DNA from: Rhabdaerophilum calidifontis
GTDB lineage: Bacteria; Pseudomonadota; Alphaproteobacteria; Rhizobiales; Beijerinckiaceae
Length of the DNA stretch: 64,000 bases
NCBI RefSeq assembly: GCF_008641065.1
Contig: NZ_VTRS01000001.1
Coordinates: 434,001-498,000, forward strand
Reading direction: 5' to 3'
Below are positions 1 through 64,000 of this stretch, one piece after another (positions within the stretch are counted from its first letter, which is position 1; every line of letters starts with the position of its first letter). Position numbers and translations under genes: made by a program. Under the pieces are notes generated by a model. It had not been told where the DNA came from, made no database searches, and worked only from the letters and a program-made list of their open reading frames with translations.

Positions 1-1
1 G

Positions 2-361
2 GAGGGGGGACTGTTCGGGCGCGAGGAGATCGAGATCATCGCGCCGGCGGTGGCGGAGGCACGCGCGGCCGGGTTTGATGTCTCGGGGCCATACCCGCCG
101 GATACGGTGTTCATGCGGGCCCGGCGCGGTGAGTTCGACATCGTCGTCGCGCAATATCACGATCAGGGGCTGATCCCGGTCAAGCTCAACGGCATCGAGA
201 AGGGCGTGAACATCACCGTCGGGCTGCCGATCATCCGCACCAGCGTCGATCACGGCACCGCCTTCGACATTGCGGGCCGGGGCATCGCCGATCCGTCGAG
301 CCTCGCCGAGGCGGTGGCCGTCGCCCGCGCCATGGCGGCGGCGCGCAAGGGGTCTGCCTGA
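2..361 (+). CDS. pdxA: 4-hydroxythreonine-4-phosphate dehydrogenase, C-terminal part (cut by window edge)
   Basis: The reading frame is open from base 2, so the N-terminal two thirds lie outside the window. The visible part runs [17 protein letters not shown], then the metal-ligand segment QYHDQG and the closing [12 protein letters not shown] block, all hallmarks of PdxA, which oxidises 4-phosphohydroxy-L-threonine in the DXP-dependent route to pyridoxal phosphate. The gene ends at TGA 359-361. In many alphaproteobacteria pdxA precedes rsmA/ksgA, but here the next gene is sciP on the opposite strand, so pdxA is the last gene of its unit. Cytoplasmic NAD-dependent enzyme. Identity is secure; completeness cannot be judged. 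Confidence 0.93.
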
Positions 362-368
362 AACGAAA

Positions 369-391
369 CGCCCGCGCGGAGGGCGCGGGCG
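369..391. terminator. GC-rich hairpin between convergent pdxA and sciP
   Basis: A perfect 9-bp inverted repeat (CGCCCGCGC / GCGCGGGCG) with a 5-nt loop lies a few bases after the pdxA stop. There is no T-run on either side, so it is a possible rho-assisted or 3'-end-protecting hairpin and not a classical intrinsic terminator. Confidence 0.4.
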
Positions 392-418
392 GGTGGCAGG
401 CGGCGCGGGACGGGCCGG

Positions 419-694
419 TCACTGGCGGTAATGCTGGATCCGGGTGGTGCGCAGACCGGCGAGCCCGTGCTCGTCGATCGAGTGCTGCCAGGACAGGAAT
501 TCCTCGACCGTGAGCGTGTAACGCGAGCAGGCTTCGTCGAGCGAGAGCAACCCGCCGCGCACGGCGGCAACCACTTCGGCCTTGCGGCGGATCACCCAGC
601 GCCGGGTTTCGGGCGGCGGCAGATCCGAGATCGTCAACGGGCTGCCATCAGGACCGATGACATACTTCACGCGAGGGCGAAGCGGCTCACTCAT
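419..694 (-). CDS. sciP: CtrA inhibitor SciP (DUF1153)
   Basis: A 91-aa protein with the DUF1153 core: KYVIGPDGSPLTISDLPPP, then RRKAEVVAAVRGGLLSLDEAC and YTLTVEEFLSWQ. SciP is a small helix-turn-helix protein that, in Caulobacter, binds the cell-cycle regulator CtrA and blocks activation of CtrA-dependent flagellar and other promoters in swarmer cells. I chose the ATG at 694, which begins MSEPLRPRVKYVIGP; an in-frame ATG at 715 would add seven residues. The gene lies downstream of fliK and flgD on the same strand, so it can be read through from them, but a CtrA-like box at 748-762 suggests its own promoter. Family assignment is strong; the regulatory role here is inferred from Caulobacter. 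Confidence 0.9.
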   Translation of the reverse strand: MSEPLRPRVKYVIGPDGSPLTISDLPPPETRRWVIRRKAEVVAAVRGGLLSLDEACSRYTLTVEEFLSWQHSIDEHGLAGLRTTRIQHYRQ

Positions 695-747
695 GGGTAC
701 GCTCACGAAACGCAACGATAACGCGCGCCAATGTAGCGGTCCGCCTC

Positions 748-762
748 TTAAGAAACGCCTAA
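748..762 (-). promoter_or_regulatory. CtrA-like box upstream of sciP
   Basis: Read toward sciP the site is TTAG-N7-TTAA, one base off the CtrA consensus TTAA-N7-TTAA. It ends 54 bp before the sciP start, in the gap between flgD and sciP. CtrA controls sciP in Caulobacter, so the position makes sense; binding is inferred. Confidence 0.45.
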
Positions 763-789
763 ATCACAGCCTCGAAACGTTGCCGGCTC

Positions 790-1446
790 TCAGCGGGCCA
801 CCGACTTGACCTTCGACATCGGGATCAGCACGCCGCCGATTTTCAGCACCGGCTCGCTGCCCGTGACATCGACCGATTCGACCGTGCCGGAGACCTCGGA
901 CTTGACGGTCATCGATTGGCCGTTGGCGTCCTTGGCAGCGACGGTGATGGTGTAATCCCCGGCCGGCGCCGTCTGGCCGTTCGACATGCGGCCGTCCCAG
1001 ATGAGCGTCTGGTCGCCGGCGGTGACGGTGCGCGTGCCCGAGAAGAGCTGGTTGCCGCTCTTATCGGTGACGACATAGGCCATGGTGCCGGCGCGCGGCG
1101 CGTTGATCTGCCAGGTGGCCTTGCCGTCCTTCAGCGCGCTCGTCGTGCCGTCGGCGGTCACGCGCGAGCCGACGAAGCTCAGCGCGTTGGTCAGGGTTGC
1201 GGTCTTGTTCGAGACAAGAAGCGCGGCGAGGTTGTCGTTGGTCTTGATCTGCTGCTCGACGCTCGCGAACTGGACGAGCTGCTGCGTGAACTGGTTGGTG
1301 TCGAGCGGATCCAGCGGGCTCTGGTTCTTGAGCTGGGTCGTCAGGAGCTGGAGGAACTGATCGAAATTATCGGCGATCCGGGCCTTGGAATCGGTCGCGC
1401 TCGTCGTTTTGGCGGTGCTCGCGGTGGCGTTGCTGACGGTGGTCAT
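790..1446 (-). CDS. flgD: flagellar hook assembly protein FlgD (hook cap)
   Basis: A 218-aa protein. The N-terminal block around residues 25-65 (FDQFLQLLTTQLKNQSPLDP followed by DTNQFTQQLVQFASVEQQI) is the signature of FlgD. The C-terminal half carries the Tudor/Fn3-like hook-cap region (WDGRMSNGQTAPAGDYTITV). FlgD caps the growing hook so that FlgE can polymerise, and is shed afterwards. An upstream in-frame start at 1518 would overlap the fliK stop, but the N-terminus MTTVSNATAS at 1446 fits the family better. It is preceded by fliK and followed by sciP on the same strand. The rest of the hook-basal-body genes are not in the window. Confidence 0.9.
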   Translation of the reverse strand: MTTVSNATASTAKTTSATDSKARIADNFDQFLQLLTTQLKNQSPLDPLDTNQFTQQLVQFASVEQQIKTNDNLAALLVSNKTATLTNALSFVGSRVTADGTTSALKDGKATWQINAPRAGTMAYVVTDKSGNQLFSGTRTVTAGDQTLIWDGRMSNGQTAPAGDYTITVAAKDANGQSMTVKSEVSGTVESVDVTGSEPVLKIGGVLIPMSKVKSVAR

Positions 1447-1517
1447 GACGGGTGCCTGGGCTTTTGCGGGATTCGGGAAACGCGGGTGGATGAGCCGGCC
1501 GCGGGGCCGGCCGGGCA

Positions 1518-3032
1518 CTAGATCATCCGGTCGATCGAGGCGTTGGGGATCATCACCCGGCGCATCGCGACCTCGGAGGCGAGATTGGCGAGTGCGGCTT
1601 CGTCGAGCGCGTCCTGACGGCCGGGCTGGCCCGAACCCTGCCGGCTCTCGCCCTGCTGGCCCTCGCCGCGCAGCGAGAAGGAGAGCCCATCGGAGGATTG
1701 GCGCAGCCCGGCCTGCTCGAAAGCCTGCTGGAGGGTCGAGGCGTCGCGGCGGAGCATCGCCAGCGTCTCGACCCGGTCGACGACGAGATTCGCGTTCACT
1801 TCCCCGTTCTCCTTGATCTGGAGCTGGACATCGATGCGGCCGAGTTCGGCCGGGTCGAGACGGATCTGGAATTGCGTCGCGCCGCGCACCGCCTGCATGC
1901 CGATCTCGATCGGCAGCATCTGGAGCGGGGTCGGGCGGCTCACGGTTTCGGCGCGCTGGGCCTGCGGTGCCGCGTTGCGCTCGAGGCCGGCGAGGATATC
2001 CGCCGGGCGGTGGATGCTGCCGGAATGGAAGCTCTCGAGAATCTCGGCGAAGGGGCTGGTGCGCACGGGATGCAGGTTCGGCTGGGCCGGCTTCGCGGCC
2101 TTGCCCGCCTCGGTCGCCGCGCCCTGCGCGCCGGTCTTGCCGGCCGCTGTGGTCACAGGTGTTGCCGCAGCGGTTTTCGCCGTGTCCTCGCCGGCGGCGG
2201 ACTCCATCGCAGCCGGGGCGGCTTCGCCGGCCGTCGCGGCCTTCGCTGCCGCAGTGCCCGGGCGGGCGGGCGCGTCGAGGCCGGTTCCGGCCGGGGTGCC
2301 GGCCGCGATCTTCTCCGCCGCCGGTTCGCTGGCCGCCGCCGCGACGAGGGCGGGCGCGGCCGCCGGGCCCTCGCTGCCGTCCGTCCCGGCCGTCGCAGAC
2401 GCCGCAGCTGCGACGGGATCGGTCTTCACCGGGGCGGCGGCGATCAGCAGGGCCTCCGCCGCCGTCGCGGCCGGATCGGCGGCGACGGTCTCGCCGGTGC
2501 CGGCGGCATCCGCAACGACCTCACCCTCTGCGGCGGCCGTTTCGCCTTTCGCCGGACCGGTCTCTCCGGCCTCCGTGGCGACGGCCTCGGAAGCGGCGGG
2601 CTCCTCCGCCGCCTCGCCGGCAGCATCGCGCGCGGTTTCGTCGTCGCTGGGGGCGCGCGGCGCGTCCGTCTCACGAAGGGGAGAGCGATCCTTGGAACGG
2701 GCCGGCTCGGGACGGGCCTCCTGGGGACGCGCCTCCTGGGCGGGGCGATCCTCGGCGCGGGCGCCCGGTCGCGATTCCGGTTCGGGCCGTTGCGGGCGGG
2801 GCAGTTCGCCGGGCATCAGGCGCTCATCCGGGCGCGCCCGTATGGGGCGCCGCGCCTCGCGTGCCCCCTCCGCGCCGGCCGTTTCGCGAACCAGCATGCC
2901 GAAGGTTGTCTGTGCCGTCCCCCCGCCGCCGGGCGCCGAGTCATTCTCGGGCGTCGCAGGCTTCTCGCCGGCGCGCCGGGTGATGAGATCTGTCAGGGCA
3001 TTGGCGAGGGAAAGGGAGACTTCACTGGACAT
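1518..3032 (-). CDS. fliK: flagellar hook-length control protein FliK
   Basis: A 504-aa protein with the usual FliK layout: a short N-terminus ([20 protein letters not shown]), a long Ala/Pro/Glu-rich linker over roughly residues 30-350, and a conserved C-terminal Flg_hook domain near residues 365-455 ([50 protein letters not shown]). FliK is secreted through the flagellar export gate, measures hook length and switches export specificity. The linker is low-complexity and probably disordered, which is normal for the family. It lies directly upstream of flgD, the same pairing seen in many alphaproteobacterial flagellar clusters. The 236-bp gap to the divergent mnmA holds the promoters of both. 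Confidence 0.88.
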
Positions 3033-3268
3033 CGATCAGAACCCATTTGCTGTTCGATCGTTGTCAAGCAAAGCGGAGGCCAGCGGCGCCATACTTTTAT
3101 GTATCTGTAAAGCATAGAGAATTTTCGCAGGAACGGACGGTTTCACGGCAGGAAGCGCCGACCCCTCCCTGCCGGGGCGGCAAAATCTGCCGGTTTCGGC
3201 GCGCAAGGCTGGAAAGCCGGCTTGCGACGCGGTATGGAACAGGCCGTGCCAACCACCCGCTGCGCGTG

Positions 3269-4450
3269 ATGGACCCGATCCGCCTCGATATCCCGAAGCT
3301 GCCCGCCGAGACGCGCGTCGTTGTCGCGATGTCGGGCGGCATCGATTCCTCGGTGGCGGCGGCGCTGATGCATCGCGCCGGCTACGAGACGATCGGGATC
3401 ACGCTGCAGCTCTACGATCACGGCGCCGCGATCCATCGCGCGGGCGCGTGCTGCGCCGGCCGCGACATCCAGGATGCCCGCAATGTCGCCGCCGGCCTCG
3501 GCATCCCGCATTACGTGCTCGATTACGAGAGCCGGTTCCAGGAATCGGTCATCGACCGGTTCGTTGACAGCTATGCGGCCGGCGAAACGCCGATCCCGTG
3601 CGTGGAATGCAATCGTTCGGTGAAGTTCCGTGATCTCCTGGCCTTCGCCGAGGATCTCGGCGCCGATTGCCTGGTGACCGGCCATTACGTCGAGAGCCGG
3701 CCGTTGTCCGGCGGGGGGCGTGGGCTGTTCCGCCCGGCCGATCTCGACCGCGACCAGAGCTATTTCCTCTACGCCACGACGCGCGCGCAGCTCGACCTGC
3801 TGCGCTTCCCGCTCGCCGGCCTCACCAAGCCCGAAACGCGCGCCATCGCACGCGAACTGGGGCTCGGAAATGCGGAGAAGCCGGACAGCCAGGACATCTG
3901 CTTCGTCCCCAGCGGCGATTACGCCGCCCTCGTCGCCAAGCTGCGGCCGGATGCGGTCCGGCCCGGCGTGATCCGTCATGCCGACGGGCGGGTGATGGGC
4001 CGGCACGAAGGCATCATCCGGTTCACGATCGGGCAGCGGCGGGGGCTCGGCATCGCTGCGCGCGAGCCGCTCTACGTGGTGCGGATCGATCCCGACACGG
4101 CGGAAGTGATCGTCGGCCCGCGCGAAGCGCTGAAAACGCATGCGCTGCGGCTGCGTGATTTCAATTGGCTGGGGGACGGCGCGCTCGAGGATCTGCCGGC
4201 CGAGGGGCTCGAGGTCCATGCGCGGGTGCGCTCCACGCGCGCCCCGCGCCCCGCGTTGTTGCGGATCGAGGATCATGCGCCCTGGATCGATCTGCCCGAG
4301 GGCGAGGAGGGTGTGGCGCCGGGCCAGGCCTGCGTGCTTTATGCCGATGGCGGCGCGCGTGCGCGCGTGCTTGGCGGCGGCACGATCGCCAGGCGGGAGG
4401 CGGTGTCGCAGCCGGTGCCGCACGCGCCGGCCGTTCGAGCAGCGGAATGA
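3269..4450 (+). CDS. mnmA: tRNA-specific 2-thiouridylase MnmA
   Basis: A 393-aa protein. The PP-loop ATP-pyrophosphatase motif SGGIDSS lies at residues 22-28 (the usual motif is SGGVDSS). The two catalytic cysteines are visible in [12 protein letters not shown] and in [12 protein letters not shown]. MnmA transfers sulfur to U34 of tRNA-Lys, tRNA-Glu and tRNA-Gln, giving the 2-thio group of mnm5s2U. The frame stays open upstream to 3047, but that part has no family resemblance; the ATG at 3269 ([12 protein letters not shown]) fits the usual length. The methyltransferase gene follows 12 bp later and is probably cotranscribed. A partial inverted repeat near 3199-3225 precedes the gene; its role is unknown. 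Confidence 0.93.
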
Positions 4451-4462
4451 CAGGGGGCGGAA

Positions 4463-5143
4463 ATGGCGCGGGTGGATGATGTTGATTCCGACCGGATCAA
4501 GATGTCCAAGGCCTATGGCCGCTGGGCACCGATCTATGACGCGGTCTATGTCCGGATCCTGAAGCCCGGTCAGCTCGAAGCGGTGCGCCTGGCGATGGCC
4601 TGCGGCCCGCGAATCCTCGAGGTTGGGGTGGGAACCGGGCTTTCGCTCGGCTATTATCCCGCGCAAGCCGAGCTGATCGGCGTCGATCTCTCCAAGGCGA
4701 TGCTGGACAAGGCAGCCGAGAAGGTGGCGGCGCAGGGGCTCCGGCAGGTCAAGGGGCTCGCGGTGATGGATGCCTGCCGTCTCGGCTTCCCCGCCGCGCG
4801 GTTCGATGCCGTCGTCAGCCAATATGTGATCACGCTGGTGCCGGACCCCGAGGCGGCGCTCGACGAGTTCGCACGCGTGGTGCGCCCCGGCGGCGAGATC
4901 GTTCTTGTCAACCATCTCGGGGCGGATGGCGGCGTCGTCGCCGCTTTCGAGGATCTGATCTCGCCACTCGCGCGCAAGGTCGGCTGGAGCACGGATTTCC
5001 GGCTGGCGCGGATCCGCGCCTGGGCCGAGCGTGCGGGGTTCCGGCTTGTCTCGGCCCGGAAGGTGGCGCCGGTCGGCTTCTTCACGGTGATCCGCCTGAA
5101 GGACGAGCGCGCGGCGCAAGGCATCGCCGCCAGCGCCGCCTGA
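4463..5143 (+). CDS. pmtA: class I SAM methyltransferase, probable phosphatidylethanolamine N-methyltransferase
   Basis: A 226-aa cytosolic class I methyltransferase. Motif I is ILEVGVGTGLSLGYYP, followed by the acidic SAM ribose ligand in LIGVDLSKAMLDKA, and motif III is VRPGGEIVLVNH. The N-terminal AYGRWAPIYDAVYVRIL stretch is typical of the Rhodobacter/Sinorhizobium type Pmt that methylates phosphatidylethanolamine stepwise to phosphatidylcholine. mnmA lies 12 bp upstream and the tRNA-Met 81 bp downstream. The methyltransferase fold is certain. The lipid substrate is a family-level inference, and an MenG/UbiE-like enzyme with another substrate is the alternative. Confidence 0.75.
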   Translation: MARVDDVDSDRIKMSKAYGRWAPIYDAVYVRILKPGQLEAVRLAMACGPRILEVGVGTGLSLGYYPAQAELIGVDLSKAMLDKAAEKVAAQGLRQVKGLAVMDACRLGFPAARFDAVVSQYVITLVPDPEAALDEFARVVRPGGEIVLVNHLGADGGVVAAFEDLISPLARKVGWSTDFRLARIRAWAERAGFRLVSARKVAPVGFFTVIRLKDERAAQGIAASAA

Positions 5144-5224
5144 CGCGCCCGTCGAGGCTTGACAGCGGCAGGCAACCGGCCTTTAAGGCAAGCCTTCGCG
5201 CCCGGCTCGCGGCCCGGTTCGCAT

Positions 5225-5301
5225 GGCAGTGTAGCTCAGCTGGTTAGAGCGTGGCACTCATAATGCCAAGGTCGGCGGTTCGAGCCCGCCCACTGCTACC
5301 A
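5225..5301 (+). tRNA. tRNA-Met (CAT), elongator type
   Basis: A 77-nt cloverleaf. The acceptor stem is GGCAGTG paired with CACTGCT (G1-U72 wobble), and the D-arm contains TAGCTCAGC. The anticodon stem TGGCA/TGCCA at 5252-5268 holds loop CTCATAA with anticodon CAT at 5259-5261. The T-arm is GGCGG-TTCGAGC-CCGCC, and CCA is encoded at 5299-5301. The G1-U72 pair resembles rhizobial elongator tRNA-Met and lacks initiator features; tRNA-Ile2 with a lysidine-modified CAT is less likely. The lysidine synthase TilS is also encoded in this window. Confidence 0.93.
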
Positions 5302-5341
5302 TTCCTGCCCTGCCGCGTTTTTGTGATCCCAAACAGGTCGG

Positions 5342-5983
5342 TCAGCTCACATAGCCGGGGCAATTCCCGCTCGGCGGCGGGTTGAGCGTCACCTTGGTCG
5401 ATTGTCGCGGGCGCATGTAGAGGAAATCGCCGAGGCCCATCTCGCCATCGATGGCTGAGCCCTTGAACAATTCGTCGACGATCTGCGTCGCGACCGAGGC
5501 CTGATAGCGCATCGTGACCTCGGCCAGCACGACCGATGTCCGCGCCACCTTCAGGCCCGCGGGCAGGTTGGTGAACTTGGTGCAACGCGCGAGCGGGGTG
5601 AAATTGCCCCTGAGCTTCGCATCCGACGGCACCATCGACCAATCCACGAAGGCGGTGCCGTTGCCGTCGATATCGATCGACACGGTGCGCATGCCCATCT
5701 TGTCGATCGGATGCGGCCAGATCACCGATGCCGTCGCCGCGAAGATCGAATCCATGTCGGATTGGCTGACGGCCTGCATCTGCGTCGTCATGTCGGCGAG
5801 CGTGCGGGCAAGCAGCGTCACCTTCTTGTCGGCGGTCAGCGCATCGGTGGCGACGATCATCCCGACCCAGACGGCGAGCATGGCCGGCGCGAGCAGCGCG
5901 AATTCGACGGCGGCGGCGCCCCGGCGCGCGGCGATGAAGCGACGAAGCGTGCGGCGCGAGCGGGTGGCGAGGGGGCGAATCAT
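5342..5983 (-). CDS. TadE/TadG-like pilus assembly protein (second of two)
   Basis: A 213-aa protein with a basic N-terminus followed by the TadE motif [30 protein letters not shown], a pseudopilin-like membrane helix at about residues 20-48. The rest is predicted extracytoplasmic and has a pair of cysteines (CTKF and a C near the C-terminus). TadE/F/G proteins are minor pseudopilins of the Tad (tight adherence) type IVb pilus. The gene starts 13 bp after the upstream TadE-like gene, so the two form one transcript with the CpaC-N-like gene. It lacks a von Willebrand domain, so it is not a full TadG. Confidence 0.8.
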   Translation of the reverse strand: MIRPLATRSRRTLRRFIAARRGAAAVEFALLAPAMLAVWVGMIVATDALTADKKVTLLARTLADMTTQMQAVSQSDMDSIFAATASVIWPHPIDKMGMRTVSIDIDGNGTAFVDWSMVPSDAKLRGNFTPLARCTKFTNLPAGLKVARTSVVLAEVTMRYQASVATQIVDELFKGSAIDGEMGLGDFLYMRPRQSTKVTLNPPPSGNCPGYVS

Positions 5984-5996
5984 CGGCTGTTCCTCC

Positions 5997-6572
5997 TCAG
6001 CAGGCGCCGAACGGCTCGTTCTTGAACGCGGCTGAGCCGGAGATCAGCACGTTCCGGTTCGCGAGCTGCGCGACATCGTTGCGGATGCGCGCGGTGATGG
6101 CGGTCGCCTCGTAATAGGCGCGGATCACCACGATCTGGCAGGGTTTGCCGGTGTTGAACTGCATGTCGCCGGATTTGAGCACGCCATCCACCACCGGGTT
6201 CGGCATGGCGGCGAGCCCGAACGTATCGAAGGCGCGGACATCGAACTTCACCGCGTCGCAGGAAATGATCCAGTCCACCTGGCTGCAGAACGCCGAGCGG
6301 AACTTGGCGATCTGCGCCTCGGCGGCGCCCGCTCCCGCGACCTGGCCGGTCATGGTGACGCGTTTGGCCTCCTCGACCCCGGCCTCCATCGCGGTGGCCT
6401 TGAGATAAAGCGTGCCGCTCTCGATGATCGCGAAGAGCGAACCGAACAGAAGCGGCGCGATCATCGCGAACTCGACCGCCGTCGCGCCCGCGCGATGGCG
6501 CGCGAAACGCCGCATCCAGCCTGGCCTGGTCGCCGTCGTCGCCGTGATTCCGTCCGGCTTCCGTTCGTTCAT
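5997..6572 (-). CDS. TadE-like pilus assembly protein (first of two)
   Basis: A 191-aa protein. A cytoplasmic basic segment (MRRFARHRAGATAVEFAMIA) leads into a hydrophobic helix ending FGSLFAIIESGTLYLKA at about residues 20-50, the TadE pattern with the conserved glutamate in AVEFA. The start at 6572 (MNERKPDGI) is preferred over a longer frame reaching 6719, whose extra residues look non-coding. The C-terminal domain contains several cysteines. It is a predicted minor pseudopilin of the Tad pilus, inserted in the inner membrane and processed there. It lies between the CpaC-N-like gene and the second TadE-like gene. Confidence 0.82.
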   Translation of the reverse strand: MNERKPDGITATTATRPGWMRRFARHRAGATAVEFAMIAPLLFGSLFAIIESGTLYLKATAMEAGVEEAKRVTMTGQVAGAGAAEAQIAKFRSAFCSQVDWIISCDAVKFDVRAFDTFGLAAMPNPVVDGVLKSGDMQFNTGKPCQIVVIRAYYEATAITARIRNDVAQLANRNVLISGSAAFKNEPFGAC

Positions 6573-6752
6573 TGTCTCACCCGTCCGGTCGCGAAACCTG
6601 CCGGCCCGCCTTGCGCGGCATGGGCCAACCTTGCGGATTCTGGATAGCAGAGACAGATTTCCGTTCCGTTTCGGCCGTTCGGGAGAATCCCGCGCAGCCA
6701 GTAGACGGTTTTTTAACAAAGCCTCCGCGCGCCTCGCGCGGGCGCGCGCGGC

Positions 6753-7259
6753 TTATTTCTTCTCGGCCTTGCTGTTGGCGGCGGTGCTGCCATTTGCCAT
6801 GCCGTCCCTGGCCGCAGCCTGGCTGACGGCGCGGGTGAAATGCTTGTCGTCGTCGCCGAGGGTCACGGTCGGCAGGCAGCGCGGAGTGCAATCGTAGCTC
6901 GATTGTTCAAGCCCGCGCTGGACGACGAGTCGCCCGGTCTCCTGATCCGCCACGGCCACCTGCGATTCGGAGATGATCGTGCCGGCGCCGTCGAGCGCGA
7001 TGAAATTGGTGCGGCCGGGCGAGCGCCCGGTGATCACCATCACGCCGCCGCGCTGGACCGTGACATCGGCGATCGCGGGGTTGCCGATGACGATGGTTTC
7101 GGTGCCCGCCGGCAGTTTCACGAGCTTGGCCTGATCGAGAACGACGCGGATCGCGCCCTCCTCAGCCCGGGCCGCGCCGCAGATTGCCAGCAGCGCGGCG
7201 ACGATCGCCGTTCCGCAGCCTCGCATCCCTTGGGCTCGGTGCTTGCGGGCCATGTCCAT
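6753..7259 (-). CDS. pilus assembly protein with CpaC N-terminal-type domain (no secretin)
   Basis: A 168-aa exported protein with signal peptide TAIVAALLAICGAARA. The mature part has the N-terminal domain found before the secretin in CpaC/RcpA: IRVVLDQAKLVKLPAGTETIVIGNPAIADVTV, then GRSPGRTNFIALDGAG. A full CpaC would have a further 300 or so residues of secretin barrel. Here the protein ends in an Ala/Ser/Lys tail (SKAEKK) with two cysteines before it (CTPRC). It is probably a periplasmic accessory of the Tad outer-membrane channel, and similar stand-alone proteins occur beside TadE genes in rhizobia. Its partner machinery must be encoded elsewhere. Confidence 0.75.
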   Translation of the reverse strand: MDMARKHRAQGMRGCGTAIVAALLAICGAARAEEGAIRVVLDQAKLVKLPAGTETIVIGNPAIADVTVQRGGVMVITGRSPGRTNFIALDGAGTIISESQVAVADQETGRLVVQRGLEQSSYDCTPRCLPTVTLGDDDKHFTRAVSQAAARDGMANGSTAANSKAEKK

Positions 7260-7805
7260 CGCTCAACTCCACAGACCGGGCGGCGCGGGGCTATGCGCAT
7301 GCCGGCTCACGCGGCAAGCCTGCCCGAGCAGGGTGAACAATCGGTAAAGCAGGCTGAAGGGGATTCGCGGGCTTCATCGCTCTCGGACCGGTTTGGGGCG
7401 GACATCAAGTTTTGCGGCGCGATTTCTCCTTCATGAAACGCAACTCAGGATTGTTCTTATAGCGGAAGAGCGCCTCACGGATAGTTTTCTGAGCATGGCG
7501 CTTTACGAAAGGGCAGAGAGAGAAATCGATATAAAAGCAGAAATCGAGTTGCTTTTTAAAAATCTTTGATCGTATTTTTGTATTAACGTGCTGTTAGGCA
7601 TTTTTTTCTTCAGATTTCGCCATCCACTCAAAAGTTTTTTACTGTATTAACTATCGCTGTTATTGCGAAGATTGAGATCCTTTATTTCCAATCGAATTAA
7701 CTTGCTTGAAAGGCCGGGGGCTTATGTTTGCCCTCGGTTCCGGCGCGGAAGCCTTGCGGCGCAGCGAACGGAAACCTGGAGCACAGACAGAGTAAGGAGC
7801 ACATC
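7260..7805. other. AT-rich divergent intergenic region of the pilus genes
   Basis: The 546-bp gap between the CpaC-N-like gene and the Flp pilin is much more AT-rich than its surroundings from about 7440 to 7710. It contains several TTAA/TTAAC half-sites (7583, about 7650, about 7696) and a CtrA-like box at 7583-7597. A 24-codon open frame at 7495-7569 lacks a convincing ribosome binding site. The region must hold both divergent promoters and a long leader for the pilin; no -35/-10 pair can be assigned with confidence. Confidence 0.6.
7583..7597 (+). promoter_or_regulatory. CtrA-like box upstream of Flp pilin
   Basis: The sequence TTAA-CGTGCTG-TTAG matches CtrA consensus TTAA-N7-TTAA at 7 of 8 fixed positions. 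It lies 209 bp before the pilin start in an AT-rich region. In Caulobacter pilA is CtrA-dependent. Lower confidence because AT-rich DNA yields chance matches. Confidence 0.35.
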
Positions 7806-7985
7806 ATGTCGATCTTCACGCGCTTCGCCAAGGACGAGTCCGGCGCCACCGCGATCGAGTATTCCCTCATCGCCGCCCTCATGGCTGCCGCCATCATCGC
7901 CGCGCTCAACGCCTTCTCGGGCGATCTGTCGCAGGCCTTCACCAATATCGGCAAAACGCTGAAGTCCAAGACCAGCGGTTCGTGA
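7806..7985 (+). CDS. Flp/Fap family type IVb pilin
   Basis: A 59-aa major pilin precursor: [32 protein letters not shown]. The prepilin peptidase cleavage site is the glycine before ATAIEY, with the conserved Glu+5 and Tyr+6 of Flp pilins, followed by one hydrophobic helix. The start at 7806 has a strong ribosome binding site (AAGGAG at 7793-7798). It polymerises into the Tad pilus used for surface attachment. It faces the TadE/CpaC-N-like genes across an AT-rich promoter region and is closed by an intrinsic terminator at 8016-8039, so it is a single-gene transcript. Confidence 0.93.
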
Positions 7986-8015
7986 GCCGATCGCCGGATC
8001 TTCCGGTGCGAAGCG

Positions 8016-8039
8016 AGGCGGCCTTCGGGCCGCCTTTTT
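8016..8039 (+). terminator. intrinsic terminator after Flp pilin
   Basis: Stem GGCGGCC / GGCCGCC with a TTCG tetraloop followed by five T residues, 30 bp after the pilin stop codon. Confidence 0.88.
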
Positions 8040-8170
8040 CGTTGGGCGCAATCATGCGCGCGATTTTGTCTTTTCTGGAAAGAGTATCATCGCCGAATGG
8101 CGCCTTGCGCCGGCCGGAGCGTCGTTCTTATGGTTCCCGGTCACGAACCAGGGGAACAGGGAGACGCGCC

Positions 8171-9751
8171 ATGGCCGGAATCGAGATCAAGGGGGCGATG
8201 GCCCCGCGCTTCGACGAGATCCTCACGCCGGCGGCGCTGGATTTCGTTGCCGCCCTCCAGCGTGCCTTCAACGGCCGCCGCAAGGATCTGCTCGCCGCGC
8301 GGATTGAGCGGCAGGCAGCCTTTGATGCCGGCACGCTGCCCGATTTCCTGCCGGAGACCGCCAATATCCGCGCCGGAGACTGGAAGGTCGCGCCGATTCC
8401 GGCCGATCTTCAGGATCGCCGCGTCGAGATCACCGGTCCGGTGGACCGCAAGATGGTCATCAACGCGCTGAATTCCGGCGCGAAGGTGTTCATGACCGAT
8501 TTCGAGGACGCCAATTCCCCGACCTGGGCCAACAATGTCGAAGGCCAGATCAACCTGAAGGATCGCTGGGCCGGCCGGCTCGATTTTACGGATCCCGTCA
8601 GCGGCAAGGCGTATCGGCTCGGCCCGAAGCCGGCCGTGCTGCTCGTGCGCCCGCGCGGCTGGCACCTGCCGGAGCGTCATCTGCTCATTGATGGCGAGCC
8701 CTGCTCCGGCTCGCTGTTCGATTTCGGGCTTTATTTCTTCCACAACGCGAAGGCGCAGATCGCGCAAGGAAGCGGCCCCTATTTCTACCTCCCGAAGCTC
8801 GAAAGCCATCTCGAGGCGCGGCTCTGGAACGATGTGTTCGTGATGGCGCAGGAGGCCCTCGGCATCCCGAAGGGCACGATCAAGGCCACTGTGCTGATCG
8901 AGACCCTGCCGGCGGCGTTCGAGATGGACGAGATCCTGTTCGAACTGCGCGATCACATCGTCGGGCTCAATTGCGGGCGCTGGGACTATATCTTCTCGTT
9001 CATCAAGAAGCTCGCCGCCAACAGGGACTACGCCCTGCCGGATCGCGGACAGGTGGTGATGGGCAAGGCGTTCCTGCGCGCCTATTCGCTGCTGCTGATC
9101 AAGACCTGCCACCGGCGCGGCGCCTTCGCCATGGGCGGCATGGCGGCGCAGATCCCGGTCAAGAACAATCCGGCCGCCAACGAGGCCGCCTTCGCCAAGG
9201 TGCGCGCCGACAAGGAGCGCGAGGCCGGCGACGGGCATGACGGAACCTGGGTCGCGCATCCCGATCTCGTGCCGGTGGCGATGGAGGTGTTCGATCGGCT
9301 GATGCCGCAGCCCAACCAGCTCGACAGGTTGCGGGAGGACGTGAATGTCACGCAGAAGGATCTGCTGGAGGTTCATCAGGGCACCCGCAGCGAGGCGGGG
9401 TTCCGCGAGAACATCCGCGTCGGCGTGCAATATATCGAGGCATGGCTGCGCGGGCGCGGCGCGGTGCCGATCTACAACATGATGGAAGACGCCGCGACCG
9501 CCGAGATCTCGCGGGCGCAGATCTGGCAGCAGGTGAAATACGGGCTTGCCTTCGAGAGCGGCCGCAAGGCCGATGCGGCCTTCTTCGATGCCTGCCTCGC
9601 CGAGGAAATGGCGCGGGTGAAGGAGGAGATCGGCGCCGAGAACTATGACAGGGGCCGCTTCCCGGAGGCGATCGAACTCTTCCGCGCCCTGAGTCTTGCG
9701 CCGCGATTCGAGGATTTCCTCACCGTTCCGGCCTACGCGAAGATCGACTGA
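8171..9751 (+). CDS. aceB: malate synthase A
   Basis: A 526-aa protein of the malate synthase A type (MSA is about 530 aa; MSG about 720 aa). Visible signatures are [11 protein letters not shown] near residue 110, [14 protein letters not shown] with the catalytic arginine, [19 protein letters not shown] with the metal-binding glutamate, [11 protein letters not shown], and near the C-terminus [17 protein letters not shown] with the general-base aspartate. The enzyme condenses glyoxylate and acetyl-CoA to malate in the glyoxylate shunt. The frame is open further upstream to 7982 but crosses the pilin terminator, so ATG 8171 is used. Isocitrate lyase is not in the window. Many alphaproteobacteria use MSG, so the A form is worth noting. 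Confidence 0.95.
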
Positions 9752-9912
9752 CGGGCCGGACTTTGCCGCGGCCGGCGTTCTCGGCGCCGGGCCCCCGCCG
9801 GCACGGGGCCTGCATGAAATTTTCGTAACGGGCGGTGCAATTGCCATCAAGGCTCGCTATCTCATCTTATGACCCCCGCCGGGGAGAGGCGTAGGGTCGT
9901 GAGGAGGATCGC

Positions 9913-10596
9913 ATGAACGCTGAAGAGCGTAAGGTTATCGACGGTATTTTCGAGCGTCTGAAGAATGTGGCGACCCAGCCCCGTGATCCGGAGGCCGAGA
10001 AGCACATTGCCGAACTTGTCCGCCAGCAGCCCTATGCGCCCTACGCGCTCACGCAATCGGTGTTCGTGCAGGAGCAGGCGCTGATGAACCAGCAGGCGGA
10101 GATCGAGCGGCTCCAGCAGGAGGTCGCCCGGCTCCAGCAGCAGGTTTCGGCGGCGCCGCAGGCATCGGGCGGCTTCCTGTCCGGGCTGTTCGGCGGCGCG
10201 CGCGCGCCCGAGCCGGCCATGCCCGCCTATGGCCAGCGCGGTGCGCCGATGGCAGCCCAAGGCATGGCGCCGCAGGCCGGCCCCTGGGGCGGCCAGCCGC
10301 AGCCTCCGGCCGGCCCCTGGGGGCAGGCGGCGCAGCCCCAGCAGCGGCAGGGCATGGGTTTTCTCGGCACCGCGGCGGCCGCGGCGGCCGGTGTCGCCGG
10401 CGGCATGATGATCGGCAACCTGCTTTCCGGCGCGTTCGGCGGCGGGCAGGCGCATGCCGCGCCTGCCGCGTCGAGCAATTTCTTCGGCCAGCCCAATGAT
10501 CCGCAGCTGCCGCCGGAGGAGCATCAGGGCTACGAGGAGGATACCGGCGACGATGGCGGTTTCTTCGATGGCGGCGACGACAGCTATGAGGCGTGA
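9913..10596 (+). CDS. DUF2076 family protein
   Basis: A 227-aa protein of unknown function. The N-terminal helical region MNAEERKVIDGIFERLKNV..QPRDPEAEKHIAELV..QPYAPYALTQSVFVQEQAL is the DUF2076 signature. It is followed by a short Gln/Glu-rich coiled coil (residues about 60-80), a Pro/Gly/Gln-rich low-complexity linker, a hydrophobic glycine-rich stretch (AAAAAAGVAGGMMIGNLLSGAFGGG, about 155-180) and an acidic Asp/Glu/Gly tail. No signal peptide is evident. A strong ribosome binding site (GAGGAGG) precedes the ATG. It is monocistronic between malate synthase and a bidirectional terminator. Confidence 0.8.
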   Translation: MNAEERKVIDGIFERLKNVATQPRDPEAEKHIAELVRQQPYAPYALTQSVFVQEQALMNQQAEIERLQQEVARLQQQVSAAPQASGGFLSGLFGGARAPEPAMPAYGQRGAPMAAQGMAPQAGPWGGQPQPPAGPWGQAAQPQQRQGMGFLGTAAAAAAGVAGGMMIGNLLSGAFGGGQAHAAPAASSNFFGQPNDPQLPPEEHQGYEEDTGDDGGFFDGGDDSYEA

Positions 10597-10616
10597 TCCG
10601 GCACACCGGTAACGCG

Positions 10617-10643
10617 AAAGGCCCCGGGTTCCGGGGCCTTTTT
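10617..10643. terminator. bidirectional intrinsic terminator
   Basis: An 11-bp stem AAAGGCCCCGG / CCGGGGCCTTT with a 3-nt loop, flanked by T residues on the plus strand and A residues that become T residues on the minus strand. It separates the DUF2076 gene from the convergent L,D-transpeptidase gene. Confidence 0.9.
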
Positions 10644-10666
10644 GCTGGTGTCTTGCACCGGACGGG

Positions 10667-11482
10667 TCAGATGACGACGACCTTCGTCCCCACCCGCACC
10701 CGGCCGTAGAGATCGACGACATCCTCGTTGCGCATGCGGATGCAGCCCGAGGACACCGCCTGCCCGATCGTCGAGGGCTCGTTGGTGCCGTGGATGCGGT
10801 AGAGCGAGGAGCCGAGATAGAGCGCGCGGGCGCCGAGCGGATTCTCCGGGCCGCCGGCCATGTAGCGCGGCAGATCGGGGCGGCGCCTCAGCATCTGCGC
10901 CGGCGGACGCCAATCCGGCCATTCCGCCTTGCGGGTGATCGCCTTGACGCCGGCCCATTCGAAGCCCGGCCGGCCGACGCCGATGCCGTAGCGCAAGGCG
11001 CGGCCATTGCCCTGCACGAGATAGAGGAACTTGTTGGGCGTATCGATCACGATCGTTCCGGGCGCATGGCGGCCGGGATAGGCGACCTCCTGCTTCTCGT
11101 AGCGGGGGTCGAAGCCGGGCGCGACCGGCGCGGGCATGCGTTCGCGGCGCATGCCGCGCGGCGGCGCGCCGAAATCCGGCTCGTCCTCGGCCAGGATCGG
11201 CGCCACCGCCTGCTGCTGGACCAGGCCGCGCCGCTGCGGAGCGGGAGCGTAGACGCGTCCGGGATGGACGGGCTGCGGCGGCGCGGCATAGAGCGGCGCG
11301 CCCTGGCGATGGGAGGGCGCCGCGCCGGTCATCAGGAATTCGATGAATCCACCGCCGAGATTGCCGCCGCGCGGATCGGCGGCGGCCGGCAGCGTCGTCG
11401 CGGCGAGGCAGATCGCGATCGCCAGCGGCGAACGCACGGGGAGGGCCGCACGGCGGCGGAAGGAAATCAGCGAGGCGCTCAT
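10667..11482 (-). CDS. L,D-transpeptidase, YkuD domain
   Basis: A 271-aa secreted enzyme. The N-terminus SPLAIAICLAATTLPAAADP is a signal peptide. A Pro/Arg-rich linker runs to about residue 135. The YkuD domain follows (IVIDTPNKFLYLVQGNGRAL, YGIGVGRPGFEWAG) and ends in the active site HGTNEPSTIGQAVSSGCIRM with catalytic Cys. Such enzymes make 3-3 peptidoglycan cross-links or tether proteins to peptidoglycan in the periplasm. It stands alone between the bidirectional terminator and the 347-bp gap before the CheZ-like gene. Function at family level is firm; the exact reaction is not predictable from sequence. Confidence 0.9.
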   Translation of the reverse strand: MSASLISFRRRAALPVRSPLAIAICLAATTLPAAADPRGGNLGGGFIEFLMTGAAPSHRQGAPLYAAPPQPVHPGRVYAPAPQRRGLVQQQAVAPILAEDEPDFGAPPRGMRRERMPAPVAPGFDPRYEKQEVAYPGRHAPGTIVIDTPNKFLYLVQGNGRALRYGIGVGRPGFEWAGVKAITRKAEWPDWRPPAQMLRRRPDLPRYMAGGPENPLGARALYLGSSLYRIHGTNEPSTIGQAVSSGCIRMRNEDVVDLYGRVRVGTKVVVI

Positions 11483-11829
11483 GGCATCACCTTGTTCATG
11501 GTATCAACGTTCATGGCACCAACCTCTGGGCGTTGCACGAACGGCCGAGCCCGGAACGATGCCTTTGGCATGCATTCCCGCCGTCTTTTCAAGTTTCGAT
11601 CTGCTTCTGGATAGAAATCGCTAATCTTCGTGGTTAATGTAAGCTTCTGTTCAGCAGGAATGTGAACCATTCGTCTTAGGGTTAAAGAATCATTTATAGG
11701 ACCTTGAACGATTTGACGAATTATTCAGGATTAACGGAACGTAATTGAGTGATTCCAAGCGGATGAACCGATGCTTAACTTGTCCGGGCGAAGCTGCGGA
11801 AACAGGCTGCGACAACCAGAGATTGTTCC
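11483..11829. other. AT-rich intergenic region between L,D-transpeptidase and CheZ-like gene
   Basis: This 347-bp gap serves two divergent genes. The part from about 11600 to 11780 is AT-rich and holds several TTAA motifs. One pair at 11682-11696 is spaced TTAA-N7-TTTA, one base from the CtrA consensus, and another near 11731 is weaker (TTAA-N7-TAAT). No hairpin terminator or coding sequence is seen. Confidence 0.5.
11682..11696 (+). promoter_or_regulatory. possible CtrA-like box upstream of CheZ-like gene
   Basis: TTAA-AGAATCA-TTTA, 7 of 8 fixed positions of TTAA-N7-TTAA, 133 bp before the first candidate start of the CheZ-like gene. AT-rich context lowers the weight of this match. Confidence 0.25.
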
Positions 11830-12618
11830 ATGAGCGAGAGTGCCCGCCGGTTCCGCATTGAAGGTGGCGTCCCACGTCCGGCGCCGCGGATGGCCGTCCC
11901 TGCCTTCGCGTTGCCGGCCCCCATCGAGATCGGAGGAACCGACATGCCCGCAAGCGCCGAACCGCCGGGGCTTTCGCAGCCGATTCTCGAGGAATTGCGG
12001 GCGCTGCGCGCGCTGGTGGCGCCGTTGCGCGGCATCATCGAGAATCTCAGCGACAGCTATCGCAACGAATTGCGCAGCGTCTCCATGCTGCGTTCGGATA
12101 TCGGCGAGATCGACGAGGCGATCCGCGGCACCAAGAAGGAACTCGCCGCGATCAAGGTCGGCGCGAATATCGGCGGCGTCGACATCGCGGCGCTGGAGCT
12201 GACGACCGTGGTCAGCCAGACCGAGCAGGCGACCAATGACATCCTCGCGGCGAGCGAAGCGATCGAGACGCTGGCCGGCGCCATCCAGAGCGACACCACG
12301 CTCGAGGACGCCAAGGCCCGCGCCGCCGAGATCGCCGAGAAGGTGACCGTGATCTACATGGCCTGCAACTTCCAGGATCTCTCGGGCCAGCGCGTCAGCC
12401 GGGTTGTGGATACGCTGAATTTCGTGGAGAGCCGCATCCACCGGATGATCGATGCCTGGGGCGGGTTGCAGGCGCTGCACGACCTCATCGAGGCGGAAAT
12501 CTCCACCAAGGAGGAGGAGCGCGCGACCGAGGGCGCCGCGGCGTTGCTCACCGGGCCGGTTCCGGTCAATTCCGAGGATCACGTCGACCAGAACGAGATC
12601 GACGCGCTGTTCAGCTGA
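11830..12618 (+). CDS. cheZ: CheZ-like chemotaxis protein phosphatase
   Basis: A 262-aa, mostly helical protein. The CheZ signature is at about residues 175-195: NFQDLSGQRVSRVVDTLNFVE, matching the QDLTGQ active-site segment whose glutamine dephosphorylates CheY-P. The C-terminal tail DQNEIDALFS resembles the CheY-binding peptide at the N-terminus of FliM. Two starts are possible. ATG 11830 (MSESARRFRIEGG) resembles rhizobial homologues but has a weak ribosome binding site; ATG 11944 (MPASAEPPG) has a strong GGAGGA six bases upstream and would give 224 aa. The gene stop overlaps the convergent flippase stop by 8 bp. It stands alone, away from any che cluster. Confidence 0.82.
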   Translation: MSESARRFRIEGGVPRPAPRMAVPAFALPAPIEIGGTDMPASAEPPGLSQPILEELRALRALVAPLRGIIENLSDSYRNELRSVSMLRSDIGEIDEAIRGTKKELAAIKVGANIGGVDIAALELTTVVSQTEQATNDILAASEAIETLAGAIQSDTTLEDAKARAAEIAEKVTVIYMACNFQDLSGQRVSRVVDTLNFVESRIHRMIDAWGGLQALHDLIEAEISTKEEERATEGAAALLTGPVPVNSEDHVDQNEIDALFS

Positions 12619-14008
12619 GCCCGGTCGGGCCCCTGCCGCGCAGCAGCGCCCTTACCCCGGCGAGATCGAGCAGGAGCGCGGCGAAGCCATACCCGGCGAC
12701 GCCGCCCGCCGCCGTAGCCAGCAGGGCCGCAGGGCCGGGATCGAGCATCCGCCCCGGCAGAGCCCCGAGCAGCAATGCCGCGAGCGCCACGCCGAGCCGT
12801 AGGCCATTTCCGCGTTCCGGCAGAATCGACCGGCCGAGCCGTGACGCCAGCAATGCGCCGGCGCCGGTCATCCCCGCCGTGAGCGACAGGCCGATCGCGA
12901 GCGGCAAGCCCGCGCCAGCGAGGCGCAGGATCGGCAGCGATGTCGCGATGATCGCCATTGCCGCCAGCGCCGCGCCCGTGAGCGGCAGGGTGCGGTGGCG
13001 GAGCTGGAAGAACGGGTGCAGGGCATATTGGATCAGCGCGTAAAGCGTGAGTCCGGGAATCAGCGCCTCTGCGAACGCACGGAACGGGCCGCGGAAATCG
13101 GGCGCCACGAGTAGGATCTCGAGATCCGGCAGGACGAGCATCAGGCCCAGCGCCACCGGCGACAGGATGGCCAGCAGCGCGGTGAGGTTGCGTCGTGCGG
13201 CGGCGAACCCGGCCTCGGCGCCGTTCTCGCGCTCGGCGCGGACCGCGAGCTGGAACAGCGCGAGATCGGCGGCGGTGCCGATGGTGGTGACGAGCTTCGC
13301 GATCAGATCGAAGGCGAGGCTGAACTGCCCTGCCGCCGCGAGGCCGCCAAGCGTCGCGCTGACACCGCGCAACGCGAGAAAGATCGCCAGATAGCCGACA
13401 TTCGTCGCGATGATGGGGCCGGAATAGCCGATCAGCGCGCCCAGGCGGGGCAGGTCGTCCGGTCGCGCAACCGCGGCAGCGCGGCGGAAGCGCAGCGCAT
13501 CCGCCGCCAAAGCGGCGAGAACCGAGCCGAGGAAGCCTGCGAGGCCGCCTTCCGCGGAGCCGGTCGCCAGGGCGCCGACGGGCATGGTGAGGATCGCCGT
13601 GCCGTTGCGGATCGCCACGATTCGGACATAGCCCGCCTCGTCGAAAGCCGCACGCAGGAGCGCCGCGCGCAGTTCGGCATAGCCGGCCGCGAGCGTGATT
13701 GCGGCCCCGAGCAGCAGTAGCCCGCGCGGCGCACCGGGAATCGCGACGGCCAACCCTGCCAGCGCCAGTGCCAGCGCCGCCGCGCCCGCGAAGAGGTGCA
13801 GGAACCGCCCCGCCGGCGCGCCGGCCTGATGGTAGCGGATCGCCGCGAGGCGCAGCCATTCGAAGATCAGCGTCTGGGCGAGCACGGCGCCGGCCAGCGC
13901 CAAAGCGTAGCGGCCGAATTCCGTCGGCCCGAGGATCCAGGCCGTTGCCAGCCCGAGCCCGAACTGAACCAGGGCGGAAGCGAGGAAGGTGGCGGGCATC
14001 AGCATCAT
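12611..14008 (-). CDS. polysaccharide flippase-like membrane protein (MOP superfamily)
   Basis: A 465-aa polytopic inner-membrane protein with about 12 predicted helices and no cleaved signal peptide. The N-terminus FLASALVQFGLGLATAWILGPTEFGRYALALAGAVL is typical of Wzx/RfbX-type lipopolysaccharide or oligosaccharide flippases. The middle GYSGPIIATNVGYLAIFLALR and the C-terminal half repeat the pattern. Members move lipid-linked sugars across the inner membrane. No glycosyltransferases are adjacent, so the substrate cannot be guessed. It is convergent with the CheZ-like gene (8-bp overlap of the ends) and divergent from the TauE gene across 101 bp. Confidence 0.75.
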   Translation of the reverse strand: MMLMPATFLASALVQFGLGLATAWILGPTEFGRYALALAGAVLAQTLIFEWLRLAAIRYHQAGAPAGRFLHLFAGAAALALALAGLAVAIPGAPRGLLLLGAAITLAAGYAELRAALLRAAFDEAGYVRIVAIRNGTAILTMPVGALATGSAEGGLAGFLGSVLAALAADALRFRRAAAVARPDDLPRLGALIGYSGPIIATNVGYLAIFLALRGVSATLGGLAAAGQFSLAFDLIAKLVTTIGTAADLALFQLAVRAERENGAEAGFAAARRNLTALLAILSPVALGLMLVLPDLEILLVAPDFRGPFRAFAEALIPGLTLYALIQYALHPFFQLRHRTLPLTGAALAAMAIIATSLPILRLAGAGLPLAIGLSLTAGMTGAGALLASRLGRSILPERGNGLRLGVALAALLLGALPGRMLDPGPAALLATAAGGVAGYGFAALLLDLAGVRALLRGRGPTGLS

Positions 14009-14109
14009 GCCTATTGCGTTGAAAGCGCCGGCGAAGGCAAGCGGCTGCGCATTGTTCTCGCGCCATCGCCGCGCTATCTCGTGAAGCTGACCGTTCCGCC
14101 GGATTCCCC

Positions 14110-14916
14110 GTGCCCTATTCCGATCTCATGCTCGCGGCCGCGACGCGCTTTGCCGCCGACCCGCTCTTCTGGGCGATCGGCCTCGCGACGATCGGCCTGA
14201 TCGCCTTCTCGAAGGGGGCGTTCGGCGGTGGCGCCGCCTCGCTCGGCGTGCCGATGCTCTCCTTCGTGACCGATCCGGTCGGCGCGGCGATCCTCGTTGC
14301 GCCGCTCATCTCGGTGATGGACATGTTCACGCTGCGCAGCTTCGGCCCGTCGAGCTGGTCGCGGCCCGATCTCGGCGTACTGGTTCCGGGCCTGCTTCTC
14401 GGCCTGGCGCTCGGCTGGTTGCTGGTGTCCGAGATCGATGGGCGGATCGTCGCGCTGGTGATCGGCCTCGTCAGCCTCGGCTTCGCGGGGCACTGGTTCT
14501 GGCAGCTCTGGCGCCGGGCATCGCCGACACTGCGGCCGATCGAGCCGGCGCTCGGCTTCGTCGCGGGCGCGGCCTCCGGCTTCACCACCTTCATCGCGCA
14601 TGCCGGCGGGCCGCCGGTGGCGATGTATCTCATCCGGCGCGGGCTCGACAAACGGCTCTTCGTCGGCACGACGACGGCGTTCTTCACCCTGGGCAATCTG
14701 CTCAAGCTCGGCCCCTATGGCATGCTGATGGCGGCGCGGCCGGACATGGCGGCGGCGGCGCTGATGCTGGCGCCGGTGATTCCGCTCGCGGTGCGCGCCG
14801 GGATCGCGCTTCACCACCGGCTCTCGCAGCGTGCGATCCTGCTCCTGACCAACAGCCTGCTGGTGATCGGCGGCGCACGGCTGGTCTATGTGGCGGCGAA
14901 GGCGCTCCTTCCGTGA
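14110..14916 (+). CDS. TauE/SafE family sulfite/anion exporter
   Basis: A 268-aa inner-membrane protein with about eight hydrophobic segments. The N-terminal helix region IGLIAFSKGAFGGGAASLGVPML and the mid-protein FVAGAASGFTTFIAHAGGPPVAMYL are the two TauE/SafE (DUF81) repeat signatures. Family members export sulfite, sulfoacetate or related anions. It begins at GTG 14110; ATG 14128 is the next alternative. Its stop overlaps the start of the following transporter gene (ATGA), so the two are translationally coupled. The substrate is unknown. Confidence 0.85.
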   Translation: MPYSDLMLAAATRFAADPLFWAIGLATIGLIAFSKGAFGGGAASLGVPMLSFVTDPVGAAILVAPLISVMDMFTLRSFGPSSWSRPDLGVLVPGLLLGLALGWLLVSEIDGRIVALVIGLVSLGFAGHWFWQLWRRASPTLRPIEPALGFVAGAASGFTTFIAHAGGPPVAMYLIRRGLDKRLFVGTTTAFFTLGNLLKLGPYGMLMAARPDMAAAALMLAPVIPLAVRAGIALHHRLSQRAILLLTNSLLVIGGARLVYVAAKALLP

Positions 14917-15812
14917 TGCTCGACCGTCTTCCTCCGGCCGCGACCGCGATCCTGGCCATCGGCGTTCTCTCGGCGATGGATGTGCTGATCAAGCTCGTCG
15001 GCGCCCGGTTTCCCACCTTCCAGCTCGTCTTCCTGCGCTTCGCCTTCGGGCTCGTGGCGGCGGGCGCGCTGTGGCTCTGGATGCGGACGCCGCTGCCGGG
15101 ATGCGCGGCGGTGCGGATCAATCTCGTGCGCGGGCTGATCGGGCTGTGCACGGCCTCGATGTTCTTCTATGCGCTCCAGACCCTGCCGCTCGCCGAGACG
15201 ATCGCGTTCTCGTTCCTCTCGCCGCTGTTTCTCGCCGGGTTCGGCGCGCTGCTGCTCGGCGAGGCGCTCGATCGCCGGGTTCTCGCCGGTCTCGTGCTCG
15301 GTTTCGGCGGCATGGCGGCGATGGTGCTCGGCCAGGGATTCGGCGGTCAGGGCCTTCCGGCATCCGGCGTTGCGGCGGCGATCGGCTCCGCCGTGACCTA
15401 CGCGCTCTCGCTGGTGCTCCTCCGCCAGCGCGCGCAGCAGGATGCGTTGATCACCATCGTGCTGTTCCAGCATGTCGTGCCGGCCATTGTGATGGCGGTG
15501 CCGGCGGCGCTGGTCTGGGTGCCGCCGACCGGCGCGGAGCTTGCGATCTATGTCGCGTTGGCGCTGATGGGGGTCGCCGGACATCTGCTGATGGGCATGG
15601 CCTTCCGGCGGGCGGAGGCCTCGAGGCTTGCGGTGACCGAATATTCCGCGCTGCTCTATGCAACCGCTTTCGGCTTCCTGATCTTCGACGAGACGCCCGG
15701 CCTCGCCACGCTGCTCGGCACGGCGCTGATCGTCGCCGGCACGCTGATCACGATCCGCGGGCGGCGCGAGGACGCCAGGCCAGCCGAGCCGCCGATCGAG
15801 CCGGCGCCGTGA
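14913..15812 (+). CDS. EamA/DMT superfamily transporter
   Basis: A 299-aa protein with ten predicted helices in two EamA repeats. The first contains AILAIGVLSAMDVLIKLVGARFPTFQLVFLRF and ALQTLPLAETIAFSFLSPLF. The second contains GMAFRRAEASRLAVTEYSALLYA followed by FGFLIFDETPG. These are drug/metabolite exporters of broad substrate range, and the pattern is like alphaproteobacterial RhaT/RarD-related proteins. It overlaps the TauE/SafE gene by 4 bp (ATGA). The function in the cell is not predictable. Confidence 0.85.
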   Translation: MMLDRLPPAATAILAIGVLSAMDVLIKLVGARFPTFQLVFLRFAFGLVAAGALWLWMRTPLPGCAAVRINLVRGLIGLCTASMFFYALQTLPLAETIAFSFLSPLFLAGFGALLLGEALDRRVLAGLVLGFGGMAAMVLGQGFGGQGLPASGVAAAIGSAVTYALSLVLLRQRAQQDALITIVLFQHVVPAIVMAVPAALVWVPPTGAELAIYVALALMGVAGHLLMGMAFRRAEASRLAVTEYSALLYATAFGFLIFDETPGLATLLGTALIVAGTLITIRGRREDARPAEPPIEPAP

Positions 15813-15864
15813 GGGCATCGGCCCCACAAGACCCCTGACAGGCCGCGGCTTGATGGGCCGGGGC

Positions 15865-15892
15865 TTGACTCTTGCTGCCGTGCCGACCATAT
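15865..15892 (+). promoter_or_regulatory. putative groESL promoter
   Basis: TTGACT at 15865-15870 and CCATAT at 15887-15892, with a 16-bp spacer, directly precede the CIRCE element. The preceding C (CTTGACT) and CCATAT also resemble heat-shock sigma-32 elements, so the assignment to sigma-70 or sigma-32 is open. Confidence 0.5.
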
Positions 15893-15898
15893 CGTCGG

Positions 15899-15925
15899 TC
15901 AGCACTCACCACCGTCGAGTGCTAA
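15899..15925 (+). promoter_or_regulatory. CIRCE element (HrcA operator)
   Basis: The inverted repeat TCAGCACTC-N9-GAGTGCTAA matches the CIRCE consensus TTAGCACTC-N9-GAGTGCTAA at 17 of 18 arm positions. It lies 85 bp before groES. HrcA binds CIRCE to repress groESL until heat shock; hrcA itself is not in the window. Confidence 0.95.
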
Positions 15926-16010
15926 CAATTCCGGCCGACCGGCGATTCTGCCCATGGCATGGCCCGACAGGTCCCGACCGGCCATCCGTTCAAACTGCCA
16001 CGAGGACACC

Positions 16011-16298
16011 ATGACGAAGTTTCGTCCCCTGCATGACCGCGTTGTCGTGAAGCGCATCGACAGCGAGGAGAAGACCAAGGGCGGGATCATCATTCCCGAC
16101 ACGGCCAAGGAGAAGCCGCAGGAAGGTGAAGTCATCGCGGTTGGCCCCGGCGCCCGCGACGATGGCAAGCTCGTCCCGCTCGACGTGAAGGTCGGCGACC
16201 GCATCCTGTTCGGCAAGTGGTCGGGCACGGAAGTCAAGATCGACGGTGTCGAACTCCTCATCATGAAGGAGTCGGACATCATGGGCGTGATCGCCTGA
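16011..16298 (+). CDS. groES: co-chaperonin GroES
   Basis: A 95-aa GroES with the standard sequence: [34 protein letters not shown] (containing the mobile loop that docks on GroEL), then [31 protein letters not shown] and the C-terminal [13 protein letters not shown]. It forms the heptameric lid on GroEL. ATG 16011 follows GAGGA at 16001-16005; an upstream in-frame ATG at 15954 lacks both homology and a ribosome binding site. It is the first gene of the heat-shock operon controlled by the upstream CIRCE element. Confidence 0.98.
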
Positions 16299-16329
16299 TC
16301 GCCCCGCCAGCAAACCAGAACCGGAGTAA

Positions 16330-17973
<1,644 letters not shown>

Positions 17974-18058
17974 GGCCATCCGGCGCCGATCCGGGCCATG
18001 CCCGGATCGGAACCCTGCCGCGCGCAGCCAATCTGCGCGCCCGATCCAGCGATGCGAG

Positions 18059-18084
18059 GGCCCGGAGCGATCCGGGCCTTTTCC
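18059..18084 (+). terminator. intrinsic terminator after groESL
   Basis: Stem GGCCCGGA / TCCGGGCC with a GCGA loop followed by TTTT, 86 bp after the groEL stop. Confidence 0.85.
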
Positions 18085-18185
18085 TTTGGGGGAGGCGGGC
18101 GGCGTGCCCGCCGGATGCGGCGCATTCTGGACAAGTTCTCATTGCCGGATTGCAATTTTCAATTCATTTCAGTGTCTTGAAGAGC

Positions 18186-18195
18186 GTGTTAACAC
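18186..18195. repeat. 10-bp palindrome upstream of doxX
   Basis: GTGTTAACAC is a perfect palindrome 40 bp before the doxX start, in an otherwise unremarkable promoter region. It could be an operator; no regulator gene is adjacent. Confidence 0.35.
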
Positions 18196-18234
18196 TTCGT
18201 CTCATAGCTGCCGTTTCACATCATCGAGGTCGTC

Positions 18235-18621
18235 ATGTCTCTTCCCCCCGCCCTTTCCAATCTCATCCTGCTCGCCGCCCGCCTCATGCTGGCACTGATG
18301 TTTGTCCTCAGCGGCTATTCAAAGATCGGAGGCTATGCCGGCACCCAGAAATACATGGAGGCGTTCGGGGTTCCCGGCGCGTTGCTGCCGCTCGTCATCA
18401 TCGTCGAACTGATCGGCGGGGCGATGGTCATGGTCGGGTTCCAGACGCGGCTCGCGGCTCTGGCGCTGGCCGGCTTCACGCTCGCGGCGGCGCTCTTGTT
18501 CCATTTCAAGCTCGCCGATCAGATGCAGTTCCTGCTGTTCATGAAGAACATCTCGGTCACCGGCGGGTTCCTCGCGCTGGCGGTTGCCGGGCCGGGCGCG
18601 TTCTCGGTGGATCGCCGCTGA
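18235..18621 (+). CDS. DoxX family membrane protein
   Basis: A 128-aa inner-membrane protein with four predicted helices. The DoxX signature is LAARLMLALMFVLSGYSKIGGYAGT near the N-terminus, followed by IIVELIGGAMVMVGFQTRLAALALAG and the C-terminal FMKNISVTGGFLALAVAGPGAFSVDRR. DoxX proteins are small quinone-pool-associated proteins whose roles are often linked to oxidative or thiol stress; the specific function is unknown. It is convergent with the methyltransferase gene, whose last codons contain an 11-bp perfect hairpin (18634-18659). Confidence 0.85.
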   Translation: MSLPPALSNLILLAARLMLALMFVLSGYSKIGGYAGTQKYMEAFGVPGALLPLVIIVELIGGAMVMVGFQTRLAALALAGFTLAAALLFHFKLADQMQFLLFMKNISVTGGFLALAVAGPGAFSVDRR

Positions 18622-18630
18622 CCTCCCCGC

Positions 18631-19299
18631 TCAGGCGGATCGCGCCGACGCGATCCGCCAGACGCTGGTGCGCTTGATCTCGCTGTCCTCCAGTGCACCG
18701 ACGACCGGCACCGAATAGGTCGCGATCGCGTCGAGCCGGTCCTTCGGCAGATAGGCGCGGCCGGGATCGCCGATCAGCACCTCGGCGCCGCGCGTCGCGA
18801 GCGCCGACAGCCAGGCGAAGACGCGCGCGGCCAGTGCCTGCTCGTAGCAGACATCGCCCGCGAGCACGACCTCCCAGCCGCGATCCTCGCCGACAAGATC
18901 CGCCTGCTCCGGCGCGATCGCGACGCCGTTCGCGGCCGCATTGAGCGCGATCGCGGCGGCCGCGTAGCCGTCGATATCCACGGCCTCGACCCGGCGCGCC
19001 CCGGCTTTCGCCGCCGCGATGGCCACGAGCCCGGAGCCGGAGGCGAAATCCAGCACCCGCCGCCCGGCGACAATGCCGGGATGATCGAGAAGATGGCGGG
19101 CCAGCGCCTGCCCGCCGGCCCAGGCGAAGGCCCAGAAGGGCGGCGGCAGCCCCATCTCGGCCAGATCCTCCTCGGTCTTCTGCCAGAGCGCGATTGCCTC
19201 ATGCGCGACATGGAGGCGGATTTCCGGCACATGCGGCACCGGGCGCAGCGCCGTGTTGGCGCGGATGAAGGCCGCTCTTCCGAACTCGGCCGCCGTCAT
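18631..19299 (-). CDS. class I methyltransferase, probable ETF-beta lysine methyltransferase type
   Basis: A 222-aa protein. The pattern FWAFAWAGGQALARHLLDHP, VLDFASGSGLVAIAAAKAGARRVEAVDID and LAGDVCYEQALAARVFAWL belongs to the methyltransferase-16 family. The late motif LIGDPGRAYLPKDRL is found in the bacterial homologues of the electron-transfer-flavoprotein beta lysine methyltransferase. Such enzymes trimethylate lysines near the ETF recognition loop and reduce electron transfer to it. etfB is not in this window. The methyltransferase class is secure; the protein substrate is inferred. It is convergent with doxX. Confidence 0.7.
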   Translation of the reverse strand: MTAAEFGRAAFIRANTALRPVPHVPEIRLHVAHEAIALWQKTEEDLAEMGLPPPFWAFAWAGGQALARHLLDHPGIVAGRRVLDFASGSGLVAIAAAKAGARRVEAVDIDGYAAAAIALNAAANGVAIAPEQADLVGEDRGWEVVLAGDVCYEQALAARVFAWLSALATRGAEVLIGDPGRAYLPKDRLDAIATYSVPVVGALEDSEIKRTSVWRIASARSA

Positions 19300-19485
19300 C
19301 TGCCGAAGCGCCTTGTGCCTTCGCCGCCACCATGAATGAGCCGCAATTGCCGCCGATGAGGCGGGCCGAAGGGGCTCTTGCCGGGCTTCCCCGTGTCGTG
19401 CGACACCGGTATCTCCTTCCGCCTGCGTGATCTGTTCCCGTGCGCATGCGTAAGCCGTTCACGGGGCGCTGGAAAGGCACGTGTC

Positions 19486-20571
19486 ATGATCTGGGCGCGC
19501 ATTTCCGCGCTGGCCGTTCTGGTTCTCGCGAGCCTTTGGGTTGCCTCGGGCTATCTCCGCCCGGCGACGCCGCCAGTGCCGCCGGCGCGCGTCGCGGAAC
19601 AGCAGCGGCCGCTGTTCAAGGTGGCGGTGGCGCCGGTGCGGGTGGTGGCGCATGCGCGCCGGCTGACGCTGACCGGACGCACCCAGAGCGACCAGCGCGT
19701 GATGGTCAGCGCGCGCACCAGCGGCATCATCACGCGGCTCGCGGTGAGCCGCGGCGCGCAGGTGGCGGTGGGCGACCTGATCGCCGAGCTTTCCGACGAG
19801 GCGCGCGAGGCCAATGTCGCGCAGGCCAGGGCCCGGCTCGCGCAGCGGGCCGCGGAGCTGGAGGCGCGCGAGGCGCTGGCGCGGCGCGGCAATTACCCGA
19901 TGCTGAGCCTTGAGGAGGTGCGGGCAGAGAAGCGGGCGGCCGAGGCTGCGCTCGCGAGCGCCGAGGCTGAATTGCTGCGCGCCAACATCACCGCGCCGAT
20001 CGCCGGCATGATCAACGATCTTCCGGTCGAGGTGGGGCAGGGGGTCGTCGTCGGGGCGCAGGTCGCCGAGATCATCGCGCCGGATCCGATCCTCGCGGTG
20101 GTGGAACTGCCGGAGCGGCGGCTTGGCGGGGTTTCGGTAGGCGATCGGGCCGAGATCCGGCTGGTGACCGGGGAGATCCGCGGCGGCGAGGTGCGGTTCA
20201 TCGCCCGCCGGCCGAGCGGGCAGACGCGGACCTATCGCGTCGATGTGCGGTTCGCCAATCCGGACGGGGCGATCGCCGACGGCATCGCCGCCGAGGTGGC
20301 GGTGGTTCTGGCGCCGGTCGAGGCGGCGCAGGTGCCACGCTCGGCGCTGACCTTCTCGAGCGAGGGCCGGCTCGGGCTGCGCGTCGTCGATCCGGCGGGG
20401 ATGGTCGGGTTTGCGCCGGTCGAACTGATCGAGGATGACGATGCCTCGATCTGGGTCCGCGGCCTGAAGGACGGGCAGCGGATCATCGTGCGCGGACAGG
20501 ATTTCATCCGCGAGGGCGAGCGGGTCGAGGCGGTCGAGGAGCCGCTCGAGATCCAGGCGAGCCGGCGATGA
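19486..20571 (+). CDS. RND efflux periplasmic adaptor (HlyD/MFP family)
   Basis: A 361-aa membrane-fusion protein. It is anchored by an N-terminal helix (ISALAVLVLASLWVASGYL). The lipoyl/barrel-sandwich halves are VSARTSGIITRLAVSRGAQVAVGDLIAEL and LLRANITAPIAGMINDLPVEVGQGVVVGAQVAEI, separated by a short alpha-hairpin rich in Ala/Arg/Glu. A beta-barrel and membrane-proximal domain follow (GLRVVDPAG, IWVRGLKDGQRIIVRGQDFIREGERV). It bridges the RND pump to an outer-membrane channel. ATG 19486 has AAAGG upstream. Its stop overlaps the pump gene start (ATGA). No TolC-like gene or regulator is adjacent. Confidence 0.9.
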   Translation: MIWARISALAVLVLASLWVASGYLRPATPPVPPARVAEQQRPLFKVAVAPVRVVAHARRLTLTGRTQSDQRVMVSARTSGIITRLAVSRGAQVAVGDLIAELSDEAREANVAQARARLAQRAAELEAREALARRGNYPMLSLEEVRAEKRAAEAALASAEAELLRANITAPIAGMINDLPVEVGQGVVVGAQVAEIIAPDPILAVVELPERRLGGVSVGDRAEIRLVTGEIRGGEVRFIARRPSGQTRTYRVDVRFANPDGAIADGIAAEVAVVLAPVEAAQVPRSALTFSSEGRLGLRVVDPAGMVGFAPVELIEDDDASIWVRGLKDGQRIIVRGQDFIREGERVEAVEEPLEIQASRR

Positions 20572-23500
20572 CCGCGCTGATCGGATACGCGATCAGCCAT
20601 GTGCGCCTCACGGCGGCGGCGATGGTGTTCCTGCTCCTCGCCGGCGTCACGGCCTATTTCGGCATCCCCAAGGAGGCCGAGCCGGATGTGCAGATCCCGA
20701 TCGTCTATGTCTCGGTCACCCAGCGCGGCATCTCGCCGGAGGATGCGGAACGGCTGATCCTGCGGCCGCTCGAGACGCAGCTTAAATCCGTTTCCAACGT
20801 CAAGGAGATGCGCGCCGCGGCCTATGAGGGCGGCGGTTATGTGCTGCTGGAATTCCAGCCGGGCTTCGATTCCCGCCGCGCGATCGCGGATGTGCGCGCC
20901 AAGGTCGACGACGCCAAGCGCGACCTGCCGCGCGACGCCGATGAACCCAAGGTCACCGAGGTCAATGTCTCGCTGTTCCCCGTGATCATCGTCGCGATGA
21001 AGGGCGACGTGCCGGAGCAGACCATGGTCCGGCTCGCCCGCCAGCTTCGCACCGCGATCGAGCAGGTGCCGGGCGTGCTGGCGGCCGATCTCAAGGGCGC
21101 GCGCGACGAGGTGGTCGAGATCATCGTCGAGCCGACTCTGCTCGCCGCCTATAACGTCTCGCTCGACGATCTCGTGCGCGTCGTCTCGGCCGGCAACACG
21201 CTGATCGCGGCCGGCGCGATCGAGAGCGCGAGCGGGCGCTTCTCGGTCAAGGTGCCGAGCCTGCTCGAAAAGCCGGAGGATATCCTCCAGCTTCCCGTGC
21301 TCGCGACCGGCGGCGCGGTGGTGCGGCTCGGCGATGTCGCCGAGGTGCGGCCGACCTTCAAGGACGCGGTCTCGATCACCCGCGTCGACGGCAAGCCGGC
21401 GGTCACGATCGAGGTTTCGAAGCGCGTCGGCGCCAACCTGATCGACACGGTGGACGGCGTGAAGACCGCGCTGGAGCGCGCCCGGCCGCTTCTGCCGCCG
21501 ACCATCGAGCTGACCACGACCCAGGATCGCTCGACCAATATCCGGCAGATGCTCGGAGATCTGCAGAATTCGGTGATTTCCGGCGTGCTGCTCGTTGCGA
21601 TCGTCATCCTGGCGACGCTCGGCTTCCGCGCGGCCTTCCTGGTCGGGCTCGCGGTGCCGTTCTCGTTCCTGGCCGGCATCCTCGTGCTCTCCGTGGCGGG
21701 ACTGACGGTCAATATCGTCGTGCTGTTCTCGCTGATCCTCGCCGTGGGCGAACTGGTCGATGACGCGATCATCGTCACGGAATTCGCCGAGCGGCGGATG
21801 GCGGAGGGCATCGCCCCGCGCGAGGCCTATGCGCTCGCCGCCAGCCGGATGACGGTGCCGGTCATCGCCGCCACGACGACGCGCGTCGCGGCCTTCTCGC
21901 CGCTGCTGTTCTGGCCGGGCATCGTCGGCGAGTTCATGAAATACCTGCCGATCACGCTGATCGCCACCCTGGCCGCGAGCCTTGTCTATGCCCTGCTGTT
22001 CGTGCCCGCCTTCGGCGCCCTGATCGGCCGCTCCGGCACGCCGGACGAGGGCGACGCCCTTTCCCGGAACGGGCTCTACATGCGCACGGTCCGCCTCGCG
22101 CTGCGATTCCCCGGCCTGACGATCCTGCTCGCGATCGCCATGCTGGTCGCAATCCCGATGATCCACGCCAAGGTCGGCAAGGGGGTGGAGTTCTTCCCCG
22201 ATGTCGAGCCGGATTACGCGCTGGTGCAGGTGCGGGCGCGCGGCAATCTCAGCCTCGCCGAGAAGGACCGGCTCGTGAAGCGGGTGGAGCAGCGCCTGCT
22301 CGACATGCGCGAGGTCGAGACGGTCTATACCCGCGTCGGCGAGATGCAGCGCGGCGGCAACAACGAGGTCTCGCCGGACACGGTGGGGATCATCCAGTTC
22401 GAATTCGTCGATTGGCAGAAGCGCCGCAAGGCCAGCGCGATCATGGAGGATATCCGCGCCCGCACGGCCGATATTCCCGGCGTCGAGATCGCGGTGACGA
22501 AGCCGCGCGCCGGCCCGCCGACCGGCAAGCCGATCCAGATCGAGCTGACCGGGCTCGACCCCGAACGGCTGGAGCCGGCGGCCCGCAAGGTGGCGGCGAT
22601 GCTCGCCGCACGCCGCGATCTGAAGGATCTCGACGACGGGCTGCCGCTGCCGGGGATCGACTGGACCTTGCGGCTGAACCGGGGCGAGGCGGCGAAGGTG
22701 GGCGCGGCGGCCGGAACGGTCGGCACTGCGGTGCAGCTCGTGACGAACGGCGTCAAGCTCACCGAATATCGCCCGGTCACCGCCGACAAATCGGTGGATG
22801 TGCTGCTGCGTTTTCCCGAGAACCGCCGCTCCCTCGATCAGCTCGACGACATGCTCGTCAACACGCCCGTCGGCCCGGTGCCGATCGGCACCCTGGTCAG
22901 CCGCGAGGCGACGCGCTCGGTCGGCACCCTCAACCGGATCAACGCCAACCGCGTCATCACGCTCTCTGCCAATGTCGCCGAGGGCGTGCCCACGGCCCTG
23001 GTGCAGAAGGAGGTGCAGGCCGAGCTCGGCCGGCTCGATCTCGGCGCCGGCGTGTTCTTCCGCCTCAAGGGCGAGGATGAGGAACGCGCGAAGGCGTCCG
23101 CCTTCCTCTCCAAGGCGTTCGGGGCGGCGATCTTCCTGATCTTCGCGGTGCTGCTCGCGCAGTTCAATTCCTTCACCAGCGTCGGGCTGATCCTGTCCTC
23201 GGTGGTCCTGGCGCTGATCGGCGTGTTCATCGGGCTCATCGTCATGGATCAGCCCTTCGGCGTGGTGATGACCGGGCTCGGCGTCATCAGCCTCGCCGGG
23301 GTGATCGTGAACAACAACATCGTGCTGATCGATACCTACGACATCCTGCGCCGCGAGGGGCTTGCGGCGCGGGAGGCGATCCTGCGCACCTGCGCCGAGC
23401 GCGCGCGCCCGGTGGTGATGACGGCAGCCTCCTCGGTGCTCGGCGTCGCGCCCATCGCCTTCGGGGTCAATATCGAGTTCGCCGCACGCGAGGTGACGAT

Positions 23501-23696
23501 CGGCGCGCCCGCGACGCAATGGTGGGTGCAATTGTCGACCGCGATGCTGTTCGGGCTGTCCTTCGCGACGATCCTGACGCTGATCGTCACGCCGGCGGCG
23601 CTCCAGCTCGTCGCCAATCTCTCCGGCTGGCGCGCCGCCCGCCGGGACCGCCGCCGCGCGCGGCGGGCGGGGGCGCGGCCTCAGCCGGCGGAATGA
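20568..23696 (+). CDS. RND family efflux pump, inner-membrane subunit (AcrB/AcrD/AcrF-like)
   Basis: A 1042-aa RND transporter of full length. TM1 (LTAAAMVFLLLAGVTAYFGIPKEAEPDVQIPIVYVSV), two large periplasmic loops, and the proton-relay helix LILAVGELVDDAIIVTEFAER with the paired aspartates are visible. The second half repeats the fold (SFTSVGLILSSVVLALIGVFIGLIV, GVISLAGVIVNNNIVLID). Such pumps expel hydrophobic compounds using the proton gradient. It forms a two-gene unit with the adaptor. The substrate is unknown, although the QDRSTNIRQM periplasmic segment is common in alphaproteobacterial multidrug pumps. Its end is 6 bp from the convergent patatin gene. Confidence 0.94.
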   Translation: MTALIGYAISHVRLTAAAMVFLLLAGVTAYFGIPKEAEPDVQIPIVYVSVTQRGISPEDAERLILRPLETQLKSVSNVKEMRAAAYEGGGYVLLEFQPGFDSRRAIADVRAKVDDAKRDLPRDADEPKVTEVNVSLFPVIIVAMKGDVPEQTMVRLARQLRTAIEQVPGVLAADLKGARDEVVEIIVEPTLLAAYNVSLDDLVRVVSAGNTLIAAGAIESASGRFSVKVPSLLEKPEDILQLPVLATGGAVVRLGDVAEVRPTFKDAVSITRVDGKPAVTIEVSKRVGANLIDTVDGVKTALERARPLLPPTIELTTTQDRSTNIRQMLGDLQNSVISGVLLVAIVILATLGFRAAFLVGLAVPFSFLAGILVLSVAGLTVNIVVLFSLILAVGELVDDAIIVTEFAERRMAEGIAPREAYALAASRMTVPVIAATTTRVAAFSPLLFWPGIVGEFMKYLPITLIATLAASLVYALLFVPAFGALIGRSGTPDEGDALSRNGLYMRTVRLALRFPGLTILLAIAMLVAIPMIHAKVGKGVEFFPDVEPDYALVQVRARGNLSLAEKDRLVKRVEQRLLDMREVETVYTRVGEMQRGGNNEVSPDTVGIIQFEFVDWQKRRKASAIMEDIRARTADIPGVEIAVTKPRAGPPTGKPIQIELTGLDPERLEPAARKVAAMLAARRDLKDLDDGLPLPGIDWTLRLNRGEAAKVGAAAGTVGTAVQLVTNGVKLTEYRPVTADKSVDVLLRFPENRRSLDQLDDMLVNTPVGPVPIGTLVSREATRSVGTLNRINANRVITLSANVAEGVPTALVQKEVQAELGRLDLGAGVFFRLKGEDEERAKASAFLSKAFGAAIFLIFAVLLAQFNSFTSVGLILSSVVLALIGVFIGLIVMDQPFGVVMTGLGVISLAGVIVNNNIVLIDTYDILRREGLAAREAILRTCAERARPVVMTAASSVLGVAPIAFGVNIEFAAREVTIGAPATQWWVQLSTAMLFGLSFATILTLIVTPAALQLVANLSGWRAARRDRRRARRAGARPQPAE

Positions 23697-23702
23697 AGCC
23701 GT

Positions 23703-24773
23703 TCAGCCGCCATTGGCGCGGCCGGCCAGGATACCGGCGAGATCGAGCGTGTCACGCCGGCCGATATCGTCGTAATGCCGACGCAGCCAGTCGCGGCCCG
23801 CCTTGCGGCCGCGCTCGAACAGCGTCTCGATGAAATCGCGCTCGGCATTGATCTTGGAGGAAGCGTCGAGATCGGCGAGCGCCTTGTCGGCGTCGATCCG
23901 GTGCAGCCGGAGGCGACGATAGCGGTCGGCCGGCACCATCCCGCCCTCGATCAGACGCTGGACGAACTCGATCGCCCGCAACTCGCCGAGGAGCGAGGCG
24001 TTGAACGTGATCTCGTTGAGACGGTTCTCGATCGCGCGCGCGGTGGTCGGCAATTCGCGCCGGATCATCCGCGTGAGCTGGACGATCAGGAGATCGGCGC
24101 TCTCGGTCGCGTGGAAGAGCGGGAATAGCGCGGGATTTCCAGTATAGCCGCCATCCCAATAGGGCACGCCGTCGATCTCGATCGCCCGGAAGATCGAGGG
24201 CAGGCAGGCCGAGGCCAGGACATGCTCCGCCGTCAGTTTCTTCTGGTCGAAGACCTCGATGCGGCCGGTATGGACATTGGTCGCGGCGATAAAGAGCCGG
24301 ATATTGGCGCAGCCGCGCACGCGGGTGAAGTCGATCTCCGCGTTCAGCACGTCGCGCAGCGGATTGAGGTCGAGCGGGTTGGTCTCGTAGGGGCTGACGA
24401 CATGGCTCAGCCATTCGAACCAGAGGAAGCCCGGCGTCTGCTCGATGCCCCAGCGCCCGAGGAGCCGGTCGAACAGGCTGCGCTGGATCGGCGAATAGCG
24501 CGCCCCGTCCGAGACGCGCTCCCAGAAGCGGCGAAGCTGGTCGCGCGCGCCCTGGCGCCCGCCTTCGGCATAGCCCTCGACAAGGCAGACCGCGTTCATC
24601 GCCCCGGCTGAAGCGCCGGAAAGCGCGCGGATCGCGAGCCGCTCGTCCTCGAGGATCGCATCGAGCACGCCCCAGGTGAAGGCGCCATGCGCGCCGCCGC
24701 CCTGGAGCGCGATGTTGATCGGCTTGATGCCGTCCACCGGCCCGGTCCGCTTACTGCGCTGTCCAGCCGCCAT
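23703..24773 (-). CDS. patatin-like phospholipase family protein
   Basis: A 356-aa lipid acyl hydrolase. The oxyanion hole is INIALQGGGAHGAFTWGV, the nucleophile motif is LSGASAGAMNAV (GxSxG), and the catalytic aspartate is in YWDGGYTGNPAL. No signal peptide is seen. The start overlaps the end of the 3-hydroxybutyrate dehydrogenase gene by 23 bp, so translation is coupled. This pairing with a PHB-pathway enzyme is common in Hyphomicrobiales and suggests a role in polyhydroxybutyrate granule or lipid turnover. That link is inferred from context only. Confidence 0.88.
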   Translation of the reverse strand: MAAGQRSKRTGPVDGIKPINIALQGGGAHGAFTWGVLDAILEDERLAIRALSGASAGAMNAVCLVEGYAEGGRQGARDQLRRFWERVSDGARYSPIQRSLFDRLLGRWGIEQTPGFLWFEWLSHVVSPYETNPLDLNPLRDVLNAEIDFTRVRGCANIRLFIAATNVHTGRIEVFDQKKLTAEHVLASACLPSIFRAIEIDGVPYWDGGYTGNPALFPLFHATESADLLIVQLTRMIRRELPTTARAIENRLNEITFNASLLGELRAIEFVQRLIEGGMVPADRYRRLRLHRIDADKALADLDASSKINAERDFIETLFERGRKAGRDWLRRHYDDIGRRDTLDLAGILAGRANGG

Positions 24774-25536
24774 CCATCGAGATCGTCGTCCCGGTGATCG
24801 ATGCCGCGGCGGGGGAGGCGAGGTAGAGCGCGAGGCTTGCGACCTGCTCGACGGTCACGAATTCCTTGGTCGGCTGGGCGGCGAGCAGCACGTCGCGCTT
24901 CACCTGCTCCTCGGTCATGTTGCGGGCCTTCATCGTGTCGGGGATCTGGCGCTCGACAAGCGGTGTCCAGACATAGCCGGGCGCGATGGCGTTGACGGTG
25001 ATCTTCGCCTGCGCGAGTTCGAGCGCCACCGTCTTGGTGAGGCCGGCAATGCCGTGCTTGGCCGCGACATAGGCGGATTTGAACGGCGAGGCGACCAGCG
25101 AATGCGCGGAGGACAGGTTGATGATCCGCCCGCCGCCCTGGCGCTTCATGCCCGGCACGGCGGCCTTGATCGCATAGAAGGCGGAGGAGAGGTTGATGCC
25201 GATGATCTGCTGCCATTTCTCGTCCGGAAAATCCTCGACCGGCGAGACGAACTGGATTCCTGCATTGCAGACCAGTACGTCGATCTTGCCGAAGGCATCC
25301 TCCGTGGCCCGGACAAGGCGGCGGATCTCGTCGGGCTTCAGCATGTCGGCGCCATCGAAGGCCGCGCGGACGCCGAAATCCCGTTCGATCGCGGCGCGCG
25401 TCGCCTCAATCTCGGCGGCGTCGCCGAGGCCGTTCAGCATCACATCCGCGCCCTCCCTGGCGAAGGCCCGCGCCATGGCGAGGCCGATCCCGCTCGTCGA
25501 ACCGGTCACGAGCGCGCTTTTTCCCTTCATCGACAT
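24751..25536 (-). CDS. bdhA: D-3-hydroxybutyrate dehydrogenase
   Basis: A 261-aa short-chain dehydrogenase. The NAD-binding motif is TGSTSGIGLAMARAFAREG, followed by NAGIQFVSPVEDFP, the catalytic Ser-Tyr-Lys set (NLSSAHSLVASPFKSAYVAAKHGIAGLTK) and the BdhA-typical block IAPGYVWTPLVERQIPD with the tail SITGTTISMDGGWTAQ. It interconverts D-3-hydroxybutyrate and acetoacetate, the entry of PHB degradation products into central metabolism. It is the first gene of a two-gene unit with the patatin gene and is divergent from zur. The assignment among SDRs is well supported by the PGYVWTPLVE motif. Confidence 0.93.
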   Translation of the reverse strand: MSMKGKSALVTGSTSGIGLAMARAFAREGADVMLNGLGDAAEIEATRAAIERDFGVRAAFDGADMLKPDEIRRLVRATEDAFGKIDVLVCNAGIQFVSPVEDFPDEKWQQIIGINLSSAFYAIKAAVPGMKRQGGGRIINLSSAHSLVASPFKSAYVAAKHGIAGLTKTVALELAQAKITVNAIAPGYVWTPLVERQIPDTMKARNMTEEQVKRDVLLAAQPTKEFVTVEQVASLALYLASPAAASITGTTISMDGGWTAQ

Positions 25537-25596
25537 CCTGGGTTCCTTTCGCGAAGCCCCGTCCGGGGCGCGGAGCCCCTTCTAGCATGGTGCGTC

Positions 25597-25632
25597 GCAA
25601 TATCCATGCGCGCTGCAATATCCGTATGCGCG
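25597..25632. repeat. imperfect direct repeat between bdhA and zur
   Basis: Two copies of GCAATATCC(gt)ATGCGCG start at 25597 and 25615, 18 bp apart, in the 125-bp divergent gap. The second copy has two extra bases. Direct repeats in such a position are typical of operators; which regulator would bind is unknown. Confidence 0.4.
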
Positions 25633-25661
25633 ATCTCGCCTTCGCGACGCGAGCGAATTAT

Positions 25662-26195
25662 ATGTCGCGCATGTCGCTGCGGCTCGAAACCCGTCCCCAT
25701 GCCTCCGCGCACAGGCATGATGCCTGCTGCGCCGGCCATGCCGTGCCGGCGGAGCAGACGCTTGCCGCCGCCGAACAGACGTGCCGGGCCCGGGGTTTGC
25801 GCCTCACCGCGCAGCGCCGCGCGGTGCTCGAAAGGCTTGCGGTTTCGCAGCGCCCGCTCGGCGCCTATGATCTGATCGAGTTGCTGCGCGCGGAGACGGG
25901 GCGGGCGCCGGCGCCGATCGCGATCTATCGCGCGCTCGATTTCCTGCGCGAGAACGGCTTCATCCACCGGCTGGAGACGCTCAACGCGTTCATTGCCTGC
26001 CCGCATGGTCATGGCGCCTCGGCGCGGGTGGTGTTCCTGATCTGCGAGACCTGCCGTCATGTCGAGGAGGCGGTGGCGGAAAAACTGGACAAGACCCTCG
26101 GCGAGATCGCTGCGGCGCAGGGCTTCACGCCCCGCCGGCAAGTGGTGGAACTGGCCGGATCCTGCCGCGCCTGTGCGGCGGAATCGCGGAGCTGA
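25662..26195 (+). CDS. zur: Fur-family regulator, Zur type
   Basis: A 177-aa Fur-family protein. The His/Cys-rich N-terminus (HASAHRHDACC) precedes the winged helix LRLTAQRRAVLERLAVSQRPLGAYDLIELL and AIYRALDFLRENGFIHRLETLNAFIACPHG, whose Arg-Leu-Glu-x-Leu-Asn-Ala-Phe run is characteristic of Zur. The structural zinc site is CETCRH with CRAC at the C-terminus. Zur represses zinc uptake genes when zinc is sufficient. The start at 25662 (MSRMSL) or 25671 is more likely than an upstream ATG at 25587. ispG follows after only 3 bp. No znuABC genes are in the window. Confidence 0.82.
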   Translation: MSRMSLRLETRPHASAHRHDACCAGHAVPAEQTLAAAEQTCRARGLRLTAQRRAVLERLAVSQRPLGAYDLIELLRAETGRAPAPIAIYRALDFLRENGFIHRLETLNAFIACPHGHGASARVVFLICETCRHVEEAVAEKLDKTLGEIAAAQGFTPRRQVVELAGSCRACAAESRS

Positions 26196-26198
26196 GGC

Positions 26199-27470
26199 AT
26201 GGATCTGTCGCCGCCCCCCTGCCTTGAGGCAGCCGCCTTCGGCCCCCGGACGCGCCACGAAACGGCCGGCGTCCGCGTCGGCTTCGTCCAGGTCGGCGGA
26301 CGGATCGCCGGACATCCGGCGCCGATCGTCGTGCAGTCGATGACCAATACCGATACGGCGGATATCGACGGCACCGTCGCGCAGGTGGCGGCGCTCGCGC
26401 GCGCGGGGTCGGAGATCGTGCGCATCACGGTCGATCGCGACGAGGCCGCCGCCGCCGTGCCGCATATCAGGGAACGGCTGCTGCGGCGCGGGGTGAATGC
26501 ACCGCTTGTCGGCGATTTCCACTATATCGGGCACAAGCTCCTCGCCGATCATCCGGCCTGCGCCGAGGCGCTGGACAAATATCGCATCAATCCCGGCAAT
26601 GTCGGCTTCCGCGAGAAGCGCGACCGCCAGTTCGGCGCCATCATCGAATGCGCCATCCGGCACGGCAAGGCGGTGCGGATCGGTGCCAATTGGGGCTCGC
26701 TCGACCAGGAATTGCTCACGCATCTGATGGACGAGAACGCCCGCGCCGCGCGCCCGCTCGATGCCCGCGCCATCACGCGCGAGGCGATGGTGCAATCGGC
26801 GCTGCGCTCGGCGGCACGCGCCGAGGAGATCGGCCTCGGCGCCGAGCGGATCATCCTCTCCGCCAAGGTCTCGGCGGTACAGGACCTGATCACCATCTAC
26901 CGCGAGCTGGCGCGGCGCTCGCGCTATGCCCTGCATCTCGGGCTGACCGAGGCGGGCATGGGCTCGAAGGGCATCGTCGCCTCCTCGGCCGCGCTCGGGA
27001 TCCTGTTGCAGGAGGGGATCGGCGACACGATCCGCTATTCGCTGACCCCCGAACCCGGCGGCGACCGGACGCTCGAAGTCCGGACCGCGCAGGAACTGCT
27101 CCAGACCATGGGGTTCCGCACCTTCGTGCCGCTGGTGGCGGCCTGTCCGGGCTGTGGCCGCACGACCTCGACCGTGTTCCAGGAACTCGCGCGCGATATC
27201 CAGAACTGGATCTCGGAATCGATGCCGGAATGGAAGACGCGCTATCCCGGCGTCGAGACGCTCAACGTCGCGGTGATGGGCTGCATCGTCAACGGACCGG
27301 GCGAATCCAAGCATGCCGATATCGGCATCTCGCTGCCTGGCACCGGCGAGGCCCCGGCGGCGCCGGTCTTCATCGACGGCGAGAAGCGGCTGACGCTGCG
27401 CGGCGCCGGCATCGCGGATGCGTTCAAGACGATCGTCGCGGATTATATCGAGCGGCGCTTCGGGCGCTGA
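26199..27470 (+). CDS. ispG: 4-hydroxy-3-methylbut-2-en-1-yl diphosphate synthase (flavodoxin type)
   Basis: A 423-aa enzyme of the MEP isoprenoid pathway. The TIM-barrel N-terminal part has [19 protein letters not shown] and [10 protein letters not shown], and the 4Fe-4S C-terminal part has [13 protein letters not shown] and [18 protein letters not shown] with the three cluster cysteines. It converts MEcPP to HMBPP in the cytoplasm. The length fits the roughly 420-aa alphaproteobacterial form, longer than E. coli IspG. It sits 3 bp after zur with its ribosome binding site inside the zur 3' end, so the two are cotranscribed. Confidence 0.96.
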
Positions 27471-27491
27471 ACCGGCTCATGACATGCGAAC

Positions 27492-27511
27492 GGCGCGGGA
27501 GGGCCCGCGCC
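27492..27511. terminator. GC-rich hairpin between convergent ispG and outer-membrane gene
   Basis: A perfect 8-bp stem GGCGCGGG / CCCGCGCC with an AGGG loop 22 bp after ispG. There is no T-run, so it is at most a rho-type or 3'-protecting structure. Confidence 0.4.
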
Positions 27512-27533
27512 GCGGCTGGAGACGGGATGCCGC

Positions 27534-28349
27534 TCAGTATTTGCGCACCAGAGGCCCCGGCGCGAAGATGGGCGCGGCATCCGCGAACATGTAGCGCAGG
27601 CCGAGCTTCACGTCGTGGCTGTCGAGGCTCTTGATCCGGACATGGTAGGGCCCGGAGCAGGGCGCGCCGGGACATTGCACGGTGCCGGATTTGACGTCGC
27701 CGATATGCAGGTAGCGATAGGCCAGTTCGGCCTTCCAGTTCGACGTGATGTCGAAGCCGAGGCCGGCATGCAGCGCCCAGGCGAAATGCGTCTCGGTCTT
27801 GTTGGTGCCGGCCGCGACCGTGCCGTTCGCGACGTTGATGTCGCGCGTGCTGCTCATGGTCAGCGAGGCCGCGCCGATGCCGGCGCCGATGAAGGGCGTC
27901 ACGCGGTGCCAGGTGCCGAGATCGACATAGGCGTTGACGAGGCCGACGAAGCCGTCAAGCCGGCCTTTGATCAGGTTGCCGCCACCCGTATAGGTGTCGA
28001 CATGGCGGTGGCGGGCGCTGAAGCGGTACTCGCCGGTCACGTCGGTGCGGAGCCAGGAATTGAACGCATAGCCCGCGCCGATCCCGACGAAGCCGGTGGT
28101 GTTGACGTTGCTGTCGATCGTCCGCAGACCGGCGAGCGGCGGCAGCGTGTCGATCGTCTTGTGATCGTGGATGCCGATGCCGACATCGCCGCGCAGATAG
28201 AATCCGCCACCGGCATCGAGGACGGGCGGGGGGGCGAGCGGCGGCGGCGCCGGGCCGCGCAGGATATCGGCCGCCTCGGCCATGCCGGCACTCGCGCTGG
28301 CGAGAAGCGCCGCGACGGCCGCCGAGCGAAGCGACTTCAGGCTCAGCAT
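27534..28349 (-). CDS. outer-membrane beta-barrel protein (Omp25/Omp31-like)
   Basis: A 271-aa protein. The signal peptide is MLSLKSLRSAAVAALLASASAGMAEA, cleaved before ADILRGP, followed by a Pro-rich segment. The mature part is an eight-stranded barrel with alternating pattern: GGFYLRGDVGIGIHDHKT, TTGFVGIGAGYAFNSWLRTDVTGEYRF, FVGLVNAYVDLGTWHRVTPFIGAGIGAASL, HFAWALHAGLGFDITSNWKAELAYRYLHIGD and the terminal LGLRYMF. It belongs to the porin/adhesin group found in Brucella and rhizobia. The start at 28349 is fixed by AAGGA seven bases upstream; ATG 28364 lacks one. The upstream CtrA box suggests cell-cycle control. Confidence 0.85.
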   Translation of the reverse strand: MLSLKSLRSAAVAALLASASAGMAEAADILRGPAPPPLAPPPVLDAGGGFYLRGDVGIGIHDHKTIDTLPPLAGLRTIDSNVNTTGFVGIGAGYAFNSWLRTDVTGEYRFSARHRHVDTYTGGGNLIKGRLDGFVGLVNAYVDLGTWHRVTPFIGAGIGAASLTMSSTRDINVANGTVAAGTNKTETHFAWALHAGLGFDITSNWKAELAYRYLHIGDVKSGTVQCPGAPCSGPYHVRIKSLDSHDVKLGLRYMFADAAPIFAPGPLVRKY

Positions 28350-28420
28350 GTCATGTTCCTTCATGGTGTCGCGGCGTACGGCCGCGGGACTCGAACGGAA
28401 CCGACGATGCCAGAAGCAGG

Positions 28421-28436
28421 TTAAGCCGAGCTTAAC
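28421..28436 (-). promoter_or_regulatory. perfect CtrA box upstream of the outer-membrane protein gene
   Basis: TTAA-N7-TTAA with the flanking C on both strands; the site is itself palindromic (GGTTAAGC-CGA-GCTTAACC on plus). It lies 72-87 bp before the start codon at 28349 and agrees fully with the full CtrA consensus TTAA-N7-TTAAC. Confidence 0.7.
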
Positions 28437-28514
28437 CCTAAAAATTACCGTTAACCGCGGCTGAAGACCGGCCACCTTGCCTGGATTGCGCGGCGCATGC
28501 GCCGCGCCGAGCCC

Positions 28515-29855
28515 TCACGCCGCCTTGGAGATCGCCTCGATCACGTCATCCACCACGCGCTCGACGAGGTCGCGGTCGTCGCCCTCGGCCATGACGCGGA
28601 TCACCGGCTCGGTGCCGGAGGGGCGGATGACGAGCCGCCCGCCTTCGCCGAGGCGGGCGCGGACCTGCTCGATCGCGCGGGTGACGCCGGCATCGGCCAG
28701 CGGCTTGCCGCCGCGGATCTTCACGTTCTTGAGGATCTGCGGCAGCGGCTCGAACCGATGGCAAAGCTCGCTGACCGGCCGGTTCTCGCGCCGGACCACG
28801 GCGAGCACCTGGAGCGCGGCGATCAGCCCATCGCCGGTCGTCGAGTGGTCCGAAAGGATGATGTGGCCGGATTGCTCGCCCCCGACATTGAAGCCGTGCT
28901 CGCGCATATGCTCCAGCACATAGCGATCTCCCACGGCGGTGCGGTGCAGCGTGAGCCCGAAACCGCCGAGATGGCGTTCGAGGCCGAGATTGGACATGAT
29001 CGTCGCGACGATGCCCGGCTGCGCGAGCTTGCCCTCCTGGTGCCAGCTCTCGGCGATCAGCGCCATCAGCTGGTCGCCGTCCACGACATGGCCCTTCTCG
29101 TCGACGATCAGCACGCGATCGGCGTCACCGTCGAGCGCGATGCCGATATCGGCGCGCAGTTCGCGCACCTTGCGCTGGAGCGCGGCAGGCTCGGTCGAGC
29201 CGAGATCGCGGTTGATGTTGAAACCGTCCGGCTCGACACCGATGCGGATCACCTCGGCGCCGAGTTCGAACAGCGCCTCGGGCGCTACCTTGTAGCCGGC
29301 GCCGTGCGCGCAATCGATCACGATGCGCATGCCGTCCAGTTCCAGGTTGCGGGGCAGGGTGCGCTTGGCGAATTCGATGTAGCGGGCCTGCGCATCCTCG
29401 ATCCGTTTGGCGCGGCCGATCGCCTTCGGCGGAGCAAGACGGTTCGAGAGATCCTGCGCCAGCAGATCCTCGATCGCGTTCTCGACCTCGTCGGAGAGCT
29501 TGTAGCCGTCCGGGCCGAACAGCTTGATGCCGTTGTCCTCGTAGGCATTGTGCGAGGCGGAGATCATCACGCCGATATCACAGCGCATCGAGCGGGTCAG
29601 CATCGCCATGCCGGGGGTGGGGATCGGGCCGGTCAGCATCACGTCCATGCCGATCGAGGTGAACCCCGCCACCAGCGCGTTCTCGATCATGTAGCCCGAG
29701 AGGCGGGTATCCTTGCCGATCAGCACGCGATGGCGATGCTCGCCACGATGGAACACGAGCCCTGCCGCCTGGCCGACCTTGAGGGCGAGTTCCGGCGTGA
29801 TCTTGCCATTGGCGAGGCCGCGGATCCCGTCCGTGCCGAAAAACTTGCGTGCCAT
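28515..29855 (-). CDS. glmM: phosphoglucosamine mutase
   Basis: A 446-aa alpha-D-phosphohexomutase. The N-terminus [16 protein letters not shown], the phosphoserine loop [20 protein letters not shown], the metal-binding loop [15 protein letters not shown], the sugar-binding [10 protein letters not shown], and the C-terminal [15 protein letters not shown] are all visible. GlmM interconverts glucosamine-6-P and glucosamine-1-P for UDP-GlcNAc and hence peptidoglycan and lipid A synthesis. It sits after ftsH on the same strand with a 123-bp gap, the conserved ftsH-glmM arrangement of proteobacteria. Confidence 0.97.
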
Positions 29856-29978
29856 GAGGTTCCCCTTCGCACCCGTTTCCGTATCCCCGGAATCCGGATG
29901 GAGTGCCCCGGAACGCGGCGTCTGGCAAGCGAAAGCGCGCGGCGCGGTTAAGCCACGGGCGCGCTCAGCCCTCCGCGT

Positions 29979-31901
<1,923 letters not shown>

Positions 31902-32048
31902 CGACGCCTTGTCTCACTTGGGGCGGCTGTTCGGGCCGGGGATCCCCGACCGGGGCGCTTTTTCGCCGGATGCGGCCCTTGTAATCTTATCTAGGCGCCG
32001 GGGCGGGGCTTGCCAAGCGCCGCGCGACGTTTTGGTTGCGGGGCGGGC

Positions 32049-33131
32049 TCAGCGTTGCCCGGCGGCGAGCTTCTGCACGCGCTGGAGGCGGCGCGGCGGC
32101 GCGGTCCGCACCTCGACGAAACCGCCGCCATGCGCGATCACCGCCCAGGCCAGCGTCTGGCGCATCGGGCGCTGGTCGCGGATCGCTATGCGCAGGTTCT
32201 TGAGCAGCCGCTCGAGCTTGACGAGCGGGATCTGGATCTCCGCGTGCTCCTCCTGCGCGATCTCGTTCATCGCCCGGCGCAACATCCTCAGCGCGATGTC
32301 GAAGGGTTCGGCGAAGAGCGGTTCAGCCCGCAGCCGCAGCGCGCCGCCATCGGGCGCGCGGCGGATCACCGCTTCCTCTACGCTGCGCCGGGCCACATGT
32401 TCGAGCGCGTCCTCGGTGCGCCGCGCACGGGCGGCGAGATTGCCGAGCCGCTCCGGGGTCAGCCCCTCGCCGGCGAGGATCGGGATCAGCGCGCGAAAGC
32501 GCGTGCGCGCGAAGCGATGATCCTCGTTGCTGGGGTCCTTGGAGAACAGCCAGCCGTTCCTGGCGCAGGTGGCGACAAGCCGCGATTTCGGCACTTCGAG
32601 GAAGGGGCGAAGATGGCCGAGCATGCCGCGCCGGATGTTCGGGCGCATCGCGCCGAGTCCGGCGAGCCCGCTTCCGGAGGCCATGCGCATCAGCACGGTT
32701 TCCGCCTGATCGTCGAGGGTATGGGCAGTCACGAGATGCGAGGCCGCGATGGCGCGGGCATGGGTCATCAGCAGGGCATAGCGGCCCTTGCGCGCCGCCT
32801 CCTGGCTCACCGGACCTTCCGGCCGGTCGCTCCAGGGCAGGATCTTGTGCGGAACGCCGATCTCGCGGCAGAATTCCTGGACGAATTCCGCCTCGCGCCG
32901 TCCCTCCGGGCGCAGGCCGTGATCGACGGTCGCAACCGCGATCGGCGGCAGATAGGCGCGGGCGGCGGCCGTCAGCCCGAGCAGGGCCATGGAATCTGGG
33001 CCGCCGGAAACGGCAAGCAGCATTCCGCTCGCCTCGTCATTGCCGATCGCACCGCGATAGAGGGCGAGAGCCTCCTCCGGGGTCAGGGGCCATTCGTCGG
33101 TCGGGTCCTGCGTCTCGGCCTCGATCAGCAC
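32049..33131 (-). CDS. tilS: tRNA(Ile)-lysidine synthase
   Basis: A 360-aa protein with the N-type PP-loop SGGPDSMALLGL and the family segments VATVDHGLRPEGRREAEFVQEFC and SHLVTAHTLDDQAETVLMRMASGSGLAGLGAM, plus DPSNEDHRFARTRFR. TilS attaches lysine to C34 of the tRNA-Ile with CAT anticodon so that it reads AUA. The start is GTG at 33131, overlapping the end of cpoB by 7 bp, so it is coupled to the tol-pal operon. The length is short because the C-terminal TilS domain seen in E. coli is absent, as in other alphaproteobacteria. Confidence 0.92.
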   Translation of the reverse strand: MLIEAETQDPTDEWPLTPEEALALYRGAIGNDEASGMLLAVSGGPDSMALLGLTAAARAYLPPIAVATVDHGLRPEGRREAEFVQEFCREIGVPHKILPWSDRPEGPVSQEAARKGRYALLMTHARAIAASHLVTAHTLDDQAETVLMRMASGSGLAGLGAMRPNIRRGMLGHLRPFLEVPKSRLVATCARNGWLFSKDPSNEDHRFARTRFRALIPILAGEGLTPERLGNLAARARRTEDALEHVARRSVEEAVIRRAPDGGALRLRAEPLFAEPFDIALRMLRRAMNEIAQEEHAEIQIPLVKLERLLKNLRIAIRDQRPMRQTLAWAVIAHGGGFVEVRTAPPRRLQRVQKLAAGQR

Positions 33132-34057
33132 TGCGCGCGCGCCCTTTCCCGCTCCACCGCCTGTTTGATCTCGGCGGGTGCGTTCGGATATTTGCGGCCG
33201 ACCTGCGCGAAGGTGCCGCAGGCCTCCTGGTTCGCGCCGAGCCCGCGCAGCGCGATGCCGAGCTTGAGCATCGCCTCCGGCGCGCGCGGCGCGCTCGCGT
33301 ATTGGCTGGTGACGGTGAGGAACTGCTCCGCCGCCTCGCGGTAGCGGGTGCGGCGCAGATAACTCTCGCCGAGGAAGAAATGCGCTTCCGCCGCGCGGCG
33401 GTCCTTGGGGTGGGCGCGCAGGAAATCGCGGAACGCGCCCTCGGCGAGCTCGTAATCGCCGCGATCGATGAGCGATTTCGCATAGGCGTAATCGCTGCGC
33501 GCATCGCCCCGCCCGACCACCGGGGCGGGGGGCGGGGGGCGGCGGCCGGTCACGTCGAGCGGCGCGCCGACCGGATCGCCACCCGGGCTCGCAAGGGCGC
33601 CGGCCGGCAAGGCGGGGTTCATGCCGGCGGGGTTCATGCCGGCGGGCGCGGAAGGCGGCGTGGTCCCGAGCGGGCGCGGCGCGCCGGGTGCCGCAGCATT
33701 GGCGCCGGGGTCGAACGCATCCGAACGGCGCTGCGGCGCGGGAGATGCGCCCGGGGCCGGCTGGCCGGCAGGGCGCTGCGCGCCGCCCTTGCCTTCGAGA
33801 TCGCGGAAGCGGAGATCCGCATCGGTCTCGAAGCGCTTCTGTGCCTCCTCGAGGCGGCGGATCTGGAAGCGCATCTCCTCGACCTGGCCGGTGAGCCGGC
33901 GGTTCTCGGTCTCGAGCCGGTCGACGCGCAGCAGCAATTCGGCGGCATCCTGCGCCCGCACCGGCCCCGCCGACGCGACAAGAACCAGCGCGACGCCGAG
34001 AAGGGCGCGCTCAAGCGGGGATGCCCGGCGAATCGGAGATGCGATCGAAAACGCCAT
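33125..34057 (-). CDS. cpoB: Tol-Pal cell envelope protein CpoB (YbgF)
   Basis: A 310-aa periplasmic protein: signal peptide ALLGVALVLVASAGPVRAQ, an N-terminal trimeric coiled coil (LLLRVDRLETENRRLTGQVEEMRFQIRRLEEAQ), a Pro/Ala linker with a tandem AGMNP repeat, and C-terminal TPR repeats (YAYAKSLIDRGDYELAEGAF, AEAHFFLGESYLRRTRYREAA, APEAMLKLGIALRGLG). In E. coli CpoB coordinates peptidoglycan synthase PBP1B with the Tol machine during division. It follows pal by 39 bp and overlaps tilS by 7 bp. The linker is unusually long and low-complexity. Confidence 0.93.
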   Translation of the reverse strand: MAFSIASPIRRASPLERALLGVALVLVASAGPVRAQDAAELLLRVDRLETENRRLTGQVEEMRFQIRRLEEAQKRFETDADLRFRDLEGKGGAQRPAGQPAPGASPAPQRRSDAFDPGANAAAPGAPRPLGTTPPSAPAGMNPAGMNPALPAGALASPGGDPVGAPLDVTGRRPPPPAPVVGRGDARSDYAYAKSLIDRGDYELAEGAFRDFLRAHPKDRRAAEAHFFLGESYLRRTRYREAAEQFLTVTSQYASAPRAPEAMLKLGIALRGLGANQEACGTFAQVGRKYPNAPAEIKQAVERERARAQC

Positions 34058-34096
34058 GGATTGAACCTAGCAGATTCCGGCGCCCTGGAAGAGCCC

Positions 34097-34591
34097 TCAG
34101 CTTCCCGCCCCGGCAAGCACGGTCACGGCCCGGCGGTTCTGGGACCAGCAGGAGATGTCGTTGCACACCGCCACCGGCCGTTCCTTGCCGAAGGAGACGG
34201 TGCGGATGCGGTTGGCGCCGATGCCGCGGGCGACGAGATAGTTCTTCGCCGCTTCGGCGCGGCGCGCGCCGAGCGCGAAATTGTATTCGCGCGTGCCGCG
34301 CTCGTCGGCATGGCCTTCGAGGGTGAAGGAATAGCGCGGATAGCGCTGGAGCCATTGCGCCTGCTTGTCGAGCGTCGCCTGGCCGGCGGCGTTGATTTCG
34401 GAGGAATCCGAATCGAAGAAGATCCGGTCGCCGACATTGACCGTGAAATCCTGCACCGAGCCGGGCGTCGCGGCGCCTGCCGCCAGCCCGTCGGTGTCGG
34501 CGCTGTTCTTGGCGCAGGCCGCCAGCAGGCCGGCGGCGACGACCGCCACCGCGAAGCGCGCCGCGAGCGCGCGTGAACGAACGGGAACCAT
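34097..34591 (-). CDS. pal: peptidoglycan-associated lipoprotein Pal
   Basis: A 164-aa outer-membrane lipoprotein. The lipobox LLAAC places the lipidated cysteine at residue 26. The OmpA-type domain includes IFFDSDSSEINAAGQATLDKQAQWL, TLEGHADERGTREYNFALGARRA and VSFGKERPVA, with the peptidoglycan (DAP)-binding residues in place. An extra C-terminal pair of cysteines (CNDISC) is common in alphaproteobacterial Pal. It partners TolB in trans-envelope constriction. Ribosome binding site AGGAG precedes ATG 34591. It is separated from tolB by queC and a VUT transporter gene, and a near-perfect 24-bp palindrome sits at 34647-34670. Confidence 0.96.
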   Translation of the reverse strand: MVPVRSRALAARFAVAVVAAGLLAACAKNSADTDGLAAGAATPGSVQDFTVNVGDRIFFDSDSSEINAAGQATLDKQAQWLQRYPRYSFTLEGHADERGTREYNFALGARRAEAAKNYLVARGIGANRIRTVSFGKERPVAVCNDISCWSQNRRAVTVLAGAGS

Positions 34592-34646
34592 CCCACCACT
34601 CCTTGCAAAGGGCGCCCCGCCCCTTGCGACCAGATAAAATTCGCCT

Positions 34647-34670
34647 GCTTAACGAAAGCTTCCGTTAAGC
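34647..34670. repeat. 24-bp near-perfect palindrome upstream of pal
   Basis: GCTTAACG and CGTTAAGC arms of 8 bp flank a centre that is also self-complementary except for one mismatched pair (AAAGCTTC). It lies 56 bp before the pal start, between the VUT gene stop and pal. It may be an operator or an RNA hairpin in the pal leader; the spacing does not fit a CtrA box. Confidence 0.6.
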
Positions 34671-34755
34671 CTCGCAGGCAGGGCTATGCACCGCGATCGA
34701 TGGCGACTTTGCGGCGAATGGTGAACGGAACCTTGAATTCTCGGCCCCGCTCCGC

Positions 34756-35322
34756 TCAGGCCGCCTCGATGCCGAGCCGGCGGTCGCGATTGCGCACGAG
34801 GTGGATGACCGGCAGCGCCGCGAGCACCATCAGCGCCTTTCCGGCGACCTGCCCCGCGAGGTAATCGAGGCTCCCGAAGGCCAGCCACAGGAAGACCAGG
34901 CTGTCGACGACGAGGCCGAGCAGGCTCGAAACCAGAACGGCACGGACGAGGCCGCGCTTCTGGAGCGGCGTGAACACCGCAAAATCCGCGAGTTCCGAAA
35001 GCAGGAACGCCGCCACGGAAGCGACGACCAAGGCCGGAGGGGCGATGAAGGCGGAGAGCAGGCCGCCTGCCGCGATGGCGCCCAGCGCCCAGGCCGCCCC
35101 GAGCCGGCGCTGGATCATGTCGCGCAGGACAAGCGCGGCACCGACCAGCAGCACCCCGCTCGGCGCGGTCAGCCCGGGGCCGACCGGGATGAGGCAGGGG
35201 CCGTTCGGCACGCAGACGGTGCCGACATTCTGGATGAGCCAGTTCGCCGCCGGAATGCAGGCGATGAAGAGCGCGAGGCAGGCAAGGCCCTCGCGGCGCG
35301 GATCGGAAATTCGGGACATCAT
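34756..35322 (-). CDS. VUT family transporter (YhhQ-like, probable queuosine precursor uptake)
   Basis: A 188-aa inner-membrane protein with about six helices (LACLALFIACIPAANWLIQ, GLTAPSGVLLVGAALVLRDMIQ, LLSAFIAPPALVVASVAAFLLSELADFAVFTPL, AVLVSSLLGLVVDSLVFLWLAF). The AxxxSELxDFAVFTPL and SxxGLxVDSxVFLWLAF blocks are VUT/YhhQ (COG1738) signatures. YhhQ imports preQ0 or preQ1 in E. coli. The neighbouring queC supports a role in queuosine metabolism. Start MMSRISDP at 35322 is preferred over ATG 35376. No preQ1 riboswitch could be matched upstream. Confidence 0.78.
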   Translation of the reverse strand: MMSRISDPRREGLACLALFIACIPAANWLIQNVGTVCVPNGPCLIPVGPGLTAPSGVLLVGAALVLRDMIQRRLGAAWALGAIAAGGLLSAFIAPPALVVASVAAFLLSELADFAVFTPLQKRGLVRAVLVSSLLGLVVDSLVFLWLAFGSLDYLAGQVAGKALMVLAALPVIHLVRNRDRRLGIEAA

Positions 35323-35382
35323 GTTTTCTCGCTTTGGCCCGGTTGCAAAACCTGACGGCTTAGAGGGATCAGCCACCCTGGA

Positions 35383-36087
35383 TTACTGCCCCTGCCGCGC
35401 CATGAAGCGACGGTAACCTGCGGCGCGAAGCGTGCAGGCCGGGCATTGGCCACAGCCATAGCCCCAATCATGGCGCTTGTCACGCGTGCCGAGATAGCAG
35501 CTGTGGCTCGTCTCGCGGATCAGTGTCACCAGCGCCGTGCCGCCAAGCTGCTCGGCGAGCGCCCAGGTTTCCGCCTTGTCCAGCCACATCAGCGGCGTCT
35601 CCAGCACGAAGCGGCGCTCCATCCCGAGATTGAGCGCTACCTGCAGCGCCTTGATCGTGTCGTCGCGGCAATCGGGGTAACCGGAATAATCGGTTTCGCA
35701 GACCCCGGTGACGATGCGACGGATGCCGCGCCGATAGGCGAGGGCGGCGGCGAAGGCGAGGAAGACGAGGTTGCGGCCGGGCACGAAGGTGTTGGGCAGC
35801 CCGGCCTCGCCCATGCGGATTTCCGCCTCCCGCGTCAGCGCGGTTTCGGAGATCGCGCCGAGTGCGGCGAGCGGCAGGGTGTGGTCCGGCCCCAGCCGGG
35901 CCGCCCAGTCCGGGTTCAGCGCCGCCATGCCGGCGCGCAAGCCGTCGCGGCATTCAAGCTCGACCAGGTGGCGCTGGCCGTAATCGAAGCCGAGCGTCTC
36001 GACCCGCGCATGGCGCGCGAGCGCCCAGGCGAGGCAGGTCGCGGAATCCTGCCCGCCCGAGAACAGCACGAGGGCCGAATCGTCCAT
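35383..36087 (-). CDS. queC: 7-cyano-7-deazaguanine synthase QueC
   Basis: A 234-aa adenylating enzyme making preQ0 from 7-carboxy-7-deazaguanine. The PP-loop is [16 protein letters not shown], the family block is [13 protein letters not shown], and the zinc site CGQCPAC appears near the C-terminus with a further cysteine upstream (SHSCYLG). The ATG at 36087 lies only 4 bp after the tolB stop, so it is cotranscribed and perhaps translationally coupled with tolB. The VUT gene follows after 60 bp. queD, queE and queF are not present in the window. Confidence 0.93.
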
Positions 36088-36091
36088 GCGT

Positions 36092-37441
36092 TCAGCGTGC
36101 CGAGAGCAGCGGCGACCAGGCCGGATCGGAGGCATAGGCCGGGGTCGGGATCGGCACGTCGATCCGGCCCGAGACATCGACCATGTGCAGCTTCGGCCCG
36201 CCGCCGGAATCGCGGAAGAACATGATGTAGCGGCCATTCGGCGCCCAGGTCGGCCCCTCGTTGTGGTAGCCCTCGGTGAGGATGCGCTCGCCGGAGCCGT
36301 CCGGCTTCATCACGCCGATGGCGAACGTATTGCCGCGCTGGCGGGTGAAGGCGATCAGATCGCCCTTGGGAGACCAGACGGGCGTCGAATAGCGGCCTTC
36401 CCCGAAGGAGATCCGCCGTGCGCCGGAGCCGTCCGCGCCCATGATGTAGATCTGCTGGCCGCCGCCGCGATCGCTTTCGAACACGATCTGCGTCCCGTCG
36501 GGCGAGAAGGAGGGCGAGGTGTCGATCGCGCCGCCGGAGGTGAGCGGCCGCAGCCCGCCCGTGCCATCCGCAAGGGCGAGATTGGTGTTGCCGGATTGCT
36601 CGACCGACAGGACAAGCCGCGTGCCGTCCGGCGCGAAGCGCGGCGCAAAGGTCGTTGCGCCCGAATTGGCGGCAAGGCTGCGCCGGCCGCTCGCGAGATC
36701 GAGGATCTGGACATTGGCGCGGCCGTCATCCCCGAGCGCCATGAAGGCGACGCGGTCGCCCTTCGGCGAATAGCGGGGCGTGATCAGCAATTCGCTGCCG
36801 GAGGAGATGGCGCGGAAATTGGCGCCGTCGGAATCCATGATGGCGAGACGCTTGCGGCGCTTCTCCTTCGGGCCGGTCTCGTCCACGAAGATGATGCGTG
36901 TATCGAAGAAGCCGCTCTCGCCGGTCATGCGCTCGAACACGGCGTCGGAGGCGAGATGGCCGAGCCGGCGCCAGTTGGCGGGATCGATCGCGTGCTTCTG
37001 GCCGACGATCTGCTTGCCGGTCGTCGCGTCCCAGAGGCGGTATTCCACCGCGAGGCGGCCGCCGTCGCGCACCAGCCGACCGGTGACGATCGCCTGCACG
37101 CCGGCCGCCGACCAGGCCGGGAAATTCGGCACCTGGTCGAAACCGATCTGCTTCTCGGGGAAGCGCGTGCGATCGAGCGGCTCGAACACGCCGGAGCGCT
37201 TCAGGTTCGAGGCGATGATCTCCGCCACCATCACCGCCTGCTGCTCGCCGCTGAAATCGAGGATGGCGATCGGCATCGGCTTGAAGTTGCGCGGGTTGAG
37301 ATCGATGCACAATTCGCCCTGGCGGCAGCCGCCGCCGGCCTGCGCGCGCGCCTCGGATTTGATCAGCAGCGGCAGCGCGAGCGCCGCGCCGAGGCCGAGC
37401 ATGAAGAAGACGGGACGGAAGAGCTGGAACGGGCGGTTCAT
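36092..37441 (-). CDS. tolB: Tol-Pal translocation protein TolB
   Basis: A 449-aa periplasmic protein: signal peptide [24 protein letters not shown]-terminal domain ([29 protein letters not shown]) and a C-terminal six-bladed beta-propeller of WD40-like units such as [30 protein letters not shown] and [13 protein letters not shown]. TolB links TolA to Pal at the outer membrane. The preceding intercistronic gap to tolA carries an 18-bp tandem duplication. queC follows 4 bp later. Confidence 0.97.
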
Positions 37442-37446
37442 GGCAT

Positions 37447-37482
37447 GGGGCTCATCGCAAGGCTGGGGCTCATCGCAAATCG
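37447..37482. repeat. 18-bp tandem duplication at the tolA/tolB junction
   Basis: GGGGCTCATCGCAAGGCT at 37447-37464 is followed by GGGGCTCATCGCAAATCG; the first 14 bases are identical. The second copy includes the tolA stop codon, so the first copy duplicates the stop and its surroundings just before the tolB start. Confidence 0.75.
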
Positions 37483-38624
37483 TCGGTGATCATGTTGAGG
37501 CGGACGTTCTTCCAATCCTCGTAGGTCGCGAGGAAGCGCGCCGGGATGCGGTAGGGCTGGCAATTGCGCAACGCGCGGATCGAGGCTTCCGCGAACGGCA
37601 CGAAATTCGGTTCCGGCGAGCGGTTGACGAGCTGCACGCTGCTGATGATCCCGCCGTCGCGGCCGAGCGTGAAGGTGATCTGCGGCCCGGTCTTCGGCGC
37701 GGTGCCGTTATAGGAGATGCAGCGGCTCATCTGCTCGGTCAGGATGCCGATGAGCTGCGCGCGGTCGCTGGGGGACAGCTTCTGGCCCGTGGCGTTCTGG
37801 GTGCCGAGGCTCGCGGTCTGGCTGACCTGCGCGCCGGTGGCGCCGGTCGAGGCCGGAGCCTCGCGTGAGGTCAGCAGCTTCTGGCGGATCGCCTCGTTGA
37901 GCTTTTCGGCCTCGGCCTTCTCGCGCGCCTCGCGCTCCCTGCGAGCCTTTTCCTCCGCCTTGCGTTTTTCCTCCGCCTTGCGCTTCTCCTCGGCGCGGCG
38001 CCTCTCCTCGGCCTTGCGGGCCTCCTCGGCCTTTTGCTTCTCTTCGGCCTGCTGCTCGCGCAGCAGCTTTTCGAGTGCGTCCTGCTGCGGTGCCTCCGGC
38101 TTCGGCGGCTCCGCCCGTCTCGGCGGGAAGGGGCGCTGGCGGATGATCTCGGCGTCCTTCGCCTCCTCCTCCTCGGCCTTTTCCGGCGGGGCGGGGGCGG
38201 GGGCGGGTGGCGCTGCGCGCAATTCGGGCGGCCGTGCCGGCGGCGTGATCGCGGCCAGCTGCTCGGGTTTCGGCGGTTCGGGTTTCGGCGGTTCCGGCCT
38301 TGCCTCGGTGCGGACCGGTGGCACCGGCACTTCGCGCTGCTGGAGGCCGGGATCGCGGTCCTCGCGCGTTTCCGCGACACGATCGACGCGGCGTTGCGGT
38401 TCCGGGCGCTTCTCGGCGCGCGAATCGCCCTTCATCATCTCGTTGAACTGGCTCTCGGACACGACATCGACCGCGAGCGCCTCGGTGGCCGGCTCGAAGG
38501 GCTTGGCACTGGCGAAGGCATAAACGCTCGCGAGCAGCAGCGTCAGATGCGCCGTGGCCGAGACGATCCCGCCCGGCTGACGCCAGGACAGGAAGGACCG
38601 CAGGATATCGGACCCGGATCGCAT
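37470..38624 (-). CDS. tolA: cell envelope integrity protein TolA
   Basis: A 384-aa inner-membrane-anchored protein. The N-terminal helix IVSATAHLTLLLASVYAFASA anchors it, an extended Glu/Pro/Lys/Ala-rich helix follows with repeats such as RKAEERRRAEEKRKAEEK (about residues 200-260), and the globular C-terminal domain holds RAQLIGILTEQMSRCISYNG, ITFTLGRDGGIISSVQLV and IRALRNCQPYRIPA with two cysteines. It transmits the proton-driven motion of TolQR to TolB-Pal. It starts 13 bp after the tolR stop; ATG 38624 (MRSGSDILRSF) is more likely than ATG 38651, which lies within tolR. Confidence 0.92.
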   Translation of the reverse strand: MRSGSDILRSFLSWRQPGGIVSATAHLTLLLASVYAFASAKPFEPATEALAVDVVSESQFNEMMKGDSRAEKRPEPQRRVDRVAETREDRDPGLQQREVPVPPVRTEARPEPPKPEPPKPEQLAAITPPARPPELRAAPPAPAPAPPEKAEEEEAKDAEIIRQRPFPPRRAEPPKPEAPQQDALEKLLREQQAEEKQKAEEARKAEERRRAEEKRKAEEKRKAEEKARREREAREKAEAEKLNEAIRQKLLTSREAPASTGATGAQVSQTASLGTQNATGQKLSPSDRAQLIGILTEQMSRCISYNGTAPKTGPQITFTLGRDGGIISSVQLVNRSPEPNFVPFAEASIRALRNCQPYRIPARFLATYEDWKNVRLNMITDDLR

Positions 38625-38637
38625 GCCTTTTGCCGTC

Positions 38638-39087
38638 CTAGTTCCCCGCAAGGGGCTGGTTGACGAGCGCGGTCTTGACGAAACCCGCCTTGTTCAGCGC
38701 CGCGAGCACCGCGGCGACGCGGCCATATTCGACCTGCGCCGCGCCGCGGACATAGATGCGCTCGTCGAAGCCCTGCTTCGCGATCGCGCCGATCTCCGCC
38801 GCCAATGTCTCGAGCCGGGTTTCCCGATCCTGCAGGAACAGCTTGCCCTGCGCGTCGATCGTGACCGAAATCGGCTTCTGCTCGATGTTGAGCTGGCCGG
38901 CGGCGGTCTTCGGCAGATCCACCGGCACGCCCACGGTCAGCAGCGGCGCCGCGACCATGAAGATCACCAGCAACACCAGCATGACATCGATGAAGGGGAT
39001 CATGTTCAGCTCGGCCATCGGCGCGGCGCGGCGCGCGCGCCGGCGCTTGCCGCCCCCGCCACCGTTCTGGCTCATCGCCATCGCCAT
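38638..39087 (-). CDS. tolR: TolR, ExbD/TolR family
   Basis: A 149-aa single-pass membrane protein. The TM segment MAELNMIPFIDVMLVLLVIFMVAAP contains the proton-conducting aspartate (FIDVML). The periplasmic domain includes LPKTAAGQLNIEQKPISVTID and RIYVRGAAQVEYGRVAAVLAAL. A basic Gly-rich N-terminus precedes the helix. It works with TolQ as the stator-like proton channel. It follows tolQ by 9 bp and precedes tolA by 13 bp. Confidence 0.96.
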   Translation of the reverse strand: MAMAMSQNGGGGGKRRRARRAAPMAELNMIPFIDVMLVLLVIFMVAAPLLTVGVPVDLPKTAAGQLNIEQKPISVTIDAQGKLFLQDRETRLETLAAEIGAIAKQGFDERIYVRGAAQVEYGRVAAVLAALNKAGFVKTALVNQPLAGN

Positions 39088-39096
39088 GGCGGCACC

Positions 39097-39810
39097 TCAC
39101 GCGGCGCGCGTCGGCACATGGCCGGCGCGCTCGTCGATCTGCCGCGAGATGATGGCGGAGAACTCGTCGGCGAAGGCCTCGAGGCGGCTCTGGTTGCGCG
39201 ACGTGTCCTTCACGAACTTGTTGTAGAAGATGTTGGCGGGGATTGCCGCCACCAGCGCGATCGCGGTGGCGAACAGTGCTTCGGCGATGCCGGGCGCGAC
39301 GACCGCGAGCGATGTGTTCTTCGAGGCGGCGATCGAACGAAAGGTCGTCATGATGCCGAAGACCGTGCCGAACAGGCCGATATAGGGGCCGACGGAGGCG
39401 ATCGTCGCCAGCACCAGCAGTTTCGATTCGAGTCGCTCGACCTCGCGCGCGATCGAGACGTCGAGCACCTTGTCGATCCGTGTCTGGAGGCTCGCGAAGC
39501 CGCGCCCCGAGCCCTCGAGGGCGCGCCGCCATTCGCCCATCGCCGCCACGAACAGCGCCGCGAAGCCGTCATTCGTCTTCTGCACCAGCGCCCGATAGAG
39601 ATCGTCGAGGCTCTGGCCGGACCAGAACATGTCCTCGAACTCGTCCATCCGGGCCTTCATCGCGCGCAGCATCAGCCATTTGTTGATGATGATCGCCCAG
39701 GACCAGATCGACGCGGCGAGCAGCCCCATCATCACCAGCTTGACGATGACATGGGCGTTGAGGAACAGCGAGACGAGCGACAGATCGGCGCTGGCTTCAG
39801 CGGCTGGCAT
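39097..39810 (-). CDS. tolQ: TolQ, MotA/TolQ/ExbB proton channel
   Basis: A 237-aa protein with three TM helices: VKLVMMGLLAASIWSWAIIINKW, LVLATIASVGPYIGLFGTVFGIM and IAEALFATAIALVAAIPANIFYN. The second and third carry the conserved small-residue and threonine/alanine channel motifs. It forms a pentamer around TolR. The start at 39810 (MPAAEASADLSLVSLF) is preferred; the frame extends upstream to 39939 without family resemblance. It is 141 bp downstream of ybgC. Confidence 0.96.
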   Translation of the reverse strand: MPAAEASADLSLVSLFLNAHVIVKLVMMGLLAASIWSWAIIINKWLMLRAMKARMDEFEDMFWSGQSLDDLYRALVQKTNDGFAALFVAAMGEWRRALEGSGRGFASLQTRIDKVLDVSIAREVERLESKLLVLATIASVGPYIGLFGTVFGIMTTFRSIAASKNTSLAVVAPGIAEALFATAIALVAAIPANIFYNKFVKDTSRNQSRLEAFADEFSAIISRQIDERAGHVPTRAA

Positions 39811-39951
39811 GGCGATAGACCTTTCCGGCCGGGCCCGATTTCCCGGCAAACGCGGGCACATGCAGTGGTTTTGCGACCAAACTGAGGCGCAGGGCCATGT
39901 GCGGCCGGCGCGATGGCCCGGCCCGATGCTACCATCCATCGCGCGTTATGG

Positions 39952-40368
39952 TTAACCTTTGGTGATCAGCGCCAGCGCTGCGGCGATTTCCGCCGGCACG
40001 CGCGCGGGCCGGCCGCGAACGAGGAAGCCGAGTTCCAGTTCGGCTTCGGCGATGGTGTTCCCGTCGCGCAGCAGCCGCTGGCGCATCGCGATCCGCGCGC
40101 CCGTTATCGCCGCGACCGTCGTCTCGACCAGCAGGAGATCGTCCATCCGTGCCGGGCGATGGTATTCGATCGTCATCCGCCGGACCACGAAGAGCTGCGG
40201 TCCGCCCGCGGCCGCGAACAGCCGGCTCTGATCGATGCCGAGCGCGCGCAGCGCCTCCGTCCGTCCGCGCTCGAAGAAATGCAGGTAGCGCGCGTGGTAG
40301 ACGGCCCCGGAGAAATCCGTGTCCTCGTAATAGACGCGGAGCGGGAATGGTTCGGCGCGGCGTGTCAT
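39952..40368 (-). CDS. ybgC: tol-pal-associated acyl-CoA thioesterase YbgC
   Basis: A 138-aa hotdog-fold thioesterase. The catalytic YYEDTDFSGAVYHARYLHFFERGR segment is diagnostic for YbgC, followed by RRMTIEYHRPARMDDLLLVETTV and RDGNTIAEAELELGFL. It hydrolyses short-chain or hydroxy-acyl-CoA thioesters and is the usual first gene of tol-pal operons, probably linking phospholipid metabolism to the envelope. It is divergent from the phnD-like gene across 65 bp. Confidence 0.93.
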   Translation of the reverse strand: MTRRAEPFPLRVYYEDTDFSGAVYHARYLHFFERGRTEALRALGIDQSRLFAAAGGPQLFVVRRMTIEYHRPARMDDLLLVETTVAAITGARIAMRQRLLRDGNTIAEAELELGFLVRGRPARVPAEIAAALALITKG

Positions 40369-40398
40369 GGGGTTGTGATGCTTTCGTGCTTCGTCGGT

Positions 40399-40421
40399 CC
40401 CGACCGCTGGGAGCGGTCGGG
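40399..40421 (+). promoter_or_regulatory. perfect hairpin abutting the phnD ribosome binding site
   Basis: A 10-bp perfect inverted repeat CCCGACCGCT / AGCGGTCGGG with a 3-nt GGG loop ends at the first base of the GGAGGT ribosome binding site (40421-40426). An RNA hairpin here would restrict ribosome access; there is no T-run, so it is not an intrinsic terminator. Confidence 0.5.
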
Positions 40422-40433
40422 GAGGTAACAGCC

Positions 40434-41354
40434 ATGGCGATCCATCTCAACCGTCGCGTTGTTCTCGCATCCGCCGCCGCGTCGCTGCTGCCCCTGCGCG
40501 CCGTCGCGCAGGATTGGAAGGCGCAGTTCAAGGAATTGCGGCTCGGGGTCTCGTCGGCCGAGAACGAGGCCGGCGCGCTCGCGCGCTGGGAACCGGTCGC
40601 GAAATATCTCACCGAGGTCCTCGGCGTGCCGGTCCGGACCTATCGGGTCGCGGATTATGCCGGCCTGGTCGAAGGCATGCGCGGCGACCAGATCGAGTTC
40701 TCCCGCTTCGGGCCGGCCGTCTATTCGATGGGGCGGCGCGTGATGGGCGATAAGCTGAAGCCGCTGTTCCGCGACATCGATAACAACGGCGCCGAGGGCT
40801 ATTATTCGATCGTCGTGGTGAAGGCGGAGAGCCCCTACCAGACCCTCGCCGATCTCAAGGGCAAGCCCTTCCTGTTCGCCGACCCGAACTCGACCTCGGG
40901 CTATGCCTTCCCGCAATATTACATGCGCAAGCAGGGTTTCGACCCGGCGGCGCATTTCTCCGCCACCGCCTTCTCCGGCAGCCACGAGAATTCCGTGATC
41001 GGCGTGGTGCGCGGGCAATACGACGCCGCCGCCACCTACTGGACCAACGAGGAAAGCGGCATGGTCCAGCGGCTCGAAAGCCGCGGCATGATCCCGAAGG
41101 GCGCCGTGCGGATCATCTGGAAATCGCCGCTCATCCCGGCGAGCCCGTTCTGCGCGCGCGCCAACCTGCCGCAGGCGCTCCAGGATGCGGTGAAGGAGGC
41201 GTTCTTCACGATGAAGGAGCGCGCCCCGGATGTCTGGAAGGCGCTGACCGACGGCAAGGTGAAGGGCTACGCGCCCGCGAAGCACGAGGATTATCTCGAT
41301 GTGGTCGCGGTGCTCGACGAACTCGACCGCGAGCGCAAGAAGCGCGGGAGCTGA
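40434..41354 (+). CDS. phosphate/phosphonate-type ABC substrate-binding protein (PhnD-like)
   Basis: A 306-aa exported binding protein. The N-terminus NRRVVLASAAASLLPLRAVAQ is a signal peptide with a twin-arginine-like pair. The mature protein begins LRLGVSSAENEAGALARWEPVAKYLTEVLGVPV, typical of the PhnD group, with DPNSTSGYAFPQYYMRKQGFDP and SHENSVIGVVRGQYDAAATYWTN as ligand-binding blocks. ATG 40434 follows a consensus GGAGGT. No ATPase or permease is adjacent, so this is an orphan. The ligand could be phosphonate, phosphite or another oxyanion. It is divergent from ybgC. Confidence 0.85.
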   Translation: MAIHLNRRVVLASAAASLLPLRAVAQDWKAQFKELRLGVSSAENEAGALARWEPVAKYLTEVLGVPVRTYRVADYAGLVEGMRGDQIEFSRFGPAVYSMGRRVMGDKLKPLFRDIDNNGAEGYYSIVVVKAESPYQTLADLKGKPFLFADPNSTSGYAFPQYYMRKQGFDPAAHFSATAFSGSHENSVIGVVRGQYDAAATYWTNEESGMVQRLESRGMIPKGAVRIIWKSPLIPASPFCARANLPQALQDAVKEAFFTMKERAPDVWKALTDGKVKGYAPAKHEDYLDVVAVLDELDRERKKRGS

Positions 41355-41501
41355 ACGGGCATCCCTCGCCGCCCGAGCATCGCCTTGGCTCTGCTCACGT
41401 TGATGTGAAACGGCGCCTCGGCTTCGTGAAGCGTGGGCGGCGTCATTCCATGCGACCTTCCGTCGCGCCGCGATCGGCGGCTGGTGCATCGGGAGGTTTT
41501 G

Positions 41502-42119
41502 ATGTCCGATACCGGATTTCCATCCGGCTGGCGGTTTTTCTGGCTCAGCAGCGCAGTTGTGCTCGTAATCGGGATTGGCGTGCCGGCGGCGCACGGCTTC
41601 GAGACCGATGCACTGCGCTGGGGCATCCGCTTCACGGCCCGCAGTTCGGCAGTGCTTTTCCTGCTTGCCTTTGTCGCGAGCGCGATGGTGCGGCTCTTTC
41701 CCTCGGCGCCGAGCCGCTGGCTGCGGGCCAACCGCCGCCATCTCGGCCTCGCCTTCGCCTTCTCGCATGGCGTTCATGCGGGGCAGATCATCGCCTATGC
41801 CTCGCAGGGGCCGCAGCAATACGCGGCGGCGGTGACGCCGGACATGATCATTGCCGGCTCGATCGGCTATGCGCTGATCATCCTGATGGCGGCGACCTCG
41901 TTCCAGCGCCCGGCAGCGATGATCGGCCGGTCAGCCTGGAGCATCCTGCATCTGGCCGGGATTTCCTGGCTCTGGCTGCAATTCGTGATCGCTTTCGGGA
42001 AACGGGCCGCGATGGGCGGGCCGATCTACTGGTTTTTCCTCGGGCTTTTCGCGGTGGCGCTCGCGTTGCGGATCGTCGCCTGGCGGCGTTCGGCCGGGCA
42101 GACCTCGCTGCCGACCTGA
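41502..42119 (+). CDS. ferric-reductase-like transmembrane protein
   Basis: A 205-aa inner-membrane protein with about six helices. The block LRANRRHLGLAFAFSHGVHAGQIIAYA and the later SAWSILHLAGISWLWLQFVIAF carry histidines placed as in YedZ/MsrQ-type and eukaryotic ferric reductase haem ligands. The fold is the ferric-reductase-like transmembrane domain. A GGGAGGT ribosome binding site precedes ATG 41502. No periplasmic molybdoprotein (MsrP) neighbour is present. It could be a haem-binding electron carrier; function is unknown. It is convergent with ruvB. Confidence 0.65.
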   Translation: MSDTGFPSGWRFFWLSSAVVLVIGIGVPAAHGFETDALRWGIRFTARSSAVLFLLAFVASAMVRLFPSAPSRWLRANRRHLGLAFAFSHGVHAGQIIAYASQGPQQYAAAVTPDMIIAGSIGYALIILMAATSFQRPAAMIGRSAWSILHLAGISWLWLQFVIAFGKRAAMGGPIYWFFLGLFAVALALRIVAWRRSAGQTSLPT

Positions 42120-42138
42120 ATTGCTGCGCCTCCCGGCG

Positions 42139-43182
42139 CTATTCCTCCCCGTCCTCGAACAGCCCGAGCTGCGGCGCGGGCCGCGAGGGCGGGTCAAGGC
42201 CCAGATGGCGGAAGGCGGCCTCGGTGAGAAGCCGGCCGCGCGGCGTGCGCTGGAGGAAGCCCTGCTGCAGGAGATAGGGCTCGATGATGTCCTCGATCGC
42301 GTCGCGCGGCTCGGAAAGCGCCGCCGCCATGGTCTCGATCCCGACCGGGCCGCCCATGAATTTCTCGGCGATCGTCGTCAGGTAGCGGCGGTCCATCAGG
42401 TCGAGGCCGATCGAATCCACGTCGAGCATGGTCAGCGCCCGGTCGGCGATCGCGCGGGTGACCGTCTCCGCGCCCTCGACGATGGCGACGTCGCGCACGC
42501 GGCGCAGCAGCCGGCCGGCGATGCGCGGCGTACCGCGGGCGCGCCGGGCGATCTCGTTGGCGCCGTCCGCGCTCATGCCGATGCCAAGCACGCGCGCGCC
42601 GCGGGTGACGATGCGTTCCAGTTCCTCCACCGTGTAGAAATTGAGGCGGATGGGGATGCCGAACCGGTCGCGCAGCGGCGTCGTCAGTAGCCCGGCGCGG
42701 GTGGTGGCGCCGACCAGGGTGAATTTCGGCAGGTCGATCTTCACCGAGCGGGCGGCCGGCCCCTCGCCGATGATGAGGTCGAGCTGATAATCCTCCATCG
42801 CGGGGTAGAGGATTTCCTCCACCGCCGGGTTGAGCCGGTGGATCTCGTCGATGAACAGCACGTCGCGCTCGTCGAGATTGGTGAGCTGGGCCGCGAGATC
42901 GCCGGCCTTGGCGATGACCGGGCCGGAGGTCGAGCGGAAATTGACGCCGAGCTCGCGCGCGACGATCTGCGCCAGCGTCGTCTTGCCGAGCCCCGGCGGG
43001 CCGACGAAGAGCACGTGGTCGAGCGCCTCGCCGCGCGCCTTCGCGGCCTGGATGAAGACCTTCAGGTTCTCTTGCGCCTGCGCCTGCCCGATGAACTCGC
43101 CGAGCGCGAGCGGACGGATCGCGCTGTCGGAATCGTCGCCGCGCTTCTCGGGGTTGAGCAGGCCGGGGCGGGGCTGGGTCAC
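42139..43182 (-). CDS. ruvB: Holliday junction branch migration helicase RuvB
   Basis: A 347-aa AAA+ ATPase. Walker [11 protein letters not shown], Walker B FIDEIHRL, sensor [19 protein letters not shown] and the C-terminal winged helix ([46 protein letters not shown]) are all present. RuvB drives branch migration with RuvA. It starts at GTG 43182, overlapping the stop of the GNAT gene (GTGA), a coupled start. The tail FEDGEE is family-typical. It is the last gene of the ruv chain. Confidence 0.97.
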
Positions 43183-43664
43183 AGCGCCTTCTCCAGTTCG
43201 AGCGTGTCGCGGATCGGCAAGCCGCCATGGCCGATCGTCGGCAGATGCGGCGCCACCGCGCGATAGATATCGACGGCGGCGGGGAAGAAGCCGACCAGCT
43301 GGAACCCGAGCTTCTGATAATAGAACAGCGCCGGGGTGTTGTCGTTGGTCGTCATCACCCGGATCGCCTTCGCGCCTTCCCGGCGAGCAGCTTCCGCGAC
43401 CGCGTCGAGAAGCCGGGCGCCTATGCCGAGGCCGGGCTTGTGGCTGTCGAGGGTGAAGACCATGGCGGTCGCGCGCAGGATGTTCCAAGACACGAAGCCG
43501 AGAAGCCCGCCATCGGGATCGATCGCGCGGAAGGCGCGCACCTGCTCGCAGGGCCAGGCGCGCCCGCCCATCAGCAGCGTATCCCCCCAGCGCTTCATCA
43601 GCAGCGCGCGGAGATATTCGGTATCGGTGATGGGTTCGATGCGGATGCCGGTTTCCTTCGTCAT
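43179..43664 (-). CDS. GNAT family N-acetyltransferase inside the ruv chain
   Basis: A 161-aa acetyltransferase. The acetyl-CoA-binding block [34 protein letters not shown] and the following [24 protein letters not shown] are classic GNAT motifs A and B. It overlaps the ruvA stop (ATGA at 43661-43664) and its own stop overlaps the ruvB start (GTGA). It therefore sits between ruvA and ruvB with full translational coupling. The substrate (amino acid, aminoglycoside, protein N-terminus or other) cannot be inferred from sequence. Confidence 0.85.
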
Positions 43665-44278
43665 TTCGCCAGTTCCTTCAGGCCCTGCCGGATCAGCGCG
43701 CCGGTTTCGGCGTTCCCGCCCAGCACCTTCGCCGCGGCGGCGATCGCGCCGGTCGCCTGCGGTTCGCCATAGCCGAGATTGACGAGCGCCGAGATTGCGT
43801 CCCTCACCGGGCCGCTGGCGCGCCCGTCCCCGACATCGCCGGCGAGCGCGACGATCGCCGGATCGATGCCGCCGAAGACCGGGGCCTTGCCCTTCAGCTC
43901 GACGCAGATGCGCTCCGCGAGCTTCGGGCCGACCCCCGGCGCGCGCGCGATGGCCGCCTTGTCCTTCATCGCGATGGCGTTGGCGAGATCGGCGGGGCGC
44001 AGCGTCGAGAGGATCGCCAGCGCCACCTTCTGGCCCACGCCCTGCACGCCGATGAGGATGTTGAACCAGTCCTTCTCCACCGGGGTCGCGAAGCCGAACA
44101 GGCGGATCATGTCCTCCCGCACCACGGTCTCGACATGCAGGGTCGCCGCCTCGCCCGCCGGGGGCAGGGATTGCAGCGTGCGGGCGGAGCAATGGACCAG
44201 ATAGCCGACGCCATGCACGTCGAGGATGACGTGATCCTCGCCATAGCCGTCAATCACGCCTCGGAGCCGGCCGATCAT
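43661..44278 (-). CDS. ruvA: Holliday junction branch migration protein RuvA
   Basis: A 205-aa protein. The OB-fold N-terminus [31 protein letters not shown], the helix-hairpin-helix blocks [17 protein letters not shown] and [19 protein letters not shown], and the C-terminal RuvB-binding domain ([26 protein letters not shown]) are in the usual order. It binds the four-way junction as a tetramer. The ATG at 44278 is 2 bp after the stop of the upstream small secreted protein gene, and its stop overlaps the GNAT gene start. Confidence 0.97.
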
Positions 44279-44280
44279 GC

Positions 44281-44664
44281 TCAGCGTCCGCAGCGCCGCA
44301 GCGGCGCGCTTTTCGTGCCGTCCGGCCAGAGGATGCGCAGGGTGGCGCCGCTTGCCTCGATCCGGAACCGGCGGGGGCCGGGCGCGCCCTCCTCGCCCTC
44401 GCAGCGCCGCGCGGAAACCGACCACAGCACACGATCCCCGGCGGCGGTCTCGGGCGTGAAGGTCAGCCCCTGGCAGGAGAAGACCGGGAGGTCGAGCCTG
44501 TCCGGCCCCAGCGTGAGGAAATTGTCGCCGGCGCGGCAGGCCGGCAGATCGAGCGCATAGCGGCCCGAGAGCGGCCGCGGCGCCTGCTCGGCCGAGGCGG
44601 GCGCGGCCATGACATGCAGCGCCAGAACCGGTGCTGCGAAAGCGGTCAATCCCCGCATGATCAT
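44281..44664 (-). CDS. small secreted protein of unknown function between ruvC and ruvA
   Basis: A 127-aa protein with a signal peptide ([23 protein letters not shown]). The mature part has four cysteines ([25 protein letters not shown]), which fits two disulfides in the periplasm, and a compact beta-rich composition resembling AprI/Inh-type or DUF domains. I do not recognise the family. It is locked into the ruv operon: its ATG overlaps the ruvC stop (ATGA at 44661-44664) and its stop is 2 bp before ruvA. Its codon usage looks like its neighbours. Confidence 0.8.
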
Positions 44665-45149
44665 CTCTCCCTCCCTCGATGATGCGCATGACAGATGGCA
44701 ATGGCGAGCGCGTCGGCCATGTCGTCGGTGCGGAACTCGGCTTTCGGCAGCAGCACCTTCACCATCATGCGGATCTGCGCCTTTTCGGCATGGCCGGCGC
44801 CGACCACCGCCTTCTTGATCTGGTTCGGCGCGTATTCCGCCACCCTGAGACCCGCCTGCGCGGGAACGAGCATCGCCACCCCGCGGGCGGCGCCGAGCTT
44901 GAGGGTGGCGCGCGGATCCTTGTTGAGAAAGGTTTCTTCAACCGCCGCCTCTTCCGGTGCGTGCTCCCGGATCACCCCGCGAAGGCCCTCGTGGATCGCG
45001 GCCAGCCGGTCGGCCAGATCGGCGGCGGGGCTGGGCTCGACGGCGCCGCAGGCGATGTAGCTGAGCCGCGTGCCCTCGACCGCGATCACGCCCCAGCCGG
45101 TATGGCGCAGGCCGGGATCAATACCGATGATTCGCGTCGCGGGTTTCAT
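44661..45149 (-). CDS. ruvC: Holliday junction resolvase RuvC
   Basis: A 162-aa endonuclease. The catalytic acidic residues are visible in [16 protein letters not shown] (Asp), [23 protein letters not shown] (Glu) and the C-terminal [13 protein letters not shown] (Asp pair). It resolves four-way junctions as a dimer. The frame starts at ATG 45149, 77 bp downstream of yebC, and its stop overlaps the small secreted protein gene start. Confidence 0.96.
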
Positions 45150-45226
45150 GCGGCGAGGTTATGCCGCCTCGAACCGGAACGAAAAGTGAAAGCCGGCGCG
45201 CGGCGAAACTTGCTGTGCAGAGCGGC

Positions 45227-45973
45227 TCACGCGGTGAGCTTCGCCATCACCTCGTCCGACACCTCGAAATTCGAAAAGACGTTCTGAACGTCGTCGTCGT
45301 TGTCGAGATTGTCGATGAGCTTCATGACGCTTATCGCCTTTTCCTCGTCGAGTTCGACCGTGTTCTGCGGCCGCCAGACGATCTTGGCCGAGGCCGGGGC
45401 GCCGAGCGCGGCCTCGAGCGCCTTCGAGACCTCCGAGAGATCGGCGAAAGCGCAGGTGATGACATGGCCGTTCTCGTCGGAGACGACGTCATCGGCGCCG
45501 GCCTCGATCGCGGCTTCCATCACCCTGTCGGCGTCGCCGACGGCGGCGGGATAGGTGATCTCGCCGAGGCGGTCGAACATGAAGGTTGCCGAGCCCGAGG
45601 CGCCGAGTTCGCCGCCGGCCTTGGTGAAATAGGAGCGCACGGCCGAGCCGGTGCGGTTGCGGTTGTCGGTCAGGGCCTCGACGATCAGCATCACGCCGCC
45701 GGGGCCGCGCCCCTCGTAACGGACCTCCTCGTAATTCTCGCCGTCGCTGCCCGAGGCCTTCTTGATCGCGCGTTCGATATTGTCCTTCGGCATGTTCTCG
45801 GCGCGCGCGGCGAGCACCGCCATCCGCAGGCGCGGGTTCATGTTCGGGTCCGGCGCGCCCATCTTGGCGGCGACCGTGATCTCGCGCGCGAGCTTGCCGA
45901 ACAGCTTCGAGCGCGCCGCATCCTGCTTGCCTTTGCGGTGCATGATGTTCTTGAATTGCGAATGACCGGCCAT
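45227..45973 (-). CDS. yebC: YebC/PmpR family regulator
   Basis: A 248-aa member of the TACO1/YebC family. The N-terminus [37 protein letters not shown], the block [27 protein letters not shown] and the C-terminal [20 protein letters not shown] are diagnostic. Some members regulate transcription; recent work on the family points to ribosome rescue at proline stretches. It precedes ruvC on the same strand, a common proteobacterial order. Confidence 0.96.
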
Positions 45974-46071
45974 TTCTGCCTCGAAGGTCGCGAAGGTCTG
46001 GGATGGCGGGCTTATAGGAAAAGAAATCCGGCAAGGGAAGTCGGCTCGAAGCTGATGCCCTCCCGCCAGGT

Positions 46072-46404
46072 TCAGGGGGCGGCCGTTCCGCTTCGTGTCC
46101 TGCGGCGCTCGCGCGCCTCGTAGCGGCAGGTCGGGTTATGACCCGGCGGATGGCAGCGCGCGATGCGTGCCGCCGCCGCGCATTCCGCAATGAAGGCCTC
46201 GCGCGGCCCGTCGCCGCTCCGGCCTTTCCGCGCCGCTCCCTCCCATTGTGCGGCGCAATCCCGGCGCTGGTTCTCGAAGCGTTGCGCCTCGCGCAGTTCC
46301 CAGAGCCCGGCCGGATCCGCCGCATCCTGCGCGGCGGCGACCGTCGCGAGCAGGACAGCGAGAGCGGCCACGCCCGGAGCCGAGAGGCGCGACCGGCCGG
46401 TCAT
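46072..46404 (-). CDS. small secreted Cys-rich protein
   Basis: A 110-aa protein with signal peptide [17 protein letters not shown]. The mature part is charged, with cysteines in [21 protein letters not shown] and [14 protein letters not shown] do not recognise the family. Its ATG at 46404 overlaps the stop of the ymdB gene (ATGA), so it is coupled to it; yebC follows after 98 bp. Possibly periplasmic. A non-coding frame is unlikely because of the coupled start and clear signal peptide. Confidence 0.65.
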
Positions 46405-47222
46405 TCCCAGCCCTGCGGCAGGCTTTCCGCGAGCAGCGGGCCGAGCCGCACCGCCCAGCATGCTTTCGCAAGGCCGGTCCTGTCGTCGGTCTCGACGGCG
46501 AAGCCGCAGAGCGTCGCCGTGCCCTCCGTGGCCTCGAAGCGGCCGGAGGGCGTCGCATGCAGGAAACGGTGCAGCGGCGCGGATTTCTCGACGCCGAGAA
46601 TTGAATCGTAATCCCCGCACATGCCGGCATCGGAAAGATAGGCGGTGCCGCCGGGCAGGATCCGCTGGTCGGCGGTTGGCACATGGGTATGGGTGCCGAC
46701 GACGGCGGATGCGCGGCCATCGACGAAATAGGCGAGCGCCTGCTTCTCGCTCGTTGCCTCGGCATGCATGTCGATCAGCATCGCATCGCAGCCCGTTCCG
46801 AGCGGGCAGGCGGCGATCTGCCGCTCGATCTCGGCGAAGGGATCATCGGCAAGGCCCATGAACACCCGGCCGATCAGGTTGACCACCAGCACGCGCGCGC
46901 CGGTCCGGGTCTCGACCAGCGCCGCGCCGCGGCCGGGCGAGCCGACGGCGAAATTCGCGGGGCGGATAAGGCGGTGCTCGCGCGTGATGAACACCAGCGC
47001 CTCGCGCTGGTCCCAGGCATGGTTGCCGAGGGTGATGCAATCCGCGCCGGCATCGAGCAGCTCGGCGCAGATCGCCTCGGTGATGCCGGCGGTGCCGGCG
47101 GAATTCTCGCCGTTGATCACCACGCAATCGAGCGCCCAGCGCGCGCGCAGGGCGGGCAGATGTCGGGTCACAGCCTCGCGGCCGGGGCGACCGACCACGT
47201 CGCCGAGGAACAGGATGCGCAT
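46401..47222 (-). CDS. ymdB: YmdB-like metallophosphoesterase (TIGR00282 family)
   Basis: A 273-aa phosphodiesterase. The metal-binding motifs are LFLGDVVGRPGREAV, INGENSAGTAGIT, TLGNHAWDQREAL, LIDMHAEATSEK and VVGTHTHVPTADQRIL. In Bacillus YmdB hydrolyses 2',3'- and 3',5'-cyclic nucleotides and affects biofilm decisions. In Hyphomicrobiales the gene normally lies just after 6S RNA and the 5-formyl-THF cyclo-ligase gene; here that ligase gene is absent. It precedes a small secreted protein gene by overlap. Confidence 0.92.
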   Translation of the reverse strand: MRILFLGDVVGRPGREAVTRHLPALRARWALDCVVINGENSAGTAGITEAICAELLDAGADCITLGNHAWDQREALVFITREHRLIRPANFAVGSPGRGAALVETRTGARVLVVNLIGRVFMGLADDPFAEIERQIAACPLGTGCDAMLIDMHAEATSEKQALAYFVDGRASAVVGTHTHVPTADQRILPGGTAYLSDAGMCGDYDSILGVEKSAPLHRFLHATPSGRFEATEGTATLCGFAVETDDRTGLAKACWAVRLGPLLAESLPQGWE

Positions 47223-47278
47223 CGGAACCCCGCGCGGTAAGGATCAGGCCGGAATGCCGCCGCGAGGCCGGCGGAAGT

Positions 47279-47437
47279 TGCGGAGCCGCATGGACCGGTG
47301 GAGTGTCGATCCCGGGAACCTACATGAGTAGGTGGGCGCCGTGTGTCCGGGTCCAGGGACCCGGTCAGGGACAGCTCCCTTAGGATCGATAAGGCCCCGG
47401 GGAATACGTATAACCTGCCGCATCCCGCAGCCCCGCA
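47279..47437 (-). ncRNA. ssrS: 6S RNA
   Basis: About 159 nt between zapA and ymdB. The closing helix pairs TGCGGGGCTGC (5' end, near 47437) with GCGGCTCCGCA (3' end, near 47279) over 11 bp. The interior contains the rhizobial-type segments CCCCGGGGCCTTATCGATCC, GGGAGCTGTCCCTGACCGGG and GGCGCCCACCTAC..GTAGGTTCCCGGGATC. The zapA-6S-ymdB synteny is conserved in alphaproteobacteria. 6S RNA mimics an open promoter and sequesters sigma-70 RNA polymerase in stationary phase. The ends are estimates from pairing. Confidence 0.85.
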
Positions 47438-47475
47438 TTCCCAATGTAGGCGCTTCGCGGGCCGATGAGAAGGGG

Positions 47476-47847
47476 TCAGGATTCCGCCTGCGCACCGGAA
47501 AGCATGCGGGTGATGCGGTCGACGCGGCTCGTCATCCCGTCGATCGCCGCCGCAATCGCCGCGTCGCGCTGCGATACGCTTTCCGCCGCCTGATGGCGCA
47601 GCATCTGATCGCTGTCGAGCGCGGCCTTGAGATCCTTTGCCTTCTGTTCGGCCTCGGCCAGTTCGTCGCAGACCATTAGTGCCGCCATCACGGTCAAGCG
47701 CAGATCGCCGATCTCGCCGAAATTCTGCCGCATCATGCGGATGCGGGTGTCGAGATGCTCGGCCAGCCGTTCGAGATGCGGTTCCTGGCCGTCATCGCAG
47801 GCCATGCGGAACTGCTTGCCGTCGATCATGACCGTCACTTGCGTCAT
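47476..47847 (-). CDS. zapA: cell division protein ZapA
   Basis: A 123-aa protein: MTQVTVMIDGKQFRMACDDGQEPHLERLAEHLDTRIRMMRQNF, then DLRLTVMAALMVCDELAEAEQKA and a C-terminal coiled coil. This matches ZapA, which cross-links FtsZ filaments at the division ring. The ATG at 47847 lies 10 bp after the DUF4164 gene stop. 6S RNA follows about 40 bp downstream of the zapA stop, the conserved order. Confidence 0.9.
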   Translation of the reverse strand: MTQVTVMIDGKQFRMACDDGQEPHLERLAEHLDTRIRMMRQNFGEIGDLRLTVMAALMVCDELAEAEQKAKDLKAALDSDQMLRHQAAESVSQRDAAIAAAIDGMTSRVDRITRMLSGAQAES

Positions 47848-47857
47848 GACGGCCGCC

Positions 47858-48121
47858 TCATGCCAGGCTCGCGCGCAGGGCGGCGATCGCCCGGTCGAGC
47901 CGCGGTGCGATCTCGCCAAGCCCCGCCTCGGCGGCCTCGCGGCCGGCCCTTTCGCCGTCGAGCTGCCGCGCGAGTTGATGGCGGTCCTCCCGCATCAGGT
48001 CGAGTTCGGTTTCGAGATTGGCCCGCACCCTTTCGCCGTCGGCATGGCGCAGGGAGGCCGCGTCGAGCCGATCGAGCGCGGCGCCGAGGCGCGCCAAGGC
48101 TTCGCGGATGGATTCGCTCAA
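47858..48121 (-). CDS. DUF4164 family coiled-coil protein
   Basis: An 87-aa, almost entirely helical protein (LSESIREALARLGAALDRLDAAS, NLETELDLMREDRHQLARQLDGE) typical of DUF4164, which neighbours zapA in rhizobia. The start appears to be TTG at 48121, supported by GGGGAGA upstream and the family N-terminus; the frame upstream to 48238 is not conserved. It probably acts with ZapA at the division site, a guess from synteny. Confidence 0.75.
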   Translation of the reverse strand: MSESIREALARLGAALDRLDAASLRHADGERVRANLETELDLMREDRHQLARQLDGERAGREAAEAGLGEIAPRLDRAIAALRASLA

Positions 48122-48359
48122 TGGCGTCTCCCCATTCTCCAGTAGATGCGGGCGGATGGGAGATTTGCCGCACGGTGCCGGCAAATCAATTCTTTGAGCC
48201 TCGAAGCTTAGACATCGGGTGAGGCCATGGTCAATCACTCATCCGGGGCAAATCACGCCACGGTTGTGGCGGCGCCGGATCTTCCACAAATTGCTAGGAG
48301 CGGGCGGCGACGGAACGCGGTAAAACAACGCCAAGAGCAAGAACGCGGGAGGTTCGACC

Positions 48360-50282
48360 ATGAAAGCCGGGGCGCATCCGGGATACCACGCGACATACCA
48401 GGCCTGGCGGGAGGACCCGGAAGGGTTCTGGCTCGCCGCCGCCGCCGATCTCGAATGGATCGAGCCGCCGCGGACCGCGTTCGACCCGGCCGCCGGGATC
48501 TATGGCCGCTGGTTCCCGGACGGGATCTGCAACACCACTGCGAACTGCCTCGACCGGCATGTTGCTGCAGGCCATGGCGCGCGCAAGGCGCTGATCTACG
48601 ATTCGCCCCTTGCCGGTGCCCGACGCGAGCTGAGCTATCGCGACTTGCTGCGCGAGGTCGAGATCGCCGGACACATGCTGCGGCGGCTTGGCGTTGCGAA
48701 GGGAGACCGTGTCATCCTCTACATGCCGATGGTGCCCGAGGCGGTGATCGGGATGCTCGCCTGCGCGCGGATCGGCGCCGTGCATTCGGTGGTGTTCGGC
48801 GGCTTCGCGGCGCATGAACTCGCGACCCGGATCGACGATGCGCGGCCGAAGGTGATCCTCGCCGCCTCCTGCGGGATCGAGCCGGGGCGGATCGTGCCCT
48901 ACAAGCCGCTGCTCGACCGCGCGATCGACGAGGCGCGGCACAAGCCGGAATCCTGCCTCATCCTTGCGCGCGAGCAGGCCCCGGCGACGCTGGCGGCGGG
49001 CCGCGACCATGATTGGGCAGCGCTGCGGCAGGAGGTGATCGCGGGCGGCGCTGGCCCGCTGCCGCCCGAGCCGATGCACGCAACGGACCCGCTCTATATC
49101 CTCTACACCTCCGGCACGACCGGCCGGCCCAAGGGCGTGGTGCGCGATACCGGCGGCCACATGGTGGCGCTGCACTGGACGATGGGCGCGCTCTACGGCG
49201 TCGAGGCGGGCGATGTCTACTGGGCGGCCTCGGATGTCGGCTGGGTCGTCGGCCACAGCTACATCGTTTACGGCCCGCTGCTGAAGGGCTGCACCACGAT
49301 CCTCTACGAGGGCAAGCCGGTCGGCACGCCCGATCCCGGCGCGTTCTGGCGGGTGATCGCCGAGCATGATGTCCGCGTGCTCTTCACCGCGCCGACCGCG
49401 TTCCGCGCGATCCGCAAGGAGGATCCGGACGGAGCGCATCTGAAGCGCTATGACCTTACGCGGTTCAAGGCGCTGTTCCTTGCCGGCGAGCGCGCCGACC
49501 CGGATACGGTCAAATGGGCCGAAGCGATGCTCAAGGTCCCGGTGATCGATCATTGGTGGCAGACCGAGACCGGCTGGGCGATCGCCGGCAACCCGCTCGG
49601 CCTCGGTCTTCTTCCCGTGAAGCACGGATCGCCAACGGTGCCGATGCCGGGCCATGACGTGCAGATCCTCGACGAGACCGGCCGCCCGGTCGCGCCCGGC
49701 ACGATGGGGTCGATCGCGATCCGCCTGCCGCTGCCGCCAGGCTGCCTGCCGACGCTCTGGCAGGCGGACGAGCGCTTCCAGGACAGCTATCTCGCCGAAT
49801 TCCCCGGTTATTACAGCACCTCGGATGCCGGCTATCGCGACGCCGACGGCTATCTCTTCATCATGGGGCGCACCGACGACATCATCAATGTCGCCGGCCA
49901 CCGCCTCTCGACCGGCGGGATGGAGGAGGTGCTCGCCGGGCATCCGGCGGTGGCCGAGTGCGCGGTGATCGGCGCCCGCGACAGCCTGAAGGGCGAGGTC
50001 CCGCTCGGCTTCGTGGTGCTAAAGGCCGGCGTCAACATCGCCCCTGACACGATCGCGCAGGAATGCGTGGCGCGGGTGCGGGATCAAATCGGCCCGGTCG
50101 CGGCTTTCAAGACGGCGCTCGTCGTCGGGCGCCTGCCGAAGACGCGCTCGGGCAAGATCCTGCGGGGGACGATGAAGAAGATCGCCGATGGCGAGCCCTG
50201 GACCATGCCCGCGACGATCGACGACCCCGCGATCCTCGACGAGATCGGGGACGTCCTGAAACAGGCGCATCGCCCCGGCTGA
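48360..50282 (+). CDS. prpE: propionyl-CoA synthetase
   Basis: A 640-aa acyl-CoA synthetase of the ANL superfamily. The adenylate motif is YILYTSGTTGRPKGVVRDTGG, the A5 motif is WWQTETGWAIAGNP, and the acetylatable lysine lies in TRSGKILRGTMKKIADG. Family blocks AASCGIEPGRIVPYKPLLDRAID and the ligand pocket distinguish PrpE from acetyl-CoA synthetase. It activates propionate to propionyl-CoA. ATG 48360 has GGGAGG upstream. A small inverted repeat GCCAC-GGTT-GTGGC lies at 48257-48270. No prp catabolic genes are adjacent. It ends 5 bp from the convergent PIN gene. Confidence 0.93.
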   Translation: MKAGAHPGYHATYQAWREDPEGFWLAAAADLEWIEPPRTAFDPAAGIYGRWFPDGICNTTANCLDRHVAAGHGARKALIYDSPLAGARRELSYRDLLREVEIAGHMLRRLGVAKGDRVILYMPMVPEAVIGMLACARIGAVHSVVFGGFAAHELATRIDDARPKVILAASCGIEPGRIVPYKPLLDRAIDEARHKPESCLILAREQAPATLAAGRDHDWAALRQEVIAGGAGPLPPEPMHATDPLYILYTSGTTGRPKGVVRDTGGHMVALHWTMGALYGVEAGDVYWAASDVGWVVGHSYIVYGPLLKGCTTILYEGKPVGTPDPGAFWRVIAEHDVRVLFTAPTAFRAIRKEDPDGAHLKRYDLTRFKALFLAGERADPDTVKWAEAMLKVPVIDHWWQTETGWAIAGNPLGLGLLPVKHGSPTVPMPGHDVQILDETGRPVAPGTMGSIAIRLPLPPGCLPTLWQADERFQDSYLAEFPGYYSTSDAGYRDADGYLFIMGRTDDIINVAGHRLSTGGMEEVLAGHPAVAECAVIGARDSLKGEVPLGFVVLKAGVNIAPDTIAQECVARVRDQIGPVAAFKTALVVGRLPKTRSGKILRGTMKKIADGEPWTMPATIDDPAILDEIGDVLKQAHRPG

Positions 50283-50287
50283 GCGGA

Positions 50288-50872
50288 TCAGGCGGCGGCC
50301 GGTGTGGCCGTCGCCAATCCGGCTGTTTCCGCGTCCCCGGGTTCGAGCGGCATGGCGAGTTCGGCACTGGTCGAGCCCGGCTCGGGCGTGTCGCTTGCCG
50401 GCTCCTCGCCGAAATCGTAGCCGCTCTCCTTGGGATCGGCCCAGGGATCGAAGACCTCGATCCCGAAGGGCACGAAGTTTCCGACATTGCGGGTCATGAC
50501 CTTGAGGCCGTGGCGCTTGGCGGTGGCGGCGATCAACCCGTCGGGATAGGGCAGGCGCAGTTCCCGGCGCGCGGCGGAGGTCATGATCTGCCCCCAGAGG
50601 ATCGCCGTCTCGTAATCGATGCCGTGCAGGTTCGCGCCCAGTTTGCGGCGGATTTCCCGCATCCAGCCGCGCACGCGGCGCTGCTTGAACTCCTCCGGCA
50701 GGCGCAGCACGCCGCCCTCCATGATCGCGAAGGTCACGATCGAGAGATGGATATCTTCCAGCCAGAGGTCATCGATGGCGCGGCGAACCCGCCAATAGGG
50801 GCGGCGCAGATGCAGTTCCCGCAGCACGCAGGTATCGATCAGGCAGGGCAAGGCAGCACTCCACAAATGCAC
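50288..50872 (-). CDS. PIN-domain protein, VapC-like, without adjacent antitoxin
   Basis: A 194-aa protein. The PIN fold is visible: LIDTCVLREL with the first acidic residue, IMEGGVL with a glutamate, LPYPDGLIAATAKRHGLKVMTRNVGNF with the conserved Asp and the closing NxxxF. This is the VapC ribonuclease family, which cleaves tRNA or mRNA. The C-terminal 45 residues are an acidic, low-complexity extension (YDFGEEPASDTPEPGSTS). No VapB-like gene lies on either side. The gene is preceded within 4 bp by a palindrome that looks like an autoregulatory operator. Confidence 0.78.
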   Translation of the reverse strand: MHLWSAALPCLIDTCVLRELHLRRPYWRVRRAIDDLWLEDIHLSIVTFAIMEGGVLRLPEEFKQRRVRGWMREIRRKLGANLHGIDYETAILWGQIMTSAARRELRLPYPDGLIAATAKRHGLKVMTRNVGNFVPFGIEVFDPWADPKESGYDFGEEPASDTPEPGSTSAELAMPLEPGDAETAGLATATPAAA

Positions 50873-50875
50873 TCA

Positions 50876-50907
50876 AAAGTAGCATAACTCGCCTATTGCT
50901 ACTTTTT
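50876..50907 (-). promoter_or_regulatory. operator-like palindrome upstream of the PIN gene
   Basis: Arms AAAAGTAGCA and TGCTACTTTT (perfect, 10 bp each) separated by 12 bp end 3 bp before the start codon at 50872. Toxin-antitoxin operons are often autoregulated through such sites. It could also be an RNA hairpin serving as a weak terminator for the upstream DUF1013 gene. Confidence 0.5.
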
Positions 50908-50932
50908 GGTGTATCCGGATATGCCGGCGGGA

Positions 50933-51610
50933 TCAGCCCTCGGAATCGTCGTCGCGCCGCGTCTCCTTGAGGTTCGCGAAGACATGCTCGATATCGAGCT
51001 CGGCCTTCCGGCGTGGCGGCTCGGCGGCGGTCGTCATCTCGGCGGGGATCAGCGTCGCGCCGGTTTCCACAGGCGACGGCGCCGGCCGGTCCTTGGCGGA
51101 GCGGCTCACCTCGAGATCGAGGTCCATCTGCGTGCACAGCCCCAGCGTCACCGGGTCGAGCGGCTGGAGATTGCCCGAATTCCAGTGCGTGCGCTCGCGG
51201 ACCGACTGGATCGTCGATTTGGTCGTGCCGACGAGGCGGATGATCTGGCTGTCTTTCAGCTCGGGATGGTTCTTGAGCAGCCATTGGATGGCGTTCGGTC
51301 GGTCCTGCCGCTTCGAGACCGGGGTGTAACGCGGCCCCTTGGTGCGCTTGAGATCGGGCAGCCGGACCTTCGGCTCCAGCACCTTGAGCCGGTAATCGGG
51401 ATCGGCCTCGCCGCGCTCGATCTCCTCGCGGGAGAGCTGGCCGGCCTGCACGGGATCAAGGCCCTTCATCCCGGCCGCGACGTCGCCATCCGCGATTCCC
51501 TTCACCTCGAGCGGGTGCAGCGCGCAGAAGGCGGCGATCTGGTCGAAGGTCAGCGCGGTGTTCTCGACCAGCCAGACCGCGGTCGCCTTCGGCATGAGGA
51601 GGGTGGCCAT
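50933..51610 (-). CDS. DUF1013 family regulator (TrcR-like)
   Basis: A 225-aa protein with the DUF1013 signature: MATLLMPKATAVWLVENTALTFDQIAAFC, GIADGDVAAGMKGLDPVQAGQLSREEIERGE, and the helix-turn-helix-like NHPELKDSQIIRLVGTTKSTIQSVRERTHWN. The C-terminus is Ala/Pro/Glu-rich. The family is conserved in Alphaproteobacteria and is listed in some databases as a cell-cycle transcriptional regulator, TrcR. The start at 51610 is chosen over an upstream ATG at 51721 that lacks conservation. It is divergent from the DUF1192 gene. Confidence 0.85.
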   Translation of the reverse strand: MATLLMPKATAVWLVENTALTFDQIAAFCALHPLEVKGIADGDVAAGMKGLDPVQAGQLSREEIERGEADPDYRLKVLEPKVRLPDLKRTKGPRYTPVSKRQDRPNAIQWLLKNHPELKDSQIIRLVGTTKSTIQSVRERTHWNSGNLQPLDPVTLGLCTQMDLDLEVSRSAKDRPAPSPVETGATLIPAEMTTAAEPPRRKAELDIEHVFANLKETRRDDDSEG

Positions 51611-51796
51611 GTTTTTCGGCTCCTGAGCGTTCGTCCGGCCTCTCGCGGGCCGAAATGCATGCGATTCTTCGTCCGCGCCGCCTTCCCCGGGCGGCCCGCA
51701 GCGAGAAAGTCTCGATGCCAAATTGGGAATATCGCTTTATACTGTTCGGAATTGAGCCATGCAAGCAGCGCCTGAAGGCCGCAAGGGAGCGACAGC

Positions 51797-51985
51797 ATGT
51801 TCGAGGAGGAGAACCGTCCACGCAAAGCCGCCGCGCATGAAATCGGGCAGGATCTCGCGCCGCTCTCCGTTGCCGAGATCGACGCGCGGGTGGAGATGCT
51901 GAAAGCCGAGATCCAGCGCCTCGAGGCGGCGCGGGCGGGCAAGCTCGTCAGCCAGGCGGCGGCCGATGCGCTCTTCCGGTCCTGA
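51797..51985 (+). CDS. DUF1192 family protein
   Basis: A 62-aa protein, MFEEENRPRKAAAHEIGQDL then LSVAEIDARVEMLKAEIQRLEAARAGK, matching DUF1192, a short alphaproteobacterial helical protein of unknown role, usually encoded next to DUF1465 (rcdA) and DUF1013 genes as here. A GGGAG ribosome binding site precedes the ATG. No membrane segment. Confidence 0.82.
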   Translation: MFEEENRPRKAAAHEIGQDLAPLSVAEIDARVEMLKAEIQRLEAARAGKLVSQAAADALFRS

Positions 51986-52063
51986 CGGGTGATCAGCGTG
52001 AAGGATGTGGAAATTCATAGGGTTACAGGAATGTCGCATGCATTTGATGAAAATTCTCCGAAT

Positions 52064-52078
52064 TTAACGCGGCGTTAA
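52064..52078 (+). promoter_or_regulatory. perfect CtrA box upstream of the rcdA leader
   Basis: TTAA-CGCGGCG-TTAA, an exact core match to TTAA-N7-TTAA, 245 bp before the rcdA start. In Caulobacter rcdA belongs to the CtrA regulon. On the plus strand it could drive rcdA or the short terminator-bounded transcript that follows. Confidence 0.65.
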
Positions 52079-52079
52079 G

Positions 52080-52195
52080 CGCTTCCGGTTAATCCTGAAA
52101 CCGTTCCGGCTCGCCGGATCCCGAGTGGCTCCTGCCGCTCTGTTTGACGCCTCCCTGTTGGACTTCATCAGGACCGCTTCGGCGGTCCTTTTTTT
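52080..52195 (+). ncRNA. candidate small RNA or attenuated leader of rcdA
   Basis: A stretch of about 115 nt lies between a CtrA box and an intrinsic terminator. It has a stem-loop at 52105-52118, a single-stranded segment with CCTCCC (52150-52155) that resembles the anti-Shine-Dalgarno loops of rhizobial trans-acting small RNAs, and a terminator at 52171-52195. It may be an independent small RNA, a premature-termination product of rcdA, or the 3' end of the DUF1192 transcript. The 5' end is a guess. Confidence 0.4.
52171..52195 (+). terminator. intrinsic terminator inside the rcdA upstream region
   Basis: GGACCGC-TTCG-GCGGTCC, a perfect 7-bp stem with a UUCG tetraloop closed by C-G, followed by seven T residues. 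It ends 127 bp before the rcdA start. Confidence 0.92.
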
Positions 52196-52322
52196 GTCGC
52201 GCGCGTTAACCATTCCGGCACGGCCCTCGTTTCGACATCGAGGCTTGGTGTTAGTCTTGCAGAAACCCTCCGCATCGGCAGCGCCCGCCCCGGCGTGGCA
52301 CAAGGAGACCGGAGATCCGACG

Positions 52323-52871
52323 ATGCAGGACAAGACCCGCGAGCCCATGACAGGCATCGGCCCCCTTTCCCCATCCGAACACGAGGGTGCCGTCTCCTTC
52401 ACGGAGAAGATGCTCGCCTCCGATGCGTTCATGACGCTGTTCCGCGAGGGGATGGCGCTGGTCGAGGCGACGGCCGCCTATCTCGACGGCGAGGGGCGGC
52501 AGCAATCGAAGATTCTCGACCGCACCATCGCGCTCGCCTATGCCAGCGAGAGCATGCGGCTCACCACGCGGCTGATGCAGCTCACGTCGTGGCTGCTGCT
52601 CCAGCGTGCGGTCAATGAGGGCGAACTCACCCGCAACGATGCCGAGCGCGAGCATCGGCGGGTGGTGATCGCCATGCCGGAATCGCGCACGGCGCCGGAG
52701 ATCTTCCAGCAATTGCCGGCCCGGCTCCTGGAACTGATCGATCATTCCCAGCGCCTGCAGGAGCGCATCCAGCGCATTGATGCCGATCTCAAGGGCCAGC
52801 GCATGGCCGAGCCGCTCAACCCGGTCGCCGGGCAGATCGGCGCATTGGCGGCGGCGTTCGGCCGCGGCTGA
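52323..52871 (+). CDS. rcdA: DUF1465 family, RcdA-like regulator of CtrA degradation
   Basis: A 182-aa protein. The family core is DAFMTLFREGMALVEATAAYLDGEGRQQSK followed by YASESMRLTTRLMQLTSWLLLQRAVNEGELT, a helical bundle of the DUF1465 group. That group includes Caulobacter RcdA, an adaptor that delivers CtrA to the ClpXP protease with CpdR and PopA. ATG 52323 has GGAG eight bases upstream; the frame reaching 52125 crosses an intrinsic terminator. It is closed by a bidirectional terminator shared with rpmE. The family call rests on remembered motifs; the role in CtrA turnover is inferred. Confidence 0.82.
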   Translation: MQDKTREPMTGIGPLSPSEHEGAVSFTEKMLASDAFMTLFREGMALVEATAAYLDGEGRQQSKILDRTIALAYASESMRLTTRLMQLTSWLLLQRAVNEGELTRNDAEREHRRVVIAMPESRTAPEIFQQLPARLLELIDHSQRLQERIQRIDADLKGQRMAEPLNPVAGQIGALAAAFGRG

Positions 52872-52904
52872 CGTCATCCGCCCACCGCATCCGCCGCTCA
52901 TGCG

Positions 52905-52938
52905 AAAAGCCCGCCGGGGCGCATCCCGGCGGGCTTTT
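52905..52938. terminator. bidirectional intrinsic terminator between rcdA and rpmE
   Basis: A perfect 14-bp stem AAAAGCCCGCCGGG / CCCGGCGGGCTTTT with a 6-nt loop; T-runs on both strands make it functional for both convergent genes. Confidence 0.95.
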
Positions 52939-52988
52939 GTTGCGGGTTTTCGTCCGGTCGGCTGGCGCTGCGGTCGGGAACCGGCCGC

Positions 52989-53219
52989 TTACTTCTTCCC
53001 GAAGGTGAGGCCGCCGAATTTCGAGTTGAACTTCGAGACGCGGCCGCCGCGATCCATCAGCTGCTGGTTGCCGCCGGTCCAGGCCGGATGCGTCTTCGGG
53101 TCGATGTCGAGGTTGAGCGTGTCATTGGCGCTGCCATAGGTCGAGCGCGTCACGAACTCGGTTCCGTCGGTCATCACGACCTTGATGAAATGGTATTCGG
53201 GATGGATGTCGGCCTTCAT
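52989..53219 (-). CDS. rpmE: 50S ribosomal protein L31 (zinc-free type)
   Basis: A 76-aa L31, [30 protein letters not shown] then [33 protein letters not shown]. The CxxC zinc ligands of the C+ form are absent, so this is a C- protein, as in many alphaproteobacteria. The start at 53219 is preferred to an extended frame. It is divergent from the ABC exporter and shares a terminator with rcdA. Confidence 0.97.
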
Positions 53220-53398
53220 CGCGCTCGCGCCTTTCGTCAAAAACCGGGCTGGCGGCGGCGGGATTTCGGCCGTCCGGACCCTCGGATCATGTTCGGAAGA
53301 GCGCCCTATACATGAGAGCGCTTGACGGGACAAGCACCGAGCGGCCAAACCTCGGCCGAAGCAGGCGGCCAGCCGCCACAGACAAGGATGCGCCCGGC

Positions 53399-55192
53399 AT
53401 GACCGACGCGACGCTCGCGCAGGATGAGGCGAAACCCGGCCGCCGGCCACGCCTCGATTTCGGATCGCTCGCCCGGCTCGCCCCCTTTCTCGCGGCCGAG
53501 CGCGGTCGGATCGTGCTGGCGCTCGCCGCGCTGGCGGCCGCCGCGGCCATCACCCTCGCGGTGCCCCTTGCCGTGCGGCGGATGGTCGATTTCGGGTTCT
53601 CCGCCGATGCGCGCAGCCTTGTCGACGCCTATTTCGGGGTGATCGTGCTGCTGACGCTCGGCCTCGCGCTGGCTTCGAGCCTGCGCTATTATCTGGTGAT
53701 GACCATCGGGGAGCGCGTCGTCGCGAGGCTGCGGACGGCGGTGTTCGACCGGATCATGCGGCTCGACGGCGCCTTCTTCGACTCCGCCCGATCGGGCGAG
53801 ATCGTCTCGCGCCTCACAGCTGATACGGTGCAGCTCAAATCGACCTTCGGCGCCAGCGCCTCGATCGCGCTGCGCAACCTCATCCTGCTTGTCGGCGCAG
53901 TGGTGATGATGATCGTGACCTCGCCGACATTGTCCGCCTATGTGCTGCTGGCGATTCCGGCCATCGTGCTGCCGCTGGTCGCGGCCGGCCGCGGCGTGAG
54001 CCGCCGTTCGCGCGCGGCGCAGGACAGCCTTGCCGAGGCCGTGGCCTTCGCGTCCGAGCGCATCGGCGCGGTGCGGGTGGTGCAGGGGCTCGGCGGCGAG
54101 GCGGCGGCGGGGCGGCGCTTCGCCGCGGTGGTCGAGGCGGCCTATGACGCGGCGCGCGGCGCCACCACCGCGCGCGCCTGGCTGACGGGCGTGCTCATCT
54201 TCCTCGTTTTCGCGAGCATCACCTTCGTGCTCTGGACCGGCGCCAAGGCGGTGATCGCTGGTGAGATGACCGCCGGGCGGCTGTCGCAATTCGTGCTCTT
54301 CGCGGTGTTCGCGGCCAGCGCGCTCGGCCAGCTTTCCGAAGTCTATGGCGAACTTGCGCAGGCGAGCGGCGCGGCCGGGCGGCTGGCGGACCTGCTGGCG
54401 ACCGAGCCGCGGGTGGTCGAGCCGGCAGCGCCGCTTGCGCCGATGCGGCCGGCGCGCGGCGCGATCCGGTTCGAGGGGATCCGCTTCGCCTATCCCGGCG
54501 CACCGGACCGGCCGGTCCTGGGGCCGCTCGATCTCGTGATCCGGCCAGGCGAAAGGGTCGCGATCGTCGGGCCGTCGGGCGCCGGCAAGACCTCGATCTT
54601 CCAGCTCCTGATGCGGTTCTACGACCCCGATGCCGGCGCCATCCTGATCGACGACGTGCCGGTGGCGCGGATGCGGCTTGCGGAGCTGCGCGGCCTGATC
54701 GCCATGGTGCCGCAGGATCCGGTGATCTTCGCCGAGACAATCGCCGAGAATATCCGCCTCGCGCGGCCGGAAGCCGATGACGAGGCCGTGCAGGCCGCGG
54801 CCGAGCAGGCGGCGGTGACGGCGTTCACCGCGCGCCTGCCGGAGGGGCTCTCGACCCTGGTCGGCGAGCGCGGCATCACGCTGTCCGGCGGTGAGCGGCA
54901 GCGGATCGCGATCGCCCGCGCCATCCTGCGCGACGCGCCGATCCTGATCCTCGACGAGGCGACCTCGGCGCTCGATGCCGAGAACGAGCGCGCGGTGCAG
55001 GCGGCGCTCGCGCGGGCCATGGCGGGGCGCACGGCTCTCGTCATCGCGCATCGGCTGGCGACGATCCGGGACGCGGACCGCATCCTCGTGCTGGATCGCG
55101 GCCGGATCGTCGAGGAGGGCACGCATGAGACGCTGAACGCCGCCGGCGGCCTTTATGCGCGCCTCGCCGCGCTCCAGTTCACCGCCGCCTGA
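53399..55192 (+). CDS. ABC exporter, fused membrane and ATPase domains (MsbA-like)
   Basis: A 597-aa ABC transporter half. The TM domain has six helices ([83 protein letters not shown] and others). The ATPase has Walker [10 protein letters not shown], the [16 protein letters not shown] signature, Walker B LILDEATS and the switch histidine in VIAHRLAT. It likely exports lipids or drugs as a homodimer. ATG 53399 ([10 protein letters not shown]) is preferred; ATG 53312 is an alternative. The substrate is unknown. Confidence 0.9.
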
Positions 55193-55205
55193 GCGGGTGC
55201 GCGGA

Positions 55206-56225
55206 TCAACGTTCGGTGAGCTTCAGCTCCAGGCGACGGTTGCGGGCGAGCGCTTCCGGGCTGTCGCCGAAATCGATCGGCGCGAATTCGCCGAACCCGG
55301 CGGCGACCAGCCGCTGCGGCGAAACGCCCTTCGAGGCGAGATAGCGCACCACGGCAATGGCGCGCGCCGAGGAGAGTTCCCAATTGTCCTTGAAGCGGCC
55401 GAGGCCCGATAGCGGGCGCTTGTCGGTGTGCCCGTCGATCCGCGCGACCCAGGCGATGTCGGGCGGGATCGTGCGCTCCAGTTCGCTCAGCGCGCCGGCC
55501 AGCTTGTCGAGCTCCTCCTTGCCGGCATTCTCCAGTTCATCGGCGCCCGAACCGAAGAAGATTTCCGACTGAAAGACGAAGCGGTCGCCGACGATGCGGA
55601 CATCCGGCCGATTGCCGAGCACCGTGCGCAGCCGCCCGAAAAAGTCCGAGCGGTAGCGGCTCAGCTCCTGGACGCGCTGTGCCAGAGCGACGTTAAGCCG
55701 GCTACCAAGATCGGCGATCCGGACCTGCGCGTCCTTCTCGCGCGTCTCGGCGGTGGCGAGCGCGTTTTCGAGCGCCTGCAATTGCTGCCGCATCGCCGCG
55801 ACTTGCTGGTTGAGCAGCTCGACCTCGCGCAGGGCGCGTGCGGCGATGTTGCGCTCGTTTTCGACCGCGCGGACGAGTTCGGAGGCGCGGTCCTGCTCGC
55901 GTCCGATCCCGGCGGCGATGCCGGCGAGGCGCTCGCGCTCGGCGCGCTCGGCCTCGAGCGTCGCGACCAGCGCGGTGAGGCGGCGCTCGCCCTCCTCCTT
56001 CGAGGTTTTCTCCAGCGCCAGGAGATCGGTCAGTTCGGCGATGCGCTGGTTGAGGCGCTGGAGGAAATCATCCTTGCCGGCGATCTCGCGGCTGATGAAG
56101 AACTGCCCGAGCATGAAGACGGCGAGCAGGAAGATGAAGACCAGCAGCAGGGTCGAGAGCGCGTCGACGAAGCCCGGCCAGTAATCGATGCCGCGCTCGC
56201 GGCCTCGGGTCCGTCCGAGCGCCAT
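55206..56225 (-). CDS. OmpA/MotB-like peptidoglycan-binding protein (ZorB-like) with N-terminal helix
   Basis: A 339-aa protein. A single TM helix GIDYWPGFVDALSTLLLVFIFLLAVFML contains a conserved aspartate (D21) as in MotB/ZorB, followed by a 130-residue periplasmic coiled coil (LQRLNQRIAELTDLLALEKTSKEEGERRL). The C-terminal OmpA domain includes FFGSGADELENAGKEELDKL, RIDGHTDKRPLSG, NWELSSARAIAVVRYL and ARNRRLELKL. It is the partner of the ExbB-like gene starting 1 bp upstream. It is predicted to couple a proton flux to peptidoglycan. Its role is unknown. Confidence 0.88.
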   Translation of the reverse strand: MALGRTRGRERGIDYWPGFVDALSTLLLVFIFLLAVFMLGQFFISREIAGKDDFLQRLNQRIAELTDLLALEKTSKEEGERRLTALVATLEAERAERERLAGIAAGIGREQDRASELVRAVENERNIAARALREVELLNQQVAAMRQQLQALENALATAETREKDAQVRIADLGSRLNVALAQRVQELSRYRSDFFGRLRTVLGNRPDVRIVGDRFVFQSEIFFGSGADELENAGKEELDKLAGALSELERTIPPDIAWVARIDGHTDKRPLSGLGRFKDNWELSSARAIAVVRYLASKGVSPQRLVAAGFGEFAPIDFGDSPEALARNRRLELKLTER

Positions 56226-56226
56226 G

Positions 56227-57237
56227 TCACTCGCTCCGCTTCTCGCCGGCGGGCGCGGGATCGCGGGCCGGGGATGCGGGCCGCTCCTCCCGGGTGAGCT
56301 TCTCGAGCAACCGCTTGAGATCGGCCTGCTGGGCGGCCTGCGCCTCGACCCAGGTCCGGATCATCTGCTGCTCGTTGCGCATGTGCTGGACCATGGCCTG
56401 GATGCCCTCGGCGAGGCTGGCGATCGCCTGGCTGGCATTGCGCCCCGCCCCGGCTTCGCTCACCGCGCGCGAGATGCCGTCGAGCGTCTGGCGCAGTTCG
56501 GCGGGGGCGCCGCCGCCCGCGGGCTGGTCCTGAACGGTCGAGGAGAGCCATTCCTCGACCTCGTAGAAGAAGCGGCTCTGGGCCTGCCCGGCCTGGAGAT
56601 CGAGGAAGCCCAGCGTCAGCGAACCGGCGAGCCCGAACAGCGAGGACGAGAACGCGATGCCCATGCCGCCGAGCGGCGCGGCGAGGCTGCGCTTCAATTC
56701 ATCGAACAGCGTGTTGTTGTCGCCGGCGCTCGGCAGTTTCTCGATCACGCCGCCGATCGAACTCACGGTTTCGATCAAGCCCCAGAACGTGCCGAGCAGA
56801 CCGAGGAACACCAGCAGCCCGGTGAGATAGCGCGCGAGTTCGCGCGATTCGTCGAGCCGACCGCCGATCGAATCCAGCACCGAGCGCAGGGTGAGGGTCG
56901 AGATGCCCGTCCGGCCGGCGCGGTCGCCGAGTAGCGCGGCCATCGGCGCCAGCAGCAGCGGCTCGGGCGGGGCGGGCCGGGTCTCGTCGGGATGGATGCG
57001 GCTGTTCACCCAGCGGATCTCGCGGAAGAGCCGCGTCACCTGCGCCAGCGAGAACACGATGCCGAGCAGCAGCACCAGCAGGATGACGCTGTTGAGCGCT
57101 GCATTCGCCCAGAAGGCGACGATGACCTGTTTCTGGATCACCAGCAGGATCAGCCCGGCCAGCACGAGAAACACGATCATGCGGAACAGGAAGAGCCCCG
57201 GAGAGGTCAGGGTTCGGCTGCCGCGCGGTTTTGCCAT
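56227..57237 (-). CDS. ExbB/MotA-like membrane protein (ZorA-like)
   Basis: A 336-aa protein with four TM segments: LFLFRMIVFLVLAGLILLVIQ, AALNSVILLVLLLGIVFSLAQV, YLTGLLVFLGLLGTFWGLIETVS and MGIAFSSSLFGLAGSLTLGFLDLQ. The third and fourth resemble the MotA/TolQ/ExbB proton-channel helices. A C-terminal coiled coil (MVQHMRNEQQMIRTWVEAQAAQQADLKRLLEKLTREE) is cytoplasmic. It starts at 57237 and ends 1 bp before the OmpA-like gene. Together they form a membrane motor-like unit of unknown purpose, distinct from TolQR in the same window. Confidence 0.85.
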   Translation of the reverse strand: MAKPRGSRTLTSPGLFLFRMIVFLVLAGLILLVIQKQVIVAFWANAALNSVILLVLLLGIVFSLAQVTRLFREIRWVNSRIHPDETRPAPPEPLLLAPMAALLGDRAGRTGISTLTLRSVLDSIGGRLDESRELARYLTGLLVFLGLLGTFWGLIETVSSIGGVIEKLPSAGDNNTLFDELKRSLAAPLGGMGIAFSSSLFGLAGSLTLGFLDLQAGQAQSRFFYEVEEWLSSTVQDQPAGGGAPAELRQTLDGISRAVSEAGAGRNASQAIASLAEGIQAMVQHMRNEQQMIRTWVEAQAAQQADLKRLLEKLTREERPASPARDPAPAGEKRSE

Positions 57238-57337
57238 GCTTTCATCCTTGCCGTCGGATCCGCCCGGAATCACGGGCCTGCCCGCGCCGGTAGTCAAGAC
57301 CGATAACACGCCGATGGCAATCTTGGATGAAAGGCGT

Positions 57338-58150
57338 TCAGGCCCGCGCCTTGGCGAGGAGGTGCAACAATTCGGCGTGGATCGCCTCGTTGCCGGCGGT
57401 GACGGCGCGGCCGTCGAAGATCGCGGCCGAGCCGTCCGGCGCGGTCGCGAAACCGCCCGCCTCGCGGATGAGCAGGATGCCGGCCGCCATGTCCCAGGGC
57501 GAGAGGTTGCGCTCCCAGAACCCGTCGAGCCGGCCTGCCGCGACAAAGGCGAGATCAAGCGCCGCCGCGCCCATGCGGCGGATGCCGGCGCAACGCGGCA
57601 TGATGCCGGCAAGCTCGCGCACGAACAAAGCGGGGTCGCCGCGCCCGGCATGCGGGACGCCGCAGCCGATCACCGCCTCGGCCATATCCTTGCGCGGCGA
57701 GACGCGCAGGCGGAAATTGTCGCGGCTCGTCGGTCCCGTCGCGAAGGCGCCCTGTCCCTTCTCGGCGATGAACATCTCCTCGGTCGCGGGGTTGTAGACC
57801 AGCCCGGCGACGATCTCCCCATCCCGTTCGAGGCCGATCGAGATCGCGAATTGCGCGATTCCGTGCAGGAAGTTGGTCGTGCCGTCGAGCGGGTCGATGA
57901 TGAAGCGATGGGTCTTGTCGCTGCCCTCAACCGCGCCCTCCTCCTCCATCAGGAAGCCGTAGCCGGGCCGCGCCTTCGACAATTCCTGGAACAGGATGCG
58001 CTCGGCGCGCTTGTCGGCCTCCGAGACGAAATCGCCCGGCCCCTTCTTGGAGATGGTCAGGCTCGCAAGCTCGGCGAAATCGCGCTTGAGGCCCTTGCCG
58101 GCCTTGAGCGCGGCGGCGGTCATGACATTCATCAGCGGTGAGCGCAGCAT
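57338..58150 (-). CDS. suhB: inositol monophosphatase family protein
   Basis: A 270-aa phosphatase of the inositol monophosphatase fold. The metal-binding motifs are EEEGAVEG, IIDPLDGTTNFLHGIAQFAISI and the C-terminal SPWDMAAGILLIREAGG. It dephosphorylates inositol-1-P or a related sugar phosphate, or acts in rRNA maturation as SuhB in E. coli. The start at 58150 (MLRSPLMNVM) fits the family; the frame further upstream is not conserved. It follows the ThiE-like gene by 71 bp. Confidence 0.9.
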   Translation of the reverse strand: MLRSPLMNVMTAAALKAGKGLKRDFAELASLTISKKGPGDFVSEADKRAERILFQELSKARPGYGFLMEEEGAVEGSDKTHRFIIDPLDGTTNFLHGIAQFAISIGLERDGEIVAGLVYNPATEEMFIAEKGQGAFATGPTSRDNFRLRVSPRKDMAEAVIGCGVPHAGRGDPALFVRELAGIMPRCAGIRRMGAAALDLAFVAAGRLDGFWERNLSPWDMAAGILLIREAGGFATAPDGSAAIFDGRAVTAGNEAIHAELLHLLAKARA

Positions 58151-58221
58151 GGGGCGTTCCGGTTCGGAAAGGGGCGGGAAGGCTGTCGCGGAAATCGGCG
58201 CCGAAGGCAAGCCCGGTGGGC

Positions 58222-58860
58222 TCAGGGTGCCGGGGCGGGGCCGGCGGCGCGGGCCTTGGCCGCGCGGCGGGCGCGGGCGATCGTCTCCGCCGGGTCCGCC
58301 GTCTCGAAGAGCCAGGGGCCCAGCGCGATGAATTCCGCGCCGGTGGCGGCGAGCGGAGCGACCGATTCGAGATCCGGGGCGTAGGCGATGCAGGGCGTGT
58401 TGAAGATCGCGGCCCACCATTCCGCCCGCTCGACGACCTGCGCAAGCGGCGGCACCGAGCCGTCGCCGCGCGGCTCGCCGAACATCACGTAATCCACGTC
58501 CATCTCGCCGGCCTCCATCGCGTCGTGCCGCGCCTTGAGCCCGCCGATGCCGACGATCCGGTCCGGCTTCAGCGCCGCGACCGCCTCCGCGAGGCGTGGG
58601 CCGGGGGCGGCGACATGCACGCCGTCGATCCCGAGCCGGGCGACGAGGCGCGGATCCTCCGGCGCCTCGATCAGCAGGGCGATTCCCGCCTCCTGGACGA
58701 GCGGCCTCAGCGGCGGGATGACCCGTTTCGGATCGGCCTGCGGCGCGAGGCGCAGCAGCACGACATCCAGCGCTCCGGTCGCGATCACGGATTCGAGCAG
58801 CGGCCGGAAGGCCTGCGGGTCGGCGACGGGGGGCGTGATGAGGAAAAATTGCGGAACCAT
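58222..58860 (-). CDS. thiamine phosphate synthase-like protein (ThiE/TenI fold)
   Basis: A 212-aa TIM-barrel-type protein: FFLITPPVADPQAFRPLLESVIATGALDVVLLRL, ALLIEAPEDPRLVARLGIDGVHVAAPG and the end FIALGPWLFETADPAE. The DGVHV segment is the pyrophosphate/thiazole-P site of the family, but the ThiE GxSxH and GPxxxTxTK motifs are not intact. It may therefore be a diverged enzyme or a TenI-like protein and not an active ThiE. The start at 58860 (MVPQFFLITPP) is chosen over 58908. It lies between fba and suhB. Confidence 0.7.
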   Translation of the reverse strand: MVPQFFLITPPVADPQAFRPLLESVIATGALDVVLLRLAPQADPKRVIPPLRPLVQEAGIALLIEAPEDPRLVARLGIDGVHVAAPGPRLAEAVAALKPDRIVGIGGLKARHDAMEAGEMDVDYVMFGEPRGDGSVPPLAQVVERAEWWAAIFNTPCIAYAPDLESVAPLAATGAEFIALGPWLFETADPAETIARARRAAKARAAGPAPAP

Positions 58861-58875
58861 GTCAGAAGCATGCCA

Positions 58876-58918
58876 TAAAAGACGACGAAGGGCGAATGCC
58901 GGCGGCACTCGCCCTTCG
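58876..58918 (-). terminator. hairpin terminator after fba
   Basis: A long stem CGAAGGGCGA / TCGCCCTTCG, continued inward by TGCC / GGCA after one mismatch, is followed on the minus strand by TCGTCTTTT. It lies between the fba stop and the ThiE-like gene, so it probably ends or attenuates the tkt-gap-pgk-fba transcript. Confidence 0.65.
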
Positions 58919-58937
58919 CGGACGGAAGGTGAGGGTG

Positions 58938-60005
58938 TTACGCGATCTTCGGGTCGAGATCGCCCGAGGCGTAGCGCTTCGCCATCTCGGCGAGCGGGAC
59001 GATCTTCTTGATCTTGCCCGCCTGGCCGGCGGTGTTGAATTCCTCGAGCCGCTGGCGGCAGAGCCTGGTCATCGCCTCCATGGCCGGCTTGAGATATTTG
59101 CGCGGGTCGAACTCGCCGGGTTCCTCCGCAAGCACGCGGCGGATCTGCCCGGTCATCGCCATGCGGTTGTCGGTGTCGATGTTGATCTTGCGGACGCCGT
59201 TCTTGATGCCGCGCTGGATCTCTTCCACCGGGACGCCCCAGGTCGGCTTCATCTTGCCGCCGAACCGGTTGATGATGTCCTGCAAGTCCTGCGGCACGCT
59301 CGACGAGCCATGCATCACGAGATGGGTATTGGGAAGCTTGCGGTGGATTTCCTCGATCACATGCATCGCGAGGATCGCGCCGTCCGGTTTGCGCGAGAAC
59401 TTGTAGGCGCCGTGGCTGGTGCCCATGGCGATTGCGAGCGCATCGACCTTGGTTTCCTTCACGAACTTGACCGCCTCGTCCGGGTTGGTGAGAAGCTGGT
59501 CGTGGCTGAGCTTGCCTTCGGCGCCATGGCCGTCTTCCTTGTCGCCCATCCCGGTTTCGAGGCTGCCCAGCACCCCGAGTTCGCCCTCGACCGAAATCCC
59601 GCCGAGATGGGCCATCTCGACGACCTTTTTCGTCACGCCGACATTGTAATCCCAGTCGCCCGGCGTCTTGCCGTCGGCCTTGAGCGAGCCGTCCATCATC
59701 ACCGAGGTGAAGCCGGCCTGGATCGCGGTCATGCAGGTTGCCGGCTCATTGCCGTGGTCGAGATGCACGCAGACCGGGATATGCGGGTAGATTTCGGTCA
59801 CCGCGTCCATCATGTGCTTGAGCATGATGTCGTGGGCATAGGCACGCGCGCCGCGGCTTGCCTGGATGATCACCGGCGCATCGACCGCATCGCAGGCCGC
59901 CATGATGGCCAGCGCCTGCTCCATGTTGTTGATGTTGAAGGCGGGAACGCCGTAATCATGCTCGGCGGCATGGTCGAGCAATTGGCGAAGGGTGATACGG
60001 GCCAT
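58938..60005 (-). CDS. fba: class II fructose-bisphosphate aldolase
   Basis: A 355-aa zinc aldolase of the CbbA type. The zinc ligands appear in [14 protein letters not shown] and later [10 protein letters not shown] and [13 protein letters not shown]; the substrate loops are [18 protein letters not shown] and [16 protein letters not shown]. It interconverts fructose-1,6-bisphosphate and the triose phosphates, and often also sedoheptulose bisphosphate. ATG 60005 has AGAGGG upstream. It follows pgk by 27 bp in the central-carbon operon. Confidence 0.96.
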
Positions 60006-60032
60006 GTCGTTTCCCTCTTATGGTAAGCCGGC

Positions 60033-61241
60033 TTATTTCATGAGCGCCTTCACGCCCGGCAGGTCCTTGCCCTCCATCCATTCGAGGAAGGCGCCGCCGG
60101 CGGTCGAGACATAGGACATCTCCTCGGCGGCATGGGCGGCATTGAGCGCCGCGACCGTGTCGCCGCCGCCCGCCACCGAAACGAGCCGGCCTGCATCGGT
60201 GAGGTTCGCGGCCTTGCGGGCGATGGCAACCGTGCCGGAATCGAAGGGTTGAAGCTCGAAGGCGCCGACCGGGCCGTTCCAGACCAGGGTGGCCATCCGG
60301 TCCAGTGCCGATTCGATCGCCGCCACGGATTTCGGGCCGATATCGAGGATCATCTCGTCCGGCAGGACATGCGAGACATCGCCGACGCGGTGATCGGCAT
60401 GCGCCCGAAACTCTTTTGCTAGCAAAGCATCAACCGGCAGAAGGATTTCGCATCCAGAAATTCGGGCCTTCTCCTTGATCGCGCGGGCGGTTTCGGCGAG
60501 ATCATGCTCGCAGAGGCTCTTTCCGACAGGGATGCCGCGCGCGGCGAGGAAGGTGTTCGCCATGCCGCCGCCGATGACGAGGCAATCGACCTTGGTCACG
60601 AGATTGCCGAGCAGATCGAGCTTGGTCGAGACCTTGGCGCCACCGACAATGGCCATCACGGGGCGCTTCGGATTGCCGAGCGCGGCGTCGAGTGCTTTCA
60701 GTTCCGCTTCCATCGTCCGCCCGGCATAGGCCGGCAGGGCATGGGCAAGACCCTCGGTGGAAGCGTGGGCGCGATGCGCGGCGGAGAAGGCGTCGTTGAC
60801 ATAGGCATCGCCGAGCTTCGCCATGGCCTCGACCAGGGCCGGCCGGTTCTTCTCCTCGCCGGAATGGAAGCGCGTGTTCTCGAGGCAGAGGATCTCCCCG
60901 TCGCGCAGGGCGGCGACGGCGGCTTCCGCCTCCTCGCCAACACAGTTCCGCGCAAAGGCGACGGGCTGGCCGAGCCGGCGGGCGAGTTCCGCCGCGACGG
61001 GGGCGAGGCTCTCGGCGGGGTTGGCGCGCTCGGCGAAATTCTCGCCCTTCGGCCGGCCGAAATGCGCGAGGAGGATAACCCGGCCGCCGCGCCCGGCGAT
61101 ATCGCGCAGTGTCGGCAGGATGCGGTCGAGGCGCGTGGCGTCGGTGACCCGCCCATCCTCCATCGGCACGTTGAGATCGACGCGCACCAGCACGCGCTTG
61201 CCCTTGGGCTCCAAATCGTCGAGCGTGCGGAAAGTGGTCAT
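60033..61241 (-). CDS. pgk: phosphoglycerate kinase
   Basis: A 402-aa kinase. Hallmarks are [23 protein letters not shown], the catalytic arginine block, [41 protein letters not shown] and the nucleotide loop [17 protein letters not shown]. It makes ATP from 1,3-bisphosphoglycerate. The start is uncertain: an 18-bp tandem duplication gives three in-frame ATG codons (61277, 61259, 61241), each preceded by GAGGCC and AGGACC or equivalent. ATG 61241 matches the family N-terminus (MTTFRTLDD), while ATG 61277 overlaps the upstream gene stop (ATGA). Confidence 0.95.
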
Positions 61242-61274
61242 GGTCCTGGCCTCAATCATGGTCCTGGCCTCAAT
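61239..61274. repeat. 18-bp tandem duplication around the pgk start
   Basis: CATGGTCCTGGCCTCAAT occurs twice in tandem at 61239-61256 and 61257-61274, and the next bases (CATT) begin a third partial copy. On the minus strand each unit carries an AGG-type ribosome binding site and an ATG. Confidence 0.9.
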
Positions 61275-61831
61275 CATTCGGGAAGGCGGATGCCGGCGCG
61301 GATGGCGCGGAAATCCGCCAGCGCCGCCGCGAATTCGGCGCGGGTCGTGGCGCAGATCAGCGTCACGCGTCCTTTCGGCGTCTCCGCGAGCGAGACGAAG
61401 ACGCGGACATTCTCGTGGTCCGGGCCGGCCTTGGGCGCAGCGAGCAGTTCGAGCCCGCGATAGCCCCGGAGGGTGAAGCGGCCCTCATCGGTGATGCGGA
61501 ACACGAATTCGAACGCGGCCTTGGCGAGATTGACCCATTCCGGCCGCTCGATCAGCGCGTTGATCTCGGCGCGGGAGAGCTTGGCGTTGGCTTCGGCCTG
61601 CTTGAACCCTGCCTCGCAGAGATAATCCCCGGTGCCTGCCTTCGTCGGCCGCCCCGCGATCGGGTTCAGCCCGACCCCGATATCGAACTGCCGGCGATGG
61701 CCGGTCCGGGTGGCGGAATAGCCGGGAGGCGGCGCGAGGCCGAACCCCGTGGTGGCGTCGTCGAAGGCCGATGCGGCGCCCGCGGCCCCCAGCCCGGCAA
61801 GGGCGGCGGCGAGCGCGGCGACGCGCCTCAT
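61274..61831 (-). CDS. secreted protein of unknown function, between gap and pgk
   Basis: A 185-aa protein with signal peptide [22 protein letters not shown]. The mature part has a mixed alpha/beta composition, with cysteines in YLCEAGFK and TLICATTR that may form a disulfide, and the motif [24 protein letters not shown] do not recognise the family. Its start overlaps the stop of the preceding tail-anchored protein gene (ATGA) and its own stop overlaps the first pgk ATG (ATGA at 61274-61277), so it is translationally linked on both sides. Confidence 0.7.
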
Positions 61832-62208
61832 TTCGCGAGCCCCGGAAACAGCCTCAACACCAGCACGACGAGGATCGTCGTGGCCGCCGCCGTGACGAAG
61901 GCGGTGGCGATGAGCGCGGAGAAGCGCGGCACCTTGGCGACGGTTTTGCGCAGCCGCCCTACCTCGGCCGCGAGCTCGGCGGCGTCGACCCCGCGCGCCG
62001 CCTCCTCGACACGCTGGGCGGCGCGGTCGAGATTGTCCTGCGCGCGGCCGAACACCGCTTCATAGCGCGCGAACTTTTCCTCGATCCGCGCGGCCTTGTC
62101 CTCGATCCGCGACAATTGGTCGAGGGCGGAACGGGGAGCGGCCTTCGGCGCCGGTGCCGGCTCCGCGGTCGGATCAACCCCGATGCTCGGCTCGATACGA
62201 TCGTTCAT
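61828..62208 (-). CDS. tail-anchored coiled-coil protein of unknown function
   Basis: A 126-aa protein. A Pro/Ala-rich N-terminus is followed by a coiled coil (LSRIEDKAARIEEKFARYEAVFGRAQDNLDRAAQRVEEA) and a C-terminal hydrophobic helix (FSALIATAFVTAAATTILVVLVLRLF), consistent with a tail anchor in the inner membrane. The ATG at 62208 is chosen because the frame upstream is not conserved. It lies between gap and the secreted protein gene, and its stop overlaps the next start (ATGA). Confidence 0.7.
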   Translation of the reverse strand: MNDRIEPSIGVDPTAEPAPAPKAAPRSALDQLSRIEDKAARIEEKFARYEAVFGRAQDNLDRAAQRVEEAARGVDAAELAAEVGRLRKTVAKVPRFSALIATAFVTAAATTILVVLVLRLFPGLAK

Positions 62209-62234
62209 GGCCCGCTCCCGTGCTGCGGTTGTCG

Positions 62235-63242
<1,008 letters not shown>

Positions 63243-63307
63243 TTCATTCTCCTGGCCCTTATGGGCATGCCCGTCCCCACGCCGAGTGCGTGGATGGGCC
63301 GTGCCGA

Positions 63308-64000
63308 TCAGCGCTTCACGCGCTCCATAGCCGCCGCGACGATCGCCTCGGCGGTAATTCCGAAATGTTGGTAAACCTTGGCGGCCGGGCCCGAGGCACC
63401 GAAGCCGCTCATGCCGATGAAAATCCCGTCGGTGCCGATGATCGCGTCCCAGCCCATGCGGATCGCGGCTTCGCAGGCGATCTTCACCTTCGCGCGGCCG
63501 ATGACCTTCTTCCGGTAGGCCTCGGGCTGGGCAAGGAAGCGGTCGAGGCAGGGGACGGAGACGACACGGGCGAGGATGCCGAGCCGCAGCAGCTCGGCGC
63601 GTGCCCGAACCGCGAGGCTCACCTCCGAGCCGGAAGCGAAGATCGAGACCTCCGCCCGGCCATCGGCGCCCAGCAATTCGTAGGCTCCGAGCGCGGAGAG
63701 GTTGCGCGGCCCCGCATCCTTGCGCAATTGCGGCAGGTTCTGGCGCGTTAGCGCGAGAACCGACGGGCCGGACTTGTTCTGGAGCGCGCAATCCCAGGCC
63801 TCGGCGGTTTCGGTCAGGTCGCAGGGGCGGAACACGTCGCAATTGGGAATGGCGCGCAGGGCGGCCAGATGCTCCACCGGCTGATGCGTCGGGCCATCCT
63901 CGCCGACGCCGATCGAATCATGCGTCATGACGTAGATGACGCGCTGGTTCATCAGCGCCGAGAGGCGGATTGCGGGCCGGCAATAATCCGAGAAGACGAG
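63308..64000 (-). CDS. tkt: transketolase, C-terminal part (cut by window edge)
   Basis: The frame is open to base 64000, so the N-terminal part is missing. The visible region starts [45 protein letters not shown], the pyrimidine-binding domain with its conserved histidine and aspartate, and ends with the C-terminal domain ([43 protein letters not shown]). It transfers two-carbon ketol groups in the pentose phosphate or Calvin pathways. It is the first gene in the window of the tkt-gap-pgk-fba operon. Confidence 0.96.

Follow-up and report, generated by a model that had tools for sequence, protein, structure and literature searches.

The small RNA upstream of rcdA in Rhabdaerophilum calidifontis belongs to the BjrC1505 family and very probably has a CtrA-controlled promoter

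BjrC1505 (Rfam family RF02356) is an already catalogued Alphaproteobacterial small RNA (sRNA) of unknown role. The BjrC RNAs are said to have been validated in their founding paper, Madhugiri 2012. In the open-access literature, we found no function or regulator for BjrC1505, whose name occurs in one paper's table within the text accessible there, and no paper connecting it with CtrA; the accessible portions of the start-site paper on B. japonicum name BjrC68 and BjrC174 and do not name CtrA (PMC4842269). In Caulobacter, CtrA control of rcdA is known, and the available text of Zhou 2015 counts six non-coding RNAs among the CtrA targets, so that a CtrA-controlled non-coding RNA is a known kind; activating full CtrA sites lie near –35 there, with –39 named for ctrA P2 (PMC4287350). 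The published CtrA full site is TTAA-N7-TTAA (PMC4287350, PMC12403871). Conserved CtrA control of rcdA was predicted by Brilli 2010 for a group that includes Rhizobiales (PMC2877005). According to the accessible parts of the later studies, a CtrA motif lies 5’ of the mapped rcdA start in S. meliloti (Schlueter 2013; PMC3616915), CtrA binds the rcdA promoter region by ChIP-seq in the same species with rcdA unchanged on CtrA depletion (Pini 2015; PMC4433202), and in agrobacteria several starts precede rcdA, the CtrA sites lying farther upstream than in Caulobacter (PMC10469942). An RNA between the DUF1192 gene and rcdA is not mentioned in these parts of the S. meliloti and agrobacterial papers.

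We analyzed 64,000 nucleotides of contig NZ_VTRS01000001.1 of R. calidifontis (hereafter the window), in which rcdA (DUF1465; 52323–52871, plus strand), encoding an adaptor for ClpXP proteolysis of CtrA, is preceded by a DUF1192 gene (51797–51985, plus strand), the common neighbor 5’ of the RNA, and beyond it by trcR on the minus strand (50933–51610; PF06242), encoding the transcriptional cell cycle regulator TrcR. The initial annotation had called the downstream gene RcdA-like, and its profile match bears this out (NF051867, 197.2 bits; cut-off, 170). RF02356 matches positions 52057–52195 over the whole model (1–140) with 71.3 bits at a gathering cut-off of 50, and the hairpins, the CCUCCC segment and the terminator of the family are all present here; by this full-length match, the RNA before rcdA is BjrC1505. 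The undescribed CtrA-controlled sRNA envisaged by the initial annotation is thus an sRNA, very probably under CtrA control as judged from the conserved box, but not an undescribed one.

The RNA is predicted to span about 93 nt on the plus strand (52103–52195), from G52103 to the end of its terminator. Folding and covariation place hairpin 1 at its 5’ end (52105–52118) and hairpin 2 at 52123–52140, with CUCCU within and next to the loop of the latter as a second anti-Shine-Dalgarno-like segment. These are followed by the strongly conserved TTTGACGCCTCCCTGTT (52143–52159), which contains the anti-Shine-Dalgarno CCTCCC at 52150–52155, and by the intrinsic terminator (52170–52195), whose stem at 52170–52189 has 8 pairs and a 4-base loop and runs into TTTTTT. 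The stem-loop, the CCTCCC segment and the terminator before rcdA had all been noted in the initial annotation and are recovered here. The segment 52101–52195 folds with an energy of –40.3 kcal/mol (z –3.82), which none of 200 shuffles equals. In the predicted fold of the R. calidifontis RNA, CCUCCC occupies the loop of a third, weak hairpin, whereas the family consensus leaves it unpaired. The terminator alone is weak evidence, because the 3.5 kb around the locus hold 4 terminator-like sites as against 2.4 in shuffles, and it is conservation that carries the case. Typically, members of the family are arranged as the box TTAAC-N6-TTAA, some 23 bases, a hairpin AUCCAG-CUGGAU and a hairpin GAGUGG-CCACUC whose loop contains CUCCU, after which comes UUUGACGCCUCCCUGUU, a strongly conserved segment, and then the terminator.

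Upstream of the RNA, direct reading confirms the perfect TTAA-N7-TTAA box reported earlier, a predicted CtrA site on the plus strand (52064–52078) with half-sites TTAA at 52064–52067 and 52075–52078 and 7 bases between them. Perfect boxes number seven in the whole 3.09-Mb genome and the reversed pattern twelve; the box at 52064–52078 is more than a chance occurrence in that its 5’ base stands 39 bases 5’ of the predicted first base of a conserved RNA. A –10-like stretch, TAATCCT, may be read at 52090–52096 (plus strand), the family profile being T-A-W-W-A-C-T with every position conserved only in part. Between the terminator and rcdA lies the half-site TTAACCAT (52206–52213, plus strand), a possible CtrA site of rcdA itself. 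The genome encodes CtrA (NF045991, 421.5 bits) and Hfq. Elsewhere in the window, a second perfect TTAA-N7-TTAA at 28421–28435 stands 5’ of an outer-membrane beta-barrel gene (PF13505; 27534–28349, minus strand), plausibly a further predicted CtrA target, and a 6S RNA is encoded at 47279–47436 on the minus strand (RF00013, 86.7 bits).

RF02356 matches 49 of 61 genomes at E 0.001 or better, 44 of them over the cut-off, and none of 14 control genomes including Caulobacter; 51 matching stretches were aligned. As the box forms part of the Rfam model, a promoter-blind covariance model of the transcript only (R1; 40 sequences, 92 positions) was built. In its three helices, 95.6% of cells are paired and 16 of 20 pairs have changed on both sides, and on each of five measures of covariation none of 500 shuffles scored as high; sliding the helix partners by 1–3 columns lowers pairing to 40–53%. 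The covariance search across the order, proposed with the initial annotation, was carried out with R1 and found the RNA in 254 of 297 genomes, which represent 110 of the 123 genera. A scan of named organisms showed the box–RNA–rcdA unit in Mesorhizobium, Microvirga, Pleomorphomonas, Bauldia and others, with rcdA downstream at all 21 loci and a box of 7–8 letters in 19 of the 20 that could be evaluated (L188 has 6 letters; L182 is truncated at the sequence edge). The Methylobacterium bullatum copy is barely over the Rfam cut-off (50.5 bits), those of S. meliloti, Sinorhizobium K101 and Shinella are below it, and no copy was found in Sphingomonas.

The box is conserved together with the RNA. For its evaluation, we used 77 order loci found with R1, namely the 30 best, 44 that represent mostly one per genus among the matches listed, and 3 from the own genus and family, a selection in which strong matches are over-represented; 9 of these genomes had served to build R1, and one locus (L125) with too little upstream sequence was left out of the box counts. 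Upstream of the R1 match, a box in which no more than one of the 8 letters deviates stands in 72 of 76 loci, perfect in 33, as compared with 12.0% and 0.95%, respectively, in dinucleotide shuffles, and in 63 of 67 loci once the genomes used to build R1 are removed. All 72 boxes are positioned 22–31 bases 5’ of the R1 match, and the four degenerate ones, with 6 of 8 letters, 23–27 bases 5’ of it. The 51 Rfam loci carry a box of 7–8 letters in 48 cases, these loci having been found with a model that contains the box. Counting 39 bases on from the first T of the box, one reaches a purine in each of the 36 loci that share the commonest spacing; these loci have an AT-rich –10-like stretch at –12 to –6, as a weak element. 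When the distance is fixed at 39 across all spacings, just 45 of 72 loci have a purine there, and the start therefore appears to move by a few bases as the spacing changes. With the start predicted from sequence alone, the 5’ base of the box would lie at –39, within the range of –35 to –39 that is activating in Caulobacter.

The RNA might be real and the TTAA-N7-TTAA motif nevertheless be read by another regulator, or be just an AT-rich –35 element, as the four degenerate boxes among 76 would allow, CtrA binding here being a prediction. We regard this as very unlikely: both half-sites with a 7-base spacer occur far above other spacers (4–6 and 8–10 bases; 9–25 of the same loci, 0–2 perfect), the motif agrees with the CtrA full site as published, and ctrA is present in the genome. 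The BjrC1505 promoter is thus very probably under CtrA control, and this CtrA promoter, strongly supported by its conservation across the order, appears to represent a new regulatory connection for the family. As the box is kept at the RNA's own promoter, the sRNA of most bacteria of the order is probably cell-cycle controlled. The same observations bear on the Rfam model, since the position of the box, the predicted start and the lack of a consensus fold in the promoter segment lead us to read its 5’ third as promoter. Across 36 aligned loci, this segment has no consensus RNA fold (energy 0.0), and the Rfam fold of the first ~43 model positions pairs 33–46% of cells at four offsets, the register being approximate. 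The first third of the RF02356 model (~45 bases, with box and –10) is thus probably promoter DNA rather than transcript, and if this is true, the model should be trimmed.

The position of the unit next to rcdA could be explained in other ways. In one, proposed in the initial annotation, rcdA would be expressed from the CtrA promoter through an attenuated leader, the terminator acting as a regulated stop with conditional read-through. In favor of this, 75 of the 77 R1 order loci have rcdA following the RNA in the same orientation within the flank retrieved (Rfam loci, 43 of 51; class loci, 12 of 43), and Caulobacter rcdA is known to be CtrA-controlled (PMC4287350, available text). However, 8 of the 51 Rfam loci have no detectable rcdA within 1.5 kb, and all 8, found with the Rfam model that includes the box, keep the box (7–8 letters), the RNA and the terminator. 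Genome G060 has two copies, one with and one without rcdA, and G053 two copies that both lack it; among the promoter-blind class matches, a box stands 22–31 bases upstream in 9 of 31 loci without rcdA and 8 of 12 with it. In addition, CCUCCC pairs with the 5’ region of rcdA no more strongly than shuffled sequence does (mean z –0.23; below –1 at 12 of 72 loci). Between the RNA and the rcdA alignment lie 112 to 1123 bases, depending on the locus (75 loci), and this stretch has its own CtrA-like sites: 6 of 72 loci contain TTAACCAT, where 0.08 would be expected, and 9 of 72 a full site of 7–8 letters, as against 3.6% in shuffles. From these sites, rcdA often seems to own a separate CtrA site. With the unit kept where rcdA is not detectable and no excess pairing, attenuation and cis-pairing with rcdA find no support; since the rcdA-less copies keep box and terminator, an independent sRNA is favored, and the leader is unlikely.

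Alternatively, the box could be the CtrA site of rcdA, with the hairpins and the terminator merely ending the DUF1192 transcript. The DUF1192 gene lies upstream of the RNA in 64 of 77 order loci, and published predictions do assign CtrA control to rcdA (PMC2877005, accessible text); the terminator may also end the DUF1192 transcript, as the initial annotation had suggested, but this leaves the conserved RNA unexplained. A mere terminator needs neither a strongly conserved 17-base CU-rich segment nor covarying 5’ hairpins, and the distance of the box is nearly fixed relative to hairpin 1, not relative to rcdA, which makes this the reading that we find hardest to credit. Our preferred explanation, which we consider likely, is an independent, trans-acting and CtrA-driven BjrC1505 sRNA of about 93 nt that would pair with Shine-Dalgarno sequences and end before rcdA. 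Not every box before rcdA belongs to the RNA, since at L051 (genome G023) a perfect box precedes rcdA with no R1 match.

The S. meliloti locus illustrates the arrangement. In S. meliloti Ak57 (a 3.7-Mb record labelled pSymB), the RNA lies between DUF1192 and rcdA (R1, 42.7 bits) and is preceded by the perfect box TTAACCGCAAATTAA. A second perfect box is found between the sRNA terminator and rcdA in this strain (L308:2339–2353), and likewise at L052. With two perfect boxes, the published ChIP signal is ambiguous and may belong to the second one. The published S. meliloti and agrobacterial data would fit a CtrA-bound start, distal to rcdA, from which the RNA is made, and reading this promoter as that of the sRNA offers an explanation for CtrA being bound before S. 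meliloti rcdA with no effect on rcdA.

Among the 43 genomes of the order that lack an R1 match, rcdA is present in 10 of the 20 listed. We read by eye 18 rcdA upstream regions from genomes picked as having no Rfam or R1 match, three of which (G017, G057 and G059) are in fact matched by R1; two regions (L053, L301) end at a contig edge and one (L307) is masked. R1 run on 16 of these loci matched six (L054, L056, L059, L302, L303, L304) and gave no match at L051, L057, L058, L060, L299, L300, L305 and L306. Diverged copies with the box TTTACTCCAACTTAA and R1 scores of 26–28 bits are thereby seen before rcdA at L302:2136–2215 (minus strand), L303:1250–1330 (plus strand) and L304:2136–2215 (minus strand), in three genomes of one family that were absent from the order-search matches. 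In the class-wide search, R1 matches 55 of 240 genomes, with many weak matches that are other RNAs having CCTCCCTGTT in common. Nine class-level RNAs (L107, L108, L118–L120, L173, L174, L178, L180) carry a hairpin resembling CGTCTCCCAGACG together with GAAGCCTCCCTGT and a terminator, and no CtrA box in place; these apparently form a separate sRNA family that has the module CCTCCCTGT-ACTT-terminator in common.

The anti-Shine-Dalgarno segments suggest, on sequence grounds, translational repression of mRNAs. In 17 genomes of the genus, exact copies of the 14-base complement occur, among the matches listed, only at the sRNA gene; allowing up to 2 mismatches gives 264 matches, as compared with 135 when the complement is reversed as a control, and the matches listed include one 1-mismatch site outside the sRNA genes (G007). 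The ribosome site CAGGGAGG precedes ATG 292 times in the 17 genomes (reversed control, 16) and 16 times in the R. calidifontis genome (controls, 0 and 1), an excess of little weight, given that ribosome sites of this type are in any case concentrated ahead of start codons. We read all 16 sites of the R. calidifontis genome, together with 6 stretches of relatives: four of the 16 open only 1–34 codons, two precede ORFs of 128 and 94 codons, and ten precede named genes. Three of these encode solute-binding proteins (Peripla_BP_6, SBP_bac_1/8 and DctP), and the others thiolase, aminotransferase, short-chain dehydrogenase, SoxZ, DinB, RpoB and ribosomal protein L6, the RpoB site presumably lying inside the gene, judged by the N-terminus. 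The AbcR RNAs of rhizobia are known for solute-binding protein targets. As a lead only, solute-binding protein mRNAs are candidate targets of the RNA. By eye, no strong match to the RNA was seen at the ctrA ribosome site.

Taken together, we infer that phosphorylated CtrA on the full box at –39 would recruit RNA polymerase to the RNA's own promoter, that the RNA would accumulate late in the cell cycle, in predivisional cells, and that its transcript would stop ahead of rcdA, at the 52170–52195 terminator. CUCCU and CCUCCC, both exposed, would then pair with mRNA Shine-Dalgarno regions, probably with Hfq, and block translation. More tentatively, and with less confidence than doubt, CtrA may across the order drive an ancient sRNA beside the gene of its own degradation factor; the predicted “CtrA site of rcdA” would in part be the promoter of the RNA, and uptake and metabolic mRNAs with GGGAGG ribosome sites would be silenced in the CtrA-high phase, leaving uptake cell-cycle gated. 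Hyphomonas lies outside the order. CtrA is reported not to regulate rcdA there (PMC7200025, accessible text); CtrA or rcdA is wired differently in Caulobacter and Hyphomonas, which counts against our preferred explanation. A catalogued sRNA of unknown role gains a probable regulator and a predicted start site and cell-cycle phase; nitrogen-fixing symbionts and methylotrophs are among the members of the order, and an RNA output of CtrA becomes testable in easy laboratory strains.

Before their terminators, SorY (RF02651) has CCUCCCUGUUGGACUU and mmgR (RF00519) has CCUCCCU and ACUU in common with the R. calidifontis RNA; as family assignments, mmgR/suhB (RF00519; 23.7 bits, cut-off 41), SorY (22.4 bits, cut-off 111) and SorX (RF02784; 21.2 bits, cut-off 46.6) all fall below their thresholds. 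AbcR1/2 of rhizobia resemble BjrC1505 in having three stem-loops and two CU-rich anti-Shine-Dalgarno segments, but lie at the locus SMc01226–lsrB, and the accessible text mentions no link to CtrA (PMC7143759). Identity with EcpR1 or CcnA was rejected by locus alone, as given in the available parts of the papers, the RNA described here lying between DUF1192 and rcdA. EcpR1 of Sinorhizobium is a widely conserved Rhizobiales sRNA tied to the cell cycle, as BjrC1505 probably is, whereas it is encoded beside pleD–divK and rpmG, acts through a GC-rich stem-loop and is stress-induced (PMC4414408, PMC12403871). CcnA of Caulobacter differs in its length of 182 nt, its location at the replication origin and its action on the ctrA and gcrA mRNAs, while it is likewise a non-coding RNA whose promoter carries a CtrA box and which has a place in the cell-cycle network (PMC8959179, available text).
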